A DNA stretch of 64,000 nt from Gemmatimonadota bacterium (GTDB taxonomy: Bacteria; Gemmatimonadota; Gemmatimonadetes; Gemmatimonadales; Gemmatimonadaceae). The notes below the pieces were generated by a model that worked only from the letters and a program-made list of their open reading frames with translations, did no database searches and was not told the origin of the DNA. Shown here in pieces: positions 1 through 64,000 of the stretch. The first letter of the stretch is position 1. Each line of letters starts with the position of its first letter. The DNA lies in assembly GCA_021324775.1 (NCBI GenBank), contig JAJPIM010000006.1, positions 1 to 64,000 on the forward strand. The letters are read 5' to 3'. Both the position numbers and the translations under genes were made by a program.

Positions 1-45
1 AATCCCCCACCCCCAGTCCCCAGCCCCCAGTCCCCACCCCCCCGA
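1..45. repeat. C-rich AGTCCCC-type repeat tract
   Basis: Short run of CCCCAGT/CCCCCA units just downstream of the stop codon of the minus-strand GH3 gene. It belongs to the same C-rich minisatellite class as the larger arrays near 7.0, 21.7 and 43.2 kb. It continues beyond the window edge or starts there; this cannot be decided. Confidence 0.7.
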
Positions 46-1902
46 CTACCGCGCCGGGATCGCGATCCCCGCGCCGAACGCGGCGTACGGCGGAATGGAA
101 ATCGGCAGCGTGCCGGCCACGGGAATCGTCCCGAGGATCGCGCGCGCGGCCGCCTGCTGTGACACCGGGAATCCACCCCAGGCGATGACGTAGGCCGGCA
201 CCGACGGCACCTGCTGCAGCAGATACGGATTGCCGAACGCCACCACGATCGGGCGCGTCCCCCGCTGCGCGAGCTGCTGGATGAACGCGACCACCGGCGC
301 GTCGACCGCGACCGTCGTGATCGCCCAGAACTGGCCGACATACGATCCGACGATGGTCACGTCCGCGGAATCCGCTTCGCTCATCAAGCGGAAGGGCACG
401 TCCCCGGGATTGTCCGCGTCGATGAACTCTGTCCGCAGATTGGGGAATGCCGGACGAAGTGCCGCCGCGAACGCGACGCCGGCACCGAGGTCGGCCCGGT
501 GTGCAATGGTGATCGACAGGACACGCGCAGCGTGGGTCAGCCGTCCGAGCGGCAGTGCGTGCAGCGAGTCCCTCACCACGGTGATCGAACGCTCGGCGAC
601 TTCGCGCGCCACCGCCTGGTTGGCGGAGTCCCCGACGATCGTCCGCATCGAGTCGAGATGCGTATACCGCTGGCGGTCGAGTCCCAGTTGGTGCTTGAGC
701 GCCAGCAGGTGGCGGGCGGACGAATCGATCCGGCTCTCGCTGTAGCGGCCTTCCTGCACACCGGCCACGATCGCGTCGATCGCCTGTGTGGCGTCGGCGG
801 GCTGGATCACGACATCCACACCCGCCGCGACCGCGCGCTTACACGCTTCGGCGAGACCGAAGTGCGCGAGTCCGCCCACCATGTCCATCGCGTCCGAGAT
901 GATGAGCCCGCGAAACCGCATGTCCCCGCGCAGGAGTCCCGTGAGCACGGGCGGCGACAGCGTCGCGGGCACGCCGGTGGAGTCGAGCGCCGGCATCGAT
1001 CCATGGAACGTCATGATCGCATCCACGCCCGCGCCGATCGCCGCCCGGAACGGTACCAGTTCCACCGAATCGAGCCGGGCGCGCGACGCGCGGACGACGG
1101 GAAGCGCGAGATGCGAGTTGATCTCCGTGTCGCCGTGACCCGGGAAGTGCTTCCCGGTGGCGATCATTCCGTACGCCTGGGCACCACGAATGAACGACCG
1201 GCCCATCGCCGCGACGAGCCGCGGATCTTCGCCGTACGACCGTGTGTTGATGACCGGGTTGGCGGCGTTGTTGTTGACGTCGAGATCGGGTGCGAAGTCC
1301 ACCTGTACCCCGAGCGCGCGGCCCTCGATCGCGGTGATGCGGCCTTCCTCGTACGCGAGCATCGTGTCGCGAATCGCCCCGAACGCCATCTGCGGCGGAA
1401 AAATCGTCGCACCACCGAGGTCGATCGCATTGGGCAGGAAGTACCCGCCCCGGGCGCGCTCGCCCGCCCCGTACTCGAAGTCACTGCTCACGAGCAGCGG
1501 AATCGCCGCGGCATGTTGCAGCGCGTTCAGTTTACTCGCGATCTCCTCGGGTGACCCGATGGAGATGAGGAGTCCGCCCACCCCTTCATCCGCCACCAGA
1601 TGGACCAGCTTCCGCCACACGACCGCATCGGTGGGCGTATAGTCGCCGAGCAGATTCGGCCACACCATCTGTGCAGCTTTCTGCCGGAGCGAGAGCGTGG
1701 CGAGCACGGAATCGGTCCATGGATCCCGCCCCGGCGCCGCAGGCACGCCAGCCGGTGCGCCACGTGCACGTGCGCCACCAGCGGGTGCCGGCGCCGCCGC
1801 CGTCTGCGGAACTGGATGATGCCCGCACGCGAGGACCAGAAGCCCAGCCGCGATAACGGCCGATGTGCGTGCAGATGGAGGGGCCGGTCGCGACCGGCTC
1901 AC
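46..1902 (-). CDS. Glycoside hydrolase family 3 lipoprotein (beta-N-acetylhexosaminidase/beta-glucosidase type)
   Basis: Exported GH3 enzyme expected to remove terminal beta-linked sugars such as GlcNAc in the periplasm or at the outer membrane. The family signatures are KHFPGHGDTEINSHL (about residue 252) and LIISDAMDM (about residue 336, whose first Asp is the usual GH3 nucleophile). A GH3 C-terminal domain follows and ends in GTLPISIPP. The N terminus has a lipobox (LLVLAC), so a lipid anchor is likely. I chose the GTG at 1902 because it gives a lipoprotein signal of about 27 residues. A GTG at 1980 or ATG at 1974 in the same frame would add about 25 residues. The first codons lie in a GC palindrome of repeat family A (about 1880-1900) and encode SRSRPAP. 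No Shine-Dalgarno is obvious. The family is secure; substrate and exact start are not. Confidence 0.85.
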   Translation of the reverse strand: MSRSRPAPPSARTSAVIAAGLLVLACGHHPVPQTAAAPAPAGGARARGAPAGVPAAPGRDPWTDSVLATLSLRQKAAQMVWPNLLGDYTPTDAVVWRKLVHLVADEGVGGLLISIGSPEEIASKLNALQHAAAIPLLVSSDFEYGAGERARGGYFLPNAIDLGGATIFPPQMAFGAIRDTMLAYEEGRITAIEGRALGVQVDFAPDLDVNNNAANPVINTRSYGEDPRLVAAMGRSFIRGAQAYGMIATGKHFPGHGDTEINSHLALPVVRASRARLDSVELVPFRAAIGAGVDAIMTFHGSMPALDSTGVPATLSPPVLTGLLRGDMRFRGLIISDAMDMVGGLAHFGLAEACKRAVAAGVDVVIQPADATQAIDAIVAGVQEGRYSESRIDSSARHLLALKHQLGLDRQRYTHLDSMRTIVGDSANQAVAREVAERSITVVRDSLHALPLGRLTHAARVLSITIAHRADLGAGVAFAAALRPAFPNLRTEFIDADNPGDVPFRLMSEADSADVTIVGSYVGQFWAITTVAVDAPVVAFIQQLAQRGTRPIVVAFGNPYLLQQVPSVPAYVIAWGGFPVSQQAAARAILGTIPVAGTLPISIPPYAAFGAGIAIPAR

Positions 1903-2125
1903 ACGCCAGGGGCGAGACCAATCATCTCTAGGCGTGTGGCCGGCTTGCGGGTCGGACCTACTCGGCCGATGCATAGTCACCGGCTACGGACTACTGGCGG
2001 CAGGGTCTCGTTACGACGCCCCGCACCCTCACCGGCGCCGGCCCCGCGAACGCAGGTGACTCGTATCACTGTTGGGCAATCGGTGGCATTCACGGAGGCA
2101 AGCAGAGGCGAGCCGTATCGTCCCT

Positions 2126-2155
2126 GGTAGGGGGCGGTCGCGACCGGCCCCTACC
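2126..2155 (+). repeat. Family A palindrome (about 30 bp) in the gap 1903-2227
   Basis: GGTAGGGGGCGGTCGCGACC and its near-complement form an almost perfect inverted repeat preceded by CGTCCCT. The same leader plus palindrome recurs at 10742, 19918, 21024, 28143, 28343, 39970 and 57222, always in this orientation. The rest of the gap 1903-2227 is GC-rich upstream DNA with no recognisable gene. Confidence 0.8.
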
Positions 2156-2227
2156 GATGTTGCGCCGGCACGGCCGCGTCTCATGCCGCCATACGCGCCA
2201 TCGCGCGCCCAAGGCGCCGCGGCAGCG

Positions 2228-2503
2228 TCACCAGTTGATCGTACCCTGCTTCGAAGTATCGACGTCCTCGCCGTGGCCAGCCTTGAAGAGAAACGCCTCG
2301 AGATTCTTGGTGAGGAAGCTCCGCGCCTGCGGATCCATCACGTTGAGCCCATAGTGATTGATCAGCATCGTCTGCTGCTTGAGCCACTGCCCCCAGCATT
2401 CCTGGCAAATGCCGGCAACGACGCGCGCCCCGAGCGGCCCCGGAAACGGCGGTTTGGCGAACCCCGCCCGGGTCTGCCCGCAGCGGGTGCAAGTGATGTC
2501 CAT
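2228..2503 (-). CDS. YggX-like Fe(II)-trafficking/oxidative damage protection protein with two CxxC pairs
   Basis: 91 residues. The central and C-terminal part (WGQWLKQQTMLINHYGLNV ... LEAFLFK) closely follows the YggX pattern AWAQWQ-KQTMLINE-LN, a small protein that protects Fe-S proteins and is linked to labile iron. Unlike enterobacterial YggX, which keeps one conserved N-terminal Cys, this protein has CTRC at residues 5-8 and CQEC at residues 33-36. That layout would fit a structural zinc (or iron) site. The start is ATG 2503: TACATT lies 6 nt upstream and there is no Shine-Dalgarno, so the mRNA is probably leaderless. Family assignment is good; function is by homology. Confidence 0.85.
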   Translation of the reverse strand: MDITCTRCGQTRAGFAKPPFPGPLGARVVAGICQECWGQWLKQQTMLINHYGLNVMDPQARSFLTKNLEAFLFKAGHGEDVDTSKQGTINW

Positions 2504-2630
2504 GCTCGGAATGTAAGATTCCGCCGTTGGCGTTGCTATGGCCCGCAGCATTGTAGCCCACGCCGGCGGAGGTACAACCCGCGAATACTGAGTGACTCAC
2601 GTCACCCGACGACGGTCGCTATGTTTACGC

Positions 2631-2954
2631 ATGGCGATGACCAAGAGCCGCAAGTCAGCGTCGAAGCGTTCGCCACTCGTCAAGCGTGGGCCGGCAAGCA
2701 AGCGACCCCGTCGTAAGAAGGGACGTGCGTCGCTCACGATGCGTGGACTGGACAACGGCTCGGCGCGTGTCAGCCAATTCGCGGCGGGCGCCTTGGCTGT
2801 GTTCACGCGTGGGGTTCACCGCCAACTCGCGGTACTTGCCAAGAAGAAGATCCCGACCGCTGCAATCGTCGACGGGCAGATCGTCCGGGGGATCCCGCGA
2901 AAGGTTGGAACCCGATATGTACTCGATGCGCTGCAAAAAGGCAGTCGCAGCTAG
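2631..2954 (+). CDS. Small basic protein, probable antitoxin partner of the downstream zeta-type toxin
   Basis: 107 residues with a very basic Lys/Arg-rich first third (residues 1-35), then a segment ending in KKKIPTAAIVDGQIVRGIPR. This C-terminal pattern (helix, short loop, DGxxV strand) resembles the small partner proteins encoded before zeta-like P-loop kinases in many bacteria. That likeness is from memory of the family layout, not a database result. The stop is about 25 nt before the toxin start, so the two are probably co-transcribed. TATGTT lies 5 nt before ATG 2631; ATG 2637 is an alternative start. Confidence 0.55.
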   Translation: MAMTKSRKSASKRSPLVKRGPASKRPRRKKGRASLTMRGLDNGSARVSQFAAGALAVFTRGVHRQLAVLAKKKIPTAAIVDGQIVRGIPRKVGTRYVLDALQKGSRS

Positions 2955-2978
2955 TCAGGCAACGATACCGCTGACGGC

Positions 2979-3632
2979 TTGACCACATTGGCACATCGGC
3001 GCCCGTGCCTGGTTATTGTGTGCGGTCCGAATGGCTGCGGCAAGTCGACCTTCGCCCGTAAAGCGGCGGGCACCGCCCGGCTTCTGGGCACCACAGCGAT
3101 CGACCCGGACGACCTGACACGCGAAGCGCTCCGCGATGATCCGTCGCACTCACTGAGTTCCGCCAACATCATAGGCGTTGAACGGGCGGAAAAGGCAGTG
3201 TGGCGAGCCATCGCTGAAGGCGCGAGCGTTGCCATCGAGACGGTTCTGAGCTCGGACAAGTTTCTACCCATAGTAGCGGCCGCCCGCCGGCGCCGATTCC
3301 ACTCGCGTTTGGTGTTCGTCGCCCTTCCGTCAGTTAGTCTCGCCATCGCCCGCGTGAAGGCCCGCGTTGCGGACGGCGGCCACGACGTACCCGAGGCCAG
3401 AATTCGTAGTCGCTGGACGCGCTCTCACATCAATTTGAGACGGTTCGCGTATCGCGTGGATGATCTATTTGTATTTTCGAACGCCGCGCTCAATAAACCA
3501 CTCTTGATCGCGGAGCGGATTGGAAGGCACAATCCGGCCAAACCTCTTACCGAGCCACCAAAAGCTTCCGTCCGCCGTCTCGCGGCTAAGCTTCAGCACC
3601 CATGCCCGCCGCCCCCGACGTCCACAACCTGA
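2979..3632 (+). CDS. Zeta toxin family P-loop kinase
   Basis: 217 residues. The Walker A motif is GPNGCGKST near residue 16. VAIETVLSS (about residue 88) matches the strand where this family has xFETTL, and VADGGHDVPEARIRSRW (about residues 130-146) matches the RVxxGGHxVPxxxIxRRY lid signature of the short chromosomal zeta toxin subgroup. Zeta toxins phosphorylate UDP-GlcNAc-type sugars and so block wall synthesis; whether this member does so is inferred. The start is TTG 2979 or TTG 2988. The last 30 nt overlap the next small reading frame, and the C-terminal tail (HPCPPPPTSTT) is low in complexity. With the preceding basic protein it forms a probable type II toxin-antitoxin pair. Confidence 0.8.
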   Translation: MTTLAHRRPCLVIVCGPNGCGKSTFARKAAGTARLLGTTAIDPDDLTREALRDDPSHSLSSANIIGVERAEKAVWRAIAEGASVAIETVLSSDKFLPIVAAARRRRFHSRLVFVALPSVSLAIARVKARVADGGHDVPEARIRSRWTRSHINLRRFAYRVDDLFVFSNAALNKPLLIAERIGRHNPAKPLTEPPKASVRRLAAKLQHPCPPPPTSTT

Positions 3633-3787
3633 TGGAAGAAGCCGACCGCCACATCACCTGGGACATCGTCGCCTTCCGCCGCCTGACGAAATCGGAGATG
3701 ATGGGCGCGATCCGCTATTGGTACGCGAAAGAGAAACGCAACCCGGCTCGCGGCGAGCGCATTACAATCGTCACCGCGACGACATAA
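3602..3787 (+). CDS. Small hypothetical protein
   Basis: 61 residues starting MPAAPDVHNLMEEADRHI and containing GAIRYWYAKEKR. Composition is that of a normal soluble protein (mixed acidic/basic, several aromatic residues), not a shadow frame. It starts in the last 31 nt of the toxin gene and ends right at a strong hairpin terminator, consistent with it being the last gene of the unit. No family was recognised and no catalytic motif is visible. Confidence 0.5.
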   Translation: MPAAPDVHNLMEEADRHITWDIVAFRRLTKSEMMGAIRYWYAKEKRNPARGERITIVTATT

Positions 3788-3817
3788 AAAAGCCGGCCCC
3801 TCTCGGAGCCGGCTTTT
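3788..3817. terminator. Bidirectional rho-independent terminator
   Basis: AAAAGCCGGC, a 10-nt loop, then GCCGGCTTTT: a perfect 10-bp stem with A-run and T-run at its ends, so it can act on both strands. It sits between the end of the toxin unit (+) and the end of the desaturase gene (-). Confidence 0.85.
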
Positions 3818-3835
3818 CGTTACTTCGAGCGGTCG

Positions 3836-4594
3836 TTACGCCCGCGCGTACTTCACGGTCGCGAGCTTCACCCACGACAGCATCTTGATGTACACCCACC
3901 CGATGTCGAACTCGTACCACTTGGCCTTGAACTTCGCCGAGTGCGGGTCGTGATGGTGGTTGTTGTGTAGCTCCTCGCCACCCAGCCAGATCGCGATCGG
4001 CGAGATGTTCCGGCTCTCGTCCTTGACCTCGAAGTTCCGGTAGCCGAGCGCGTGGCCGACACCGTTGATGATCCCCGCCGCCCAGAACGGAATCCAGATC
4101 ATCTGCACGCCCCACACGATCGCGCCCACGAACAACCCGAACAGATAGAGGTCGATCAGCAGCATCAGGAAGATGCCCAGCACGTTCCGCCGGTCGAGGA
4201 TGTGCCGCTCGAGCCAGTCGTTCGGCGTGCCCTTGCCGTACTTCTCGAGCACCCCGGGCTGCCGGATCGCGTTCCGGTAGTAGAACGCACCCTTCACGAC
4301 GATGTTGCGGAGCCCTTCCAGCAGAGGGCTGTGCGGATCCCCATCCCGGTCCGCAAACGCATGATGCTTCCGGTGGCAGGCCACCCACTCCTTGGTCACG
4401 ATCGACGTCGACAGCCACAGCCAGATCCGCATCGGCACCGCCGCAATCGAGTGGAACGTCACACTCCGGTGAGTCTGCGCCCGATGCAGAAACAGCGTGA
4501 CACACACATTGGTGATGTGTCCCGCCACCACGACGAAAACGATGGGAATCCACCAGTGCTGCGAGAGGTACCCGTAACCTGGCAAAGCATGCAT
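3836..4594 (-). CDS. Fatty acid desaturase (acyl-CoA/acyl-lipid delta-9 type)
   Basis: Integral membrane di-iron enzyme that introduces a cis double bond into fatty acyl chains. All three histidine boxes are present: HRAQTHRSVTFH, HRKHHAFAD and ELHNNHHHDPHSAKF. Hydrophobic segments lie between boxes 1 and 2 and around FVGAIVWGVQMIWIPFW. At 252 residues it is short for the family, but short bacterial forms are common. The start is ATG 4594, placed 10 nt downstream of AGGAG; an upstream in-frame ATG at 4618 has no such site. It is convergent with the toxin unit and shares its terminator. It probably tunes membrane fluidity. Confidence 0.9.
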   Translation of the reverse strand: MHALPGYGYLSQHWWIPIVFVVVAGHITNVCVTLFLHRAQTHRSVTFHSIAAVPMRIWLWLSTSIVTKEWVACHRKHHAFADRDGDPHSPLLEGLRNIVVKGAFYYRNAIRQPGVLEKYGKGTPNDWLERHILDRRNVLGIFLMLLIDLYLFGLFVGAIVWGVQMIWIPFWAAGIINGVGHALGYRNFEVKDESRNISPIAIWLGGEELHNNHHHDPHSAKFKAKWYEFDIGWVYIKMLSWVKLATVKYARA

Positions 4595-4781
4595 AGCGTG
4601 TGCGCTCCTGTGAGACACAGATCATTGTCGCGCCGCGGCCTCGGAACACGCCCCGTCGCGCCACCACCCGCCACCTGGACCCCGGCAACTGGCCGCCGGC
4701 GGCAATCCCTCAACTTATATCCCGCCGGACCGCCGTGCACGTTCTGCCGAAGCGCCGGTCCCTTGGTCTCGCGTTACGCCT

Positions 4782-6959
4782 CTATTGAGCCACCGGATGC
4801 CCAGGCAACCCGCTGAGTCCGCCTGTCGTCGCGGGTCCGGCCGTCCCCGCCCCCGGAGGTGGTGTGCCCCAGGTGTCGTTGGATGGATCCCAGTCGGGAA
4901 CGAATGGGTCCGTCCATAGCCGGGCGCCCACAACCGATTCCCTGACCGCCACCGTCGCCGCGAACTCTCTGCCTCGTGCCCATATGTCCACCGGGAGCGA
5001 CACGTCCTGGGTGGAGCCGTCGCTCAGCTTGAGCCGGAGGGTCACAGGGAAGACGATCGACGTATTCCGGCGCAAGTAGATCACCGCCGTCCGCTCCGCC
5101 GGATCCGCCGGCGCGCCACCCGCGCCGCCCGACGCCACCGGCGCCACCGAGCTGTCCGTCGTTCGCACCGCCGGACCCGGCGCCCCGCCCATCGCCCCCG
5201 CGGTCGGCCGCTCGCCGGCATGGTTCACCACGCTGTCGATCCCGATGTCGAGTACGTCGTCGGAATAGAAGAACCCCCGCCAGAACCACGAGAGATCCTG
5301 CCCCGACACGTTCTCCACCGTGCGGAAGAAATCACCCGGCGTCGGATGCTTGAACGCCCACCGGTGCACGTACTCCCTCAGCGCGAGATCCATCGTCTCC
5401 CGGCCCACGACGTTGTCGCGAAGGGTCAGCAGCACCGCGCCAGGCTTCCGGTACCCGATCGCCCCCAGCGCCGCCCCTTCGATGTGGTCCGGCGCCGCCA
5501 TCAGCGGCGACTGGATCCCACGCTCGACCACCCCGCGCCACGAGGCCATGTACGCGTCCCACGAGCTGCTCCCCGGCACGCGCATCTCGTTCGCGAACGC
5601 GTTGATGTAGGTGTTCACGCCTTCATCCATCCACGCGTACCGCCGCTCGTTCGACCCCACGATCATCGGGAACCACTCGTGCCCGTGCTCGTGGTTGATG
5701 GTCCCGAAGATCGACGCGGGGTCGTCGGTCCCGTAGTGCACCATCACGAACATCGGATACTCCATCCCGCCCACCGGACCCGCCACCGATGTCGCCTGCG
5801 GATACGGGAACGGCCACACGAGATGCGAGTAGTGCCGGATGGTCCACTGCGTCTGCTCGGCCCCGTGCTCCCACGCCTGCCCCGCCCGCGGCTCCTCGTA
5901 GTACGACTGGCACAGCACACCGCCGGGATTCCCGGGGATCACGCCCGTCGACACCGCATCCCACCGGAAATCGGGCGCCGCGCCCCACGCCACATCGCGC
6001 ACGTTGGTCGCCCGGAACCGCCACGTCCGCATCCCCAGCCGGTGCGCGGTCTTCGCCGCGCCGGCCTCCGCCGCCGTGATGACCGGCACCACCACCGTGT
6101 CGCGCGCGGCCGCCGCCAGCCGCTGCCGCTCCGATGGGCTCAGCACTTCGGCGGGATTCTGCAGCACGCCGCTCCCGCCCACGGTGTAGCCGGCCGGCAC
6201 CGTCACCGCGTAGTCGATGTCGCCGTACTCGAGATAGAACTCGCCCTGCCCGATGTACGGCTCGGTGTTCCAGCCGCGCACGTCGTCATACACGGCCATC
6301 CGCGGATACCACTGCGCGATCTCGTACAACACGCCGTCACGTCCCATCCGGTCGGCGCCATGATCCGGCACCTCGAACGAATAGTGCACCACGATCGTGA
6401 GCTTGCCGCCATGCGGCGCGAGCGGCTGCGCCAGATCGAGCCGCATCATCGTGTCGTCGGCTTTCGGCGCGACCGCCGCGCCGTCCGCCGTCACGTCGCC
6501 CAGTTTGTACCCGCCCACGAAGTCGCGCGGACCCCATCGCGAATCCGCCGCGAACACCGCCGAGCCTTTGCTCCCCTGGCGGAACAGGTTCTGGTCGAGC
6601 TGCATCCACACCCACCGCAAGGTGTCCGGCGAGTTGTTCGTGTAGCGGACGGTCACCGTCCCGTTGATCGACCGCGTCGCCGTGTCCAGCGTCGCCGCGA
6701 TCGTGTAGTCCGCCCGCTGCTGCCAATACGCCGGCCCCGGCGACCCCGACGCATCCCGGTACTGGTTCGGACCCGGCCAGTCCATGCGGTCGGTCGTGTA
6801 GAACGGATCGTTGCGCTGCTCCACGTACACCGGCGCCTTTCCGCCCGTGGCACCGGCCTCCTGTGCCGCGGCTGGCCCGCCGGCCACCGCGACGACCGCG
6901 GCGAGAACGAACCCTTGCGTCACCAACGCGCGCCCGAACCTCAAACGCCCCCCCGGCAT
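4782..6959 (-). CDS. Exported M1 family metallopeptidase (aminopeptidase N type)
   Basis: About 725 residues with a signal peptide (RALVTQGFVLAAVVAVAGG...AQ). The gluzincin motif is HEHGHEW near residue 420 (HExxH), and the third zinc ligand Glu follows in WMDEGVNTY, the M1 spacing of about 18 residues. An N-terminal beta domain precedes it, with PVGGMEYPMFVMVHYG in the position of the usual GxMEN loop, so the usual GAMEN Asn is absent. It probably trims N-terminal residues from peptides in the periplasm. The start is ATG 6959 (MPGGRLRF); ATG 6989 is possible. A C-rich heptamer array lies immediately upstream. The gap 4595-4781 to the desaturase holds nothing recognisable. Confidence 0.88.
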   Translation of the reverse strand: MPGGRLRFGRALVTQGFVLAAVVAVAGGPAAAQEAGATGGKAPVYVEQRNDPFYTTDRMDWPGPNQYRDASGSPGPAYWQQRADYTIAATLDTATRSINGTVTVRYTNNSPDTLRWVWMQLDQNLFRQGSKGSAVFAADSRWGPRDFVGGYKLGDVTADGAAVAPKADDTMMRLDLAQPLAPHGGKLTIVVHYSFEVPDHGADRMGRDGVLYEIAQWYPRMAVYDDVRGWNTEPYIGQGEFYLEYGDIDYAVTVPAGYTVGGSGVLQNPAEVLSPSERQRLAAAARDTVVVPVITAAEAGAAKTAHRLGMRTWRFRATNVRDVAWGAAPDFRWDAVSTGVIPGNPGGVLCQSYYEEPRAGQAWEHGAEQTQWTIRHYSHLVWPFPYPQATSVAGPVGGMEYPMFVMVHYGTDDPASIFGTINHEHGHEWFPMIVGSNERRYAWMDEGVNTYINAFANEMRVPGSSSWDAYMASWRGVVERGIQSPLMAAPDHIEGAALGAIGYRKPGAVLLTLRDNVVGRETMDLALREYVHRWAFKHPTPGDFFRTVENVSGQDLSWFWRGFFYSDDVLDIGIDSVVNHAGERPTAGAMGGAPGPAVRTTDSSVAPVASGGAGGAPADPAERTAVIYLRRNTSIVFPVTLRLKLSDGSTQDVSLPVDIWARGREFAATVAVRESVVGARLWTDPFVPDWDPSNDTWGTPPPGAGTAGPATTGGLSGLPGHPVAQ

Positions 6960-6983
6960 CCGCCAATCACCGCATTCCCCAAC

Positions 6984-7132
6984 CCCCAACCCCCAGTCCC
7001 TAGTCCCTAGTCCCTAGTCCCCAGTCCCTAGTCCCTAGTCCCTAGTCCCTAGTCCCTAGTCCCTAGTCCCTAGTCCCTAGTCCCCAGTCCCTAGTCCCTA
7101 GTCTCCAGTCCCCAATCCCGATTCCCCATTCC
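6984..7132. repeat. Heptamer minisatellite, unit CCCTAGT/CCCCAGT
   Basis: About 20 nearly perfect 7-bp units. On the minus strand they read GGGACTA, a regular G3N4 pattern able to form G-quadruplexes. The array lies between two minus-strand genes, just upstream of the M1 peptidase. Similar arrays occur at 21.66 and 43.13 kb with the same strand polarity. Confidence 0.95.
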
Positions 7133-7142
7133 CATCCGCCGT

Positions 7143-8666
7143 TTACGCCGCCGGCGCCCCGGCGATTTCCAGGCTGGACACGACGCCGGTCCGTTCATCC
7201 ACCACCGCGATGCGGTGCGCGTTCGTGTCGGCCACGTACAGCAGCTCCCGGCCCGCGTGATGCGCGAGCCCGCCCGGCTCGCGGAATCCGCGGATGAATG
7301 TCTCGGCGGTGCGCGCGATGGGATCCACCCACTTCACCGCATCGTTGTACGTATCGGCCACCAGGACCCGCCCGCTGGGATGGATCGCGATCCCCTGCGG
7401 ATGCTGCAGCCGCGCGGTCTCGCTGTCCCCGTCGCGATCGCCGAAGTCGAACAGCCCGGTCCCCACGATCGTCCGCACTTCGCCGGTCGGCCGCCCCGCG
7501 TCCGGATCGTCCACCGCGAACGTCCGCACGGAGCTCGACTCGGCATCCACGAAGTAGAAGCGACCGCCATCGGGCGACGGCGTCAGTCCCATCGGCTGCG
7601 CCAGCAGCGCGTCCCCCGCCGGCCCGTCCGTGATGTCCTCCCCTCCACTCCCCGCGACGACGTCCGCGCCCGAATGCGCTCCACCCCCGCGCAACGACCA
7701 GATCTGATGGGTGCCCGCCATCGCCACGTACACGGCGTCGCCCGCGACCGCGACATCCCACGGCGATGACAGCGCGCCAGCCGTCCGCTCGCGGCGGGTC
7801 CGGAGCTGATGCCCCGTGCCGGCCACGGTTCGCACGTCGCCGCTCGTGAGGTTGAGCGCCCGCACGGCGTGGTTCTCGATGTCGGCGATGTACACGGTCT
7901 CACCCTGGAACGCGACGCCGGCAGGGCTGTTGAACCGCGCCTCCAGCCCGTCCGCGAACCCCGGCACGCCGTCACCCACGACGTGCGTGACCACCATCCG
8001 CCGCCCGCCGCCCCCGCGTCCCTCGCCATACACGCCGGTCAGTGACCCCACCAGCACGCGATGATGTCCGGTGTCCGCCACCGCGATCAGATCGCCATGC
8101 ACGGCGACTTTGGCCGGGTATCGGAGGGTGCCCGGCGGAACCGGATCGGCATCGGGCGGAAACGCCAGCAGTTGCCGGTCGATCTCCCCGCGCGGATCGT
8201 GGGTCGCGATCAGGCGCTCGACCAGCGGCGCCAGCATCTCAGCCGTGAACTCCCCCGCGTGCGACCCGAGCACCGCGCCCGCCGGATCGACGAACACGAG
8301 CGTCGGCCACGCCCGCACGGCGAAGCTGCGCCAGATCCGGTACTGCCGGTCGTTGACGATCGGGTGCATCACCCCCAGCCGCCGCGCCGCGGACCGTATG
8401 CGTGCGGTCTCCCGCTCGGCCGTGTATTTCCCACTGTGCACGCCGATGATCGCCAGTTCCGCCGGGAACCGATGCTCGAGTTCCCGCAGTTGCGGTATCA
8501 CATGCTGGCAGTTGATGCAGCCGTACGACCAGAAGTCGAGCAGAACGATCTTGCCGCGCAACCTGTCCAGAGTCAGCGCCTCTCCGGCGGTATTGATCCA
8601 GTCCAGATTGGCCGGAAACGCCGGCGCCCTGACGGGCGGCGTGGCAAGTATCTCGTGAACGGCCAT
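7143..8666 (-). CDS. Thioredoxin-like/NHL-repeat protein (NHLRC2-like)
   Basis: 507 residues. The N-terminal thioredoxin fold carries FWSYGCINCQHVIPQL, so a CxxC redox motif is present at about residues 47-50. It is followed by NHL beta-propeller repeats (VAVHGDLIAVADTGHHRVLV, GVAFQGETVYIADIENHAVR, GIAIHPSGRVLVADTYNDAV and a last one near the end). This domain order is that of NHLRC2-type proteins, whose exact role is unknown. No signal peptide is evident, so it is probably cytoplasmic. The start is ATG 8666: TATATT lies 8 nt upstream with no Shine-Dalgarno, suggesting a leaderless transcript. It is divergent from the beta-lactamase-fold gene. Confidence 0.9.
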   Translation of the reverse strand: MAVHEILATPPVRAPAFPANLDWINTAGEALTLDRLRGKIVLLDFWSYGCINCQHVIPQLRELEHRFPAELAIIGVHSGKYTAERETARIRSAARRLGVMHPIVNDRQYRIWRSFAVRAWPTLVFVDPAGAVLGSHAGEFTAEMLAPLVERLIATHDPRGEIDRQLLAFPPDADPVPPGTLRYPAKVAVHGDLIAVADTGHHRVLVGSLTGVYGEGRGGGGRRMVVTHVVGDGVPGFADGLEARFNSPAGVAFQGETVYIADIENHAVRALNLTSGDVRTVAGTGHQLRTRRERTAGALSSPWDVAVAGDAVYVAMAGTHQIWSLRGGGAHSGADVVAGSGGEDITDGPAGDALLAQPMGLTPSPDGGRFYFVDAESSSVRTFAVDDPDAGRPTGEVRTIVGTGLFDFGDRDGDSETARLQHPQGIAIHPSGRVLVADTYNDAVKWVDPIARTAETFIRGFREPGGLAHHAGRELLYVADTNAHRIAVVDERTGVVSSLEIAGAPAA

Positions 8667-8674
8667 TGAGTGAG

Positions 8675-8704
8675 AATATAGATACAGCTTTGCGGTATTA
8701 GCTT
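8675..8704. promoter_or_regulatory. Divergent leaderless promoter elements
   Basis: On the minus strand TATATT (8680-8675) lies 8 nt before ATG 8666. On the plus strand TAGCTT (8699-8704) lies 6 nt before ATG 8711. The 44-nt gap has no ribosome binding site for either gene. Hexamers of the form TANNNT this close to a start codon are the mark of leaderless promoters in other bacteria. Confidence 0.5.
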
Positions 8705-8710
8705 GCCGCC

Positions 8711-9745
8711 ATGCCAGCCGTTCAGATCGGTCGTCGCCCGGGCGGCACGTTCGAAAACCCATGGGGACCGGCAGCCCGCTTGCAAGGCTTCGGCGCGGCT
8801 CTCAAATGGATGGTGCTGAGGCCGGTAACGCAGCCCGCACACTCGATCAGCCGCCGCGAGTTCGCCGCACGGTTCCCGCTGGTGAGTAACGACTTCCCCG
8901 TTCCGCGCGCGCCGGCACCGGATCTCGTGATCACGTGGATCGGTCACTCGAGTTTCCTCATCCAGATCGGCGGCCGCAACATCCTCACTGATCCGGTGTG
9001 GAGCAACCGCGCATCCCCGTTTCAATGGCTCGGCCCGCGGCGCTGGTCTCCGCCCGCAATCCCGTTCGCGAAACTCCCGCCGATCGACGCGGTCGTGATC
9101 TCCCACGACCATTACGACCACCTCGATGACGCGACCGTCCGCCGCCTCTCGCGCCTCGATCCCCCGCCACGCTGGTACGCCCCGCTCGGCGTCGGCTCAT
9201 GGCTCGAACGGCGCGGCGCACGCGGCGTGCGGGAGTTCGATTGGTGGGGCCAGGATGTTTGGACGGATCCCGGATTCCCGGCGCCGCTCACGCTCATCGC
9301 GACGCCGGCGCAACACTTCTCAGGACGCGGCCTGACATCCCGCAACCACACGCTCTGGTGCGGATGGAGCATCCGGGCGAACGACCGCGCAGTGTGGTTC
9401 GCCGGCGACACGGGTCGCCACCCGGCCTTCGCCGAAATCGGCGCCGCCGTCGGCCCGCTCGACGTTATCCTGATGCCGGTCGGCGCCTACAACCCGCAAT
9501 GGTTCATGGGGCCCGTGCACATATCGCCCGAGGACGCAGTCGTTGCGTTTTCTGAGACGATTGCCACGCCCCCGCGCTCCGATGGACGCGTCCCCGTCAT
9601 GGCCGCCATGCACTGGGGTACGTTCAAATTGACCGATGAGTCCATGGACGAACCGCCCGATCGCACACGCCGCGCATGGGCCGCGGCCGGCTTGCCCCCA
9701 GACCGCCTCTGGATCCCCGCGCACGGCGAGTCTCGCACGCTCTGA
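8711..9745 (+). CDS. MBL-fold hydrolase, NAPE-PLD/UlaG-like
   Basis: 344 residues. The metallo-beta-lactamase signature HDHYDHLD (VVISHDHYDHLDDATVRRL) follows WIGHSSFLIQIGGRNILTDPV, the strand-turn pattern typical of the N-acyl-phosphatidylethanolamine phospholipase D group. Later metal ligands are in TPAQHFSGRGL, VWFAGDTGRHPAF and AAMHWGTFKLTDE. Known relatives hydrolyse phosphodiester or lactone bonds; the bacterial substrate is not predictable. No signal peptide is seen, though an arginine-poor N-terminal segment of about 45 residues precedes the fold. The start is leaderless-type. Confidence 0.9.
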   Translation: MPAVQIGRRPGGTFENPWGPAARLQGFGAALKWMVLRPVTQPAHSISRREFAARFPLVSNDFPVPRAPAPDLVITWIGHSSFLIQIGGRNILTDPVWSNRASPFQWLGPRRWSPPAIPFAKLPPIDAVVISHDHYDHLDDATVRRLSRLDPPPRWYAPLGVGSWLERRGARGVREFDWWGQDVWTDPGFPAPLTLIATPAQHFSGRGLTSRNHTLWCGWSIRANDRAVWFAGDTGRHPAFAEIGAAVGPLDVILMPVGAYNPQWFMGPVHISPEDAVVAFSETIATPPRSDGRVPVMAAMHWGTFKLTDESMDEPPDRTRRAWAAAGLPPDRLWIPAHGESRTL

Positions 9746-9784
9746 CGTCTTCTGAACCGCTCCGCCCGTGGTATATTGGCCGTC

Positions 9785-10729
9785 GTGAGCGTTCCCGTAT
9801 TGCCCTGGGCCGCCGCGTTCGCGGCCATCGCAGCGGGACTCGTCCTCCTCCGCCTGCTCACGTCGCGCCGGTACGCGCGCGGCCGGCCCACGCGACTCCC
9901 GCTCGGTGCCGATGGAATCATCGTGGGCGCCGGCCCGATCAGCCTCCCACCCGATAGCGCACCCGGCACGCGCCAACCCGCGGTCCTGCTGCTCCACGGT
10001 TTCGGCGACACGCCACAGACGCTCGCCCACCTCGCCGCATATCTGCACGACCACGGCTGGACGGTCCGGGTCCCGCTCCTCCCCGGCCACGGCCGCACAC
10101 TCGGCGAATGGGCGCGCACACGCGCCGCCGATTGGCTGGATGCGGCACGCACCGAGTTGGCCGCCCTCCGGCGCCAGCATGACGCGGTCGCCCTCGTGGG
10201 ATTGTCGATGGGTGGTGCACTCGCAACTGTGCTCGCGGCCGAGGAGTCGGTCCGCGACTCCGCGAGCGGCACGCGCGACGGACACACCGCGAGGATCGTT
10301 GCCCTGGTCCTCATCGCCCCGTACCTCGCGATGGCCTGGTGGATGCGGACACTGGCCAGCCTCCACCGCGTGATCGCTCCGGTAATGCCGTACGCCTATG
10401 CCGGAGGCGGCCCATCGATCCTCGACCCCGCCGAACGGCAGCAGAACCTCGCCTACGGCGTGACGACGCCGCGACTCGTCAATGAGCTCGCCTATGTCGT
10501 GCGCGCGGCCCGCGCTGCTCTCCCACAGGTCACGATCCCAACGCTGCTCGTCCAGTCCCGTTTCGACAACCGCATTCGCCCGGCAACCGCCGAGTGGGCG
10601 CTCGGTGCCCTGGGCTCGCCAGACAAACGCCTGGTCTGGATCGACCGCGGCGGACACGTCATTACGGTCGACCACGGCCACGAAGAGGTGGCCTCGTGCG
10701 TAAATGATTGGTTGGCGACCCATATGTAG
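9785..10729 (+). CDS. Alpha/beta hydrolase, carboxylesterase (Est30-like)
   Basis: 314 residues. An N-terminal hydrophobic segment (LPWAAAFAAIAAGLVLLRLL) probably anchors it in the membrane. The fold is marked by LLHGFGDTPQTLAHLAAYL, PLLPGHGRT, the nucleophile elbow LVGLSMGGALA (GxSxG), an Asp in QSRFDNRI and the His in DRGGHVITVDHGHEEV: a complete Ser-Asp-His triad. The arrangement fits carboxylesterases/monoacylglycerol lipases. GTG 9785 is preferred over TTG 9776 because TATATT (9772-9777) ends exactly 7 nt before it, a leaderless layout. It lies 39 nt after the MBL gene and may be transcribed separately. Confidence 0.88.
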   Translation: MSVPVLPWAAAFAAIAAGLVLLRLLTSRRYARGRPTRLPLGADGIIVGAGPISLPPDSAPGTRQPAVLLLHGFGDTPQTLAHLAAYLHDHGWTVRVPLLPGHGRTLGEWARTRAADWLDAARTELAALRRQHDAVALVGLSMGGALATVLAAEESVRDSASGTRDGHTARIVALVLIAPYLAMAWWMRTLASLHRVIAPVMPYAYAGGGPSILDPAERQQNLAYGVTTPRLVNELAYVVRAARAALPQVTIPTLLVQSRFDNRIRPATAEWALGALGSPDKRLVWIDRGGHVITVDHGHEEVASCVNDWLATHM

Positions 10730-10741
10730 GAGACCGATGTA

Positions 10742-10975
10742 GGCCCGGTCGCGACCGGCCCGCAGTACCGTTCGCTGCCATACCAAGCCAGCTGACGAGG
10801 GCAGCAGGCGCCGTTCGCGAACGGCGCAACGATGCCGGCCAATGATCGAATCGACAGGATTAGCCCGCCGTACCGTTCGCTGCTACACCAAGCCAGCTGA
10901 CGAGGGCAGCAGGGGCCGGTCGCGACCGGCCCAACGATGCCGGCCAAGATCGGAACGACAGGATCAGCACCGCAC
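10742..10975 (+). repeat. Tandem pair of a palindromic element with exchanged cores
   Basis: A family A palindrome (10742-10761) is followed by two copies of a roughly 110-bp unit. The flanks match: CCGTTCGCTGC, ACCAAGCCAGCTGACGAGGG before the core, and CAACGATGCCGGCCAA after it. The core differs. Copy 1 has CGCCGTTCGCGAACGGCG (family B); copy 2 has GGCCGGTCGCGACCGGCC (family A). Both cores are perfect palindromes. The second unit ends just before the pntAA ribosome binding site. Confidence 0.85.
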
Positions 10976-10988
10976 CAGGGGAAACAAC

Positions 10989-12092
10989 ATGGCAGTACGG
11001 ATCGGGGTGCCGAGGGAAACGGACGCGCGCGAACAACGGGTCGCGGTGGTACCCGACGGCGTACGCGCTTTGGTGCGCGGCGGCGCATCCGTCGTCGTCG
11101 AGCGCGGCGCCGGAGCCCGGGCATACTACGGCGATGCGCTCTACGAGACGGCCGGCGCCACGCTCGCCGGCGATCCGGGCGCGATCTACGACACCGACGT
11201 CGTGGTCAAGGTGCAGCGGCCCACGCCGGACGAGATCGCGCGGCTCCGCCGCGGCACGCTTCTCATCTCGCTCATGGCCCCAGCGACCCACCCCGAAACC
11301 GTTCGCGCACTGCTGGACGCCGGGGTGACCGCGCTGGCCCTCGAGCTGGTCCCGCGCATCACCCGCGCGCAATCCATGGATGTGCTGTCGTCGCAGAGCA
11401 CGGTCGCCGGCTACAAGGCCGTGCTGATCGCCGCCGATGCGCTGCCGCGCCTCCTGCCGATGATGACCACGGCCGCCGGCTCGCTGCCTCCGGCCAAGAC
11501 GTTCGTGCTGGGCGCCGGCGTCGCCGGCCTCCAGGCCATCGCCACCGCGCGCCGCCTCGGCGCCGTCGTCAGCGCTTTCGATGTCCGCGCCGCCGCCCGC
11601 GAACAGGTGGCCAGCCTCGGCGCAACCTTCGTGGCCGCAGAGTCGGTGAGTGCCGACGGCGAGACCGCCGGCGGCTACGCCAAGGAACAGTCCGAGGACC
11701 AGCAGCGCCGCATCGCGGCCGCCATCGGCGGACACATCGCCGGCATGGACATCGTGATCTCGACAGCCCAGATCCCGGGGCGCCCCGCACCCCGGCTCAT
11801 CAGCGCCGAGATGGTGCACCGGATGCGGCCCGGCTCCGTCATCGTCGATCTGGCTGCCGAAGCCGGAGGCAATTGCGAGCTGACGCGCCCCGGCGAGACC
11901 GTGGAAACCGGCGGCGTGCGCATCCTCGGCCCGCTCAACGTCCCGAGCATGCTGCCATTCCACGCCAGCCAGATGTTCAGCAAGAACGTCGTCACGCTGC
12001 TGCAGCATCTCATCAAGAACGGTGCGCTGGCCATCGACATGACCGACGAAATCACCAGCGCCATGGCCGTGACGAACGGCGTGACCGCATGA
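10989..12092 (+). CDS. pntAA: NAD(P) transhydrogenase subunit alpha part 1 (NAD-binding)
   Basis: 367 residues, the soluble domain I of proton-translocating transhydrogenase, which binds NAD(H) and exchanges hydride with NADP(H). Family marks are VPRETDAREQRVAVVPD at the N terminus, the Rossmann motif VLGAGVAGLQAIATARRLGA with Asp about 20 residues on, and IPGRPAPRLI...VIVDLAAEAGGNCELT. It ends before the membrane part, which is encoded separately. The start is ATG 10989 after AGGGGA, 6 nt upstream. A longer frame running up into the repeat pair is rejected. It is the first gene of pntAA-pntAB-pntB. Confidence 0.95.
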   Translation: MAVRIGVPRETDAREQRVAVVPDGVRALVRGGASVVVERGAGARAYYGDALYETAGATLAGDPGAIYDTDVVVKVQRPTPDEIARLRRGTLLISLMAPATHPETVRALLDAGVTALALELVPRITRAQSMDVLSSQSTVAGYKAVLIAADALPRLLPMMTTAAGSLPPAKTFVLGAGVAGLQAIATARRLGAVVSAFDVRAAAREQVASLGATFVAAESVSADGETAGGYAKEQSEDQQRRIAAAIGGHIAGMDIVISTAQIPGRPAPRLISAEMVHRMRPGSVIVDLAAEAGGNCELTRPGETVETGGVRILGPLNVPSMLPFHASQMFSKNVVTLLQHLIKNGALAIDMTDEITSAMAVTNGVTA

Positions 12093-12138
12093 CAGGACGC
12101 AGGACGGCACGCGACTCGTTTCCCATAGGGAGAAAGGA

Positions 12139-12543
12139 ATGGAGATAACGACGATTACGGAGTTGTACGTGTTCGTGCTCGCGGGATTCGTCGGGTATCA
12201 GGTCATCACCCGGGTTCCGCCGCTCCTGCACACACCACTCATGTCGGCCACCAACGCGATCTCGGCGATCTCCGTCGTCGGCGCAATGGTCATCGCCGGT
12301 GCCCACTACAACCGCGTCAGCACGATCCTCGGCTTCATCGCCGTGGCGTCGGCCACGGTCAATGTCGTCGGCGGATTTCTGATCACCGACCGGATGCTCC
12401 GGATGTTCCGCCCGGCCGGTCGTGGCGGCTCCGAAGCGCCAGCCGAAATAACTGCGGCGCCCGGCACACCCGTCGCCGCATCCGCGGGCACCGCCGCCAG
12501 CGCGGCGCCGGCGGCCGGCAGCGCCTCACCCACGGCGCGGTAG
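12139..12543 (+). CDS. pntAB: NAD(P) transhydrogenase subunit alpha part 2 (membrane)
   Basis: 134 residues corresponding to the first transmembrane helices of domain II. Three hydrophobic helices are visible: ELYVFVLAGFVGYQVI, AISAISVVGAMVIAG and ILGFIAVASATVNVVGGFLI, the last followed by the family ending TDRMLRMF. An Ala/Pro-rich tail of about 35 residues is unusual for the subunit and probably disordered. A strong ribosome binding site (GGGAGAAAGGA) lies just before the ATG. It lies 46 nt after pntAA and 3 nt before pntB, so it is clearly one operon. Confidence 0.93.
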   Translation: MEITTITELYVFVLAGFVGYQVITRVPPLLHTPLMSATNAISAISVVGAMVIAGAHYNRVSTILGFIAVASATVNVVGGFLITDRMLRMFRPAGRGGSEAPAEITAAPGTPVAASAGTAASAAPAAGSASPTAR

Positions 12544-12546
12544 CCG

Positions 12547-13926
12547 ATGGCTCGCACGATCTTCATCGAGACGACGTATCTCGTCGCGTCGGTGCTGTTC
12601 ATCCTCGGGCTCCGCAGTCTCACACGGCCCGAGAAGGCGCGCCGGGGAATGCAGATGGCGGCCGCCGGAATGGTGTTCGCCATCATCGGCACGCTCATCA
12701 ACCACGAGATCGTCGACTACCACTGGATCGTGCTCGGCATCGCGGTCGGCGCGCTGATCGGTTACCCGCTCGGCATGTGGGTGCCAATGACGGCAATGCC
12801 GCAGCAGGTCGCGATCTCGCACATGTTCGGCGCACTGGCGGCGACGCTCGTCGGAGTCGCCGAGTACTACACGGCGTCAGGGATGGTCGGGCCGGGACGG
12901 ATGACGGCGCTGGGCTTCGAGACGCTGTTCGGGGCGCTGACCATTACGGGGAGCCTCATGGCAGCCGGCAAACTGCAGGAGGTGCTGCCCGGACGGCCGC
13001 TGACGTTCCGCGGGCAGAATGTCGTCAACATCGCGCTGTTCGCGCTGACGGTCGGGATCTTCTTCTACCTGATCGGCCATCCCGGCAACGCGACGCTCTT
13101 TTATGTGATGCTGGCGCTCAGCCTCGCGATCGGCGTCTGCATGGTGCTCCCGATTGGCGCCGCCGACATGCCGGTGGTGGTCTCGCTCCTCAACTCGTAT
13201 GCCGGCCTCGCGTCGGTCGCGACGGGGTTCGCGATCGGCAACAACGTGCTGATCATCGCGGGCGCCCTCGACGGCGGATCGGGATTCCTGCTCTCCGTGC
13301 TGATGAGCAAGGCGATGAACCGGTCGTTCGGCAATGTGCTCTTCGGTGCGTTCGGCACGCCGGCCGCCGGCGCAGCCAAGACATCGGCTGGACTGACCGC
13401 CCGATCGATCTCAGCGGAAGACGCGGCGCTGCAACTCGCCTACGCGAGTCTCGTCGTGATCGTCCCCGGCTACGGCATGGCGGTCGCACAGTCGCAGCAC
13501 CAGGTGCGGGAGCTGGCGGAGCAGATCGAGGCCCGCGGCGGTACCGTGAAGTATGCGATTCACCCGGTGGCCGGCCGGATGCCCGGGCACATGAACGTGC
13601 TGCTGGCCGAAGCGAATGTCCCGTACGATCGGCTCTACGACATGGACGAGATCAATCCCGAGTTCGAGCGCGCCGACGTCGCGCTCGTCATCGGCGCCAA
13701 TGACGTCGTGAATCCCGCAGCCCGCTCGGACCCGTCGAGTCCTATCTATGGGATGCCAATCCTCAACGCCGACAAGGCGCGCTCCGTCATCGTCCTCAAG
13801 CGCAGCATGAACCCCGGCTTCGCCGGCATCGAGAACGAGTTGTTCTTCAAGACCGGCACGAGCATGCTGTTCGGTGACGCCAAGGCATCACTGACAAAGC
13901 TGATCACCGAGGTAAAGTCGGTGTAG
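12547..13926 (+). CDS. pntB: NAD(P) transhydrogenase subunit beta
   Basis: 459 residues. The N-terminal half has about eight membrane helices of domain II (for example FALTVGIFFYLIG and MLALSLAIGVCMVL). The C-terminal domain III binds NADP(H), marked by VIVPGYGMAVAQSQHQV, HPVAGRMPGHMNVLLAEANVPYD, VALVIGANDVVNPAA and GMPILNADKARSVIVLKRSM. Together with PntAA and PntAB it couples proton entry to NADPH production. It starts 3 nt after the pntAB stop and is the last gene of the operon. Confidence 0.95.
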   Translation: MARTIFIETTYLVASVLFILGLRSLTRPEKARRGMQMAAAGMVFAIIGTLINHEIVDYHWIVLGIAVGALIGYPLGMWVPMTAMPQQVAISHMFGALAATLVGVAEYYTASGMVGPGRMTALGFETLFGALTITGSLMAAGKLQEVLPGRPLTFRGQNVVNIALFALTVGIFFYLIGHPGNATLFYVMLALSLAIGVCMVLPIGAADMPVVVSLLNSYAGLASVATGFAIGNNVLIIAGALDGGSGFLLSVLMSKAMNRSFGNVLFGAFGTPAAGAAKTSAGLTARSISAEDAALQLAYASLVVIVPGYGMAVAQSQHQVRELAEQIEARGGTVKYAIHPVAGRMPGHMNVLLAEANVPYDRLYDMDEINPEFERADVALVIGANDVVNPAARSDPSSPIYGMPILNADKARSVIVLKRSMNPGFAGIENELFFKTGTSMLFGDAKASLTKLITEVKSV

Positions 13927-13935
13927 GGACGGTTG

Positions 13936-14070
<135 letters not shown>

Positions 14071-14088
14071 CGTGCGTGGCGGCTGAAG

Positions 14089-14126
14089 CACCGAGGGCCG
14101 GCTGCACTCGCAGCCGGCCCTCGGTG
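14089..14126. terminator. Hairpin terminator between convergent genes
   Basis: CACCGAGGGCCGGCTGC, a 4-nt loop, then GCAGCCGGCCCTCGGTG: a perfect 17-bp stem followed by only a short TTT run on the plus strand. It lies between the pnt operon and the H1-like gene. It is likely to stop both transcripts even though the U-tract is weak. Confidence 0.7.
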
Positions 14127-14145
14127 TTTCATCCGCCATACACGT

Positions 14146-14628
14146 TCAGCTCCCCGTCGCACCGCCCGATGACGACCCCGGTCCGAATACCGGACGCGGT
14201 GGTGCCGGCGGTGCCGACGGATGCGTGACGCGGTCGACGAGCCCGGACGCCATCTCGCCGAGCTTCGTGACGCCTTCGCGCGTTTCCTGCGCGACCGCGG
14301 TCGCCACACGCGCGACACTCGCACCCGCCGCCTGCGCGGCATTGGTCACCGCCTTCTTGACCGCCGCCTGCTGCTTTGGCGCCTTCCGCTCGATCGTGTG
14401 CACGGCCTTCGTGATCGCCTTGCTCACGGCCTTGCCCGCTTTCTTCGCGCGAGCCCGCGTCGCGCTCACGCGCTTGGCGACGCGTTTGGTCGCACGCTTT
14501 GCCGTACGCTTGGCGGTACGCTTCACTGAACGCTTCGCTGAAACCTTACGCGCTCCCTTCTTGGCCGTCCTGCGGCGAGACTTGGACCGTTTGGCGGCCT
14601 TACGGGAAGATTTGCGCTTCGTTGCCAT
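14146..14628 (-). CDS. Histone H1-like Lys/Ala-rich protein
   Basis: 160 residues. The first half is extremely basic, with degenerate KRxxKRxAKR repeats (residues about 5-75). It is followed by an Ala/Lys helix region with VKKAVTNAAQAAG and a Pro/Gly-rich tail. The composition resembles eukaryotic H1 C-terminal tails and bacterial H1-like nucleoid proteins, so DNA binding and compaction is the best guess. No structured DNA-binding domain is recognised. The start is ATG 14628 with GGGAG 9 nt upstream. It is convergent with the pnt operon. Confidence 0.75.
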   Translation of the reverse strand: MATKRKSSRKAAKRSKSRRRTAKKGARKVSAKRSVKRTAKRTAKRATKRVAKRVSATRARAKKAGKAVSKAITKAVHTIERKAPKQQAAVKKAVTNAAQAAGASVARVATAVAQETREGVTKLGEMASGLVDRVTHPSAPPAPPRPVFGPGSSSGGATGS

Positions 14629-14861
14629 GGATGCAGCTCCCGAGAGGTGGGGTAATCGCGGAGTCGTCAAAAAGATCCGCAGTGGAGGCCGTTAGAGCAA
14701 GGCGGGCCGCGAACCGCGAGCGGCGAGCACCCGCCCTCACAGGCGCCCCGATGCGCCCCCCGCAGCCCCGGGGTGCGCGGTATATTCGTCCCCTTGGCTG
14801 GATCCGCTGGACCGGGTCTCGGCCGCCACCTCTTTCCCGGCCGGGAGCAAGCCCCCGATTT

Positions 14862-15614
14862 ATGAGCCTCCGTCTCGCACTGCTGAGTGCGCTCCTGGGA
14901 CCCGTCCTCGCCGGTGCTGCCTGCAGCGGATCCCCCGCCAAGTCCGGCGGGGCCGGGGACAGCGCCACCCAATCTGCCAGCCCGCCTGCCCCCGCTCCCG
15001 GGCCGGCGGCGGCTCCCGCCGGCGCCAACGCTGACCCCGACCAGGCGGTGGCCGGCAACGGCGTCCCCGCAGGCTTCATCGGGCGCACCGATGACGCCGG
15101 GTCGCCCATCTCCGGGGCGAAGTACACCGCCGCGCCCGGGGGCACCTGGGAGATACGGACAGGTCCCGCGCATATCCTGTACTCGCCGTCGCTGGTCGCG
15201 CACACGCACTACACGGTCACCGCGACGATCGGCCAGGTCGAAGCCCCCCGCCACCCGGAAGCATACGGGATCTTCATCGGCGGACAGCAGCTCGACGGGC
15301 CAGGGCAGCGGTACACCTATTTCCTCGTCCGCGGCGACGGCGACTTCTCGGTCAAGGTCCGGGATGGTGACGACGCCCGCACGGTCCTGCCATTCACGCC
15401 CAGCCCGGCAGTCCCCAAGGCCGATGCGTCCGGCAAGGCCACGTACACGCTGCGTGCTACCGTCACCGATGACCGGGCGCGGTTCTACGTGAACGACCAG
15501 TTGGTCGCGACGGTCGACAAGGCGACCGTGCCCACGGACGGCATCGCCGGCCTGCGCATCAACCACAACCTCCACGTGATCGTCACGCCGGCATCGCTGG
15601 CCTCACCGAAATGA
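14862..15614 (+). CDS. Lipoprotein with a concanavalin-like (LamG/DUF1080-type) beta domain
   Basis: 250 residues. The signal peptide MSLRLALLSALLGPVLAGAAC has a lipobox ending at Cys21. A Pro/Ala-rich linker (to about residue 60) precedes a beta-rich domain with YGIFIGGQQLDGPGQRYTYF, TLRATVTDDRARFYVNDQLV and GIAGLRINHNLHVIV, the pattern of glucanase-like jelly rolls that bind glycans. No catalytic residues can be named. The start is ATG 14862. TATATT at 14781-14786 could be its -10 element, giving a leader of about 70 nt. Function is unknown beyond probable surface binding. Confidence 0.65.
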   Translation: MSLRLALLSALLGPVLAGAACSGSPAKSGGAGDSATQSASPPAPAPGPAAAPAGANADPDQAVAGNGVPAGFIGRTDDAGSPISGAKYTAAPGGTWEIRTGPAHILYSPSLVAHTHYTVTATIGQVEAPRHPEAYGIFIGGQQLDGPGQRYTYFLVRGDGDFSVKVRDGDDARTVLPFTPSPAVPKADASGKATYTLRATVTDDRARFYVNDQLVATVDKATVPTDGIAGLRINHNLHVIVTPASLASPK

Positions 15615-15637
15615 CCGCCGGATAGAGTCACGGGTCC

Positions 15638-16264
15638 GTGTACAGCTATCTGCAGTTCGCGCTGATCACGTTCACGTCGATCCTGTTCATTGTCGACCCG
15701 ATCGCGGTCATCCCGACGTATCTCGTCATCACCCGCAACGAAACCCCCGAGCAGCGGGCCCGCACCGCGCGGCGCGCCTGCATCGCCGCCGGCGTCCTCC
15801 TGGCGGCGTTCGGGTTCGCGGGTCGTGTCATTTTCCAGCTCGTTGGCATCACGCTCGCCGCGTTCCGCATCGCGGGCGGCGGGATCCTGTGGCTGATCGC
15901 CATGGACATGCTGCGGTCGCAGCGCACGACGCAGGAGACGCCGGCCGAGATCGTGGAAGGCCAGGAGAAGGACGACGTCGCGATCACGCCGCTCGCCGTC
16001 CCGATGCTCGCCGGCCCGGGCGCGATCACGACGGTCATGGTGCTCGCGGGGCAGGCCCACACGGCCGCGCGCGCCGCCGCCGTCTACGGCGCGATCGCGC
16101 TCGCCGCGTTCATCTGCTGGGTCGTACTGCGGGTCAGTGATCGCCTCATCGTCCGGCTCGGACGCACCGGGATCCAGATCATGACCCGCATGATGGGTCT
16201 CTTACTGGCCGCGCTGGCGGTCCAATTCGTTATCACGGGAGTACAGGATGCGATGGGGAAGTAG
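15638..16264 (+). CDS. MarC family integral membrane protein
   Basis: 208 residues with six predicted helices (for example FALITFTSILFIVDPIAVIPTYLVI, IAAGVLLAAFGFAGRVIF, AAAVYGAIALAAFICWVVL and MMGLLLAALAVQFVITG). The DPxxxIPxYLxIT motif in helix 1 and ITPLAVPMLAGPGAI (GP motif) in the middle are MarC/UPF0056 marks. The family was once linked to multiple antibiotic resistance, but its substrate is unknown. The start is GTG 15638; TAGAGT (15623-15628) lies 9 nt upstream, so it is probably leaderless. Its last 17 nt overlap the following peptidase gene. Confidence 0.88.
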   Translation: MYSYLQFALITFTSILFIVDPIAVIPTYLVITRNETPEQRARTARRACIAAGVLLAAFGFAGRVIFQLVGITLAAFRIAGGGILWLIAMDMLRSQRTTQETPAEIVEGQEKDDVAITPLAVPMLAGPGAITTVMVLAGQAHTAARAAAVYGAIALAAFICWVVLRVSDRLIVRLGRTGIQIMTRMMGLLLAALAVQFVITGVQDAMGK

Positions 16265-18527
16265 CGCGTGGGCGCTCGCGGGCGCCGTTCTCTTCACGGT
16301 CCCCGGACGGGCCCAGACGGCGCCGGCCCATGTAATGCCGGCCCAGCCCCTCGCCGGCTATACGGCCGCCGATGCCGCCGGCGAATCCGCGGCCGAGAGC
16401 CGGGTGATCGCGCAGCCCGACACGGCGTCCGCCGATTCGATGTCCCGCGCGCTCTCCCGCGAGCCGCACATGGCCGGGACGCCGGCACAGGAGCGCACGC
16501 GCGACTATGTGGTCGGCCTTCTGCGCCGCTGGGGGCTCACCACCGAGGTGCGCGCGTACGATGTCTACATGCCGCAGCCGGTCTCGGTCCAGGTCTGGCG
16601 CCTCGGCTCACCCACCGCCGCCGACTCCCAGGAGTTGTCGCTGGCCGAGGGCCCGGTGCCGGGCGACTCGACGTCGTCGGCGTTTCCCCAGGTCCCCACG
16701 TTCAACGCCTACAGCGGGAACGGCAGCGCCGCCGGTGAGGTCGTGTATGTGAATTACGGCCTGATCCAGGACTACGCGCACCTCGACTCGGTCGGCATCT
16801 CGGTCGCAGGCAAGATCGTGATCGCGCGCTACGGGCATTCGTTCCGCGGGATCAAGGCGCGCGAGGCGGAGCGCCACGGCGCGGCCGCGCTGCTCATCTA
16901 CAGCGATCCGGCCGACGACGGTTATGCGCGCGGCGACGTGTACCCCGAGGGCCCGATGCGGCCGGAGCAGGGCGTCCAGCGCGGCAGCATCATGAACGAC
17001 AACGGAGATCCAAGCACGCCAGGATACCCGAGCACCAAAGGCGCGCGCCGCGTCGATCCCGCCCAGATGGCGGTCCCGCACATCCCGGTCGTGCCCATCT
17101 CCTACGGCAACGCGGCGCGGCTCCTGCGCGACCTGCGCGGCAATGGAAATGCGCGACCCGGCGCAGCGGGCAGTCTCGCCCGCAGTGAGGCGCGGTTCCC
17201 GCAGTCGTGGCAAGGCGCTCTGCCCTTCCGCTACCACGCCGGCCCCGGTCCGGTGCGAGCCCGCGTGTCATACACAAGCGAAACCGGTCCGGCCGGCTAT
17301 CACACGATCTGGGATACGTTCGCGGTGATCCGCGGGACCGAATTCCCCGACGAAATGGTGATCGCCGGCGGACACCGCGATGCCTGGGGGCCCGGCGCCG
17401 CCGACAACGTCAGCGGTGTCGTGAGTGTGCTCGAGATGGCGCGCGCACTCGCCGCCGAGGTGCGCGCCGGCCACCGGCCCAAGCGCACGATCGTGCTCGC
17501 GACGTGGGATGCCGAAGAATGGGGACTGATCGGATCGACGGAGTACGTCGAGGATGATTCCCTCCGCCTGCTGCGCGGCGCCGTCGCCTACTTCAACCAG
17601 GATGTCTCGGCCGACGGTCCGGTGTTCGGCGCGACCGGGTCACCATCGCTCCGCGCGATCACGCGCGAGGTCACGCAGATGATACCAGACCCGGACGCAG
17701 GGGCCGGTGTCAGCATCTACGACGTATGGCGGGGCGGCGATCCCTTGACGAGCCCGCGGATGGATTCGGGCGGACCGGAGTTCGGCGACCCGGGCGGCGG
17801 CTCGGATTTCGCCGGCTTCGCCAATCACCTCGGTGTCCCGATCCTCGCGTGGGGTTTCGGCGGCGCCGGCGGCGTGTATCACTCCGCGTACGATGACTAC
17901 AACTGGGAATCCCGCTTCGGCGACCCCGGGTACCGGCGGCACGCCGCGTCGGCTCGCGTCGGAGCGGCGCTGCTGCTCCGCATGGCCAACGCCGATATCC
18001 TGCCGTACGACTACGGCGAATACGCGCGGACCATGCGCGGATACCTTCCGGGCATCGATGCCGCGATCGCGGCGCACGGATGGTCCGTGCAGACCACCGC
18101 GCTCGCACAGGCGATCGCCGGCATGGAGACCGCGGCCGCGGCCTGGTCCGGAGCGCGTGACTCCGCACTCGGGGGCGGCATGGGCGCGAGCGCGGCCGCA
18201 CCGCTCCGGCGTTCCGCCGGCCCCGCGACTCGGCCGGGCACCGCGGCGCTTCGCGCGGCGAACGCGGCACTCATGCGCGTCGAGCGCGCCCTCACTCGCC
18301 CCGAAGGACTGCGGACGCGCCCGTGGTTCCGGGGTCTGATCTACGCCTCGGATGAGGACAACGGGTACGCCGACGTGACGTTCCCGTCGGTCACGGAAGC
18401 GGTGCGGTCCGGCGACTCGGCGCTGGTGGCACGCGAGGTCGCAGACCTCGCAACGCGGTTCGGCGCGGCGTCAGCCGCGCTGCGCGATGCCGCTGTCGCG
18501 GTGCGGCCAGCCGGCCGCCGCGAATGA
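16248..18527 (+). CDS. Exported M28 family metallopeptidase (glutamate carboxypeptidase II-like)
   Basis: 759 residues with signal peptide MRWGSSAWALAGAVLFTVPGRAQ. A protease-associated (PA) domain is visible around residues 140-260 (VGISVAGKIVIARYGHSFRGIKAREAERHGAAALLIY). The peptidase domain has the di-zinc ligands: His in AGGHRDAWG, Asp in GAADNVSGV, the Glu pair in WDAEEWGLIGSTEY, Asp in NQDVS and His in YHSAYDDYNW. A dimerisation-like domain follows. It probably cleaves peptides or N-acylated dipeptides in the periplasm. It overlaps marC by 17 nt, implying translational coupling. Its 3' end overlaps the convergent gene below by about 57 nt. Confidence 0.9.
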   Translation: MRWGSSAWALAGAVLFTVPGRAQTAPAHVMPAQPLAGYTAADAAGESAAESRVIAQPDTASADSMSRALSREPHMAGTPAQERTRDYVVGLLRRWGLTTEVRAYDVYMPQPVSVQVWRLGSPTAADSQELSLAEGPVPGDSTSSAFPQVPTFNAYSGNGSAAGEVVYVNYGLIQDYAHLDSVGISVAGKIVIARYGHSFRGIKAREAERHGAAALLIYSDPADDGYARGDVYPEGPMRPEQGVQRGSIMNDNGDPSTPGYPSTKGARRVDPAQMAVPHIPVVPISYGNAARLLRDLRGNGNARPGAAGSLARSEARFPQSWQGALPFRYHAGPGPVRARVSYTSETGPAGYHTIWDTFAVIRGTEFPDEMVIAGGHRDAWGPGAADNVSGVVSVLEMARALAAEVRAGHRPKRTIVLATWDAEEWGLIGSTEYVEDDSLRLLRGAVAYFNQDVSADGPVFGATGSPSLRAITREVTQMIPDPDAGAGVSIYDVWRGGDPLTSPRMDSGGPEFGDPGGGSDFAGFANHLGVPILAWGFGGAGGVYHSAYDDYNWESRFGDPGYRRHAASARVGAALLLRMANADILPYDYGEYARTMRGYLPGIDAAIAAHGWSVQTTALAQAIAGMETAAAAWSGARDSALGGGMGASAAAPLRRSAGPATRPGTAALRAANAALMRVERALTRPEGLRTRPWFRGLIYASDEDNGYADVTFPSVTEAVRSGDSALVAREVADLATRFGAASAALRDAAVAVRPAGRRE

Positions 18528-19445
18528 CGCCGCGGCGTCCCGTCCGGCCGGCGTCGCGTTAGCCGCCCGCGGGTCGTTGGCCCGCGCGGTGTCGCCGCGC
18601 GCCGCCCGGTCCGCGACCAGCACGCCCAGCGAGTCGTCGGCCGCCGGGTCGAGATCGACGTCGGCGCTCACGTCCGGCTCGACGACCGGCGTCGGCGATC
18701 GCGGAGGCTCGAGCGCGATCACCGCGTCACGCGCCTGAGCGGCCGTCACGCCGCTCACCGCACCGCTGCACGCGCAACCCAGCCGCGGGCCGAGGTCGAT
18801 CAGCACCGGCGCACCCGTGATCAGGTACTGCGCGAGTTCCGCGGCGTACTCGACCTCCCGGATTTCCACCACCGACCGCGGGATGAACGGCAGCGCGTCA
18901 TCATCCTCGTCGCCGGCACCGTCGCCGGTATCGTCGCCGCCGGCGTTGTCCGCGGCCCGTGCCGTCCCATCCTGTGCCTCCAGCAGGCTGTCGATCGGCA
19001 GCCCCCCGGGCAGTGAGTGGCAGCGCCGGCGATCGGGCGCGAAGAATGAGTTGAACACCAGCGGCTCCTCCGCCACCACGATGCCGCGGTCGGTCAGCGA
19101 CGCGTAGAACTCTTCGGGCCGGACCTGCCGGTCGATCGAGGGCTCGTGGCTCGCGGACGGACACGTGCCGACGTAGGTGATGTCGATCGGCGTGTCGCCG
19201 TACAGCTCCCGGAGATACCGCGCCGTCGCGACCGGTGGCGCCACGAACGACACGAGAAATGGAAGCAGGTCCGCGCCCGGTCCGAGCAGACGGTCCCGTA
19301 CCCGGCGGCAGGAACAGAAGATCGCGCTGGGCAGCGTGCGCGTCGCGAGCCGCCGCGCGCACCCTTCGGCGATCAGCTCATCGCCCCACGTCGCCGGAAT
19401 CGCCGCCGCGTAGCCTGCGGCCCGGCACGCATGGGCCACCTGCAC
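18471..19445 (-). CDS. [FeFe]-hydrogenase large subunit C-terminal-like protein (possibly 5'-truncated)
   Basis: 324 residues. The first 190 residues resemble the H-cluster domain of [FeFe] hydrogenase-like proteins: ATWGDELIAEG, FCSCRRVRDRL (where the family has SxCP), LVSFVAPPVATARYLRELYG, ITYVGTCPSASHEPSID (xGPCxAKxxE-like) and RPEEFYASLTDRGI. The N-terminal ferredoxin clusters are absent, and the later part is an acidic low-complexity tail, so a true hydrogenase is unlikely. A scaffold (Nar1-like) or sensory role is possible. The frame stays open upstream for 44 codons to 19577 (containing TPFVIIGADGYLAARPATP, which looks like real coding) but has no ATG, GTG or TTG. GTG 19445 is therefore a forced start and the true 5' end may be lost. 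Confidence 0.6.
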   Translation of the reverse strand: MQVAHACRAAGYAAAIPATWGDELIAEGCARRLATRTLPSAIFCSCRRVRDRLLGPGADLLPFLVSFVAPPVATARYLRELYGDTPIDITYVGTCPSASHEPSIDRQVRPEEFYASLTDRGIVVAEEPLVFNSFFAPDRRRCHSLPGGLPIDSLLEAQDGTARAADNAGGDDTGDGAGDEDDDALPFIPRSVVEIREVEYAAELAQYLITGAPVLIDLGPRLGCACSGAVSGVTAAQARDAVIALEPPRSPTPVVEPDVSADVDLDPAADDSLGVLVADRAARGDTARANDPRAANATPAGRDAAASFAAAGWPHRDSGIAQRG

Positions 19446-19723
19446 CGGAGTGGCCGGCCGCGCCGCCAGATACCCGTCCGCGCCGATGATGACGAACGGA
19501 GTCGGGGATGTTGCCGGCGCACTCTCGCCGCGCGATGCAGGAGCGATGGGACCTCCATCCCGATGCGTTGGACGCTCTCAGATAAAAGCAAGCGGAGCCC
19601 GCGGTCGATGTCCAGCGCACCACGCACGCGCGCGCATCGCCGGCTCGTGCGCGGTGAGCGGGCGGACGCAATGACATGTCACGGTGACCGCATCGCGGTC
19701 ACATTGGGGCGATGTTGTTGTTG

Positions 19724-19858
19724 TCCCCTTTCCCCTTTCCCCCCTTCCCTTTCCCCATTCCCCATTCCCCTTTCCCGTTTCCCCATTCCCCATTCCCCTT
19801 TCCCCTTTCCCCTTTCCCCATTCCCCTTTCCCCTTTCCCCTTTCCCCTTTCCCCTTTC
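19724..19858. repeat. CCCCTTT/CCCCATT minisatellite in the gap 19446-19999
   Basis: About 19 units of 7 bp (CCCCTTT, CCCCATT), purely pyrimidine-rich on the plus strand. It lies between the hydrogenase-like gene and a family A palindrome (19918-19946). The remaining parts of the gap hold the startless upstream extension of the hydrogenase-like frame (19446-19577) and no other recognisable gene. Confidence 0.9.
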
Positions 19859-19917
19859 TAAACATTGGGTGAGTCCCGCCATCGGCGAGCATCCCGGTCG
19901 AATCGGGAGATGATTGC

Positions 19918-19946
19918 CTTGGTAGGGGCCGGTCGCGACCGGCCCA
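19918..19946 (+). repeat. Family A palindrome
   Basis: TTGGTAGGGG followed by the palindrome GGCCGGTCGCGACCGGCC. Same orientation as all other copies in the window. It lies 54 nt before the end of the minus-strand Smr gene. Confidence 0.85.
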
Positions 19947-19999
19947 CGACGGATGTTGCCTCCACCCGGCACCGTCTCATGCGACGGTCGCCGCGCCCA

Positions 20000-20632
20000 T
20001 CACGCGTCGTATTCGTCGAGCAGGTGCTGGAGGAGCGGCCGAAGCGCCGGGCCGGGGTCCTTGCCCGCCGGCACACCCTGGACGAGCCGCGAGAAATGCC
20101 GCGCCATCTCGTCGGTGACGAAGCTCTCGGACGGACCGTGGACGCCATGCGCGTCGAGCGCGGCGATCGCGAGCCGGCGGAGCAGTTCGAGTAGCTCCGG
20201 CTCGAGCCCGTTCAACACGCCGGCATCACGCGACGGCTCGGGCCGGGGATGGTGCCGGCGGCGGGGAGCGCCCACGAGCGCCTGAAGCGTCGCGAGTTCC
20301 ACCACGAACGACCCCGGGTCGTGCTCCCGCCACGCGGAGATCACACCGGTGCGCCGGAGTCCCGGGAAGCAGCGACCGACGGCCTCCCGCACGACCGCGA
20401 TGCCGTCAGGGCTTCCCTGCCCGCGCCCCGTGATGATCAACACTTCCCGGGCCCCCGACGCCTGCCGCTCACGCAGCCACGAGTCCGCGCGATACGCCGC
20501 GTCCGCCGCGGTCGGAAACGAGGCACGCAGGTTGAGAATGCAGTCTGGGGCGAACCGCACCGCATCGAACGCGGACTTGCGCCCCCGGGACCCGGATTCC
20601 GCCGGCCGGCGGCGAGGGGAAGGGCGAGGCAT
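20000..20632 (-). CDS. Smr domain protein
   Basis: 210 residues. A basic N terminus is followed by a Smr (small MutS-related) domain: ILNLRASFPTAADAAYRADS (the LDLRG-like start), then VLIITGRGQGSPDGIAVVR (the TGxGxxS motif region), and a final strand SFVVEL. Stand-alone Smr proteins nick or bind DNA or mRNA; recent examples act on collided ribosomes. The C-terminal third (LEPELLELLRRLAIAALDAHG) is helical and unassigned. The start is ATG 20632, with TAGATT 10 nt upstream and no Shine-Dalgarno. A longer frame reaching into the 30-bp repeats upstream is rejected as repeat readthrough. Confidence 0.82.
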   Translation of the reverse strand: MPRPSPRRRPAESGSRGRKSAFDAVRFAPDCILNLRASFPTAADAAYRADSWLRERQASGAREVLIITGRGQGSPDGIAVVREAVGRCFPGLRRTGVISAWREHDPGSFVVELATLQALVGAPRRRHHPRPEPSRDAGVLNGLEPELLELLRRLAIAALDAHGVHGPSESFVTDEMARHFSRLVQGVPAGKDPGPALRPLLQHLLDEYDA

Positions 20633-20707
20633 ACGCCTGGACAATCTACGGCGCGGCCACCGCAGTGGTCCGAGCGGATGCCGTGTTGCAATCCGCGCGC
20701 GATGGCA

Positions 20708-21050
20708 GGGTGCCGCACGATTTCGTCCCTGGTAGCACAGTGCCGCACGATCTCGTCCCTGGTAGCACAGTGCCACACGATTTCGTCCCGGGTAGCACAG
20801 TGCCACACGATTTCGTCCCGGGTAGCACAGTGCCACACGATCGTCCCTGGTAGCACAGCGCCACACGATTTCGTCCCGGGTAGCACAGTGCCACACGATC
20901 GTCCCTGGTAGCACAGCGCCACACGATTTCGTCCCCGGTAGCACAGTGCGACACGATTTCGTCCCTGGTAGCACAGTGCCACATGATTTCGTGCCTGGTA
21001 GCACAGTGCCACACGATTTCGTCCCTGGTAGGGGCGGGTCGCGACCCGCC
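20708..21050 (+). repeat. 30-bp tandem array (11 units) capped by a palindrome
   Basis: Direct repeats in the gap 20633-21125. Each unit runs GTGCCACACGATTTCG then TCCCTGGTAGCACA. Most units are 30 bp and two are shorter by 2-3 bp through loss of part of TTTCG. There are no spacers, so this is not CRISPR. The last unit does not end in CACA: its TCCCTGGTAG runs straight into GGGCGGGTCGCGACCCGCCC (21028-21047), a family A-type palindrome. The array therefore looks like amplification of the leader of a family A element. Confidence 0.92.
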
Positions 21051-21112
21051 CTGCCGCCCTGGCACACACGCCGCTCCCGCCGCATCCGGATTAGCGGGCA
21101 GCACGTTTTTCT

Positions 21113-21118
21113 GTAGCT
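21113..21118 (+). promoter_or_regulatory. Leaderless -10 element of argR
   Basis: TAGCTT lies 7 nt before the argR ATG at 21126, with no ribosome binding site between. The identical hexamer precedes the MBL gene at 8699. Confidence 0.4.
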
Positions 21119-21125
21119 TTTCGTG

Positions 21126-21584
21126 ATGCCCTCGAAACGCGATCGCCAGGCGCTGATCCTGGAACTGATCGAGTCTCGCCCGGTCGCCAGCCAGGAAGAC
21201 CTGCGGCGCCTGCTGCGCCTCCGCGGTTGGGACGTCACCCAGTCGACGCTCTCGCGGGACGTGCACGAGCTGCGCCTCGCCCGCGTGCCGACAGATGAAG
21301 GCGTGCAATACGCCCGCGCCGACAACGCCGGGGCCGGCGACGAAGTCCGCCCCAGCCTGGAAGCCCTGCTCCCCCAACTCGTGATGTCCGTGGACGGCGT
21401 CTCCGAGCTGCTGGTCGTGCGCACGACGCCAGGCAGCGCCCAGACCGTCGCCAAGGCGCTGGACACGTCTCGCCTGGCCGACGTGATCGGCACGATCGCC
21501 GGCGACGACACAATCCTGATCGTGTGCCGCTCCGGCTCCGCCCGCGAACGCCTCGAACGCCGCCTGGGCCGCACCCGCCCCTAG
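21126..21584 (+). CDS. argR: Arginine repressor ArgR
   Basis: About 152 residues, the usual ArgR length. The N-terminal winged helix-turn-helix (residues 1-70) has RQALILELIESRPVASQEDL and DVTQSTLSRDVHEL, matching the TQATVSRDI recognition helix. The C-terminal oligomerisation/arginine-binding domain has LVVRTTPGSAQTVAKALD and IGTIAGDDTILIVCR, where GTIAGDDT is the family arginine-binding signature. It represses arginine biosynthesis as a hexamer when arginine is plentiful. It lies 295 nt before argG, which carries two ARG-box-like sites. GTG 21123 is an adjacent alternative start. Confidence 0.93.
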   Translation: MPSKRDRQALILELIESRPVASQEDLRRLLRLRGWDVTQSTLSRDVHELRLARVPTDEGVQYARADNAGAGDEVRPSLEALLPQLVMSVDGVSELLVVRTTPGSAQTVAKALDTSRLADVIGTIAGDDTILIVCRSGSARERLERRLGRTRP

Positions 21585-21655
21585 AGCCAACGCCGTTGCA
21601 GTTTGTGAAAAGAGAAAGCCGGGATCCGCCGGCGCCCGCCAGCTCCTCAACCGCC

Positions 21656-21762
21656 AATCCCCAGTCCCCAGTCCCTAGTCCCTAGTCCCTAATCCCTAGT
21701 CCCTAGTCCCTAATCCCTAGTCCCTAGTCCCTAGTCCTAATCCCTATTCCCTAATCCCTCTC
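21656..21762. repeat. Heptamer minisatellite CCCTAGT/CCCTAAT
   Basis: About 14 units of 7 bp between argR and argG, reading GGGACTA or GGGATTA on the minus strand. Same family as at 6984 and 43130. Confidence 0.93.
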
Positions 21763-21831
21763 CTCTCCCCTTTCGCGCCCCGCCCCTCCCTGCCGCAGCA
21801 CTTGTCCGCCGTTGACGTCCCCCGCGCAGAA

Positions 21832-21866
21832 TGTTTATTTATGCACTGTCACCGCATAAATACACA
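21832..21866 (+). promoter_or_regulatory. Tandem ARG boxes upstream of argG
   Basis: Box 1 TGTTTATTTATGCA (21832-21845) matches the ARG-box core TGNATWWWWATNCA except at one position. Box 2 CGCATAAATACACA (21853-21866) differs at two. They start 21 bp apart, the spacing of paired 18-bp ARG boxes known from ArgR operators. The AT-rich stretch stands out in this GC-rich region and ends 13 nt before the argG ATG, where ArgR would block transcription or initiation. Confidence 0.75.
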
Positions 21867-21879
21867 TCGCGAGGCGGCA

Positions 21880-23210
<1,331 letters not shown>

Positions 23211-23214
<4 letters not shown>

Positions 23215-24716
23215 CGCCCCCGCCGGTCCGGCCGGATGACCCGGTGATCGGTATCGTCGAAGACGCCGGCGTACGGCCGTCGCCCGCGCGCGCACGGGCG
23301 CACCGCCTGTGGGGCGGCCGCTTCGCCGCCGAGAGTGCCCCGGCGCTCGATGCGCTCAATCGGTCGGTCGGCACGGACTTCCGCCTCTGGCCGCACGATG
23401 TGCGGGCGTCGATGGCGTGGGCCGTGGCCCTCTGGGACGCCGGGGTCCTCACGCTGGAGGAAAGCCAGCGCCTCGAGATGGGCCTCTCATCCGTACACCA
23501 GCAGCTCTCCGACGGCGCACGCCCGGAAACGGGCGATGAAGATGTCCACACGATGATCGACCGGATGCTCAACGCCGAGGTGGGCGATCTCTCGGGCCGC
23601 CTCCATACGGGACGCAGCCGCAACGACCAGGTCGCGACCGCCGCTCGCCTCTGGTGCGCGGACGCGGTCACGGGTCTGGACTCCGCGGTCCGTGCGCTCC
23701 AGGAAACGCTGATCGGCCACGCCACCGCGCTCGGCGATGCCCTGATGCCGGCGTACACGCACTTGCAGCGCGCGCAGCCCGTCGCCGCCGCGCACTGGCT
23801 GCTCAATCACTTCTGGCCGCTCGAGCGCGACCGCGCCCGTCTCGCCGCCGCCGGCCGCTCGGCCATGGCGGTCCTGCCGCTCGGCTCCGGCGCGATCGCG
23901 GGATCGGCCTACCCGATCTCGCGCGTGCTCCTCAAGGAAAGCCTCGGATTCTCCGGCGTCTCGCCCAACAGCGTGGACGCGGTGGGCGATCGCGATTTCG
24001 TCGCCGAGGTGCTGTTCGCCACGGCGCTGCTCGCGACGCACCTGTCGCGGCTCGCGGAAGACCTGATCGTGTTCGGGTCGAGTGAGTTCGGCTTCGTGCA
24101 GTTCGGCGAAGCGTTCACGACGGGGTCCAGCATGATGCCGCAGAAGCGCAACCCCGATGCGCTCGAGTTGGTGCGGGCATCCGGCGGCCGCGCGCTCGGT
24201 GACCTCGTCGCGCTGCTCGTGACGCTCAAGGGTCTGCCCAGCGGCTACAGCAAGGACATGCAGGAAGACAAGCGCGCGCTCTTCGACGCCGTCGACACGT
24301 TGATGCTGGTGCTCCCGGCCGCGACCGGCGCGCTCGGCGAGTTGGCGTTCCGGCGCGACCGGATGCAGGCCGCGGTCGGAAGCGGGATGATGGCGACGGA
24401 CGTCGCCGACTACCTCGTCGCTCGCGGGGTCACGTTCCGCGATGCGCACCGCGCGGTGGGCACGCTCATCCGCGCCGCCGATGCCCAGGGTCTCGAGCTG
24501 CACGAGCTGCCGTTTGCGGAGTTCGCGGCCGTCCACCCGGAGTTCGGCATCGATGTGTTCGAGTCCCTCTCGCCGCGGCGCTCCGTCGAGCGGCGCGACC
24601 TGACCGGCGGCACCGGCCCCGGTGCGCTCCAGGCACAGCTCGAAGCTGCCCGGGCGGCGATGGCCCCGCCGCGAGACACCCCCCGCGGTAACGGCGTGGT
24701 CATCGGCGCCCGCTGA
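23211..24716 (+). CDS. argH: Argininosuccinate lyase
   Basis: 501 residues. Splits argininosuccinate into arginine and fumarate. The body starts at [24 protein letters not shown], preceded by a non-conserved extension of about 30 residues. Signature segments are [36 protein letters not shown]-like ([11 protein letters not shown]) and [20 protein letters not shown], the fumarase/ASL signature with the catalytic Ser loop. The start codon overlaps the argG stop by 4 nt, giving translational coupling. Confidence 0.95.
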
Positions 24717-24795
24717 ACGAACCGTCCCCTCAGGCAGACATCCGTGCTGGAGACAGACGGGGCACGACGGGGACTGTGGTTGCCGTCCCACTAAC

Positions 24796-25002
24796 GCCAG
24801 TCGCCGAGGGCAGCAGGCGCCGTTCGAGAACGGCGCATCGTGCCGCCCACACGAACGCCAGTCGCCGAGAGCAGCAGGCGCCGTTCGAGAACGGCGCATC
24901 GTGCCGCCCACACATACCCCAGTCGCCGAGGGCAGCAGGCGCCGTTCGAGAACGGCGCATCGTGCCGCCCACACGGACCCCAGTCGCCGAGGGCAGCCCC
25001 CC
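24796..25002 (+). repeat. Family B element, three tandem 61-bp units plus a partial one
   Basis: Each unit reads CCAGTCGCCGAGGGCAGCAG, then the palindrome CGCCGTTCGAGAACGGCG, then CATCGTGCCGCCCACAC. The fourth unit stops after GAGGGCAGC. The array fills the gap 24717-25054 between argH and the next gene. Single relatives occur at 10798, 34813 and 53683. Confidence 0.92.
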
Positions 25003-25054
25003 GTCTAGCGAGCGTTGCCGCTCCAGGGGCGGTGACGCGCTGCATCTTGTAGGC

Positions 25055-26818
25055 GTGTTCCGTGCGTTTTTCTTCCTCGTAGCTACGACGTTCCGGAATC
25101 GCCTGTTCCAGCGTATCCGGCGGCTCCGCCATCCACGCTACCTGGCCGGCCTCGCGTTCGGGCTCTTCTACCTCTGGGCGGTGTTCCTGAGGTCCTACCC
25201 CACGGGCCTCCCAGCCCGCGCGAACGGGCAGCCCATCCACTTCGCCGATCTGCCCGTCCGCGTCGTGTCGCTCGGACTCCTCGTGTTCGTCGCTCGATGG
25301 TGGCTCTTCGAAACGGGGACACCCGTGCTCGCGTTCGCGCCAGCCGAGGTGCAGTTCCTCTTCCCCGCTCCGCTGCGGCGGCGGGATCTGCTCTCGTACA
25401 AACTCGTCACCGCGCAGATCCAGCTGCTCGTCAGCGCACTCGTGATCAGCATTGTCACGCTCCGGATCGACCCTGGCATGCCGGCCGGCCTGCGGATGAT
25501 CGGCGCCTGGGTGTTTCTCGTGACCCTTTACCTGCACCACCTGGGCGCGTCACTGGTCCGTGTCGGTGTGGCACAGACCACGCCGAGCCGCAGGCGTCCT
25601 TTTGTGGCGGCGGTGATCGCCGGCGCGGTGGCGGTCGTCATGGTCATCGGTCTCCTGACCGCATGGCCGCGCCAGATGGATTCGGCCGGTCTGAACGGCC
25701 TGTTCGATGCGCTGGGCGTGGTGCTCAAGAGCCCACTGGTCGGGGCCGTCCTCTTGCCGTTCCGGATCGCGCTCGCGCCGCTCTTCGCCACATCCCCCGG
25801 CACGTGGGCGCGCGCGCTCGTCTTCGCGATTCCGCTGCTCGCGGTCCACTACGTCTGGGTTCTCCGCATCGACGTGCCGTTCGAGGAAGCGGCGGCCGAA
25901 GCATCCGCGGCGCTCGCCGACCGGATCCGCGCCATGCGCCGGCGGCTGATGAGCGGTGCGCCGCTCCAGTCGAAGCCCAGCCAGCCGGGACACCCGAGGC
26001 GTGCGTGGTTCCGGCTGCGCAGCACGGGCCAGCCGGCGGTCGCGATCATCTGGAAGAACACGATCGCCCTGCAGCGCGGCGGGTGGCGCACGGTGTGGGT
26101 GACCGGCGCGTTCATCGTCGCCGTCGCCGCGATCGTCATGGCCGGCCAGCGCTCGATGACCGGTTCACCCGCGCTGGCGCTTGCCGCGGGACTCGCATCG
26201 CTCGCGTGGATGCTGGCCTTCCTCGGACCGGTCGCATTTCAGAACGATCTGCGGCGCGATGTCGCGCACCTCGCGCTCCTGCGCACGTATCCGGTGTCCG
26301 GCGTCCGCATCGTGGCGGCGTCCATCGCCTCGACGGTGTTGCCGCTGGCCATCACGCAGCTCTCGCTGGTCGCGATCGCCTGTCTGATCTGTCCGCCGGT
26401 GATCGAACACCGGACGATCGCGGCCAGCGCGCGCGCCTCGGTATTCGTGATATCGGCCATCGTGCTCCCCGCGCTCGACACCACGTCGGCCACCATCGGC
26501 AACGCGATGGCGCTCCTCTTCCCGACGGCGCGCGCGCTGGGAGTGGCGGTCGGAGGCGCCGGCACTGAAGGCGTCGGCATGATTCTCCTGTCGCGCATCG
26601 CGTCGCTCATCGGCGCGATGCTCGCGTTCGTGATGCCGACGGGCGTGGCCGTGTTGGCGAGTTGGGTCGCGAGACACTTCGTCGCGCCGCCGCCCGCGAC
26701 GCTGTTCGCGATCATCGCGTTCGCCCTCGCGTACACGGGCCAGTTGTCTCTGATGATGCGGCTGACTGGCCGCGTGTTCGACCGGACGGACGCGGTGACG
26801 GTCAGCGCGGTCGACTAG
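25055..26818 (+). CDS. Polytopic membrane protein, putative ABC exporter permease-like
   Basis: About 587 residues with at least ten hydrophobic helices (for example LAGLAFGLFYLWAVFL, AGAVAVVMVIGLLTAW, VTGAFIVAVAAIVMAG, LAAGLASLAWMLAFLGPVAF and LFAIIAFALAYTGQL). Segments such as EVQFLFPAPLRRRDLLSYKL and NDLRRDVAHLALLRTYPVSG resemble the putative ABC exporter family, in which a short helix pair near LFPxPxxRRxLL recurs. No ATP-binding partner is adjacent. The start is GTG 25055 (VFRAFFFLVATTFR); a longer frame into the family B array is rejected. Its last 4 nt overlap the convergent kinase-like gene. Confidence 0.65.
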   Translation: MFRAFFFLVATTFRNRLFQRIRRLRHPRYLAGLAFGLFYLWAVFLRSYPTGLPARANGQPIHFADLPVRVVSLGLLVFVARWWLFETGTPVLAFAPAEVQFLFPAPLRRRDLLSYKLVTAQIQLLVSALVISIVTLRIDPGMPAGLRMIGAWVFLVTLYLHHLGASLVRVGVAQTTPSRRRPFVAAVIAGAVAVVMVIGLLTAWPRQMDSAGLNGLFDALGVVLKSPLVGAVLLPFRIALAPLFATSPGTWARALVFAIPLLAVHYVWVLRIDVPFEEAAAEASAALADRIRAMRRRLMSGAPLQSKPSQPGHPRRAWFRLRSTGQPAVAIIWKNTIALQRGGWRTVWVTGAFIVAVAAIVMAGQRSMTGSPALALAAGLASLAWMLAFLGPVAFQNDLRRDVAHLALLRTYPVSGVRIVAASIASTVLPLAITQLSLVAIACLICPPVIEHRTIAASARASVFVISAIVLPALDTTSATIGNAMALLFPTARALGVAVGGAGTEGVGMILLSRIASLIGAMLAFVMPTGVAVLASWVARHFVAPPPATLFAIIAFALAYTGQLSLMMRLTGRVFDRTDAVTVSAVD

Positions 26819-27510
26819 CTCCCGCTGAGGGCCCGCACGCCGTTCCGCGCGGTCACGACGTTCACGACCATCCGCGCGGCTTCCTCGATCGTGATCCGGC
26901 CCGTGTTGATCTCCATGTCGTACAGGAGTGGGTCGCGCCAATCGGCTTGATGATGCCGGCGCACGTATGCCGCGCGTGCCTGGTCCATGCGGCGGGTCTC
27001 CGCCACGGCCTTGGCGGAGTCGCACGGCATGCGCGTGCACACCCGCTGCAGCCGCAGCGCCAGCGGCGCGACGAGCCGGATGTGCATGGTCGCCGGACGA
27101 TGGTGGAAGAGGCACTGCGACGCGTGCCCGACGACGATGAGCGGTGGGGTTTCCGCGGCCGCCAGAATCGCGGCGCGCGCCGCCGCGGCGACGGAGTCGG
27201 GATGCAACCGGTCCGTCTGCACTTCGGTCGGCAGCTCCGGCGGCGCCATCAGCAGGGCCGACGCGATCAGCCGCGTCAGCAGCCCGGGCGGCTGTTCGTC
27301 GACGGCCTCCACGTGATGGGGTTCCAGCCGCAGCCGCTCCGCCACCTGGCGCACGAGATCGCGGTCGAGGACCGGCCACTGCAGCTCGTTGCCGGCTAAT
27401 CGCGCGAGCTCGCTGCCGCCCGCGCCGAACTCGCGCGACACGGTGATGAGGTCGATCGGCGGACCCAGGCTGCCGTCACCTCCATCCTCACCCGGCAACC
27501 GGTCGATCAT
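26815..27510 (-). CDS. Cytidylate kinase-like family protein
   Basis: 231 residues. ITVSREFGAGGSELARLAG near residue 20 is the divergent P-loop of the cytidylate-kinase-2/AAK-like group. WPVLDRDLVRQVAERL follows, then IVVGHASQCLFHHRP, HIRLVAPLALRLQRV and DPLLYDMEINTGRITIEEAA, which matches the RDxxxYDLVINTxxLxxE end of the family. These proteins probably phosphorylate a nucleotide or small molecule, but the substrate is unproven. The start overlaps the stop of the zinc-ribbon gene (ATGA), so the two are coupled. Confidence 0.85.
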   Translation of the reverse strand: MIDRLPGEDGGDGSLGPPIDLITVSREFGAGGSELARLAGNELQWPVLDRDLVRQVAERLRLEPHHVEAVDEQPPGLLTRLIASALLMAPPELPTEVQTDRLHPDSVAAAARAAILAAAETPPLIVVGHASQCLFHHRPATMHIRLVAPLALRLQRVCTRMPCDSAKAVAETRRMDQARAAYVRRHHQADWRDPLLYDMEINTGRITIEEAARMVVNVVTARNGVRALSGS

Positions 27511-27770
27511 GGCCGGCCTCGCTCGTGAATGCTGGGATCCCGAATCGAAGCGCTTCTGTCTTTCGGTTCAAACCGCCGCGCCACGTCCTCGAGATAATCC
27601 TCGGCGACATGATCGCTCGGCGACGGCGTATCGAACGGACGAAACACCGACCCGCCACATCGGGGGCACGCGAGTCGCCCAGCCGCGGGCCCGCGAGAAT
27701 AAATCTCGCCCCCGCACGTGATGCAAATCCACGTCGTCAGTTGCCCCTCATGTTCTCTGCGATGCGCCAT
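27507..27770 (-). CDS. Zinc-ribbon protein
   Basis: 87 residues. Two Cys pairs in WICITCGGEIYS and LACPRCGGSVFR (CxxC about 18 residues apart) form a rubredoxin-like zinc ribbon. The C-terminal half is charged (DHVAEDYLEDVARRFEPKDRS) and probably extended. No enzyme signature is seen. The start is ATG 27768-27770 with GGGGG upstream; an in-frame ATG further up adds four residues. The stop overlaps the start of the kinase-like gene by 4 nt. Confidence 0.7.
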   Translation of the reverse strand: MAHRREHEGQLTTWICITCGGEIYSRGPAAGRLACPRCGGSVFRPFDTPSPSDHVAEDYLEDVARRFEPKDRSASIRDPSIHERGRP

Positions 27771-27820
27771 ACTTGCCCCCAAACCGAGTCAAGCGGCATC
27801 GCCGCAAGAGCCGTGCGGGT

Positions 27821-27890
27821 ATTAATAGGACAAGAAATGGATTTGCGTTAGCCCGATTAATAGGGCAAGAAATTGGTTTCCGTTAGCCGG
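27821..27890. repeat. Two 35-bp AT-rich direct repeats upstream of the zinc-ribbon gene
   Basis: Copies at 27821-27855 and 27856-27890 both begin ATTAATAGG and end CGTTAGCC; about 30 of 35 positions agree. They are AT-rich compared with the surroundings and sit 50-120 nt upstream of the minus-strand zinc-ribbon start. They could be tandem promoters or regulator sites. Confidence 0.7.
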
Positions 27891-27931
27891 CATGTTGTAG
27901 CAATCGAGTCGCAGTTGTAGGCTCATCGGTA

Positions 27932-28162
27932 TGCCGCACCAGGCGCGCCCTGGCAGGGGCCGGTCGGATCTGCCGCAGCAATTATCCCGGGTAGCCGCCG
28001 GCCGGATCTGCCGCACCAAGCATCCCTGGTAGGGGCCGGCCGGATCGGCCGCACTCATCGCGGGTAGGAGCCGGCCGGGTCTGCCGCACTAACCATCCCT
28101 GGTGGGCGCCGGCCGGATCTGCCGCACCAATCATCCCTGGTAGGGGCCGGTCGCGACCGGCC
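27932..28162 (+). repeat. 38-bp family A array capped by one full palindrome
   Basis: Six units begin TGCCGCA at 27932, 27971, 28009, 28047, 28082 and 28120, and run through CATCCCTGGTAGGGGCC to the next unit. In the internal units the palindrome is collapsed to GGCCGGCC. Only the last unit carries the full GGCCGGTCGCGACCGGCC (28145-28162). Fills much of the 27771-28385 gap. Confidence 0.88.
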
Positions 28163-28252
28163 CTGCCTGCACCCACCGGATGCCTTCGGCCCGCCCCGCA
28201 CTTACCACCACCAATCCACCGGGCACCGCCGAGTCGCGTCGGCCAACGCAGC

Positions 28253-28300
28253 GGGGGCCGTTCGAGAACCGTAGGTCGCCCAGTTCGGGCAACGGCCCCC
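28253..28300 (+). repeat. Family C nested-hairpin element
   Basis: GGGGGCCGTT pairs with AACGGCCCCC (10 bp). Inside are CGAGAACCGTAGGTCGCCC and a small GCCC/GGGC hairpin whose loop is AGTTC here. The same sequence with different inner loops occurs at 40092, 56576 and 57334. Confidence 0.85.
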
Positions 28301-28327
28301 ACCACCAACCGCTTCGACGCTCGTTGA

Positions 28328-28366
28328 TGCCGCACCAATCATCCCTGGTAGGGGCCGGTCGCGACC
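28328..28366 (+). repeat. Single family A unit
   Basis: TGCCGCACCAATCATCCCTG followed by GTAGGGGCCGGTCGCGACC; the right end of the palindrome is cut short to CCCC. It lies just upstream of the -10 element of the metallophosphoesterase gene. Confidence 0.8.
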
Positions 28367-28370
28367 CCGC

Positions 28371-28376
28371 TAATAT
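28371..28376 (+). promoter_or_regulatory. Leaderless -10 element
   Basis: TAATAT ends 9 nt before ATG 28386 (and 3 nt before ATG 28380), with no ribosome binding site. A TSS 7-10 nt downstream of it would fall on the start codon. Confidence 0.45.
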
Positions 28377-28385
28377 CCGATGCAG

Positions 28386-29186
28386 ATGCCGCGACTCGCC
28401 TGGGCCACCGATATCCACTTCGAGTTTGCATCGGTGGACCAGATCGTCGCGTTCTGCCAGACCGTGATCGCCGCCGAACCCGACAGCCTCCTGATCACGG
28501 GCGACATCGGGCAGGCACAGAGCATCGAGCGGTACCTGCGCGCGCTCGACAAAGCGCTCCCCATGCCGGTGTACTTCGTCCTCGGCAACCACGACTTCTA
28601 CAACGGGTCCATTGTTGACGTCCGCGCCGCGATCTCGGCGCTCGCCGCCTCATCGGCGCACCTCCGGTGGATGCCTGAGGCCGGAATCGTGCGGGTCGGA
28701 GAAGAAACCGGTCTCGTCGGCCACGACGGATGGGCGGACGGCCGCTGCGGCGACTACGCCGCGTCACGCGTGATGCTCAACGACTATCGGCTGATCCGCG
28801 AGTTGTCCGGCCTCTCGGCACCAGCCCGTTTGTCGGTCCTCAACGCACTCGGCGACGAGTCCGCTGCCTATTTCCGGCGCGTCCTACCCGAAGCGTTGGC
28901 GCGCTATCCCCGCGTGATCGCACTGACACACGTGCCGCCTTTCCCGGAAGCATCGTGGTACCAGGGCCGGATCTCTGGTCCGAGCTGGCTCCCCCACTTC
29001 TGCTCGCAAGCCGTTGGCGAAGCGCTCCTCGGCGCCGCGGAGGCACACCCGGACCGGGAGTTACTCGTGCTCTGCGGGCACACCCACGGCGGGGCCGGTG
29101 TTGAGATCCGCCCCAACCTCCGCGTCGTGGTCGGCGCGGCCCAATACGGACAGCCCGTCATGCAGGACGTCATCGACGTCCGCTGA
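28386..29186 (+). CDS. Metallophosphoesterase
   Basis: 266 residues, calcineurin-like fold. Motifs in order: ATDIHFE (DxH-like start), LLITGDIGQ (GD), VLGNHDFYNG (GNHD), a His in ALTHVPPFPEASWYQG and LVLCGHTHGGAGVEI (GHxH). These supply both metal ions for phosphoester hydrolysis. No signal peptide is seen, so it is cytoplasmic. It could act on nucleotides, phosphoproteins or DNA; substrate unknown. ATG 28386 fits the leaderless promoter; ATG 28380 would add two residues. Confidence 0.9.
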   Translation: MPRLAWATDIHFEFASVDQIVAFCQTVIAAEPDSLLITGDIGQAQSIERYLRALDKALPMPVYFVLGNHDFYNGSIVDVRAAISALAASSAHLRWMPEAGIVRVGEETGLVGHDGWADGRCGDYAASRVMLNDYRLIRELSGLSAPARLSVLNALGDESAAYFRRVLPEALARYPRVIALTHVPPFPEASWYQGRISGPSWLPHFCSQAVGEALLGAAEAHPDRELLVLCGHTHGGAGVEIRPNLRVVVGAAQYGQPVMQDVIDVR

Positions 29187-29197
29187 CGGACTGCTGC

Positions 29198-29533
29198 CTA
29201 CGCGTAGAGCTGCTGGTCGCGGCGTGAATGGGCGGCGCGCACGAGCCAACTGATGCCCAGCGCCACCAGAAGGACCGGCAGCACCACGAAGAGCGCCAGC
29301 TTGAGCGCGAGGACGACCGCCACCACGAACAGCGCGATGAACACCGCGGCCACCACGAACAGCGGCAGCGCCAGCGCCGCCAGAATCATCATCGGCACCG
29401 CCACGAAAGCGCCAAGCACCACCGCGCCGGCAACGAACAGCGGCAGGCCGAAGATCGCCAGGATAATGAGTGCTGGAACGGCCAGCACCGCGCCGATCGT
29501 ACCGAGTATGAGGCCTTTGATGAGGGCACCCAT
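29198..29533 (-). CDS. Small hydrophobic membrane protein
   Basis: 111 residues, almost entirely hydrophobic: three or four helices built from Ala, Val, Leu and Ile (for example LILGTIGAVLAVPALIILAIFGLPLFV and LALKLALFVVLPVLLVALGISWLV), ending in a short charged tail AHSRRDQQLYA. No family motif was recognised. It starts at ATG 29533 with GGGAGA 6 nt upstream. Longer upstream frames lack this site. Its 3' end faces the metallophosphoesterase with a gap of 11 nt. Confidence 0.65.
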   Translation of the reverse strand: MGALIKGLILGTIGAVLAVPALIILAIFGLPLFVAGAVVLGAFVAVPMMILAALALPLFVVAAVFIALFVVAVVLALKLALFVVLPVLLVALGISWLVRAAHSRRDQQLYA

Positions 29534-29674
29534 GTGTTCTCCCGCGATCTGATGTTTCCGTGACCCGTGCGGCCTGTTCACCGCACCCTCACTACGGGGA
29601 AGCCCGGCACCCTGTTTCACCATGCGCCCGCAGTCGTCCGGAAGAAGGACACTCACAGGGCAGGAGGGTGCAGG

Positions 29675-29869
29675 ATGAACGAGGGAAGCAGACCCGGCTG
29701 GGAACCGCCAGAACCCGGACCAAGCGATGGATGGCGCGGGTCGGAACACACGGAGGGATGGCCTGAAGAAATGGCCGGTCCCGAGTACTGGGCGTACCGC
29801 GTCCGCGACGAGATGGAGCGCGCGATAATCGAGCTGGTCGGAGAGCGCACCGCGCCCGACCGCCACTAG
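29675..29869 (+). CDS. Small hypothetical acidic protein
   Basis: 64 residues starting MNEGSRPGWEPPEPG, with Pro/Gly/Glu-rich first half and an amphipathic helix near the end (YWAYRVRDEMERAIIELVGE). A good Shine-Dalgarno (GGAGGGTGCAGG) precedes ATG 29675, and a strong terminator lies 49 nt after the stop. These together support a real, independently expressed gene. Family unknown. Confidence 0.55.
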   Translation: MNEGSRPGWEPPEPGPSDGWRGSEHTEGWPEEMAGPEYWAYRVRDEMERAIIELVGERTAPDRH

Positions 29870-29917
29870 CACGCGGGACCGCCGCGCGGCCCGAGAAAAT
29901 AGAGCTACAGAAAGCCG

Positions 29918-29968
29918 AGAGCAGAGGCGCAAGCCCGCCGCGTGGCTGCGCCACTGCTCTGTTTTTTT
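29918..29968 (+). terminator. Rho-independent terminator
   Basis: AGAGCAGAGGCGCA (29918-29931) pairs with TGCGCCACTGCTCT (29947-29960) with one A-A mismatch, followed at once by GTTTTTTT. It closes the small gene at 29675. Confidence 0.88.
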
Positions 29969-30028
29969 GGTCTTCTCTCCTCTCTCCTTTCTGCAGGTCT
30001 CCTTTCTGTTGTCTTGGTAACACTATAT

Positions 30029-30045
30029 GTAACATGATGTTACAT
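30029..30045. promoter_or_regulatory. Operator-like AT-rich palindrome upstream of the nuclease/coupling-protein pair
   Basis: TGTAACAT-G-ATGTTACA is a perfect 17-nt palindrome, with a further GTAACA half site just before it (30018-30023). It is the most AT-rich stretch in the gap 29870-30225 and lies about 180 nt before the GIY-YIG start. A dimeric repressor site is the simplest reading; no regulator gene is adjacent. Confidence 0.55.
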
Positions 30046-30225
30046 CGAGCCACCCTCTTGACGGAAACATCGGCCCCTTACTAGCTTCGCCTCCAGTTGA
30101 CCCCTACCCTGCCCGGCCGCACCGCCACGGCGCCGGAGCAACCGCCAGCCGAATCCTCGGCCGCGCGACGAAAAAAGTGGCGGCGGGTAGGCCACCTCAC
30201 GCAACGCGCCGGAGGCGCGAACACC

Positions 30226-30585
30226 GTGACACGGCGACGTGTGGAATGGCTCCCCGGCCACGACCGATTGATCATCGGCACCGTCTATCTCCTGCATTTC
30301 AGCCGCCCGTACCAGCACGCCAGCCACTACGTCGGATTCACCACCGACCTGGCACGCCGCCTCAGACAGCACCGCAAGGGCTCGACCTCCCCCCTCGTAC
30401 GATGCGCCGTCGCCGAAGGGATCGAGATCTTCCTCGCACGCACGTGGAAAGAGGTGACGGTCCGCTTCGAGAAATGGCTGCACAGCGGCGGCCATAAGCG
30501 CCTGATATGCCCGATTTGCTCCGGGCCGCGTGCCTTCCGCCGGGCACGGATCGTTCGTCACCCCGTCACCGGGATAGGCCAATGA
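30226..30585 (+). CDS. GIY-YIG nuclease-like protein
   Basis: About 119 residues. GTVYLLHFSRPYQHASHYVGFTTDLARRLRQHRKG-type pattern: the family's GxYxL, then YVGxTxDLxxRLxQHxxG, with the catalytic Arg in RRLRQH. The central EKWL lies where a Glu ligand is usual. The last 30 residues (KRLICPICSGPRAFRRARI) contain a CxxC pair, perhaps a DNA-binding knuckle. GTG 30226 is chosen because GGAGG lies 10 nt upstream; TTG 30097 would give a longer low-complexity N terminus. The stop overlaps the start of the VirD4/TraG gene (ATGA), so the two proteins are made together. Confidence 0.72.
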   Translation: MTRRRVEWLPGHDRLIIGTVYLLHFSRPYQHASHYVGFTTDLARRLRQHRKGSTSPLVRCAVAEGIEIFLARTWKEVTVRFEKWLHSGGHKRLICPICSGPRAFRRARIVRHPVTGIGQ

Positions 30586-32225
30586 TCGCCCGCGCGCTCT
30601 ACCTCGTCGCGCGGCTGATCGGCCGCCCCCTCGCGCTCATCGCCCTGCTCTCGGCCGCCGTCATCGGCGCCGCCCGGATCTACGCCCACCACCTCGCCGC
30701 CCCGCCGACGCTCGCCGACGCGCGCCGTGTCAACCTCGCCATCGCCGGCGTGCTGGCCGTGGCCGCCGCGTTCTGGTTCGTCCGCCGCGCCACCCGCTGG
30801 TTCGCGTTCCTCTCGCCGCTCCGGTCGCGCCCCACGTCCCTCGGCAGCGCCCGATGGGGCTCGACCCGCCGCCTCGAATCGCCACACGGCTTCATCGTCG
30901 GGCGCGGCGGCCGCTGGCACTCGCCTCTCCTCCGATACGCCGGCGACGCACACATCCTCACACTCGCTCCGACAGGCGCGGGCAAAGGCGTGAGTTGCGT
31001 CATCCCCGCGCTTCTCGACTACCCCGGCTCGATGTTCGTGATCGATCCCAAAGGCGAGAACTACGCCGTCACCGCAGACTACCGGCGCTCCATCGGCCAC
31101 GAGGTCGTCGCCCTCGATCCGTTCGGCCTGGCCGGCGGCACCGGATCATTCAATCCGATGGAATCGCTCGACGTGTCGGACCCCGCGTGCGTCGACGAGG
31201 CGGCGGCGCTCGCGGAAATGCTGGTTGTCCGCGATCCTCGCGCATCCGCCGATACGATGTTCTGGTCGGAGGAAGCGAAGGCGCTCATCGCTGGTCTCAT
31301 CCTCCTCGTGGCCGAGTCGGGCGGGATGCACACGATGACTACACTGTGGGAGATCGTGTCGGTCCCGCCTCGCGATCTCACGAAACTCTGGCGCATGATG
31401 TCTGCCAGCACGGGCGCCGGCGGCGCCATCCAGCGGGCGGGCGACCGCATGATGCAGAAGGCCGATCGCGTCCGTTCGTCAGTGCTCGCCGAAGCGCAGA
31501 GCCACATGCACTTCCTCGAGAGCACCCGGCTCGCGGATGTGATGAGCAGCTCCTCGTTCAGCTTCTCCGATCTCAAGACGTCCCGCACGACGGTCTACGT
31601 CATCGTCCCGCCCGACCGGCTCGACATAAGCCGGCGGTGGCTGCGGCTCATGGTCGCGTCCGCGCTCGACGCACTCATTCGCACGCCCGGCCTCCCAGCC
31701 CACCGCGTCCTCTTCCTCCTCGATGAGTTTCCCGCACTCGGCCCCATGCCCCCGCTCGAACGCGCGGTCTCGCTCGCACGCGGCTACGGCGGCACGTGCT
31801 GGCTCCTCGCTCAGGACCTCTCGCAGTTGCGCGCGCTCTACCCGGTTTCCTGGTCCAGCTTCGTCGCGAACGCCGGCGTCGTCCAGGCGTTCGGCACGAG
31901 CGACCTCGAGACGGCCACGTATCTCTCCGCCATGCTCGGCACCGCCACGGTCCGCGTCCCCGGCACGTCACGATCGGAGCACACCGGTCCCGGCAGTCTC
32001 TTTGACGGACGCGACGCGCGCACCACGTGGTCCCAATCCGAGCACGCCCGCCCCCTCCTCTCACCCGGCGAGGTCCGCGGCCTCGACCCCGGTACGGCGC
32101 TCCTCCTCATGCCCGGCGCCGATCCGCTCCGCGTCTCCCGCCCCGACTACCGCCGCGACTTGGAATTCCGCCACCGCTTCGCGCCGAACCCGATGCACGA
32201 ACCCGTGGCGCTCACGAGGCGCTAG
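30582..32225 (+). CDS. VirD4/TraG-family coupling ATPase (orphan)
   Basis: 547 residues. Two N-terminal membrane helices (LALIALLSAAVIGAARIYA and LAIAGVLAVAAAFWFV) precede the ATPase. LGSARWGSTRR fits the T4CP linker. Walker A is LAPTGAGKGVSCVIPALL (about residue 128), then FVIDPKGENY, and Walker B is VLFLLDEFPALGPM. Later marks are LLAQDLSQLRALY and NAGVVQAFGTSDLETATYLS. Such proteins bring DNA or protein substrates to type IV secretion channels. No other vir/tra genes or relaxase are in the window, so this may be a relic or an independent DNA-handling pump. It is translationally coupled to the GIY-YIG protein. Confidence 0.88.
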   Translation: MIARALYLVARLIGRPLALIALLSAAVIGAARIYAHHLAAPPTLADARRVNLAIAGVLAVAAAFWFVRRATRWFAFLSPLRSRPTSLGSARWGSTRRLESPHGFIVGRGGRWHSPLLRYAGDAHILTLAPTGAGKGVSCVIPALLDYPGSMFVIDPKGENYAVTADYRRSIGHEVVALDPFGLAGGTGSFNPMESLDVSDPACVDEAAALAEMLVVRDPRASADTMFWSEEAKALIAGLILLVAESGGMHTMTTLWEIVSVPPRDLTKLWRMMSASTGAGGAIQRAGDRMMQKADRVRSSVLAEAQSHMHFLESTRLADVMSSSSFSFSDLKTSRTTVYVIVPPDRLDISRRWLRLMVASALDALIRTPGLPAHRVLFLLDEFPALGPMPPLERAVSLARGYGGTCWLLAQDLSQLRALYPVSWSSFVANAGVVQAFGTSDLETATYLSAMLGTATVRVPGTSRSEHTGPGSLFDGRDARTTWSQSEHARPLLSPGEVRGLDPGTALLLMPGADPLRVSRPDYRRDLEFRHRFAPNPMHEPVALTRR

Positions 32226-32249
32226 TCCGGCCCGTTAGACTATGTCGTC

Positions 32250-33032
32250 ATGCCGGAGCTGCCAGAGGTCGAACTCGGCGCACGCCTCCTCCGCGAAGCG
32301 TCCGCTGGGCGCGCGATCACCGCCATCACGACGCGCCACCCGGTCTACGCACGGTCACTTCCGCCCGCGGATGCCGCTCGCGCCACGGGCCACACGATCG
32401 TGGACGTCACGCGCCGCGGCAAACACCAGCTCGCGACGCTGGACGACGGAGGTGTCCTCGAGTTTCACTTCGGGATGACCGGCGAATGGATCGCCGGCCG
32501 GCAGAACTCGCCCGCCGAAGCCTTCGCGCGCCTCACGATCGATTTCAGCGACGGCTCCCGCATCACACTCGCCGACTCCCGCGCGCTCGGCACCGCACGC
32601 TATCACGCCGCCGGCACGCCAGTCCTCGCCGGACTCGGCCCCGAGCCGCTCTCGCCCGAGTTCTCGGCCGCAAGTCTGGGCGAATCCTTTCGCCGTCGGC
32701 GCGGACCGGTCAAAGTCGCGCTCCTCGATCAGAGCGTCGTCGCCGGCCTCGGCAACATCTACGCGGCCGAAGCGCTCTGGCTCGCGAAGATCGATCCACG
32801 CACCAGCGCCGCCGCCTTGGGGCCCGTACGCCGCGCCCGCCTCGTGCAAGCCATCCGTCATGTGTTGAAGCGCGCACCGGCCGCACACTATACGGATCGC
32901 GAGCGCGGGACTCGCGAGTGGCGGGTCTACGATCGCGAAGGGAAGCCCTGCCGCCGCTGCGGCTCACGCATCGCGCGGCTCGTGCAGGCCACACGATCTA
33001 CGTACTACTGCCCACACTGCCAGCGGCGCTGA
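32250..33032 (+). CDS. mutM: Formamidopyrimidine-DNA glycosylase (Fpg/MutM)
   Basis: 260 residues. Removes oxidised purines such as 8-oxoguanine and cuts the abasic site. The start MPELPEVE supplies the Pro nucleophile (residue 2 once Met is removed) and catalytic Glu3. The Lys of TRRGKHQLATL matches the beta-lyase Lys region. The H2TH domain has LLDQSVVAGLGNIYAAEALW, and the C-terminal zinc finger is CRRCGSRIARLVQATRSTYYCPHC (two CxxC), here a complete four-Cys finger. TAGACT lies 8 nt before the ATG, a leaderless layout. It follows the coupling-protein gene by 24 nt but probably has its own promoter. Confidence 0.93.
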   Translation: MPELPEVELGARLLREASAGRAITAITTRHPVYARSLPPADAARATGHTIVDVTRRGKHQLATLDDGGVLEFHFGMTGEWIAGRQNSPAEAFARLTIDFSDGSRITLADSRALGTARYHAAGTPVLAGLGPEPLSPEFSAASLGESFRRRRGPVKVALLDQSVVAGLGNIYAAEALWLAKIDPRTSAAALGPVRRARLVQAIRHVLKRAPAAHYTDRERGTREWRVYDREGKPCRRCGSRIARLVQATRSTYYCPHCQRR

Positions 33033-33110
33033 CGGCGGCGGTAGCGCCAGTACTGTCCGTCGCGCCAAGCCCCGTTTTTTTCTCCTTTCTCCTCTCTGTT
33101 TTTCTCCCCT

Positions 33111-33153
33111 CTAGGCGTTGTAGACGGCGCTTCGCGCCGGCCTACACGCCTAG
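33111..33153. terminator. Long hairpin between convergent genes, overlapping a stop codon
   Basis: CTAGGCGTTGTAGACGGCGC and GCGCCGGCCTACACGCCTAG pair over 20 positions with few mismatches around a TTC loop. It overlaps the last codons and stop of the minus-strand gene at 33142. There is no T-run on either side, so termination is only probable. The polypyrimidine stretch 33075-33110 lies before it. Confidence 0.5.
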
Positions 33154-34851
33154 CCGGCCCTTGGTCCAGATCACGATGTTGATGCAGTCGGTGCGCGTCC
33201 CCGCAAGCGAGTGCGGAACCTGGGACTCCTGATAGATCTCGATCGCGCCCACGTCACCCGGACGGACGTACTCGTCCAGCTCACCCTCTTGCATCTCGAG
33301 GTATGGGTGTCCATCGATGACGTACGCCACACATGGACCACAGTTGGAGCCGACGGTCGATTGCCCCTGCGGGTTCTGCCCGATGCACGCGTACTCCCCG
33401 CGTGCGGCCATGAGTGACGCCTGCCCCTGCTCGTTGTAGTCGACCTTGAGCCCGGGGAATGTCCCGAACAGATCGTGGAACTCGTACGCCTTCTGCTTCT
33501 CGATGTCCGGCAGTGTCCAGAATGTCCCCATGCCGGAATGACTGCGCGCCTCGAAGCCGACTTTCCTGAGGCTCTCGTCGTACCGCGCAGTGACGACGAC
33601 CGGCGCCAACGCCGGAATCGCTCTGGCGGTGAATGAAACGACGATATTCGTCGGCGCCCGGCTCGTCAGTTCCACCGCCCGCTCGGTCGGCTCGAAGCCG
33701 ACCGAGCGGACCACCAGGCTGCGCGTGCCCGAGGGCAAGTTGTGCAGCGTGAATGTCCCGGTCGCGTCGGTGAGCGCGGAATCCGCCGCGCCTTTCACGA
33801 ACACCGATGCCTGCCCCACCGGCGCCCCCTGCATGTTGAGCACGTGCCCGGTCAGAACCGCGGATCCCGTTGCGTAGCGGTGCGCCGGCGGGCTGGCCAC
33901 AGGAGTGACGGGAGTTTTCGATGGTGCGGTGGATGACCCCGCCGCCCGCGCACTTGGCACGGGTGCCGGTGAGGCGGCCGCCGGTGCCGCGACCGCTGAC
34001 TCAGGCGCCGGCACCTCCGTCACGACGGCGGTCGCGGCGAGCGACGCAATGGTGGGCTCCACCAGCGGCGGGACGTGCATCGTTACCAGCGACAGCAGCA
34101 CTCGGGGCGACAGCGTCCTGTCGATCGGCTCGGCGGCAGCCGCCGCACCCCCGTCGCGGCGGATGGCCTCGAGCGAGCCATCGACGCTGAGCGGCACGTG
34201 GCAGATGTGGAAGACGCCGCTCGCGCCGGTCGTCGCGAGCCGCACGTGGCGATATTGATGGAAGCCGGTCTTCTTGCTCGCGTCGAACTGCATCCAGATG
34301 AACGACACCTGAACGTTCCGCACCGGCTCGTCGGTGTCGGCATCGAGGATGCGCCCCACGATGACGCCGGGCCCGGTCGACTGCGCGGTGGCCAGCGCAC
34401 CCGTCTCCGACGGCACGTTCTGGCACGCACGCGTGGCGATCGTCGCGCTGGATGGGGTGGCCAGTGTGATGAGAAGGGAATCGCCCGCGCGGGCGATGAT
34501 CGGCGGAGATGCGACGCTCACCCCAACGGAATCGAGCAACGGATGGAAGACACCGATCCTGACCGCGCCGGCCGGGACGCTGTCGATCCGGAAATCGCCC
34601 GACGCATCCGTTCGCGCCGACCGGTTGGTGCCGTCGACCACGACGTCCGCGTTGGCCAGCGGCGTCTCGTGCAGGCTGTCGATCACGATACCCGAGATGC
34701 GCGCGAACCGGCTGGCATGCGCCGCACTACTGTCTTGCGCGCGGGCCGTACCGGCCCCCGCCAGCATCATCACCACCGGCGGTACGACTGACCGCGCCCG
34801 GCGAAGCCAGTCGTCGAGGGCAGCGAGCGCCGTTCGGGAACGGCGCGTCAC
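33142..34851 (-). CDS. Exported protein with carboxypeptidase-regulatory-like domains and a TonB-plug-like end
   Basis: 569 residues. A signal region (SVVPPVVMMLAGAGTARAQ) is followed by a CarboxypepD_reg-like domain (ISGIVIDSLHETPLANADVVV), a second such domain (VIVGRILDADTDEPVRNVQVSF), a Pro/Ala/Ser linker, and a third (VLTGHVLNMQGAPVGQASVFV). The last 130 residues resemble a TonB receptor plug end (MGTFWTLPDIEKQKAYEFHDLFGTFPGLKV...IDGHPYLEMQEG...VGAIEIYQES) but no barrel follows. It may bind a surface ligand or partner a barrel protein. GTG 34851 lies 1 nt after the upstream stop, so it forms an operon. Its first 14 codons fall inside a family B palindrome. Confidence 0.7.
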   Translation of the reverse strand: MTRRSRTALAALDDWLRRARSVVPPVVMMLAGAGTARAQDSSAAHASRFARISGIVIDSLHETPLANADVVVDGTNRSARTDASGDFRIDSVPAGAVRIGVFHPLLDSVGVSVASPPIIARAGDSLLITLATPSSATIATRACQNVPSETGALATAQSTGPGVIVGRILDADTDEPVRNVQVSFIWMQFDASKKTGFHQYRHVRLATTGASGVFHICHVPLSVDGSLEAIRRDGGAAAAAEPIDRTLSPRVLLSLVTMHVPPLVEPTIASLAATAVVTEVPAPESAVAAPAAASPAPVPSARAAGSSTAPSKTPVTPVASPPAHRYATGSAVLTGHVLNMQGAPVGQASVFVKGAADSALTDATGTFTLHNLPSGTRSLVVRSVGFEPTERAVELTSRAPTNIVVSFTARAIPALAPVVVTARYDESLRKVGFEARSHSGMGTFWTLPDIEKQKAYEFHDLFGTFPGLKVDYNEQGQASLMAARGEYACIGQNPQGQSTVGSNCGPCVAYVIDGHPYLEMQEGELDEYVRPGDVGAIEIYQESQVPHSLAGTRTDCINIVIWTKGRLGV

Positions 34852-34852
34852 G

Positions 34853-37800
34853 CTACCAGCCGGGGAGGATCTGGAACCCCCACTGGCCTCCGACACCGGG
34901 CCGCTGGAACGGATACGCATAATAGACTTCTGCCACAATGTAGCCGAGGACATTGAAGCGCGCGGACACGCCCGCGCTGAACACCGGCGCATCACCCGTT
35001 GCGTTCGGACTCCACGTCAGCACCGGGTGGCTCGTGCTGGTCCACGCCAGGCCGCCGTCGAAGAACGGCGCGATCTCCGTCGGCAGATACGGGAAGTTGA
35101 TGAGTCCGTATTGGCTCACGCCCAGCAGCGGGATCCGCATCTCCGCGTTGATGACGCCGATCCTGCTGCCTTCGAGTCTGGTGAGTAGCGGGCACGATCC
35201 CGTTCCCGTCACGAGCGCGGAGCACTCCGACGCCGTGAACGAGGTGACGTTGTACCCGCGCACGAAGTACGGATCGCCCACGAAGATCTCCGACAGCCGC
35301 GGATCGTCACCGCCCGGCCCGTACCGTCCGTAGTGGAACGCGCGAAACGCGAACGTCACCGGGTTGAACAGGAAGTAGCGGCGGAAGTCGGCCGTGACGC
35401 CCGTGTAGTTCACGGTGCCGAACGTCGGGTCGGCTTCGAACCGGTAGCGCGCGCCCGCGACAGGCGATGTGAACCCAAAGCTCGCGTAGTCGCCGACGAA
35501 CGCCGCCGTCGCGTCGAACAGGCTGAGCCCGGGCGGCACCGGTAGGCCCTGGTTGGACGCGATCTGGTCGAGCGATCCGTCCGGCAGGATCAGGAATTTG
35601 TCGGCGTTGATGCCGTAGTGCAGATACGTGTACCCGCCGCCCAGCTCGATCCGGCGCGTCGGCGAGAACGGATACTGCGCGAACACCTGCCCCGATTCGA
35701 AATACGTGCGGAGATACTCCAGCTCCAGCACCTGCGCCGGCGTGCGCGACCCGCCGGGGTTCGTGATCGTCGAGTCGTAACTGAACTCGCCCACCTGTAG
35801 ATAGGGGAGGTGCGACAGCGCGACGCCATAGTTCCACCGGTGCGTCTGGTTCACGTAGACGACCTGGCCGCCGATGTCCTGTATGTATCCGGACGCCTGC
35901 ACGGTCGCCGCGACGATGTTGTTCTCCAGCTCATCGCCGAATTGGAACGCGACGCCCCCCGCCGCTCCCGTGCCCGCCGGCCCGCCGAATGCGACGCCCA
36001 CGCCCGCCGTCCCGATCCCGTCGAGCGCGAGGCTCGCGTGGTACGGCGTGTTCGGGAACTCACGCTCGCTCGGCAGCCCCGTCTCCGGATCCTGGATCCG
36101 CTCCGTCACCGCGTTTCCGGCCGGCGGATTCGGCGGCGGGATGATACCCAGCGCGATCGCGGTCCCGGCTGTGGAATCCGCCGCCTGCGGCGGCGTCGGG
36201 ATGCTGAGGAGCTGCTCCGGCTCCAGCTTGTGCAGCGAATACCCGGTCTGCTCGAAGACGTTGACCATCATCCGCCCGGTCTGCGACGCCACTGACATGG
36301 CCGGCGACGCACCGGAGCTGGCGCGCCCCGGCAGGATGCCCGTGATACCGGTCGCGACGCGCGTCGTCCGAACGATCTGTCCCGTCGCCAGATCGGTCTT
36401 GTAGACGTCCGAGTAGCCGTCCTGGTCGGAGATGAAGTAGAGCGACTGGCCGTCGGGCGAGTACTGCGGGTTGATGTTCTTGGCCTCGCCGTTGAAGAGT
36501 GACAGCACCCGTGTCGCGTGCGCCGGCGAGGTCATGTCCATCACCGCGATCTGCATCGGGCTGTAGACGAGCTGGTCGAAGTTCGTACCCGGCGCGCTGT
36601 CCGTCACGTACGCGATCGAATGTCCGTCGGGCGACCACACCGGCTCGAGCCGCGCCCAACGGCCCTGGGTCAGTTGGTCCGTGTGTCCGGTGGCCAGGTG
36701 ATACACGTACAGGTTTGACTCGCCGTCTGCCATTCCGGAGAACACGAGTTGCCCGTCGGGCCCCCAACTGATCGAGTTGATCATGCCGATGCCGGGGATG
36801 CGGATCCGCTTGGCCTGGTGCGCGTTCCGTACGTCGTAGATGACGATGTCCGACGCGCCGCCTACGAACGCGGCGACCGCGAGCTGCTTGCCATCCGGCG
36901 ACCACGCCCCCGACGAGCTCACGAAATTGATGGCCTCGAAATGCGGGTCGCCGTTCGGGCTGGTCAGTTTGTGGATGATGTGGCCGGTGTTCGCGTCGGC
37001 AATGTAGAGATAGAGGTTGAAGAGCCCGCGGCTCGTGATGAACGCCACTTGGCTGCCATCGGGACTCAGCGACGGCGCGATGTCGAGATCGCCGTACTTC
37101 TTCGACGACGGTCGCAACACCCGGCTCCCCACATCATTGGGTAGAGTCCGCGTCTTCGCGTCGGCCAGATACGTCGCCTTGATCGTCGCGTTCCACTCCT
37201 TCATGAGGGAGTCCGGCGTGATGCCCAGCACTTCGCGGATCGCCGGGTCGATGCCGCGGCGGAGGCCCGCGCGATAGATCGCCGGGATCTGCACGTCCCC
37301 GTATTTCCCGCCGATGTACGCCCACAGCGCCTGGCCCCACCGGTAGGCGAAATAGCCCTGCGGGTCGGTCACCAGTTTCTTGAATGTCGGGAGCTTGTTA
37401 CGCAGTGCGGCGTCACGCAGGAACATCACCGTGTTCGGATCGTCGCGGCCGATCGACAGGTACTCTGCCATGCCTTCGATCGACCACTGCGGCAGACGGT
37501 TCAAGCTGCTGAACCCTCCGCGGAACGAACCCGCGATGTCGAACTGGAAGACGTGCGTCAGCTCGTGCCCGAGGATGTGGTCATCGCTCGCGTAGTCGCC
37601 GGTCATCGGCAGCACCGCGCGGTCCCGTTGCGGTTCCGTGAAACCGCCCACTGAACCGCCCACGAACTGTGGCGCGATGTTGTTCTGCGCGAACGCCGGC
37701 GGATCCGAGTACAGGATGATCGGCTTGCGCGCGAAGGTGTCGCGCAGCGATTCCGAGTGGCGCTCGTACCAGCGCTCCGCCATCCGCGCCATGTCCGCCA

Positions 37801-38029
37801 CCACCAGCGACTCCGCCGGATAGTAGAGGATGTCGAAATGGCGGGTGTGCATCTCCTTGAAGTTGAAGTTGCGGTACGTGACCTTGTTCTGGCCGAATTC
37901 CTGCGCGTCGAGCCGCGCGGGCGCAATCGCAGCCGCGATCGCGATGGCCACCGCCGCGGCGATGATCGCCGCGCTCGCGATGACCGCAGACACCAGTCCT
38001 CGCCGGGTTGTCGTTCTGATCCCGTGCAT
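34853..38029 (-). CDS. Peptidase-like/TolB-propeller/BamA-type barrel protein
   Basis: 1058 residues with signal peptide (VSAVIASAAIIAAAVAIAIAA...AQ). The N-terminal zincin-like domain has DHILGHELTHVFQFD (HExxH) and a Glu in WSIEGMAEYLS, the gluzincin arrangement. The middle is a TolB-type propeller (repeated SPDGxxxAF/YxS: LSPDGSQVAFITSRG, WSPDGKQLAVAAF, WSPDGHSIAYVTDS, YSPDGQSLYFISDQDGYSD). The last 330 residues are beta-rich with ARYRFEADPTFG, RYFLFNPVTFAFRAFHYGRYG and a terminal aromatic residue (QILPGW), as in outer-membrane barrels of the BamA type. It is probably an outer-membrane peptide-processing protein. It is the first gene of a pair with the plug-like protein. Confidence 0.8.
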   Translation of the reverse strand: MHGIRTTTRRGLVSAVIASAAIIAAAVAIAIAAAIAPARLDAQEFGQNKVTYRNFNFKEMHTRHFDILYYPAESLVVADMARMAERWYERHSESLRDTFARKPIILYSDPPAFAQNNIAPQFVGGSVGGFTEPQRDRAVLPMTGDYASDDHILGHELTHVFQFDIAGSFRGGFSSLNRLPQWSIEGMAEYLSIGRDDPNTVMFLRDAALRNKLPTFKKLVTDPQGYFAYRWGQALWAYIGGKYGDVQIPAIYRAGLRRGIDPAIREVLGITPDSLMKEWNATIKATYLADAKTRTLPNDVGSRVLRPSSKKYGDLDIAPSLSPDGSQVAFITSRGLFNLYLYIADANTGHIIHKLTSPNGDPHFEAINFVSSSGAWSPDGKQLAVAAFVGGASDIVIYDVRNAHQAKRIRIPGIGMINSISWGPDGQLVFSGMADGESNLYVYHLATGHTDQLTQGRWARLEPVWSPDGHSIAYVTDSAPGTNFDQLVYSPMQIAVMDMTSPAHATRVLSLFNGEAKNINPQYSPDGQSLYFISDQDGYSDVYKTDLATGQIVRTTRVATGITGILPGRASSGASPAMSVASQTGRMMVNVFEQTGYSLHKLEPEQLLSIPTPPQAADSTAGTAIALGIIPPPNPPAGNAVTERIQDPETGLPSEREFPNTPYHASLALDGIGTAGVGVAFGGPAGTGAAGGVAFQFGDELENNIVAATVQASGYIQDIGGQVVYVNQTHRWNYGVALSHLPYLQVGEFSYDSTITNPGGSRTPAQVLELEYLRTYFESGQVFAQYPFSPTRRIELGGGYTYLHYGINADKFLILPDGSLDQIASNQGLPVPPGLSLFDATAAFVGDYASFGFTSPVAGARYRFEADPTFGTVNYTGVTADFRRYFLFNPVTFAFRAFHYGRYGPGGDDPRLSEIFVGDPYFVRGYNVTSFTASECSALVTGTGSCPLLTRLEGSRIGVINAEMRIPLLGVSQYGLINFPYLPTEIAPFFDGGLAWTSTSHPVLTWSPNATGDAPVFSAGVSARFNVLGYIVAEVYYAYPFQRPGVGGQWGFQILPGW

Positions 38030-38386
38030 CACACGCCCTCGTGCTGGTCCAGGGAAGCGCTCCCCGAAAGGGTGGGTCACTGGCGGCCACTCGGATACCA
38101 AGCTGGGCCCAGCTTAGTTCCGTCCAGGTGCAGCGACCCAAAAATGTCGAGGGCCTTGCAGTACCCGTGGGGCGGCCCCTGACGCCACGGTCCGGTCCGG
38201 TTGGCGCTGTGAAACGCCACACGAAGCTACGCTAGTCGATGCGCGCGAGTTGGGAAAGGCCGGAACGTCGCCCGGGGCAACGGATTCCCGCCAAACCCGG
38301 GCCTCGCGCCGCCCCTGACAAGCCGCCACCATTGGCCCATCGTTCGCCGGCTGCCGATTGGCTGGCCCTCGACCACCGGAGTCACG
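38030..38386. other. Divergent intergenic region
   Basis: 357 nt between two divergent genes. No repeat family, hairpin or gene was recognised. It should hold promoters for the barrel protein operon (-) and the membrane protein at 38387 (+), but no convincing -35/-10 pair can be named. Confidence 0.5.
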
Positions 38387-39040
38387 ATGTTTCTCGGACA
38401 TTACGGGTTGGCATTCGCCGCCAAACGGGCGGCACCGCGAACGTCACTCGGCACACTGACCTTCGCCGCGCAATGGCTCGACGAGCTCTGGCCGGTGCTG
38501 CTCCTCGCCGGCATCGAAAAGGCCCGAATCGTTCCCGGGCTGATGGCGGCGTCCCCGATCGAGTTCACCTACTACCCGCACTCGCATAGTTTGCTCGCGG
38601 CGATCGGATGGGGTGTACTGATCGGCGCGATCTACATGGCGTTCCGCCACTCGCCCCGCGCCGCACTCGTCGTCGGCGCGCTCGTCCTGAGCCACTGGGT
38701 GCTCGATGTCATCGTGCACGCCCCCGATTTGCCGGTCTACCCCGGCGGCCCGCGCGCCGGACTCGGCGCCTGGAACTCGGTCCCGCTCACGCTGGTCCTC
38801 GAAGCCGCGGTCTACTTCGGCGGGGTCGCCGTGTACCTGCGCACGACGTCCGCCCTGGACCGGGTGGGCAGCTACGGACTCTGGCTGCTCGTGCTCGTGC
38901 AGGCCGGGATCTTCGTTGCCGCGTCCGGAGGACCCCCGCCCTCCAGCGTCGCCATGCTCGGCGGCTCCGCCCTCCTGCTCTGGATCTTCATCCCATGGAC
39001 TGCATGGGTGGACCGCCACCGCACGGTCCGCACCCGATAG
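38387..39040 (+). CDS. DUF457/YdjM-like membrane protein
   Basis: 217 residues with about five helices. The N terminus MFLGHYGLAFAAKR, then YYPHSHSLLAAIGWG and LVLSHWVLDVIVHAPDLP, matches membrane-bound metal-dependent hydrolase-like proteins (GHxxxA, HRxxxHS, HxxxD), where His and Asp could bind metal. The best-known relatives are of unclear function. The start is the ATG after CACCGGAGTCACG (GGAG site). Its last codons and stop lie in a 78-bp unit that is duplicated just downstream. Confidence 0.75.
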   Translation: MFLGHYGLAFAAKRAAPRTSLGTLTFAAQWLDELWPVLLLAGIEKARIVPGLMAASPIEFTYYPHSHSLLAAIGWGVLIGAIYMAFRHSPRAALVVGALVLSHWVLDVIVHAPDLPVYPGGPRAGLGAWNSVPLTLVLEAAVYFGGVAVYLRTTSALDRVGSYGLWLLVLVQAGIFVAASGGPPPSSVAMLGGSALLLWIFIPWTAWVDRHRTVRTR

Positions 39041-39170
39041 ATGTTTTTTCTCTCCGTTCCCCTTTCTGTCCTTCTACTCTCTGCTTTTCTACGCCACCGC
39101 ACGGTCCGCACCCGATAGATGTTTTTTTCTCTCTTTTCCCCTTTCTGTCCTTCTACTCTCTGCTTTTCTG
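39015..39170. repeat. Tandem duplication (78-bp unit) including a gene tail
   Basis: GCCACCGCACGGTCCGCACC through the TAG and the following polypyrimidine stretch occurs twice, at 39015 and 39093. Copy 1 contains the real end of the membrane-protein gene (HRTVRTR-stop); copy 2 repeats it untranslated. Copy 2 runs into the last codons of the minus-strand gene at 39153. Confidence 0.9.
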
Positions 39171-39803
39171 CCGCCACGCCGCCACGGCCTCCTGATCGGC
39201 GAGCGCCTTGGCCGCGAGCGCCTCACGCCAGTTCACGTCCGGCGCGACACCGGCGTCGTCGAGCGCGAGCGCGTCCGCCGCCCGCGCAACGACGGGAGCG
39301 CCTAGCGCTTCCGGCAGCGCGCGGCCAAACTCGATCTCTGCACGCCGGCATATGCGCTCCTCCCGCGCCATGTCGCGGGTGGCGAGATCGAAACCGAGAT
39401 GCACCGCCATCTCGTGGATGCGCGCATGCACGCCTTCGTGGAGAATCGACGCGGCCACCTGCGCCGGCGTGAACTCCGCCTCGCGTGCGAGAAAACTCAG
39501 CTCCGTCACCACCGTGCGCTCGCCGGCGAAATACACGCCGCGCGACGGGAACGTGGCGATCCGGATCTGGTCGGCGTCCCGCCGCAGATGCCGCAGCCGC
39601 CACGGCTGGTACTGCTCGATGAGCGATACGGCCGCTGTGAATCGCGACAACACGAACGAGGTGGCGATATCGGGCCGCGTATTCACCACCACCACCCGCA
39701 GCCCGAGAACCTCGGAGAAGACGGGCCGCCCCTCCGCCACCGCGTCCCTGATCGCGCCAACAAAGCGCGCCGCACTCCGCCGCAACCACCCCTCATCGCC
39801 CAC
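39153..39803 (-). CDS. Predicted zinc-peptidase-like protein (HExxH), unknown family
   Basis: About 216 residues. The core has VAASILHEGVHARIHEMAVHLGFD, an HEGVH zinc-binding helix, followed about 30 residues later by ERICRRAEIEFGRAL, which could give a third ligand. Upstream it has VLGLRVVVVNTRPDIATSFVLSRF. No signal peptide is seen. I do not recognise the family. GTG 39803 (DVGDEGWLRRSAARF) is the likeliest start; upstream the frame runs into 51-bp repeats. The last six residues (RQKSRE) come from the polypyrimidine duplication. Confidence 0.55.
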   Translation of the reverse strand: MGDEGWLRRSAARFVGAIRDAVAEGRPVFSEVLGLRVVVVNTRPDIATSFVLSRFTAAVSLIEQYQPWRLRHLRRDADQIRIATFPSRGVYFAGERTVVTELSFLAREAEFTPAQVAASILHEGVHARIHEMAVHLGFDLATRDMAREERICRRAEIEFGRALPEALGAPVVARAADALALDDAGVAPDVNWREALAAKALADQEAVAAWRQKSRE

Positions 39804-39819
39804 ATCACCCGCCCAGGCG

Positions 39820-39996
39820 CATCGCGCCTTGATCGCCCTCGAGTGACCCCACCGCCATCTCGCCCCCTGACCATCGCGCCCCGATCGCCCTCCGGTGATC
39901 CCGCCACCATGTCGCCCTGGATCATCGCGCCCTGATCGGCCGCCGGCGATCCCGCCACCATCTCGCCCTGGTAGGGGCCGGTCATGACCGGCCCCG
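39820..39996 (+). repeat. 51-bp tandem repeat (three units) capped by a family A palindrome
   Basis: Units start CATCGCGCC at 39820, 39872 and 39923 and contain GATCGCCCTCCGGTGATCCC and CGCCACCATGTCGCCCTGG. The last unit's CCCTGG leads directly into TAGGGGCCGGTCATGACCGG (39972-39991), a family A palindrome with CATG at its centre. Same layout as the arrays at 20708 and 27932. It is part of the gap 39804-40273. Confidence 0.88.
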
Positions 39997-40091
39997 CACA
40001 AAACCGTCCCAGCAACCGCACTCCACCGCCCACACAAAACGACCCGCCGCCAACCCCCGTGCCGCCGCAACCCGCTGCATCAAAACGCAGC

Positions 40092-40138
40092 GGGGGCCGT
40101 TCGCGAACCGTAGGTCGCCCTGTTGGGCAACGGCCCCC
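40092..40138 (+). repeat. Family C nested-hairpin element
   Basis: GGGGGCCGTT...AACGGCCCCC with inner CGCGAACCGTAGGTCGCCC and loop TGTT before GGGC. Same orientation as the other three copies. Confidence 0.85.
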
Positions 40139-40218
40139 ACACAGAACTCACCCCACACAGAACTCACCCCACACAGAATCCACCCCACACAGAACCCACC
40201 CCACACCCAACCCACCTC
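40139..40218. repeat. 16-bp tandem repeat, five units
   Basis: Unit ACACAGAACTCACCCC; later units vary at a few bases (AATCCACC, AACCCACC). It directly abuts the right arm of the family C element, so the ACAC after CCCCC starts the first unit. Confidence 0.9.
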
Positions 40219-40273
40219 ACCCATTTCCTTGTTCCGTCCCGACAACTGCTTCACGGCGGGGGGCGAAACTGAT

Positions 40274-40684
40274 TCACGGCAACGAAAAATCGATCCGGAG
40301 ACTATCGTGCGGCGGCGTCCCGCCGATGCTGTCCGCTTGAACGGGCACCGCCAGGACCGAATCCCGGGCCACCGGATTCGTGCTCGCCGCTTGCACGTTG
40401 AAGTACAGCTTCTCCACGGACGGAGAGGTGACGCGGCGCAGGTAATTGCCGTTGGCATCCACCTTCACGGTGGCGAACCCGCCGAACAGCGAATCGCCTT
40501 CCAGCGCGCTCGTGCTGTCGAGGTATGCCTGCCCCGACACGAGGACCGCCGTGCTCCCGTTCGCGGTCGTCACATGCCCGTAGATGACCGCGTACGGAAT
40601 GTTGTGCGCATTGAGGGGCTGTGTGCCGCTCGAGCAGCCAACCACGCACGCGAGCATCACCCCGGCGAATCGGCGATGACCCAT
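40274..40684 (-). CDS. Small lipoprotein, paralogue of the next gene
   Basis: 136 residues. A short signal with lipobox (MLACVVGC, Cys17) is followed by a beta-rich domain: NIPYAVIYGHVTTANGSTAVLVSGQAYLDSTSA and a C terminus GGTPPHDSLRIDFSLP. About half the positions match the neighbouring protein, so the pair arose by tandem duplication. The domain looks like a carboxypeptidase-regulatory or transthyretin-like sandwich. Function is unknown. It lies 33 nt after its paralogue, in one operon with the TetR gene. Confidence 0.75.
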   Translation of the reverse strand: MGHRRFAGVMLACVVGCSSGTQPLNAHNIPYAVIYGHVTTANGSTAVLVSGQAYLDSTSALEGDSLFGGFATVKVDANGNYLRRVTSPSVEKLYFNVQAASTNPVARDSVLAVPVQADSIGGTPPHDSLRIDFSLP

Positions 40685-40717
40685 GCCGCTCCGGGGAGCG
40701 AGTGTCGTGCCACCCGG

Positions 40718-41164
40718 CTAGGGCAGTTGAAAATTGAGCTGGAGGCTGTCATGCGGCGGCGTGCCGCCAACGCTGTCGAGCTGCACCGGTATGGCGAAGT
40801 CGGTGTCGGCCGCCACCGGCCGCGCAGTCCTCGCGATGAGGTCGAAGTACACCTTCCGCGGCACTTGCGAGAACACCGTCGTGGAGTAGCGGCCCTCGGG
40901 GTCGACGGAGATCGGATTGAAGCCACCGAAGGGTGACTGGCGCGCCAGCGCGCTCGCGCTGTCGAGATACGCCTCGCCACTGACCAGGACTGCCGTGCTG
41001 TTGTTCGCGGTGGTCACCGTGCCGTACAACACCGCGTACGGCAGGTTGAGCGCCTTCCGGCTCCCCGTCGGAGCGGACGGGGCGCACGCGGCGAGAACTG
41101 TTGCGATGACCGCCAGCACCACGGTCACGGCGCCGGCAGCACGCACCGGACGGCGAAGGGACAT
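40718..41164 (-). CDS. Small lipoprotein, paralogue of the preceding gene
   Basis: 148 residues with a lipoprotein signal (VTVVLAVIATVLAAC, Cys27). The domain runs NLPYAVLYGTVTTANNSTAVLVSGEAYLDSASA to GGTPPHDSLQLNFQLP, closely parallel to its neighbour. GGAGG lies 6-10 nt before ATG 41164. It is 25 nt downstream of the TetR stop, so probably co-transcribed and under the control of that regulator. No known function. Confidence 0.78.
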   Translation of the reverse strand: MSLRRPVRAAGAVTVVLAVIATVLAACAPSAPTGSRKALNLPYAVLYGTVTTANNSTAVLVSGEAYLDSASALARQSPFGGFNPISVDPEGRYSTTVFSQVPRKVYFDLIARTARPVAADTDFAIPVQLDSVGGTPPHDSLQLNFQLP

Positions 41165-41188
41165 GGATGACCTCCAGACCCCGTGAAT

Positions 41189-41815
41189 TTATAGCCTGTG
41201 TCGTGCCCGCGGGCCGGCCGTTCCCTGGCCGCGCTGCCGGTACGGCGCGAGTACCGCGTCGACGTCGTCGTGAACCCAGCGGGTAAGCGCGCCGTCACGT
41301 TGCACCACCCACTGTCCGGCCGATCCGGTGACGACCGCATGGACGGTCCGCGCGAGACGCCCCGGGTCCACCCCCGCCAGCTCCCCCGCCTCCACCGCCT
41401 CCGCGATCAGCCCGCGATACACCGCCACCGCCCGGCGCGACCGCTCGAGCGCGAGCCGGTGAACCTCGGGATCATCCAGGTCTGCCTGGAGAAACGCGAG
41501 ATGATTGGCCACGGCGGCGGGTGCGCTCCCCTGCCCGGCCACGTCGGTCGCCACCGCCACGAGCGCGGCCAACGGCGACTGCTGCCGCACCCGGATCTCA
41601 CTGACCCGCCGGCCGGCATCGGCCATCCCCCGTTCCAGTGCCGCCAGCAGCATCCCGCGCTTGGACCCGAACCGCTGGATCAGCGTCGCCGGCGCCAACC
41701 CGGTCTCCTCCGCCACATCGGTCAACGCCAGGCGCGCCGGCCCGACGCGAGCGATCGCCCGCCCGACTCCGTCGAGGATGGCGTCGTTGCTGGCAGTCCG
41801 GGGCCGAGGACTCAC
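41189..41815 (-). CDS. TetR family transcriptional regulator
   Basis: 208 residues. The N-terminal helix-turn-helix reads AILDGVGRAIARVGPARLALTDVAEETGLAPATLIQRFGSKRGML, a standard TetR pattern. The ligand-binding half (helical, with QSPLAALVAVATDVAGQ and AEAVEAGELAGVDPGRLARTVHAVVTGSAGQW) resembles the TetR C-terminal domain of the many unassigned family members. The start is GTG 41815; TATCAT lies 6 nt upstream, so it is probably leaderless. A perfect palindrome overlaps this promoter, suggesting autorepression. It is the first gene before two lipoproteins. Confidence 0.9.
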   Translation of the reverse strand: MSPRPRTASNDAILDGVGRAIARVGPARLALTDVAEETGLAPATLIQRFGSKRGMLLAALERGMADAGRRVSEIRVRQQSPLAALVAVATDVAGQGSAPAAVANHLAFLQADLDDPEVHRLALERSRRAVAVYRGLIAEAVEAGELAGVDPGRLARTVHAVVTGSAGQWVVQRDGALTRWVHDDVDAVLAPYRQRGQGTAGPRARHRL

Positions 41816-41821
41816 GAGCTT

Positions 41822-41844
41822 ATGATAAATGGTGGTTCATTTAT
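41822..41844. promoter_or_regulatory. TetR operator overlapping its -10 element
   Basis: ATAAATG (41825-41831), six bases, CATTTAT (41838-41844): perfect 7-bp arms. The minus-strand TATCAT (41827-41822) lies within the left arm, 6 nt before the GTG. A TetR dimer bound here would cover the promoter. Confidence 0.65.
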
Positions 41845-41868
41845 ATCCAACCATTTTCTTTTCTACTT

Positions 41869-41925
41869 TCTCCTCTCTGTTTGTCTCCTCTCTGTTTGTC
41901 TCCTCTCTGTTTGTCTCCTCTCTCG
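41869..41925. repeat. 15-bp CT-rich repeat
   Basis: Unit TCTCCTCTCTGTTTG three times plus a partial fourth. Same polypyrimidine class and polarity as the other tracts. Confidence 0.9.
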
Positions 41926-41944
41926 GCCGTTGGTGTGAAGACAC

Positions 41945-41977
41945 GAGCGGGGCGCCTCTCTCCGAAGCGCCCCGCTC
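41945..41977. terminator. GC hairpin downstream of the cold-shock gene
   Basis: GAGCGGGGCGC and GCGCCCCGCTC form a perfect 11-bp stem with an 11-nt loop. It lies 69 nt after the cold-shock stop on the minus strand. No T-run follows, so factor-independent termination is uncertain. Confidence 0.5.
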
Positions 41978-42045
41978 TCACGCCTTCACCCCGCCTTCGC
42001 GTACGACCGCGCTGCCGTACGACCGCTCGGGGCTCGCGGTGCCCC

Positions 42046-42264
42046 TTAGTGCGCCGCCGCCGCCTTCGTCACGTTCTCCGCGGCTGGCCCCTTCTGCCCC
42101 TGCACAATGTCGAACTCCACCGCGTCACCCTCGGCCAGCGACTTGAACCCCGTCCCCTGGATCGCGCTGTAGTGCACGAAACAGTCCTTCTGGCCGTTGT
42201 CCGGCGTGATGAAACCGAACCCCTTCGCGTCGTTGAACCACTTCACCTTACCGGTCGTGCGCAT
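42046..42264 (-). CDS. Cold-shock domain protein
   Basis: 72 residues, a single [23 protein letters not shown] (RNP1-type) and [12 protein letters not shown] (RNP2-type FVHxS) are complete; it ends with [13 protein letters not shown]. It is an RNA chaperone of the CspA type that opens mRNA secondary structure. CAGGAG lies 7 nt before the ATG. The AT-richer upstream stretch 42265-42515 probably holds a long 5' leader, as usual for csp genes, but no specific element is identified. Confidence 0.95.
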
Positions 42265-42515
42265 TCCAAACTCCTGACTTGTAGACTTTGTTCAGGGAGC
42301 GGAACGCGCCGTTACCCTGACAAACTCTGACTCGCGGGAACTCGGGGTCTCTCGCGCTAAACCCACCAGCCGTGGCGGACAAAACCCGGCTCGTGCGCGC
42401 GAAAATAATAACGCGTGCCCGTACCCGCAAGGGTCAGATTGACGGATTCGCCCAGACCTAAACCGTTCCCCCTGAGCGACTTAGCACTCGGCCCGCACCG
42501 GGCGCGCGTCCGCCG

Positions 42516-42956
42516 CTACTGGGCCACCGAGGCGCTCACCACGAAATACTCGGTATCCCCGAAGCAGGAGCTCGGAATCCCCCGGTGCTGCTCGTACGCG
42601 ACCGACAACCGCTTCGCGCTGTTCGCCTCGATGAACTTCGCCACCGAGTCGCTGCGCACCGTGAAATCGAACATCTGCGATACCGTCGCCGGATAGCTCG
42701 CCAACGCAAGTTGGCCTTCCCACGTTTGGCACACCCACCCCTTCTTCGAGATCTTCTGCACATACCCCGTCCGCTGCCCGCGCGAGTACACGAAACTGAG
42801 CGTCGACCACGTGTAGAGCGCGAATAACGTCCCCGGCAGAATGACGACCACCAGGAGCGCGATCAGCCCCCAGTGACGCCGCTTCTTCGGCGAAGGCTGC
42901 GCCGCCACATCGGCGGTGTTGATCGCACGCGGAGGTATATCGGATGGCTGGGTCAT
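42516..42956 (-). CDS. Membrane-anchored conserved protein
   Basis: 146 residues. A cytoplasmic N terminus of about 28 residues is followed by one helix (HWGLIALLVVVILPGTLFALYTW). The outside part has GYVQKISKKGWVCQTWEGQLALAS, a pattern I know from a widespread small Bacteroidetes-type protein often mislabelled as 6-phosphogluconate dehydrogenase. No enzyme motif is present. Two Cys residues (in WVCQTW and SSCFG) could form a disulfide. Start ATG 42956; no clear ribosome binding site. Function unknown. Confidence 0.7.
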   Translation of the reverse strand: MTQPSDIPPRAINTADVAAQPSPKKRRHWGLIALLVVVILPGTLFALYTWSTLSFVYSRGQRTGYVQKISKKGWVCQTWEGQLALASYPATVSQMFDFTVRSDSVAKFIEANSAKRLSVAYEQHRGIPSSCFGDTEYFVVSASVAQ

Positions 42957-43129
42957 GAGCGGTCTGCCGAAGAAAAGGGGGCGACGTATCCCACCAGTGG
43001 CCGGTGCGATTCCGCACCGCCGAACGATACGCCTGAACGATACGCCGTCCGCCGGCGGACGCCAGCCGAACCCCAGCGAGACCGCACGATCGCACTCAAC
43101 CTCCACGGCGCCGCCCAGGAATTTGTTTC

Positions 43130-43255
43130 AGCCCCCCCAATCCCTAATCCCTAATCCCCAATCCCCAATCCCTAATCCCCAATCCCTAATCCCCAATCCC
43201 CAATCCCCAATCCCCAATCCCCATCCCCAATCCCCAATCCCCAACCCCCAATCCC
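43130..43255. repeat. Heptamer minisatellite CCCTAAT/CCCCAAT
   Basis: About 18 units of 7 bp in the gap 42957-43258, ending just before the serpin stop codon. Minus strand reads GGGATTA/GGGGATT. Confidence 0.93.
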
Positions 43256-43258
43256 GCC

Positions 43259-44497
43259 TCACGGATCACTCACCTGCCCCATGAACAGAATCGCCCCCGT
43301 CTGATCGTCCCGCAACACCGCCAGGAATGGATGGTCCGCGACGAACTGCACGACGCCGCCCACGTGAACCGACGTCGCCTGAATTCCGATGGAGGTCACC
43401 GCCGCCGCCTCCGTCCCCTCCTCCGACACGTCGATGTACGTCGCCTGCCGCACGTCGCTGATCGCGAAACGCCGGCGAGCACCCCCGGCCGCCATCATGC
43501 CGCTGAAATCCGCGCCGTCGGAAAACGCCCCCGCCATCCCGAGCCGCTTGAGCGCGTCGTTGAGCCGGAGATCCGTCCGGATCGTGAACCGAGGCAGCAC
43601 CACGTGGACCTTCGTGCGCGCTCCCGCCAGCCGCCACGGCGCCGTGCCGAGTGCTCGGTACGCCCCGGCCAGCCCGGCCCCGCTGTCCGGCAGCAGCACG
43701 TACATGCTGAACCGGTTGCCGGCATACGGCATCCGCAGCACCGCGATCCGCTCCGGCGATGTGATCACACGAATCGCGTACTCCCCGGTCTGCGTCATCA
43801 TCCTGTGCTGCACCACGCTCCGGTCGGGCCGCGTGAATCCCCGCACTTCGGTCTTCGTGCTGTCGAACTTCGCGGCCCACTGTCCCTTGAAGTACACCGC
43901 GTTCGTCAGCATCAGCACCGGGCGCGGCTCCGGCGGCGCCGTGAGGATCGTTGGAATCTTTCCTTCGGTGCTCCGCGCCGCCCACCCGTTGATCGCATCC
44001 ACCGCCGCCCGCGAGCCGAAGTCCACAGCCTCGGCGTCCGCACCGAAGTCGCGCCGCAGATCCGCGATGTACCCGGGAGAGAGTGGGACGCCCTGCTGTG
44101 CCCACATCGCGTTGGCGATGAGGAGCTGCACGTCTTTCTGATCCCGGAGCGACGCCAGCAACCGCGCGTTCGCGGCCGCCACTGTCTCCGGCACCACCGC
44201 CCCAAACCCGAGCGTCCGCCCCATCTCCTCGCGCGTCTGCCCCCGCGCTCCCCCGTACGCCATCCCCAACGCCACGCCGGCGCTCACCGGCGAGACGAAC
44301 ACGTTGCCGCTCCCATGCTGCGCGGCATCCCGGAACAGCGCAGTCGCAAAGGACTCGTACAGCGGCGGCATCACGGTGTCGGCCGGCACGGGCCGCTGGG
44401 GACGGCTTCGCACACCCGGCCCGGGTGACGCCATTAACCCCGCCGCCACGAGCACGGCCGGAATGCTGATCGCATGGTACGCGAGCTGTCGTGACAT
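43259..44497 (-). CDS. Secreted serpin
   Basis: 412 residues with a signal peptide ([17 protein letters not shown]). Serpin marks in order: [92 protein letters not shown] and [23 protein letters not shown]. The hinge [10 protein letters not shown] keeps small residues as in inhibitory serpins, so it should trap serine or cysteine proteases. The bait residue in the loop (SIGIQATS) cannot be fixed. GGGGAGA lies 7 nt before ATG 44497. A link to the many exported peptidases here is speculative. Confidence 0.92.
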
Positions 44498-44693
44498 ACG
44501 CAGTATCTCCCCTTTCCCGTTTCTCCTTTCTCCGTTGCGCCCCCCTCTGTTTAGAACGCCGGCCGGCCCCCGATATGCACACGCTCCGCAACATCCGTCA
44601 ATTCGCCCCGGGCAGCGTAGCGGGTAGATTGAGGGCTGGCCGTTGAACGCCGGCCGTTGAGGATTGGCCGGTCGCCGGCCCCTGCACTCGCCG

Positions 44694-44780
44694 GCGTCGT
44701 GCTCGTGATGTCGTGCTCGTGATGTCGTGCTCGTGATGTCGTGCTCGTGATGTCGTGCTCGTGATGTCGTGCTCGTGATG
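44694..44780 (+). repeat. 14-bp tandem array of overlapping minicistrons before ispG
   Basis: Unit ATGTCGTGCTCGTG; ATGs at 44708, 44722, 44736, 44750, 44764 and 44778. From each of the first five, ATG TCG TGC TCG TGA reads Met-Ser-Cys-Ser-stop, and the A of the TGA is the A of the next ATG. The sixth ATG is the ispG start. A partial unit precedes the first ATG. Confidence 0.9.
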
Positions 44781-46067
44781 TCGAACTTTCGCCGCGGGAT
44801 CTCCGTGCCTGTCCGCCGTACGACCGTCACCACCGATGTGGGCGGCGTCCTGATCGGGTCCTCCCACCCGGTCGTCGTGCAGTCCATGACCAATACCGAC
44901 ACCGCGGACGCGGCCGCGACCGCCGCCCAGGTGTCGGCGCTCGCCCGCGCAGGATCACAGCTGGTCCGCGTGACGGTCAACAACGAGGAGGCCGCAGCCG
45001 CCGTACCCGAGATCGCCGATCGCATCGCGGACCTCGGCACTCCCGTCCCGATCGTCGGGGACTTTCACTACAACGGCCATCTCCTCCTCGCCAAGTACCC
45101 CGGCTGCGCCCGTGCCCTCGCGAAGTACCGCATCAACCCCGGCAATGTCGGCACCAAACGCCGCGACGAACACTTCCGCGCGATCATCGAGATCGCCGTC
45201 GCGAACGGCAAGCCGGTCCGCATCGGGGTGAATTGGGGATCGCTCGATCAGGACTTGCTCACGACGATGATGGATGACAACGCCCGCCGCGCCGAGCCGG
45301 CTGACGCACGCGATGTCTACATCGAGGCCATGCTCGAGAGCGCACTCCGCTCCGCGGCCCTCGCCGAAGACGCTGGCCTCGGCCACGATCGCATCGTCAT
45401 CTCCGCCAAAGTCTCGCTGGTCCCCGACCTGGTCGATGTCTACCGCCGGCTCGCCGGCCGCTGCGACTACCCGCTGCACCTGGGTCTCACCGAAGCGGGG
45501 CTCGGCACCAAAGGCATCGTGGCGAGCACGGCCGGCCTCGCCATCCTGCTCGCTGAAGGCATCGGCGACACGATCCGCGTCTCCCTCACACCCAAGCCCG
45601 GCGGCGACCGCACCGAAGAGGTGTTCGTGTCGCAGCAGATCCTCCAGTCGCTCGGACTCCGCAGCTTCGCCCCGCAGGTCACCGCGTGCCCCGGATGCGG
45701 GCGCACGACGTCCACGTTCTTCCAGCACATGGCGGAAGACATCCAGACGTACCTGCGCGAACAAATGCCCATCTGGCGCGCGAAATATCCGGGCGTGGAA
45801 GAGATGCGCGTCGCCGTCATGGGCTGCGTCGTGAACGGTCCGGGCGAATCCAAGCACGCCAACATCGGGATCTCGCTCCCCGGCACGTTCGAGGAGCCCA
45901 AGGCCCCGGTCTACGTCGATGGCAAGCTCGCACTCACCCTGCGCGGCGATGACATCGTCCCCGAGTTCCTCGCGATGCTCGAGGAGTACGTCGCGCGCCG
46001 CTATGGCGCCGAGTTGGCCGGCGCCGCGGCGCCGGGTTGGTCGCGAGCGGGTAATACGACGGTGTGA
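44778..46067 (+). CDS. ispG: 4-hydroxy-3-methylbut-2-en-1-yl diphosphate synthase (IspG/GcpE)
   Basis: 429 residues. Iron-sulfur enzyme of the MEP pathway that reduces MEcPP to HMBPP. The TIM-barrel half has [36 protein letters not shown] and YRINPGNVG. The C-terminal half has the 4Fe-4S ligands in [11 protein letters not shown] (CxxC) and [19 protein letters not shown] with its Cys and Glu. The ATG at 44778 is the last unit of the 14-bp repeat; GTG 44769 is possible. No Shine-Dalgarno is seen, so reinitiation from the minicistrons is plausible. Confidence 0.93.
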
Positions 46068-46228
46068 GCGGTTGGCGTCCGGCGCGCACCCGGTGAGCTT
46101 TTGATTTGCGCCGGACTCCCGGCAAGCTCGACCCAACATTTGACGTCGTTCGGGGGTATCCATGGAAGTAACACGTCGGCCGCGCACGGTCCCGCGGCAC
46201 AGGCTGAATTCCTCTCTGGATGTGTTCC

Positions 46229-46387
46229 ATGGCTCGCCTATCGGTCACTCGGGTCTGGGCTGCCTATCTCCGCGGCTCGGGGGCGATCGACATGCTCCAG
46301 ATCGGCGGCATCGCGCTGATCGTGCTGCCGGTCGCGGTCGGCGTGTGGTACCTGATCGCCGATTTGCTCGGAGTGGTGCTGCCGTGA
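46229..46387 (+). CDS. 52-residue single-helix membrane protein
   Basis: MARLSVTRVWAAYLRGSGA then one strong helix (IGGIALIVLPVAVGVWYLIADLLG). Too short to be listed by usual length cut-offs, but the stop codon overlaps the GTG of the next gene (GTGA at 46384-46387), which supports translation and coupling. It may be a membrane-anchored partner of the LTxxQ-like protein downstream, as small anti-sigma or leader proteins are in metal-sensing ECF loci. Function inferred only from context. Confidence 0.5.
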   Translation: MARLSVTRVWAAYLRGSGAIDMLQIGGIALIVLPVAVGVWYLIADLLGVVLP

Positions 46388-47043
46388 TCCGCATCGCCGG
46401 CGAGTTGGCCAACGGGCTCGGCGCATGGATGGTCGCCGCGACGGTCGTCTTCGCCGGGGTCACGTTCGCGAGCGGTATGTTCACGCCCGCCCGCGCACAG
46501 AGTTACGGCGGACCAGGCGGCGGACGCGGTGGACGCGGCGGCGACAACAATTCGCTGCTCAACACGCCCGATCCGCACGTAGTCGCGATGGCGAAAGCGA
46601 TCTCCGCCGACCCCGAGGACCCGCTCCCGATGATCCTCGCCGACCGCAACGAGATCAAGCTCACCGACAGCCAGACCGTCACGCTGTCGATGCTGGAATC
46701 GAGGCTCCGGATCGACAACGGACCGCTCCACGACAAGCTCGATGAGCTGCGGCCGCCGGGCGTCAACGCCAAGCCGGACTACGCGCACCTCGACTCCGCG
46801 GGCCGCGACTCGCTGGTCAAGGCACGGGCGGCGATCGCCCAGACGATGGGCGCCATCCACGACAATGATCTCGCAGCCCGGCAGGCAGCTTTCGAGGTCC
46901 TGACTCCCGATCAGCGGAACGCGATCACCGATCTCGAGAAACGCGTCCGGACCATGCTCAATGCAGGAATCCCCCGCGACGACGCCGAGGGCGGCCGCTC
47001 TGGCGGACACCACCCCGGTGGCCAATCCGGTGGATCGGGCTGA
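46384..47043 (+). CDS. Exported LTxxQ/Spy-like protein
   Basis: 219 residues. A signal sequence (AWMVAATVVFAGVTFASG...ARAQ) leads to a Gly-rich stretch and a helical domain. Two LTxxQ-type repeats are visible: IKLTDSQTVTLSMLESRLRID and EVLTPDQRNAITDLEKRVRT, spaced like those of Spy/CpxP/CnrX-family periplasmic sensors and chaperones. A His/Gly-rich end (GGHHPGGQSGG) might bind metal. It begins at GTG 46384, coupled to the small membrane protein. It probably belongs with the ECF sigma gene that follows. Confidence 0.7.
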   Translation: MIRIAGELANGLGAWMVAATVVFAGVTFASGMFTPARAQSYGGPGGGRGGRGGDNNSLLNTPDPHVVAMAKAISADPEDPLPMILADRNEIKLTDSQTVTLSMLESRLRIDNGPLHDKLDELRPPGVNAKPDYAHLDSAGRDSLVKARAAIAQTMGAIHDNDLAARQAAFEVLTPDQRNAITDLEKRVRTMLNAGIPRDDAEGGRSGGHHPGGQSGGSG

Positions 47044-47230
47044 GCGCATTGCGGCACTGCGAGTGGAAGGCAGCCCTCGCCATCCCGCGCCACGCGCGCG
47101 GGCAGGTGACGGCCCGCCGCGCGTCATTGGCGATGCGCCGCCACCACCTCGTCCTGCGTCCGCGCCACCGCGGCGCGCACTGAACGGGTCCAGTACCGGC
47201 ACGCCCGCGGCCAATCACGCCCGGACGCTT

Positions 47231-47932
47231 ATGACCGCCGATGCCGGCACCGGCGTGCACGACGGGAGCGAAGCGACGGCCGATGCCGCGCTGATCATCC
47301 GAGTCCGCGAGGGCGATGTCGCCGCCTACGCGATAGTCGTCCACCGTCACATGCGCTCGGCATTCGCGATCGCGTACCACGTGCTGCAGCACCGCGAGGA
47401 TGCCGAGGATGTCGTGCAGCAATCGTTCATGGCGGCGCTGGCGCGGCTCGACACGTTCGACGTCACGCGCCCGTTCGCGCCATGGTTCGGCCGTGTGGTG
47501 CTCAATCACGCGCGGAGTGCCCGGCGAAGCCGCGACCGTGTGTGGCGCCGCTCGTCCGAGTCGGCGGACCTGCTCGAGGCGCCCGCCTCCGCCGCCCCGG
47601 ACCGCCGCGCTGAAGACTCGGAGATCCGGACGCGCGTGCGCGCCGCGATGAACGTGCTCCCGGAACGCCAGCGCCTCGCAATCCAGTTGATCGAGATCGA
47701 CGGGTATACGCCAGCCGAAGTCGCGACCATGCTCGACCTCGCACCCGTCACGATGCGGTGGCACTTGATGGCGGCCCGGCGAACGCTCCGCCGCCTGCTT
47801 GCACCGCTGGCGCGGACACCGAAACGCGACGATACCGCAGATGAAAAGATCTCCCCGCAGCCCGGCACCACTCGGGGCTCGGCGCTCGGGAGACCGGATA
47901 ATACGGAGGCGGCAGATGCCAGGGATGAATGA
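47231..47932 (+). CDS. ECF RNA polymerase sigma factor
   Basis: About 233 residues from ATG 47231; an ATG at 46961 would add about 90 low-complexity residues overlapping the previous gene and is less likely. The sigma-2 region is YAIVVHRHMRSAFAIAYHVLQHREDAEDVVQQSFMAAL-like (core-binding DAEDVVQQ). The sigma-4 region is LPERQRLAIQLIEIDGYTPAEVATMLDLAPVTMRWHLMAARRTLR. It directs RNA polymerase to a stress or metal regulon. Its end overlaps the following anti-sigma-like gene by 17 nt. Confidence 0.9.
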   Translation: MTADAGTGVHDGSEATADAALIIRVREGDVAAYAIVVHRHMRSAFAIAYHVLQHREDAEDVVQQSFMAALARLDTFDVTRPFAPWFGRVVLNHARSARRSRDRVWRRSSESADLLEAPASAAPDRRAEDSEIRTRVRAAMNVLPERQRLAIQLIEIDGYTPAEVATMLDLAPVTMRWHLMAARRTLRRLLAPLARTPKRDDTADEKISPQPGTTRGSALGRPDNTEAADARDE

Positions 47933-48350
47933 CGGCCGGCCGGACACGGCTCTCCTCGCGCTGATCCGCGAGCACAGCCAGCCCGCGCCCACCGGCTCGG
48001 TGGACTGGAATGCGCTGGCGGCACGCATCGTCGAGAACGGCCGCGGCGAGTTGGCCGCGCGGCAGCGCGCAGCGTACGACAGTGACGGCATCCGCACGCT
48101 GCTGCGGCGCCCCGCACCGCGCCGGTGGTGGGAGGTGACGGCGGGATGGGCACGGCCGGCGATCGCCGCTGCGCTGGTCGTGAGCGCCATCTCCACGGCC
48201 GTCGTACTCGCATCGCCGTCCGTGACCGTCGCCGATGCCGGCGACTCCAGCACCGCCGCATGGCTCCAGACGCTGGGCGCTACCGGCACCGTGACCACGG
48301 CCACGCCCGCGACCCGCGATTCGCTCCTCGGTGAAGTAATCGGGCAATGA
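47916..48350 (+). CDS. Probable anti-sigma factor (single-pass membrane protein)
   Basis: 144 residues. The cytoplasmic N terminus (about 85 residues) has DTALLALIREHSQPAPTGSVDWNALAARIV, consistent with a sigma-binding domain. One helix follows (WARPAIAAALVVSAISTAVVLA), then an outside tail of about 35 residues. No zinc-binding HxxxCxxC motif is seen. GGAGG lies 6 nt before ATG 47916. It overlaps both the sigma gene and the next Spy-like gene, so all three are coupled. Assigned by position and topology. Confidence 0.65.
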   Translation: MPGMNDGRPDTALLALIREHSQPAPTGSVDWNALAARIVENGRGELAARQRAAYDSDGIRTLLRRPAPRRWWEVTAGWARPAIAAALVVSAISTAVVLASPSVTVADAGDSSTAAWLQTLGATGTVTTATPATRDSLLGEVIGQ

Positions 48351-48823
48351 CGCCACCGCTCCCGCCAGAGGGCGCATCCGGCGCGCATTCCGCCAGCCGG
48401 CGCCCGCGAGCACTCGCGACGCTGGTCGTCGTCATCGCACTGCTCACCGGCATCGTCGCGGGCATGGCAACCGACCGGCGGCTCGTCATGCGCTACCACG
48501 GCGGCCCCTTCGGTGGCCGCTTCGGCCCGGGCGGACGCGGACTACGCGGCGCCTGGGGCGGCGACGGCGGCCACTCGGCTCCCACCGACCGGATGCGCCA
48601 GCGCTTCGCGACGGAATTGGGACTCACGCCGGCCCAGATGACCCAGGTGGACTCCATCATGGGACGCAGCATGGCGCAACGACACGCCATCGAGGACTCG
48701 GTCCGCCCGCGCATGCGCGCAATCCTCGACTCCGCCCGGAGCCAGATCGAAAACATCCTGACCCCGGATCAACGCCAGAAGTTCGAAGCCTGGCGCTCGC
48801 GCAACCACACCCCACCGTCCTAG
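48347..48823 (+). CDS. Spy/CpxP-like periplasmic sensor protein
   Basis: 158 residues. One N-terminal helix (LATLVVVIALLTGIVAGMATD) anchors or exports it. A Gly/Arg/Phe-rich stretch is followed by a helical domain with LGLTPAQMTQVDSIMGRSMAQRHAIEDSVRPRMRAIL and ILTPDQRQKFEAW, the two LTxxQ repeats. CnrX-type metal sensors in this fold restrain the anti-sigma/sigma pair encoded beside them. The start overlaps the anti-sigma stop (ATGA). Confidence 0.8.
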   Translation: MTPPLPPEGASGAHSASRRPRALATLVVVIALLTGIVAGMATDRRLVMRYHGGPFGGRFGPGGRGLRGAWGGDGGHSAPTDRMRQRFATELGLTPAQMTQVDSIMGRSMAQRHAIEDSVRPRMRAILDSARSQIENILTPDQRQKFEAWRSRNHTPPS

Positions 48824-48915
48824 CTGGCACAGCCCATCGTCGGAGCTGGCGCAGCCCATCGTCTGTTCTCTACGCTCTACTTTCTGCTTGTCTCCTTTCT
48901 AGCCCGCAACGCGGG

Positions 48916-49374
48916 CTATGTACTATCTCCCCGCCGCCCGCGGCCCATCATCCGCGCCCGGATCGCATCCAGATTCTTGTCGAACGCTGGCTGCTGCGCC
49001 GGCACCAGCACTCCACGCAGATCTGCCATCTCCTTCTGCCGGAGATCCCGCCGCGTGATCCACGGCGTCGTCCCGGTGACCTTGGCGATCTGCCACTGGT
49101 ACGCCGCGTGAATCGAATCGGCGGTCTTCTTCTGCGCATCCGTCAGCGTGATCCCGTTGAACAGCGCCTCCATCATCCGCGCGCCCGGATTCCCCCCGCG
49201 TCCGCCGCCTCGCCCTGAATCGGCGCCCGCCGTACTCCCGGGCGAGCCCTGCGCAAAGACGGCGGGCGCCGCCGCAGCCGTCGCGAGGAATACGGCGAGG
49301 CAACCAGTGAGCAGCACGCCGGCGCGATGGCGGCGAAGGCGAGGGGATGACGGGCCTGAAGTATGCAGGCTCAT
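48916..49374 (-). CDS. Exported LTxxQ-like protein
   Basis: 152 residues. The signal peptide is RAGVLLTGCLAVFLATAAAAPAVFAQ. The mature part is Gly/Arg-rich, then helical: MEALFNGITLTDAQKKTADSIHAAYQWQ and MADLRGVLVPAQQPAFDKNLDAI, again two LTxxQ-type motifs. AGGAG lies 8 nt before ATG 49374. It is convergent with the sigma operon and is the third protein of this type within 3 kb. The short gap 48824-48915 holds a 22-bp direct repeat (CTGGCGCAGCCCATCG) and polypyrimidine DNA. Confidence 0.75.
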   Translation of the reverse strand: MSLHTSGPSSPRLRRHRAGVLLTGCLAVFLATAAAAPAVFAQGSPGSTAGADSGRGGGRGGNPGARMMEALFNGITLTDAQKKTADSIHAAYQWQIAKVTGTTPWITRRDLRQKEMADLRGVLVPAQQPAFDKNLDAIRARMMGRGRRGDST

Positions 49375-49573
49375 GGTCGGACTCCTATGGCGGGTGAGCA
49401 ACGGTCCATGAACGACTTCGCGCGGGATCGCCGATTCGTTGGGAGATGGCCGGGAATTCGCCCGCACCCTCGCATGGGCTCGCCCGGAGCGGGCAAATGC
49501 TCTACTCTCAATAGGAGATAGGAGCGCCGCTCGGCCGGACATGTAGCGATCACCGTGCCCTTCCTCTGGAGAT

Positions 49574-50089
49574 ATGCGAGACATGCAAGTTCGCGTCAAC
49601 GGGATCAGCCATGACTTCGTGGGAGACGCGGGCACGCCGCTTCTCTGGTATCTCCGCGACGAGCTCGGGCTCATGGGGACCAAGTTCGGATGCGGCATTG
49701 GCGCGTGCGGCGCGTGTACGGTACACCTGGACGGCCGCGCAGTTCGCAGCTGCCAGACACCACTCTCCGCGACACAGGGCAAAGGCGTCACCACGATCGA
49801 AGGCCTGAGCCCGGCCGGCACGCACCCCGTGCAGCGCGCATGGCGCGCGCACAATGTCCCCCAGTGCGGGTATTGTCAGAGCGGCCAGATCATGCAGGCG
49901 GCATCGCTGCTCGCCACGACGCCCTCGCCCACCGACTCCGAGATCGATGCGGCGATGCGCGGCAACATCTGCCGGTGCGGCACGTACCTCCGCATCCGCG
50001 CCGCCATCCACTCGGCCGCCTCCGGCGCTGGCACATCGGATACCGCGCCGCCTGGTGGCAGCCCGAACGGCGCGGAGGGCGGACGATGA
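49574..50089 (+). CDS. (2Fe-2S)-binding subunit of a molybdenum hydroxylase (isoquinoline 1-oxidoreductase alpha type)
   Basis: 171 residues. The plant-type ferredoxin domain has [20 protein letters not shown] and the fourth Cys in VRSCQ; the second cluster domain has [14 protein letters not shown] and [12 protein letters not shown]. Each pair of Cys motifs is complete, so two 2Fe-2S clusters are expected. It passes electrons from the molybdopterin subunit. The TGGAGAT site is close to ATG 49574. Its stop overlaps the start of the large subunit (ATGA). Confidence 0.92.
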
Positions 50090-52392
50090 GTAACCGGCCG
50101 GTGGACCGGAGAGCATTTCTCCAGGAGATGGCCGCAGGCGGCCTGCTGATCGTCGCGACCGCCACGGGATGCCGGCGTGTCCAGGACGACCTGCGCCGTA
50201 TCGCCGGGCGCACCGATACGCCGGAGGCCGGCGGTCCGCCCCTCACGCCCGCGGTCTATCTGCGCATCGGGACGGATGGCGATGCCACGGTGATCGTGCA
50301 CCGCTCCGAGATGGGACAAGGGATTCGCACGAGTCTCGCGATGGCGGTCGCCGATGACCTCGAGGCCGATTGGAGCCGCGTGCACGTCGAGCAGGCCCCG
50401 GGCGACGAAAAGACCTACGGCGGCCAGGACACCGATGGCTCACACAGCATCAAGGATTTCCTGGTGCCGATGCGCGAAGCGGGCGCCACCGGCCGCGCGA
50501 TGCTGGAGGCCGCCGCCGCCCAACAATGGCGCGTGCCGGTGACCGAGGTCCGCGCGCGGAACCATCAGGTCGTGCACACGCAGACCGGACGCACGCTGGA
50601 CTACGCCGCGCTCGTGCCCATTGCCCGCACACTGCCCGTGCCGCCCCGAGAGTCGCTGCGGCTCAAGCCCGCGTCGGAGTTCCGCTTCCTCGGTAAAGAG
50701 ATCCCAGGCGTCGATCTCGTGGACATGACGACGGGACGGGCCCGCTACGGAATCGATCAGCACATGAGCGGGATGAAGTTCGCCGTGATCGCACGCCCGC
50801 CGGTCTATGGAGGTACCGTCGCGACGCTCGATTCCTCGGCCGCCGAACGTGTGCCGGGCGTCGAGCGGATCGTGCGCCTCGATCACACGCCGCCGCCGTC
50901 GGCGATGATGCCGGCCGGCGGCGTCGCCGTCGTCGCGACGAGTACGTGGGCCGCCATCCAGGGGCGCAAGGCACTGGCGATCACCTGGAACGATGGACCC
51001 AACAAGTCGTACGAATCGGTCGCCTACCGCGCGCGGCTCGAGCAGTCGGTGCGGGGCAGCGGGCACGTGGGACGGAAGCAGGGGGACGCCGCACGCGCGT
51101 TGGGCCGCGCGGTACGGCGCGTGAGCGCGGATTACTATCTCCCGCACCTCGCACACGCACAGATGGAACCCGTGTCGGCGCTGGCGCACGTGCACGACGG
51201 CCGGTGCGAGGTCTGGGCCCCCACGCAGAATCCGCAGGAAGCCCGCGATGGGCTGGCGAAGCTGCTCGGCATCCCGGCCTCGGATGTCCGCGTCAACGTC
51301 ACACTGCTCGGTGGCGGCTTCGGACGCAAATCGTTCTCCGATTTCATCCTCGAGGCCGCGCTGCTGTCCCGCGCCGTGGGAGCGCCGGTCAAGGTCGTGT
51401 GGACACGCGAGGACGATCTGCAGCACGATTTCTTTCACACCGTCGCCGCCGAACACCTCTCGGCCGGCCTCGATGCGCACGGTGCGGTGACCGCGTGGTT
51501 GCACCGGTCGGCGCTGCCGTCCATCGCCTCGACGTTCGGCCCGGGGGTGCTCTACCAGGATGAAGGTGAGCTGGCAATGGGCATGACCGACCTGCCGTAC
51601 GACATCCCCAACATCCAGGTCGAAGCCGGGCCCGCGCCCGCGCACACGCGGATCGGATGGTACCGGTCGGTGATCAACATCCCGCACGCGTTCGCGATCG
51701 GCTCGTTCGTTGACGAGCTCGCGCACGCCGCCGGAAAGGATCCCCGGGACTTCATACTCGGTCTCCTCGGGCCCGACCGCACCATCGACATGGCCAACGT
51801 GGGGGTGACGGGCAAGGAGTCCAATTACGGCGCGACGTTCGCCGAGTATCCGATCGAAACCGGACGCCTGCGCGGAGTCGTGGAGCTCGCCGCGCAGCAA
51901 TCGGCATGGGGCACACCGCTGCCGGCGGGCCAGGGCCGCGGCATCGCCGCCCACCGGAGCTTCCTCAGCTACGTGGCGAGCGTGGTCCAGGTCCAGGTGA
52001 TGCCCGACGGCTCGCTGGTGATCCCGCGCGTGGACATCGCGATCGACGCCGGATTCATCGCGAATCCCGAGCGTGTCCGCGCCCAGTTGGAAGGCGCCAC
52101 CATCATGGGCCTCGGCAATGCTCTCTCATCCGAGATCACGTTCAGCGGCGGGCGCGTGGTGCAATCGAACTTCGACACCTATCGCGTGATGCGAATGGAC
52201 GCGTCGCCGCGCGAGATCCACGTGCACATCGTGCCGAGCGACTCGAAACCGGGCGGCGTCGGCGAGCCGGGCGTACCGCCGACAGCCCCGGCCCTCTGCA
52301 ACGCAATATTCGCCGCGACGGGCCGCCGCATCCGCCAACTCCCCGTCGGCAACCAACTCTCGAAGCCGGAACGCGCTACCCCAGTGGCGTAG
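50086..52392 (+). CDS. Molybdopterin-binding subunit of an isoquinoline 1-oxidoreductase-like hydroxylase
   Basis: 768 residues. The N terminus [19 protein letters not shown] carries RRxFLQ, a Tat motif, followed by a lipobox-like ATATGC, so it is exported folded. Family marks are [41 protein letters not shown]-like, [42 protein letters not shown] and [19 protein letters not shown] with the GxGE active-site Glu (VGEPG). It uses Mo-molybdopterin to hydroxylate or oxidise aldehydes or N-heterocycles. No FAD subunit is present, typical of this group; a cytochrome partner is not seen. Confidence 0.92.
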
Positions 52393-52413
52393 TCCTGCCC
52401 CGGCCGCGCGGTC

Positions 52414-53532
52414 TCACGTCCGTCCGCGGGCCGCCACCGGCCACGTCGTCTCGACATTTTCCCCCCGCACGCCGTAGACGACGTCGTTGAGGTGCACGAC
52501 GACGCAGACGTGATTCGGGATGATCCGGACGAGATCACCCGTCGCCGGCCGCCACGACGTGCTGCGGAGATCCAGGATCCCGTGCTCCTCCGACATCCGC
52601 GACACGACGACGTCCGGGTGATCCGCCACGGCGCCGAACCCCGCGTGGCTCGCATCGTCGAGCGGCTCGCGGCCGAGTGCTTTGGTCCCGGCGTCCACGA
52701 CGGCCTGATCGGGGACAGCGGTACTCACCACCGTCGCGAGAACCGTGAGCGCGCAGTCGTCGAGCGCACACACGCCGAGGTCGGCGGTCGCGCGGTCGTT
52801 GTACACGTATGTGCCTGGCCGGATCTCCGTCACGGCGGGCAGCTCGTGCGTGCGCCAGAGCGTCGGCGTCGACCCCCCGCTGACGACGGTCGGCGTGAGG
52901 CCGGCCGCGGACAGCGCGTCGAGGATCGCGCCGAGTTCGTCGTTCAGCCGCGCGAGACGCTCGTCCTGCGCGGCGGGCGGCTGCCGGATGTGTCCCGCGT
53001 AGAACGCCAGTCCTGCATACTCCAGACTCGGCTTCCCCGCGACCCGGCGCGCGAGTGCCACCGCACGGTCCGCCGATGTGACGCCGACGCGGTGCATTCC
53101 GACATCGGCTTCGACGTACACGCGGACGGTGCGGCGGGCGGCGGCCGCGGTGGCGGCCAGCGCATCGATCGCGGCTTCGGAGTCCAGTGAGACCGTGAGC
53201 CGCACCTTCGCCGGTGCCGAGAGGAGCCTGCGGAGCCGCGGGCCGCCGACCGGCGGGTACGCGAACAACACGTCGTTGGTGACGTCCGACATGACTTCGA
53301 CCTCGCGCACGGTCGCGCACGTCAGCCCCGCCGCGCCGCGGCGGAGTTGCTCGCGCGCGATCACTGGCGACTTGTGTGTCTTGACGTGCGGCCGGAGCGC
53401 GATCCCATGCGAGGTCGCGTAGGACGCCGCCCGGTCGAGGTTCGCGGCGAGGCGGCCGAGGTCCACGATCGCCGCCGGCGTCTCGATGCCGGCGATGGTC
53501 GCCGGCGTAGTGGTCTGTTCGACAGGTGTCAT
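52414..53532 (-). CDS. D-threonine aldolase/D-serine deaminase-like PLP enzyme
   Basis: 372 residues, alanine-racemase-type fold III PLP enzyme. TPAAIVDLGRLAANLDRAA and LRPHVKTHKSP contain the Lys expected to bind PLP. Further on are VYVEADVGMHRVGV, VVSGGSTPTLWR and EIRPGTYVYND. The C-terminal domain has EEHGILDL and PNHVCVVVHLND, the His-x-Cys metal site of the DSD1/DTA group. It would cleave D-threonine-type beta-hydroxy amino acids or deaminate D-serine. ATG 53532 is chosen; longer frames run into repeats upstream. No neighbours suggest the substrate. Confidence 0.85.
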   Translation of the reverse strand: MTPVEQTTTPATIAGIETPAAIVDLGRLAANLDRAASYATSHGIALRPHVKTHKSPVIAREQLRRGAAGLTCATVREVEVMSDVTNDVLFAYPPVGGPRLRRLLSAPAKVRLTVSLDSEAAIDALAATAAAARRTVRVYVEADVGMHRVGVTSADRAVALARRVAGKPSLEYAGLAFYAGHIRQPPAAQDERLARLNDELGAILDALSAAGLTPTVVSGGSTPTLWRTHELPAVTEIRPGTYVYNDRATADLGVCALDDCALTVLATVVSTAVPDQAVVDAGTKALGREPLDDASHAGFGAVADHPDVVVSRMSEEHGILDLRSTSWRPATGDLVRIIPNHVCVVVHLNDVVYGVRGENVETTWPVAARGRT

Positions 53533-53619
53533 GCGAATCGTGTCATCTGAAAGCCCGCTTGCAGGACGAGATGGTTTGTTCAATACTCTCAGATCTTGCT
53601 CTATCAGATCTTGCTCTAG

Positions 53620-53792
53620 CTGAATGCCAGTCGTCGAGGGCAGTAGGCTCCAATAACCTGCCCTGTCGCTCAAGCTAGTCGTCGAGGGCAGTAGGCGCCG
53701 TTCGAGAACGGCGCATCTATCCGCCCGCACAAAATTCTGTGGTCCGCCCGCACAAAATTCTGTGGTCGTGTCGCCCGCACAAAGTTCTCTGG
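53620..53792 (+). repeat. Family B elements and a 24-bp triplet in the gap 53533-53815
   Basis: Two leaders AGTCGTCGAGGGCAGTAGG-type (53632 and 53673) appear; only the second is followed by the palindrome CGCCGTTCGAGAACGGCG, whereas the first carries unrelated CTCCAATAACCTGCC. Then CCGCCCGCACAAAATTCTGT occurs twice and a third variant has AAAGTTCTCTGG. Confidence 0.82.
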
Positions 53793-53815
53793 CCACCCGG
53801 CAGCCTGCGGTTCGC

Positions 53816-55165
53816 TTACGAATGCGGCGGCGTGTGGTCCAGCTCTTCGATCGTGGCGGTCGAGGCCGGACGCTCGCGCTGTAGCCGCGCGGCGACCGCT
53901 TCGGCCTGCGTCATCACCCGCAACAGGTTCTCGCCGGCGAGTTTTCGCAGATCCGCCTCCGTCCATCCGCGGCGCGCCAGCTCCGCGAACAAATCGGGAT
54001 ACTTCGACACATCTTCGAGCCCCACGACGGTGTCGGTGATGCCATCGAAATCGCTGCCGATCCCGACGTGGTCCACCCCGGCGACCTGCCGGACGTGGTC
54101 GATGTGATCGGCGACGTCGGTCAGCATCACCGGCGGCGCCGGATGTGCGGCCGTCCACTCCTTCATGCCGCGCCGGCGCGCGGCGCTGTCATCCGGGAAT
54201 TGCGTCTTGAGCGCGGCGCGCTGCGCGGTCGCGGCGTTGTCGTGCTCGAACGCGGCTTTGGACACGAAGTCGGTCACGAACGGCACCATGACGATCCCGC
54301 CGTTCTTCGGCACGCGCCGGAGGATCGAATCGGGCACGTTGCGACGGTGATCCACGAGCGCCCGCGCGCCGGAGTGCGAGAAGATGACCGGCGCCTCGCT
54401 CACCGTCAGCGCGTCGCTCATCGTGCCGGGCGAGACGTGCGCGAGGTCGACCAGCATGCCGAGGCGGTTCATCTCGCGGACGACTTCCTTGCCGAACGGC
54501 GTGAGGCCGCCATGGCGGGCGCTGTCGAGCGCCGCATCGGCCCAGTCGAGCGTGACGTTGTGGGTCAGCGTCATGTAGCGGACGCCCAGGTCGTAGTACG
54601 CGCGCAGCGCGCCCAGCGAGTTCTCGATCGCGTGGCCGCCTTCCATGCCGAGCATCGAGCCGATCTTGCCGTCCTTGAATGCACGCCGGACGCCGTCCGC
54701 GGTGGTCGCCCACTCGAGACGGTCCGGATAGGCCGCGATGGTGCGGCGCGCGATGTCGATCTGCTCGAGTTGCACGCGGGCGTACCCCGGCTCGCTCGAG
54801 ACGGCGCCGTTCGGCTTGTAGAGCGGCGCGGACATTTCGCCTGGGATGTACACGGACCAGAACTGGGCGCCCAGCATTCCCGTCTTCAGCCGGCCGAGGT
54901 CCGTCATGCCGGCCATGCGCTTCGTCAGATCGTAGGCTGGAACATCCCCCGGCCGCACCGTGTCTTCGCGGATGCGCCACGGCAGGTCGTTGTGGCCATC
55001 GATGAGGGGCGTCTCGCGCAAGACTTTCACCGCGAGCGCGCGGTCGGCGGCGGATGGTTGCGGCACGGTGGTGCTCTGGGCTTGGGCGGACGCGGCGACG
55101 AGGGCACACAGCGCGGCCACGCGGATGCTCGGCACAAACGATGGCTGGGATGTCATAGACGGCAT
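53816..55165 (-). CDS. Exported membrane dipeptidase (M19, renal dipeptidase family)
   Basis: About 449 residues with a signal peptide (IRVAALCALVAASAQAQ). M19 marks: PLIDGHNDLPWRIRE (HxD zinc ligands), MEGGHAIENSLGALRAYYDLGVRYMTLTHN with the bridging Glu, VDLAHVSPGTM, VIFSHSGARALVDHRRNVPD with a His ligand, and DHVGIGSDFDGI. It hydrolyses dipeptides, including those with D-residues. ATG 55165 is used; ATG 55156 is equally possible. A polypyrimidine tract (55288-55330) lies between it and the M20 gene upstream. Confidence 0.92.
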   Translation of the reverse strand: MPSMTSQPSFVPSIRVAALCALVAASAQAQSTTVPQPSAADRALAVKVLRETPLIDGHNDLPWRIREDTVRPGDVPAYDLTKRMAGMTDLGRLKTGMLGAQFWSVYIPGEMSAPLYKPNGAVSSEPGYARVQLEQIDIARRTIAAYPDRLEWATTADGVRRAFKDGKIGSMLGMEGGHAIENSLGALRAYYDLGVRYMTLTHNVTLDWADAALDSARHGGLTPFGKEVVREMNRLGMLVDLAHVSPGTMSDALTVSEAPVIFSHSGARALVDHRRNVPDSILRRVPKNGGIVMVPFVTDFVSKAAFEHDNAATAQRAALKTQFPDDSAARRRGMKEWTAAHPAPPVMLTDVADHIDHVRQVAGVDHVGIGSDFDGITDTVVGLEDVSKYPDLFAELARRGWTEADLRKLAGENLLRVMTQAEAVAARLQRERPASTATIEELDHTPPHS

Positions 55166-55327
55166 AATCTGGCGCCTGCGCGGGCCGCTGATGAGGGGCG
55201 CGCGCTCCCGTTTTGTGATACTCGGGACCCTCGGCGCAACCGAGACCCCCCGCCGCGGCCCCCTGTCGCGCAAGGATGCGCGCTGTTGTTTCTGCCCTTC
55301 TATTTTCTGCCCTTCTACTTTCTGCTC

Positions 55328-56479
55328 TTACGCACAGTACCGCGCCGCTGCCGCCGCGAGCACTTCGGCGAACCGCACGACCGAGCCGACATCCACCCAC
55401 TCCTCCTTGGCGTGCGCCCCCGTTCCGTGCGGCCCCATCACCACGGTCTCGATGCCGGCGGCCGACAGGAGCGCGGAATCCATCCATGGATTCTGGCCCA
55501 CGTACGGCGGCTGCTCGCCGAGCACGGCGGTCGCCGCGTCGGTGAGCGTGCGGACGATCGGCCGGTCGGGCGCGACCTCGAACGGCTCGCGCACCAGCAC
55601 GACGCTCAGCGTCGCCGCGAATGTGGGATCCTCGCGCACGCACTCCGCGATCAGCCCGCGGATCTCGTTCGTCACCTGCTCCGTCGTCTCGCCGGGGATG
55701 GTCCGGCGCTCGATCTGCACGGTCGCCGACGCGGCATACGTGCTCATGCCGGTGCCACCGCTCACCATCGAGGCGTGAAGGGAGGGCGGCCCCACCAGCG
55801 GATGCGGCGGACGCTGGATGAGCTGCCCGGCCAGCCGGCCGAGCCGCACGAGCAGTGCACCGAGCCGCACGTTCGCGTCGATGCCGTCGGTGAAGAGGCT
55901 CCCGTGCGCCGCGCGGCCCTCGACGGTCACCGCAATCCAGATGAACCCTTTGTGCGCGAGACAGATCTGCATGCTCGTCGGCTCGGTGACGATGGCACCA
56001 TCCACCGGGAACCGCCCGATGAGATCGGCGGTCCCGATGCTCGCGTGCTCCTCGTCGGCGACGGCCGCGATGATCACGTCGCCGCGTAGCGCCGCACCGG
56101 AGTCGCGCAGCGCTTTGGCGGCGCCCGCGCACGCAGCGAGACTCCCCTTCATGTCGTACGCGCCGCGCCCATGACAGCGGCCTCCGCTGATCGTGGCCGC
56201 GAAGGGGGCCTCCATCTCATCCACCGCGACGGTATCGTAGTGACCATTGAGCATGAGCGAGCGTCCGCCGCCGGTGCCGCGCAGCCGTCCGGTCACCGAC
56301 ACCCGGCCGGGCAGTGGCTCGTGGGCCTGGACGTCGAGCCCGAGCCCCGCCAACATGGTGGCAGTGTATCGGGCGATCTCCGCCTCGCCCGCACCGCTGG
56401 GGGAGAGCGACGGGTTGACGGAATTGATGCGAACGAGCGATTGAAGAACGCCCGTCGTGAATGGCGCGTCGATGGTCAC
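55328..56479 (-). CDS. M20 family deacylase/peptidase (ArgE/DapE-like)
   Basis: 383 residues. Zinc ligands: NGHYDTVAVDEM (H-x-D), GRGAYDMKGSLAACAGA (bridging Asp), AAVADEEHASIGT (catalytic Glu and ligand Glu), IVTEPTSMQICLAHKGFIWI and the His in GTGAHAKEEWVDVGS. A dimerisation domain lies in the middle (VEGRAAHGSLFTDGIDAN). It removes acyl groups from N-acyl amino acids or cleaves dipeptides. No signal peptide is seen. Start is GTG 56479. It lies upstream of the dipeptidase on the same strand, with a 162-nt gap. Confidence 0.9.
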   Translation of the reverse strand: MTIDAPFTTGVLQSLVRINSVNPSLSPSGAGEAEIARYTATMLAGLGLDVQAHEPLPGRVSVTGRLRGTGGGRSLMLNGHYDTVAVDEMEAPFAATISGGRCHGRGAYDMKGSLAACAGAAKALRDSGAALRGDVIIAAVADEEHASIGTADLIGRFPVDGAIVTEPTSMQICLAHKGFIWIAVTVEGRAAHGSLFTDGIDANVRLGALLVRLGRLAGQLIQRPPHPLVGPPSLHASMVSGGTGMSTYAASATVQIERRTIPGETTEQVTNEIRGLIAECVREDPTFAATLSVVLVREPFEVAPDRPIVRTLTDAATAVLGEQPPYVGQNPWMDSALLSAAGIETVVMGPHGTGAHAKEEWVDVGSVVRFAEVLAAAAARYCA

Positions 56480-56560
56480 GACGTAGCATGCAAAGGGAAG
56501 CCGCCGACGGCCAGTGGCCGTTCGGCAGTTGACGATCTATTCGCTGCAACCAATTGCCAA

Positions 56561-56620
56561 TCGTCGAGGGCAGCAGGGGCCGTTCGAGAACCGTAGGTCG
56601 CCCTGTCGGGCAACGGCCCC
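56561..56620 (+). repeat. Chimeric element: family B leader with family C core
   Basis: TCGTCGAGGGCAGCA is the leader that precedes family B palindromes, but here it is followed by the family C hairpin GGGGCCGTT...AACGGCCCC (56576-56620) with loop TGTC. It shows that leader and core can be exchanged. Confidence 0.82.
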
Positions 56621-56684
56621 ACCGTCGATGAGCGCACACGCCGCGGAGCACGCGACGACCAACTCTGAACGCCAGGGAGGCGGA

Positions 56685-57062
56685 TTGTCTCGGGTAATTC
56701 GAATCGCGCAGATGTTCGTGCGGCTGGCTGGACTGACTCTGTTGATCCTCGGCATCATGATCTGGACCGGCCACGGCGACTCGCTCATCCCCACCCACGC
56801 CCTCCTGGGCGTCCTCTTCGTCCTGTCCCTCTGGGCAGTGGCAGTCATCGGCCTCACCAGCCGGATCGGCTTCGTCCTCCCCGGCCGCCTCATCATCTGG
56901 GGCGTCGTGATCGGATGGTTCGGGATGTCGCAGCACACGCTGCTCCCGGGCACCCTCCACTGGACCATCCAGGTCCTCCACGTCGCCGTCGGCCTGATCG
57001 CGATCGGCTTGGCCGAAGTGGTCTCGGCCCGCGTGAAAAAAGCATCGGCTTCGCCATCGTAA
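56685..57062 (+). CDS. Small four-helix membrane protein
   Basis: About 125 residues. Helices: FVRLAGLTLLILGIMIW, ALLGVLFVLSLWAVAVIGL, LPGRLIIWGVVIGWF and IQVLHVAVGLIAIGLAEVV. TTG 56685 is proposed because GGGAGG ends 4 nt upstream; ATG 56628 would add 19 polar residues next to the repeat element. No family is recognised; the arrangement resembles small DUF-type inner-membrane proteins. Its stop codon is part of the first 23-bp repeat unit. Confidence 0.6.
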   Translation: MSRVIRIAQMFVRLAGLTLLILGIMIWTGHGDSLIPTHALLGVLFVLSLWAVAVIGLTSRIGFVLPGRLIIWGVVIGWFGMSQHTLLPGTLHWTIQVLHVAVGLIAIGLAEVVSARVKKASASPS

Positions 57063-57145
57063 TGCAGTTGCTCTTGCCGTCGTAATGCAGTTGCTCTTGC
57101 CGTCGTAATGCAGTTGCTCTTGCCGTCGTAATGCAGTTGCTCTTG
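57059..57145. repeat. 23-bp tandem repeat, four units
   Basis: Units starting GTAATGCAGTTGCTCTTG at 57059, 57082, 57105 and 57128. The TAA in the first unit is the stop of the membrane protein. It is the first of several repeats filling the gap 57063-57608; the others are listed next. Confidence 0.92.
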
Positions 57146-57220
57146 ATGTTGCCGTTGCTGTAGCCGTCGCAGGTGCAGGTGGCAGAAATGGTATCCGGTA
57201 AGCAGCGCACCAGTCCTGCC

Positions 57221-57248
57221 CTGGTAGGGGCCGGTCGCGACCGGCCCT
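57221..57248 (+). repeat. Family A palindrome
   Basis: CCCTGGTAGG then GGCCGGTCGCGACCGGCC and CTGCC; same orientation as all other copies. Confidence 0.85.
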
Positions 57249-57333
57249 GCCGGCCCAACACGATTGCATCGGTGCCCCCGTCGCCGGCCCTGCATATCCG
57301 GGTGCATCACCGGCCAGCGGACGCCAACGCCGC

Positions 57334-57381
57334 GGGGGCCGTTCGAGAACCGTAGGTCGCCCCCTTCGGGCAACGGCCCCC
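57334..57381 (+). repeat. Family C nested-hairpin element
   Basis: GGGGGCCGTT...AACGGCCCCC with inner CGAGAACCGTAGGTCGCCC and loop CCTTC. The stretch 57382-57608 after it has no recognised feature. Confidence 0.85.
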
Positions 57382-57608
57382 ACCCTCAGCCGCATCCACC
57401 GCCAGTACTGCCGCCCAAAAAACGCCTTCGCCAAATACCCCACTGGCCCCCTCTCCGGGCGGCCAACTCCCACCGAGTCCCATCCCTGGCCTAGGCGTCC
57501 CACAACATGGGACCCCTGCCGGCCCTTGTGGGACTCGGCGGCGCTTCACACTATGGGGGCACTCACGGACGCAGATGACGGTCGACTCAGCGAGCGGAAC
57601 CACCGGTC

Positions 57609-58262
57609 ATGTCTCGGATTGGTCACGCACCACAGGCACAGCGCGCTACGGAAGCGCACCCACAGACCGCTCGGATGCGTTCCGCCGAAGCGCATCTGTC
57701 CCTGCTCGACGAAGACCGGGCATGCGTCGCGCGCATCCGCAGCGGCGACGAACGTGCGTTCCAGGATCTGTTTCGCACGTACTACGATCCCCTCTGCCGC
57801 TTCGTCGAGGGACTCGTCCGCCGCAAAGCCGTCGCTGAAGAGCTGGTGCAGTCGCTGTTCCTGACACTCTGGATCCGCCGCGCGGAGTGGATCGTCCGCG
57901 ACACGCTCCGCACCTATTTGTACGCGACCGCACGGAACCATGCGCTGAACCACTGGAAACGCGAGCGCTTGTTCGACGGCTACGTCGCCCGCTCCTGGGC
58001 CCGCCGCGACCGCGCCTCCGAGATCCGGGTCACCGCCAACGCCGACACCCGCCTCGAATCGGAAGAGGTCGAAGCCAGCGTCCGGCGCGCCATCGCCGCC
58101 CTCCCCATCCGCTACGCCCCCGTGCTGCAGTTGCGGTGGGAACACGGCCTCACCTACGCCGAAATCGCCCGCGTCCTCGAGCTCCCGGTCAAGACCGTCG
58201 AAACCCGGGTCGGCCGGGCCCTCCGCATGGTCCGCCCAGCGTTGGAGCAGCTCCGCACGTAA
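57609..58262 (+). CDS. ECF RNA polymerase sigma factor (FecI-like)
   Basis: 217 residues (about 195 if ATG 57675 is used). Sigma-2: AFQDLFRTYYDPLCRFVEGLVRRKAVAEELVQSLFLTLW. Sigma-4: AIAALPIRYAPVLQLRWEHGLTYAEIARVLELPVKTVETRVGRAL. The pattern is that of FecI/RpoE group factors paired with FecR. The FecR-like gene follows within 150 nt. In the usual system a TonB receptor signals through FecR; none lies in this window. Confidence 0.88.
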   Translation: MSRIGHAPQAQRATEAHPQTARMRSAEAHLSLLDEDRACVARIRSGDERAFQDLFRTYYDPLCRFVEGLVRRKAVAEELVQSLFLTLWIRRAEWIVRDTLRTYLYATARNHALNHWKRERLFDGYVARSWARRDRASEIRVTANADTRLESEEVEASVRRAIAALPIRYAPVLQLRWEHGLTYAEIARVLELPVKTVETRVGRALRMVRPALEQLRT

Positions 58263-58409
58263 GAGCTGCGGTACCGATCGTTCGCCGGTCATTTTGCCCG
58301 TCGTCGTCACGGGCCCATAAAGACATCCGGCCGCTTGCCCCATCGCAGCCACTGCTCGCCCCAACGTGGCCAGAATCGTGCACGAAATGAAGGAGCAGAC
58401 GCCTCTCAA

Positions 58410-59669
58410 TTGTATCTTTGGTCAACACAGGACCTGAGGCACGCACTGCACGACCAGGCGCCCGGCCGCCCCGGCGGTGGCGATTCGGTGGACCGGCATC
58501 TCGTAGAGCGCATCCTCGCGGGCGAAGCTTCCCCGGGGGACCGCGCCGCGCTCGACCGCTGGGCCGGAACCGACGTGCGGCGGCGTGCAACGGTGGCCCG
58601 CCTCGCCGCGGCCGCGGATAGCCTGCGCCGCCCGCGATACGACGCCGATCAGGCATGGCTCTCTGTCTCGCGCCAGATGCACGCGCCCGCCGCACAGGCG
58701 GCCGCCCGCGCCGGCTCCCGCTCCTCCCCACTGGGTTCCCCATTCGAACGCCCCGCGCGCTCGCGGTGGCTGGCGAATACGGCCGGCGTCGTGGCCGCCG
58801 CCGGCATCTGCGCGCTGGCCGCTGGCGTCGCGATTCGGTCCCTGCGGCCGGCCGGCGGCCGGACACCGGCCGCCGCGGCGCCGGAATCACCACAGGTCGC
58901 CATCACGGGGCGCGGCCAGCGGTTGACGGTCACGCTCCTCGACGGCTCGCATGTCACGCTCGCCCCCGACAGCCGGCTCACCGCGCCCGCGGGATTCGGC
59001 CGCACCACCCGCGAGGTCACGCTCGACGGCAAGGCGTACTTCGAGGTGGTCCACGACTCGCTCCACCCGTTCACCGTCATCGCCGCCGGCGAACGCATCC
59101 GCGATATCGGTACCGAGTTCGTCGTGGACGCCTACACGCATGACCAGACACAGAACGCTACCCCCACGGCCGCCCGGAACCAGGTTCGCACGCAGGTTCG
59201 CACGCAGGTTCGCACGCAGGTCCGGATGCAGGTCGCCGTGGCAGCCGGCGCCGTCCGCATCGAATCCCCGCCCGTCACGCCCACCGCCCGCCCCTGGGCG
59301 TCGGCGGTCGGTGAGGGAGGCGCCACCATCGTCACCGCGGGTGAGATCGCCCGCGTCGATGCGCGTGGCCAGACGACGGTGATTCCCCACGCCGACGTCG
59401 CCGGCATGGAAGGATGGACCAGCGGTCAGCTCGTCTTCGAGCGCACCTCCCTCGGCGACGTCGTCCGCGAGTTGGAGCGGTGGTACGACATCGACATCGT
59501 GATCTCCGACCCGTCGCTCGCGCAACGGCACGTGACCAGGACGTTCCGCGGAATGCCGATCTCGCACGTGCTGAACACGCTCGCGATCACCGTGAACGCC
59601 CGCTGCTGGTGGTCAGGTCACACGGTCACGATCTCGCCCCTCGCCGAAGGCAACGAGCCGCCACTCTAG
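58410..59669 (+). CDS. FecR family anti-sigma/sigma regulator
   Basis: About 419 residues from TTG 58410; TTG 58335 is an alternative, and neither has a good ribosome site. The N-terminal sigma-binding part has RHLVERILAGEASPGDRAALDRW. One helix follows (NTAGVVAAAGICALAAGVAI). The FecR domain reads VTLLDGSHVTLAPDSRLTAPAGF...REVTLDGKAYFEVVHDSLHPFTV and RIRDIGTEFVVDAY. The C terminus resembles a secretin/TonB short N-terminal domain (LVFERTSLGDVVRELERWYDIDIVI). An in-frame 12-bp repeat (GTTCGCACGCAG) at about 59182-59230 inserts QVRT repeats into the periplasmic domain. Confidence 0.85.
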   Translation: MYLWSTQDLRHALHDQAPGRPGGGDSVDRHLVERILAGEASPGDRAALDRWAGTDVRRRATVARLAAAADSLRRPRYDADQAWLSVSRQMHAPAAQAAARAGSRSSPLGSPFERPARSRWLANTAGVVAAAGICALAAGVAIRSLRPAGGRTPAAAAPESPQVAITGRGQRLTVTLLDGSHVTLAPDSRLTAPAGFGRTTREVTLDGKAYFEVVHDSLHPFTVIAAGERIRDIGTEFVVDAYTHDQTQNATPTAARNQVRTQVRTQVRTQVRMQVAVAAGAVRIESPPVTPTARPWASAVGEGGATIVTAGEIARVDARGQTTVIPHADVAGMEGWTSGQLVFERTSLGDVVRELERWYDIDIVISDPSLAQRHVTRTFRGMPISHVLNTLAITVNARCWWSGHTVTISPLAEGNEPPL

Positions 59670-59689
59670 CGGCGGCTCGGGAAACCGCT

Positions 59690-60361
59690 CTACGGCTTCG
59701 GAATCGGCGGCCGCTTGGTATCGATCGCGTACGGGACCTGCACCCGGAACACTGCGGCGGCCAGCGCGCCTCCCACCAACGGCCCGATCAGATAGATCCA
59801 CACGTGCGACAGCGCACCCGCCTGTCCCAGGAACGCCGCATAGATCGCCGGCCCGATCCCCACCGCGGGATTGAACGCCCCGCCACTGATCGCCCCGCCC
59901 GCGAACGCCGCGACCACGATGGTGAATCCGATCGCCAGCCCGTAGTACGAGTTGCCTTCGGTGTCGGACGTGGTCGCGGTGTGCAGCACCACGATGCACA
60001 ACGCGAACGTGTACACCAGCTCGATCATCACCGCGGTCCAGAACGTCACGCCGTTGCCGGGCTTCGCTGCGAATGTCGCACCGAGCGCCACGTACACCAT
60101 CCCAGCGGCGAGGATCGCGCCAACGAACTGCGAGATCCAGTACCCCACCAGGTCGCGCCCCTGCAACTTCCCGCGGAGGAATACCGCGAGGCTCACCGCA
60201 GGATTGTAGTGACCGCCCGAGATATGGCCGCCCATGTACACCATGATCATGAGCGACGAGCCAATCGCGAGCGGCGCCATCGGCACGTTCTGGCTCACCG
60301 TCAGACCAACCGTCAGCACCAGGAAAAACGTCCCGATCGCCTCAGTCACGTAGTTGCGCAT
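59690..60361 (-). CDS. Aquaporin (MIP family)
   Basis: 223 residues, six helices in two halves, each with a pore NPA: HYNPAVSLAVFL and AFNPAVGIGPAIY. The start MRNYVTEAIGTFFLVLTVG is the typical MIP TExxGTF. The second half contains GGAISGGAFNPA where glycerol facilitators usually have an Asp after NPAR; Gly is present instead, so water or small solutes are more likely than glycerol. The gene is convergent with the fecR-like gene (20-nt gap). Confidence 0.93.
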   Translation of the reverse strand: MRNYVTEAIGTFFLVLTVGLTVSQNVPMAPLAIGSSLMIMVYMGGHISGGHYNPAVSLAVFLRGKLQGRDLVGYWISQFVGAILAAGMVYVALGATFAAKPGNGVTFWTAVMIELVYTFALCIVVLHTATTSDTEGNSYYGLAIGFTIVVAAFAGGAISGGAFNPAVGIGPAIYAAFLGQAGALSHVWIYLIGPLVGGALAAAVFRVQVPYAIDTKRPPIPKP

Positions 60362-60496
60362 GGAGGGAGGATGTGGGAGGAAGACGCACGACCCGCGGAT
60401 GGGGCTAACCTAAGTCGCCCAGCCGCTGCCTGTTAGTGGCAGTTGGAGGGGGTTCTCCACCAGCCTAGAAGGCGACCGTAGCCCGCGCTGTAGCCC

Positions 60497-60712
60497 CCAT
60501 TCCCTTTTCCCCATTCCCTATTCCCCAGTCCCTTTTCCCCAGTCCCTTTTCCCCATTCCCTTTTCCCCAATCCCTTTTCCCCAGTCCCTTTTCCCCAGTC
60601 CCTTTTCCCCAGTCCCTTTTCCCCAGTCCCTTTTCCCCAGTCCCTTTTCCCCAGTCCCTTTTCCCCATTCCCTTTTCCCCATTCCCTTTCCCCTTTCCCC
60701 TTTCCCCTTTCT
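60497..60712. repeat. 14-bp C/T-rich tandem array
   Basis: About 14 units of CCCTTTTCCCCAGT with CCCATT variants, then CCCCTTT units, in the gap 60362-60731. The minus strand is G/A-rich. Same polarity as the other arrays. Confidence 0.92.
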
Positions 60713-60731
60713 CCTCGCCCGAAGGGCGAGG

Positions 60732-61388
60732 CTACGGATGCGACGGACGAGGCGGAGCCGGAGGGTCCATCTTGGTGTAACTCGCCGGGATCGTGAACAG
60801 CGACGGCGCCTGTGGCCCCTCCTTCACGTTGCGCACCTGCATCGTGGTCTGCGCCGCCGGATCCTGCATCTTGACCAGATAGTGCAGTTCCGGATCGATC
60901 CACGCGTACCCCGTCTTCCCGCTCCGCTTGTACGTGAGTTGCCACTTGTCCGCCGGCCGCCCGTTCACGGTGTCGGCACCCAGGCTCTGGCAGGCGAAAT
61001 GTGGCGGCTCCGCCTTGTCCGCCGTCGCCGCCGCGTTCCATCCCTTGCACGGATCTCGGATGTCGGTCGGCCGCATGATGAAGAACAGATCGGCCAGCTC
61101 CGTCACCGGGTCGTCGCCCGACGGCGTGTAGTACTGCTCCGTCTGATCGTCGAGCGCAACCAGCGTCCGGCGCCGGAAATCCAGGATCACCGCACCGGTC
61201 ACCGAATCACCCCGCGTCGTCTCCCACCGCACTTTGCCGTCACCGACGTTGAACGGCGTGCGCGCCACTTCGCTCCCGTGCGAATCCACCATCACGGCCG
61301 AGAACTGCTGCGCAGCAACCCGGTGGGACAGGAACGCAGCGAATGCAAGCGCCGCACACAGGATTGCGGCGCGAAATCTGAATGACAT
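60732..61388 (-). CDS. Exported LolA/DUF4412-like protein
   Basis: 218 residues with signal peptide (AAILCAALAFAAFLSHRVAAQ). The body is beta-rich: FSAVMVDSHGSEVARTPFNVGDGKVRWETTR, ILDFRRRTLVALDDQTEQYY, KWQLTYKRSGKTGYAWIDPELHYLVKM. The layout resembles outer-membrane-lipoprotein-sorting-like (LolA fold) and DUF4412 proteins that may carry lipids; this is a loose structural likeness. A Pro-rich tail ends it. TACCCT lies 7 nt before the ATG with no Shine-Dalgarno, so it is probably leaderless. Confidence 0.65.
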   Translation of the reverse strand: MSFRFRAAILCAALAFAAFLSHRVAAQQFSAVMVDSHGSEVARTPFNVGDGKVRWETTRGDSVTGAVILDFRRRTLVALDDQTEQYYTPSGDDPVTELADLFFIMRPTDIRDPCKGWNAAATADKAEPPHFACQSLGADTVNGRPADKWQLTYKRSGKTGYAWIDPELHYLVKMQDPAAQTTMQVRNVKEGPQAPSLFTIPASYTKMDPPAPPRPSHP

Positions 61389-61508
61389 GACAGAAAGGGT
61401 AGGAGGCGACGATGGGACCAGCGGAAAAATACTACCCCGTTCGCCCCGCTACGGGCACCCGTGCCGTGTCTCCAGTCCCCAGTCCCCAGTCCCCTTTCCC
61501 CTTTCCGC

Positions 61509-63506
61509 TTACTCCGTCGTCCCCGTGAACAACCCGTGCCGCACCCGCATCGCTTTCAGCGACGCACCCGGATCCATGATGATGTGCGCGAGGATGTCGG
61601 TCCTGCTCCGGATCGCCACCTGTACGGTCATCTCCTGCCCGCCACGCGAGATCACCACCGGTACGGACCCGGACGCGGTCGCATACCGCCGCCGGAACGA
61701 GGCCAGGGATGAATCCCCGTGCGCCTCCACATCGCCGAGGCGCACGAGACGGTCGCCCGCCTGAATCCCCGCGGCCGCCGCCGCGCCCGACGGGGCGACG
61801 AATGTCACCGTCAACACGCCGTTGGCGTCGCTCGAGACGCCGGCGCCGGCTTGCAGGCTCTTCACGGTGTCGGTCGTCATCCGCAGCCCGGCCCGCTGGA
61901 GAATGACTTCCCACGGATACGGGTCGCGCCCCTCGATATACCGCCGGTTCACTTCGGCGAACGGCACCGTCGGCGTTCCCGGACGCGCCGCCGCCGCCAC
62001 CGCTCCCCACCACTCGGCCGCCGTGAATCCGCGCCCCTGCTTGTACGTGGTCTCGTACAGCGATCGCATCACGTCGTCGAGCGAGTGATGGTTGTCGCTG
62101 GCGTCGCGTATCAGCACGTCGAGCATGAACCCCGCCAGCGAGCCCTTGGGATAGTACAACCCCGCGGAACCGTCCGTCGGCGCCACCCACGCGCCAAGCG
62201 AGGCGTCCGCGAGCGCCGTCGGCGTGACGGTGCCCACGCCCGTGATCTTCTGCCCGGTCGCCGCCAGGAATCCGAGCGAATCGCCGATCCCGGACCGCAT
62301 CACGTCCACGTCGCTGTAGTAGTCGGTGATGCCCTCGCTCATCCACAACCACCCGGTGGGCTCTGCATCGTCGTAGCGGTACGGCACCAGGTCCGCGGGG
62401 CGCAGCCGCTTCACATTCCACGAGTGGAACATCTCGTGAGAGTAAAGCCCCGAGAGGCCCGGCGCGTCGATCGCCTCCGGACTGAACTCGTCGACTTGCG
62501 AGTTCTGATGCTCGAGCCCTCCGCCGTTCGGATGCGCGTCGATGATCTGCAGGACGGTGTACGTCCCCCACTCCATGTCGTGAAAAACCTTCGCGTGCGA
62601 CTCGGCCAGCCGGTGCAGCCAGTCCAGGAGCCGCGTCATCCGCGCACCCGTCACGAGTCCGGCGGGATAACTCGCCGCACGCACCCAATGGGCCGCGGCG
62701 CCTCCCCGGCCCCCGGCGGGGCCGTTCACCTGCACGCTATCGAAATCGAACCGCCCGATGAAGAACGGCATGTCCACGAGATCGTGATAGTTCCGCGCCG
62801 AGAACGTGCGCGCGGCCGATCCGCCGGCGCCGCCCGCGCCGCCCGCGATTTCGTGCATCCCGGTCGCGATGTTCCACCCGGGATCGGTGTGGATCGTCAC
62901 CTGCGCCGGCCAGTCGAAGCCGTGCCCCACCGGATACATGAACACGTTCGTGCCGTTGAAGAACCCGAAGTCCGGGCGCGTCCACGCCACCGCACGATCG
63001 ATCGTGTCCGCCAGGTACTTGAAATCCACGGTCACGTTCGCGCCCGGCTTCGTCCCTTCGAGTTCCCAGGTCTGGAAATCGAGTTGGCGCCAGGAGAGCG
63101 TCGCCCCGTCCATCGTGGGCGTGAAGTGCGACACGCGCCGCGCGAACCAGAGCAGCACGTAGTGACCGGGAGTCCACGCGGGCAGCGCCAGCACCACCGG
63201 CCCCGGCCCGCCCACCGTGAAGTGCATCGCCACGTCGAGTGTGCGTGTACGGTTGGTGGCCGAGTCGAGGGTCACGTCGTAACGCACGCTGGCGATGGGC
63301 GCCGAGTGCGCCGTTCGCTCCGACCGCGTCTGCGGCTCCCCCTGGGCCCGGGCCGCCCCCGCGCCCGCACCAGTCGCGATGGCGGCCATCACCACGGCGC
63401 CGAGGACGCCGCGGTGGCGGTTCTGTGACACGCGGCGGGACGCGTGGCAACCCCCGTTGGGGGGCTGGATCGGGAGGCGTGCCATCACAGGGGCTTGGCG
63501 AGTCAT
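61509..63506 (-). CDS. Exported M61 family peptidase with PDZ domain
   Basis: About 665 residues, signal region GVLGAVVMAAIATGAGAGAARAQ (ATG 63485 is a possible shorter start). The M61 N-terminal beta domain reads MHFTVGGPGPVVLALPAWTPGHYVL. The catalytic zinc helix is LYSHEMFHSWNVKRLRP (HExxH), with the downstream Glu in WMSEGITDYYSD. LEHQNSQV supplies the family LEHxxS. The C-terminal PDZ has VAPSGAAAAAGIQAGDRLVRLGD. Such enzymes are glycyl aminopeptidases. A short C-rich tract (61466-61503) lies downstream. Confidence 0.92.
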   Translation of the reverse strand: MTRQAPVMARLPIQPPNGGCHASRRVSQNRHRGVLGAVVMAAIATGAGAGAARAQGEPQTRSERTAHSAPIASVRYDVTLDSATNRTRTLDVAMHFTVGGPGPVVLALPAWTPGHYVLLWFARRVSHFTPTMDGATLSWRQLDFQTWELEGTKPGANVTVDFKYLADTIDRAVAWTRPDFGFFNGTNVFMYPVGHGFDWPAQVTIHTDPGWNIATGMHEIAGGAGGAGGSAARTFSARNYHDLVDMPFFIGRFDFDSVQVNGPAGGRGGAAAHWVRAASYPAGLVTGARMTRLLDWLHRLAESHAKVFHDMEWGTYTVLQIIDAHPNGGGLEHQNSQVDEFSPEAIDAPGLSGLYSHEMFHSWNVKRLRPADLVPYRYDDAEPTGWLWMSEGITDYYSDVDVMRSGIGDSLGFLAATGQKITGVGTVTPTALADASLGAWVAPTDGSAGLYYPKGSLAGFMLDVLIRDASDNHHSLDDVMRSLYETTYKQGRGFTAAEWWGAVAAAARPGTPTVPFAEVNRRYIEGRDPYPWEVILQRAGLRMTTDTVKSLQAGAGVSSDANGVLTVTFVAPSGAAAAAGIQAGDRLVRLGDVEAHGDSSLASFRRRYATASGSVPVVISRGGQEMTVQVAIRSRTDILAHIIMDPGASLKAMRVRHGLFTGTTE

Positions 63507-63789
63507 ATGTGGGGGGGTGCGGGCGGGGGCGAAGACGGTGGATCTGCGGACGGTGGCCGGTGCTCCGGGCAGTTCGACAACCCCGCACGATCAAAGGTTG
63601 ATGTGTGGGTTGATCTGGGTGATGTGGCCGGACCTGGGCTCCTCAGCCGTCGCAAATCTGGCGGGACGCACACCGCCGCGCGACGCCTGGGTCCGGGGAG
63701 GGACAGCGAGGACGCATGGCCGGATCGATGACGGACCGCGAGGGTCCGCACGGCGCCGGCCGGTACGTTCACCAGGGTAAGACTGCCGT
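63507..63789. other. Intergenic region
   Basis: 283 nt between divergent genes. A G-rich stretch near 63508-63535 is upstream of the M61 gene. No repeat family, RNA or convincing promoter was recognised. Confidence 0.5.
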
Positions 63790-64000
63790 ATGCCGATTAC
63801 CGATGTCGATGAACACATCACGACACTCTGGCGGGAAGCAGCCCGCGACCTCGGGATCGGGCTCGTATCCCCGTTCGCGGCGATCGGCCCGCGCGGCGAA
63901 TCCGCCGCGGCGCTGGCCTGGCTCCGTGATTTCGGCTCGCCTCGCGGCGCCCTCGTCTGCTCGAGCGCCGATCCGGATGACCTGGGGCGGAAGGCCCTGC
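63790..64000 (+). CDS. Hypothetical protein, 3' truncated by the window
   Basis: At least 70 residues from ATG 63790 (MPITDVDEHITTLWREAARD). The visible part is soluble, acidic-to-neutral, with an Ala-rich helix (ESAAALAWLRDF) and a strand GALVCSSAD. No family can be named from this fragment. The codon pattern is that of neighbouring genes. Confidence 0.6.
   Translation, partial: MPITDVDEHITTLWREAARDLGIGLVSPFAAIGPRGESAAALAWLRDFGSPRGALVCSSADPDDLGRKAL

Follow-up and report, generated by a model that had tools for sequence, protein, structure and literature searches.

Gene organization of the locus

We analyzed a stretch of 64,000 nucleotides (the window) on contig C37 of a 4.19-Mb Gemmatimonadota genome, in which six genes lie between ispG and a molybdenum-cofactor oxidoreductase pair; five are on the forward strand, and the sixth, SpyC, is on the reverse strand. 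A preliminary description of this DNA had given the order of these genes, and the open reading frames and their coordinates (46229-49374) bear it out. The features are as follows:

44769-46067: ispG, the gene flanking the six-gene block
46133-46158, + strand: predicted ECF-type promoter, CCAACATTTGACGTCGTTCGGGGGTA (CCAAC-N18-GTA), a motif taken from relatives and kept in congener G002
46229-46387, + strand: small ORF of 52 aa, a single-pass membrane protein with no Pfam match
46384-47043, + strand: SpyA, predicted secreted LTXXQ/Spy-superfamily protein with a GTG start, assigned by family profile and model
47231-47932, + strand: ECF sigma factor (PF04542 and PF08281)
47916-48350, + strand: putative anti-sigma, assigned by its position and one TM helix common to relatives
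48347-48823, + strand: SpyB, membrane-anchored short LTXXQ domain and candidate core sensor, assigned by PF07813, family profile and linkage
48916-49374, - strand: SpyC, LTXXQ/Spy-superfamily protein predicted to be secreted, encoded convergently with the operon, assigned to PF07813 via its family profile
49583-52392: molybdenum-cofactor oxidoreductase pair on the other flank (Fer2_2 and MoCoBD)

Several of these genes overlap: the small ORF and SpyA by 4 nt, the sigma and anti-sigma genes by 17 nt, and the anti-sigma gene and SpyB by 4 nt. The gap between SpyA and the sigma gene is 187 nt, provided that sigma starts at 47231; its frame is open from the ATG at 46961 and the true start is uncertain. 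In the comparison with G002, changes are clearly in excess at third codon positions in the five longer ORFs. For the 52-aa ORF, the counts are 18, 4, and 21 changes at the three codon positions; it is likely to be coding, if less firmly so than the other five. Because about six Spy-like proteins were found in the whole 4.19-Mb genome, about 0.005 such genes would be expected in 3.1 kb, versus the three seen here. The complete order from ispG to the oxidoreductase pair is kept in G002. Together, the ECF sigma factor, the putative anti-sigma, the three Spy-like proteins, and the 52-aa membrane protein make up a real locus.

A conserved sigma, anti-sigma, and SpyB trio

Both the sigma2 and sigma4 regions of the sigma factor (PF04542 and PF08281) score above the Pfam cut-offs and no sigma3 region is present, the arrangement that defines ECF sigma factors. 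The best PDB matches to its profile are ECF structures, including SigH, SigW, RpoE, and CnrH (3.5e-24 for the CnrH structure). The sequence contains a DAED motif, and its nearest named relative, at 51% identity, comes from a Gemmatimonadaceae MAG. The next gene probably encodes its anti-sigma, with a cytosolic part of about 65-75 aa, one TM helix, and a short periplasmic tail; both the position of the gene and the single helix are conserved among relatives. The protein matched no known family in Pfam, and CnrY appears only at E 2.4 in a profile search.

Sigma homologues at E <= 1e-20 are present in 96 of 99 related genomes. We searched all six frames with profiles around the 95 better-scoring sigma loci and found a SpyB-like gene after the sigma and anti-sigma genes at 94 of them, all within one Gemmatimonadota order; the sole locus without it (L177) is a short stretch at a contig end. 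The SpyB-like gene is also found at 59 of the 60 loci left out of profile building, and there is an anti-sigma-like match at 92 of the 95. The preliminary description had named lack of conserved linkage to the sigma gene as one of two observations that would overturn it; for SpyB, that linkage is nearly invariant. Sigma, anti-sigma, and SpyB are thus a core of fixed order across this order of Gemmatimonadota. The same genome carries a second trio on contig C5 (L066), and among named genomes our profiles picked up the trio only at four Gemmatimonadota loci and in one uncultured-bacterium MAG (L074, L075, L077, L080, and L092). In other phyla, we looked next to about 70 related sigma genes without finding it, a search in which our profiles may be too narrow for a trio of the CirYZ type.

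The remaining genes are far less widespread. Besides the window, we found the complete arrangement, small gene, SpyA, and SpyC included, only in G002, and the small 52-aa ORF is conserved only in G002 among 60 genomes. Up to 10 of the 95 loci have an additional LTXXQ-type match close to the trio, counting at least one (L053) that is a long ORF and doubtful, and in G032 (L256) the order is SpyC, sigma, anti-sigma, SpyB.

We also gathered same-direction genes lying no more than 160 nt downstream of SpyB from 62 loci. Efflux genes of the TolC, HlyD, ABC, and RND types commonly follow the core in these relatives: 54 of the 81 downstream proteins scanned are of the OEP/TolC type, and the remainder include HlyD, ABC, MacB, and AcrB-type members. 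No efflux gene or metal-pump gene adjoins the trio in the window.

SpyB is a short, tethered member of the Spy superfamily

SpyB matches PF07813 with 29.1 bits (cut-off 24.3) and carries the paired LTXXQ motifs of the LTXXQ/Spy superfamily; in the PDB, its family profile hits E. coli Spy at 1.5e-5. The protein has a TM helix, with no cleavage site apparent, a Gly/Arg-rich linker modelled at low confidence, and a short LTXXQ domain; a distance of 45 residues separates the two motifs of this domain in nearly every one of 32 homologues. The spacer between them is about 28 residues shorter than that of Spy, whose insertion is visible in the profile alignment; it is modelled as a single 43-residue helix without the hairpin of Spy and CnrX. 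A SpyB dimer could rebuild the cradle. Searches with the SpyB model were not significant (no significant match in Foldseek, and in VIA-align Spy at Z 4.1 amid unrelated long-helix proteins), so that the homology of SpyB rests on sequence profiles.

Sensors of the CnrX type are membrane-anchored and have conserved metal ligands. Among the 32 SpyB homologues, there is no conserved His or Cys column, HxxxH occurs in one of the 32, and the best Met column after the start reaches 53%. Six of the 32 match PF13801 (Metal_resist). By its ligands, SpyB does not qualify as a sensor of the CnrX type, and the metal sensor suggested earlier as a possibility is unsupported.

SpyA and SpyC are probable secreted additions

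Taken singly, neither SpyC (20.9 bits) nor SpyA (15.7 bits, E 0.025) reaches the PF07813 cut-off of 24.3 bits. Their families place them in the superfamily: all 16 members of the SpyC family match PF07813 and the profile of this family retrieves E. coli Spy from the PDB at 1.8e-6, while 4 of 10 members of the SpyA family match PF07813 and this family is linked to that of SpyC by hhalign (97.7%, 1.8e-12). The Spy-superfamily membership first suggested for all three proteins therefore stands, through Pfam itself for SpyB and through family profiles for SpyC and SpyA.

The AlphaFold2 model of SpyA (pLDDT 70) has helices at residues 80-86, 95-122, 138-172, and 175-193, with a hairpin between the two LTXXQ motifs, as in the four-helix cradle of Spy and CnrX. 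In comparisons with known structures, its alignment to CnrX spans 107 residues, almost all of the CnrX domain, at Z 9.5, and CpxP (9.2) and Spy (8.6) align about as well; across CnrX, CpxP, Spy, NccX, and ZraP, the best Z values are 7.3-9.5. These are moderate scores, as a Z below about 13 can reflect an arrangement common among helical proteins, and the Foldseek E-values are weak (0.45 and up). The case for the fold comes from the coverage and from CnrX, CpxP, Spy, NccX, and ZraP surfacing together. As modelled, SpyA carries the full CnrX/CpxP/Spy four-helix fold.

The N-termini of SpyA and SpyC, judged by eye, resemble signal peptides and there is no anchor; both proteins look secreted. His columns in the SpyA family are partial, and SpyA of the window lacks His at one of the two positions. 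Elsewhere, most homologues of SpyA and SpyC lie at scattered places, with unrelated genes around them and no sigma gene nearby. Both look like lineage-specific additions in this genus, where they may serve as chaperones.

A promoter-like motif accompanies the sigma genes

A gapped-word enrichment analysis upstream of the sigma genes yielded CAAC-N18-GTA in 22 of 63 regions, versus 0.2 expected from shuffles. An ungapped k-mer search of these upstream regions returned mainly coding-looking words, and a PWM built from the motif was overfitted and dropped. Over the 95 loci, 49 intergenic matches to the motif precede genes: 42 precede sigma genes, 3 precede LTXXQ genes, and 4 precede other genes, the small ORF in the operon of G002 among them. 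Each of four control patterns produced 1-3 intergenic matches. The exact core was not found upstream of 59 of the 95 sigma genes within the stretch searched; for some of these the operon probably starts further upstream.

In the window, the site lies about 70 nt before the small ORF. It fits the motif without having been part of the set from which the motif was derived, and G002 retains this block amid diverged flanking sequence. The genome contains two copies of the strict form of the motif, one at each trio operon, and none of the control. The base before GTA also tracks the sigma subfamily: it is T or G in all 10 cases of the window-type subfamily and C in all 26 cases of the other, a correspondence with no easy explanation other than recognition of the site by the cognate sigma. 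We infer that the sigma factor of the window reads CCAAC-N18-GTA.

A relaxed form of the motif (CCAACR-N16-KGTA) gives 16 matches versus 12 for the control, so no regulon can be defined from it alone. One match of this search lies on contig C29, 59 nt ahead of a gene for an LTXXQ lipoprotein, a candidate target that is no more than suggestive. At three loci (L041, L042, and L054), extra LTXXQ genes beside the core carry their own copy of the motif, as regulon outputs would. In both congeners, the operon that follows the sigma-type site includes SpyA. Upstream of SpyC there is a conserved CCCAACGAA and no GTA. The preliminary description had suggested a possible multi-sensor variant; the three Spy-like proteins are not equivalent in this respect, with only SpyB in the conserved core, the homologues of SpyA and SpyC mostly away from sigma genes, and extra LTXXQ genes able to carry a site of their own.

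A model for the locus

Taking together the conserved trio, the tie between motif and operon, Spy-superfamily membership, and the efflux neighbourhood in relatives, all obtained by computation, we propose that the operon at 46229-48823 is an autoregulated envelope-stress switch resembling CnrYXH and CirYZ-Spy, with SpyB as its sensor and SpyA and SpyC mostly as outputs; we put the probability of this reading at about 65%. In the resting state, sigma would be kept at the inner membrane by the putative anti-sigma, and SpyB, made beside the latter, would report on the periplasm through its short tethered Spy domain. A stress signal, most likely unfolded or damaged envelope protein and possibly a toxic compound or metal, would alter SpyB or its contact with the tail of the anti-sigma, and sigma would be freed; alternatively, SpyB may be a co-inhibitor beside the anti-sigma. 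Free sigma would then transcribe its own operon from the site at 46133-46158, an autoregulation predicted from the promoter motif only. In this genus the switch would also yield secreted SpyA, and perhaps SpyC, as chaperone or feedback adaptor, and in relatives the module would commonly run on into TolC/HlyD/ABC/RND efflux genes.

SpyB could be just another output, since the Spy of CirYZ-Spy is described as a chaperone. In this case SpyB would be the first output, the anti-sigma would sense alone, and SpyA, SpyB, and SpyC would all be envelope chaperones made when sigma is free. Both the treatment of the CirYZ-associated Spy as a chaperone output (PMC13114119) and the recurrence of LTXXQ genes as motif targets are consistent with this idea. 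SpyB, however, is anchored, short, hairpin-less, and inseparable from the sigma and anti-sigma pair. These traits suit a regulatory component more than a chaperone made in bulk, and we consider an output role for SpyB unlikely. We think it less probable still that the locus is a true metal-responsive system of the CnrYXH type, in which SpyA and SpyB would bind periplasmic metal and jointly control the anti-sigma. CnrX and NccX are indeed among the closest structures to SpyA, some SpyB relatives match Metal_resist, and efflux genes follow the trio in relatives; but SpyA resembles CpxP and Spy about as closely as it does CnrX, its His columns are partial with one missing in the window, SpyB has no conserved His or Cys column and almost never HxxxH, and no metal-pump gene adjoins the window trio. 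A metal trigger would be borrowed from CnrYXH by analogy, and ligand conservation does not support it, but the closeness of the SpyA fold to CnrX and the efflux linkage in relatives leave it some probability.

That the Spy-like genes merely happen to sit beside an unrelated sigma operon is very improbable. The scattering of SpyA and SpyC homologues in other genomes and the conservation of the full order in G002 alone are what chance neighbours would give, but about 0.005 such genes are expected in 3.1 kb, and SpyA lies within the operon behind a sigma-type site in both congeners. For SpyB, the linkage at 94 of 95 loci largely refutes chance.

If the proposed switch is correct, a phylum about whose signalling little has been worked out gains an envelope-stress circuit that can be tested, complete with a predicted promoter, candidate members of its regulon, and, in relatives, a linked efflux output. 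The two sigma subfamilies, with their one-base difference in the predicted -10 element, would be a natural pair for studying promoter discrimination, and if SpyB is the sensor, it would show that a Spy-type domain this short can still control a sigma factor. More tentatively, and with considerable doubt, the phylum may use a minimal, hairpin-less tethered Spy domain as a dedicated sigma sensor, which in this genus is tuned by SpyA, a secreted full-length partner of Spy/CnrX fold added to the same operon, through competition for unfolded envelope protein; if true, an ECF sigma would be controlled by chaperone titration, with sensor and chaperone related to each other.

Comparison with known systems

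The CnrYXH-like layout noted in the preliminary description is upheld: as in CnrYXH of Cupriavidus metallidurans, there is an ECF sigma factor, whose profile matches CnrH at 3.5e-24, a small single-pass putative anti-sigma, an anchored Spy-type protein, and, recurrently in relatives, neighbouring efflux genes. The gene order differs, being sigma, anti-sigma, Spy here; SpyB lacks the hairpin and conserved metal ligands; and the fold that matches CnrX sits in a secreted extra protein, SpyA. The proteins here share their superfamily with Spy, CpxP, and ZraP, and for SpyA the likeness extends to the full modelled fold. CpxP of E. coli is tied to a two-component system, in contrast to the ECF sigma operon described here. 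The same difference applies to E. coli Spy, which is likewise tied to a two-component system (PMC13114119).

An equal three-gene layout, by annotation, is found in Azospirillum brasilense, where an operon known from annotation and proteomics contains RpoE8, a hypothetical protein, and a periplasmic heavy metal sensor (PMC12826043). By gene layout, the nearest system with experimental data is cirY-cirZ-spy of Phocaeicola vulgatus (PMC13114119). There, sigma, anti-sigma, and a Spy-like gene lie in one transcript, and cirY and spy are strongly induced when the gene for the anti-sigma is deleted. That system belongs to another phylum and has no reported efflux genes; its Spy is described from structure as a Spy chaperone, whereas SpyB here is a short anchored form. 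The order sigma, anti-sigma, Spy is the same in the window and in 94 of the 95 relatives, and the autoregulation predicted here corresponds to that seen in P. vulgatus.

Sequence features around the sigma/Spy locus and elsewhere in the genome

The reading frame of the ECF sigma gene (47231-47932, + strand) stays open for 90 codons further 5', at 46961-47230, where it overlaps the end of the gene for SpyA, the predicted secreted LTXXQ/Spy-superfamily protein preceding it in the operon. The matching region of the congener G002 is likewise open, so the sigma factor may have a longer, Pro/Ala/Arg-rich N-terminus.

Adjoining the sigma/Spy locus is a [2Fe-2S] and molybdopterin oxidoreductase pair (49583-52392); a similar TAT-type molybdopterin subunit also adjoins the trio of sigma, putative anti-sigma and SpyB genes in three related genomes (G001, G002, and G022). 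Upstream of the operon, a perfect tandem repeat (44696-44783; 6.3 copies of the 14-bp unit GTCGTGCTCGTGAT) lies immediately 5' of ispG or at its start, and a full-length bacterial serpin is encoded at 43259-44497 (PF00079 match, 320 bits).

Elsewhere in this genome, contig C29 encodes a SpyA-like LTXXQ lipoprotein (L297:3141-3779) with a copy of the CCAAC-N18-GTA promoter-like motif 59 nt upstream. Contig C5 carries a second sigma/anti-sigma/SpyB trio (locus L066); for the sigma subfamily that includes this trio and loci L154-L213, the predicted -10 element is CGTA, in contrast to T/G-GTA for the window-type subfamily.
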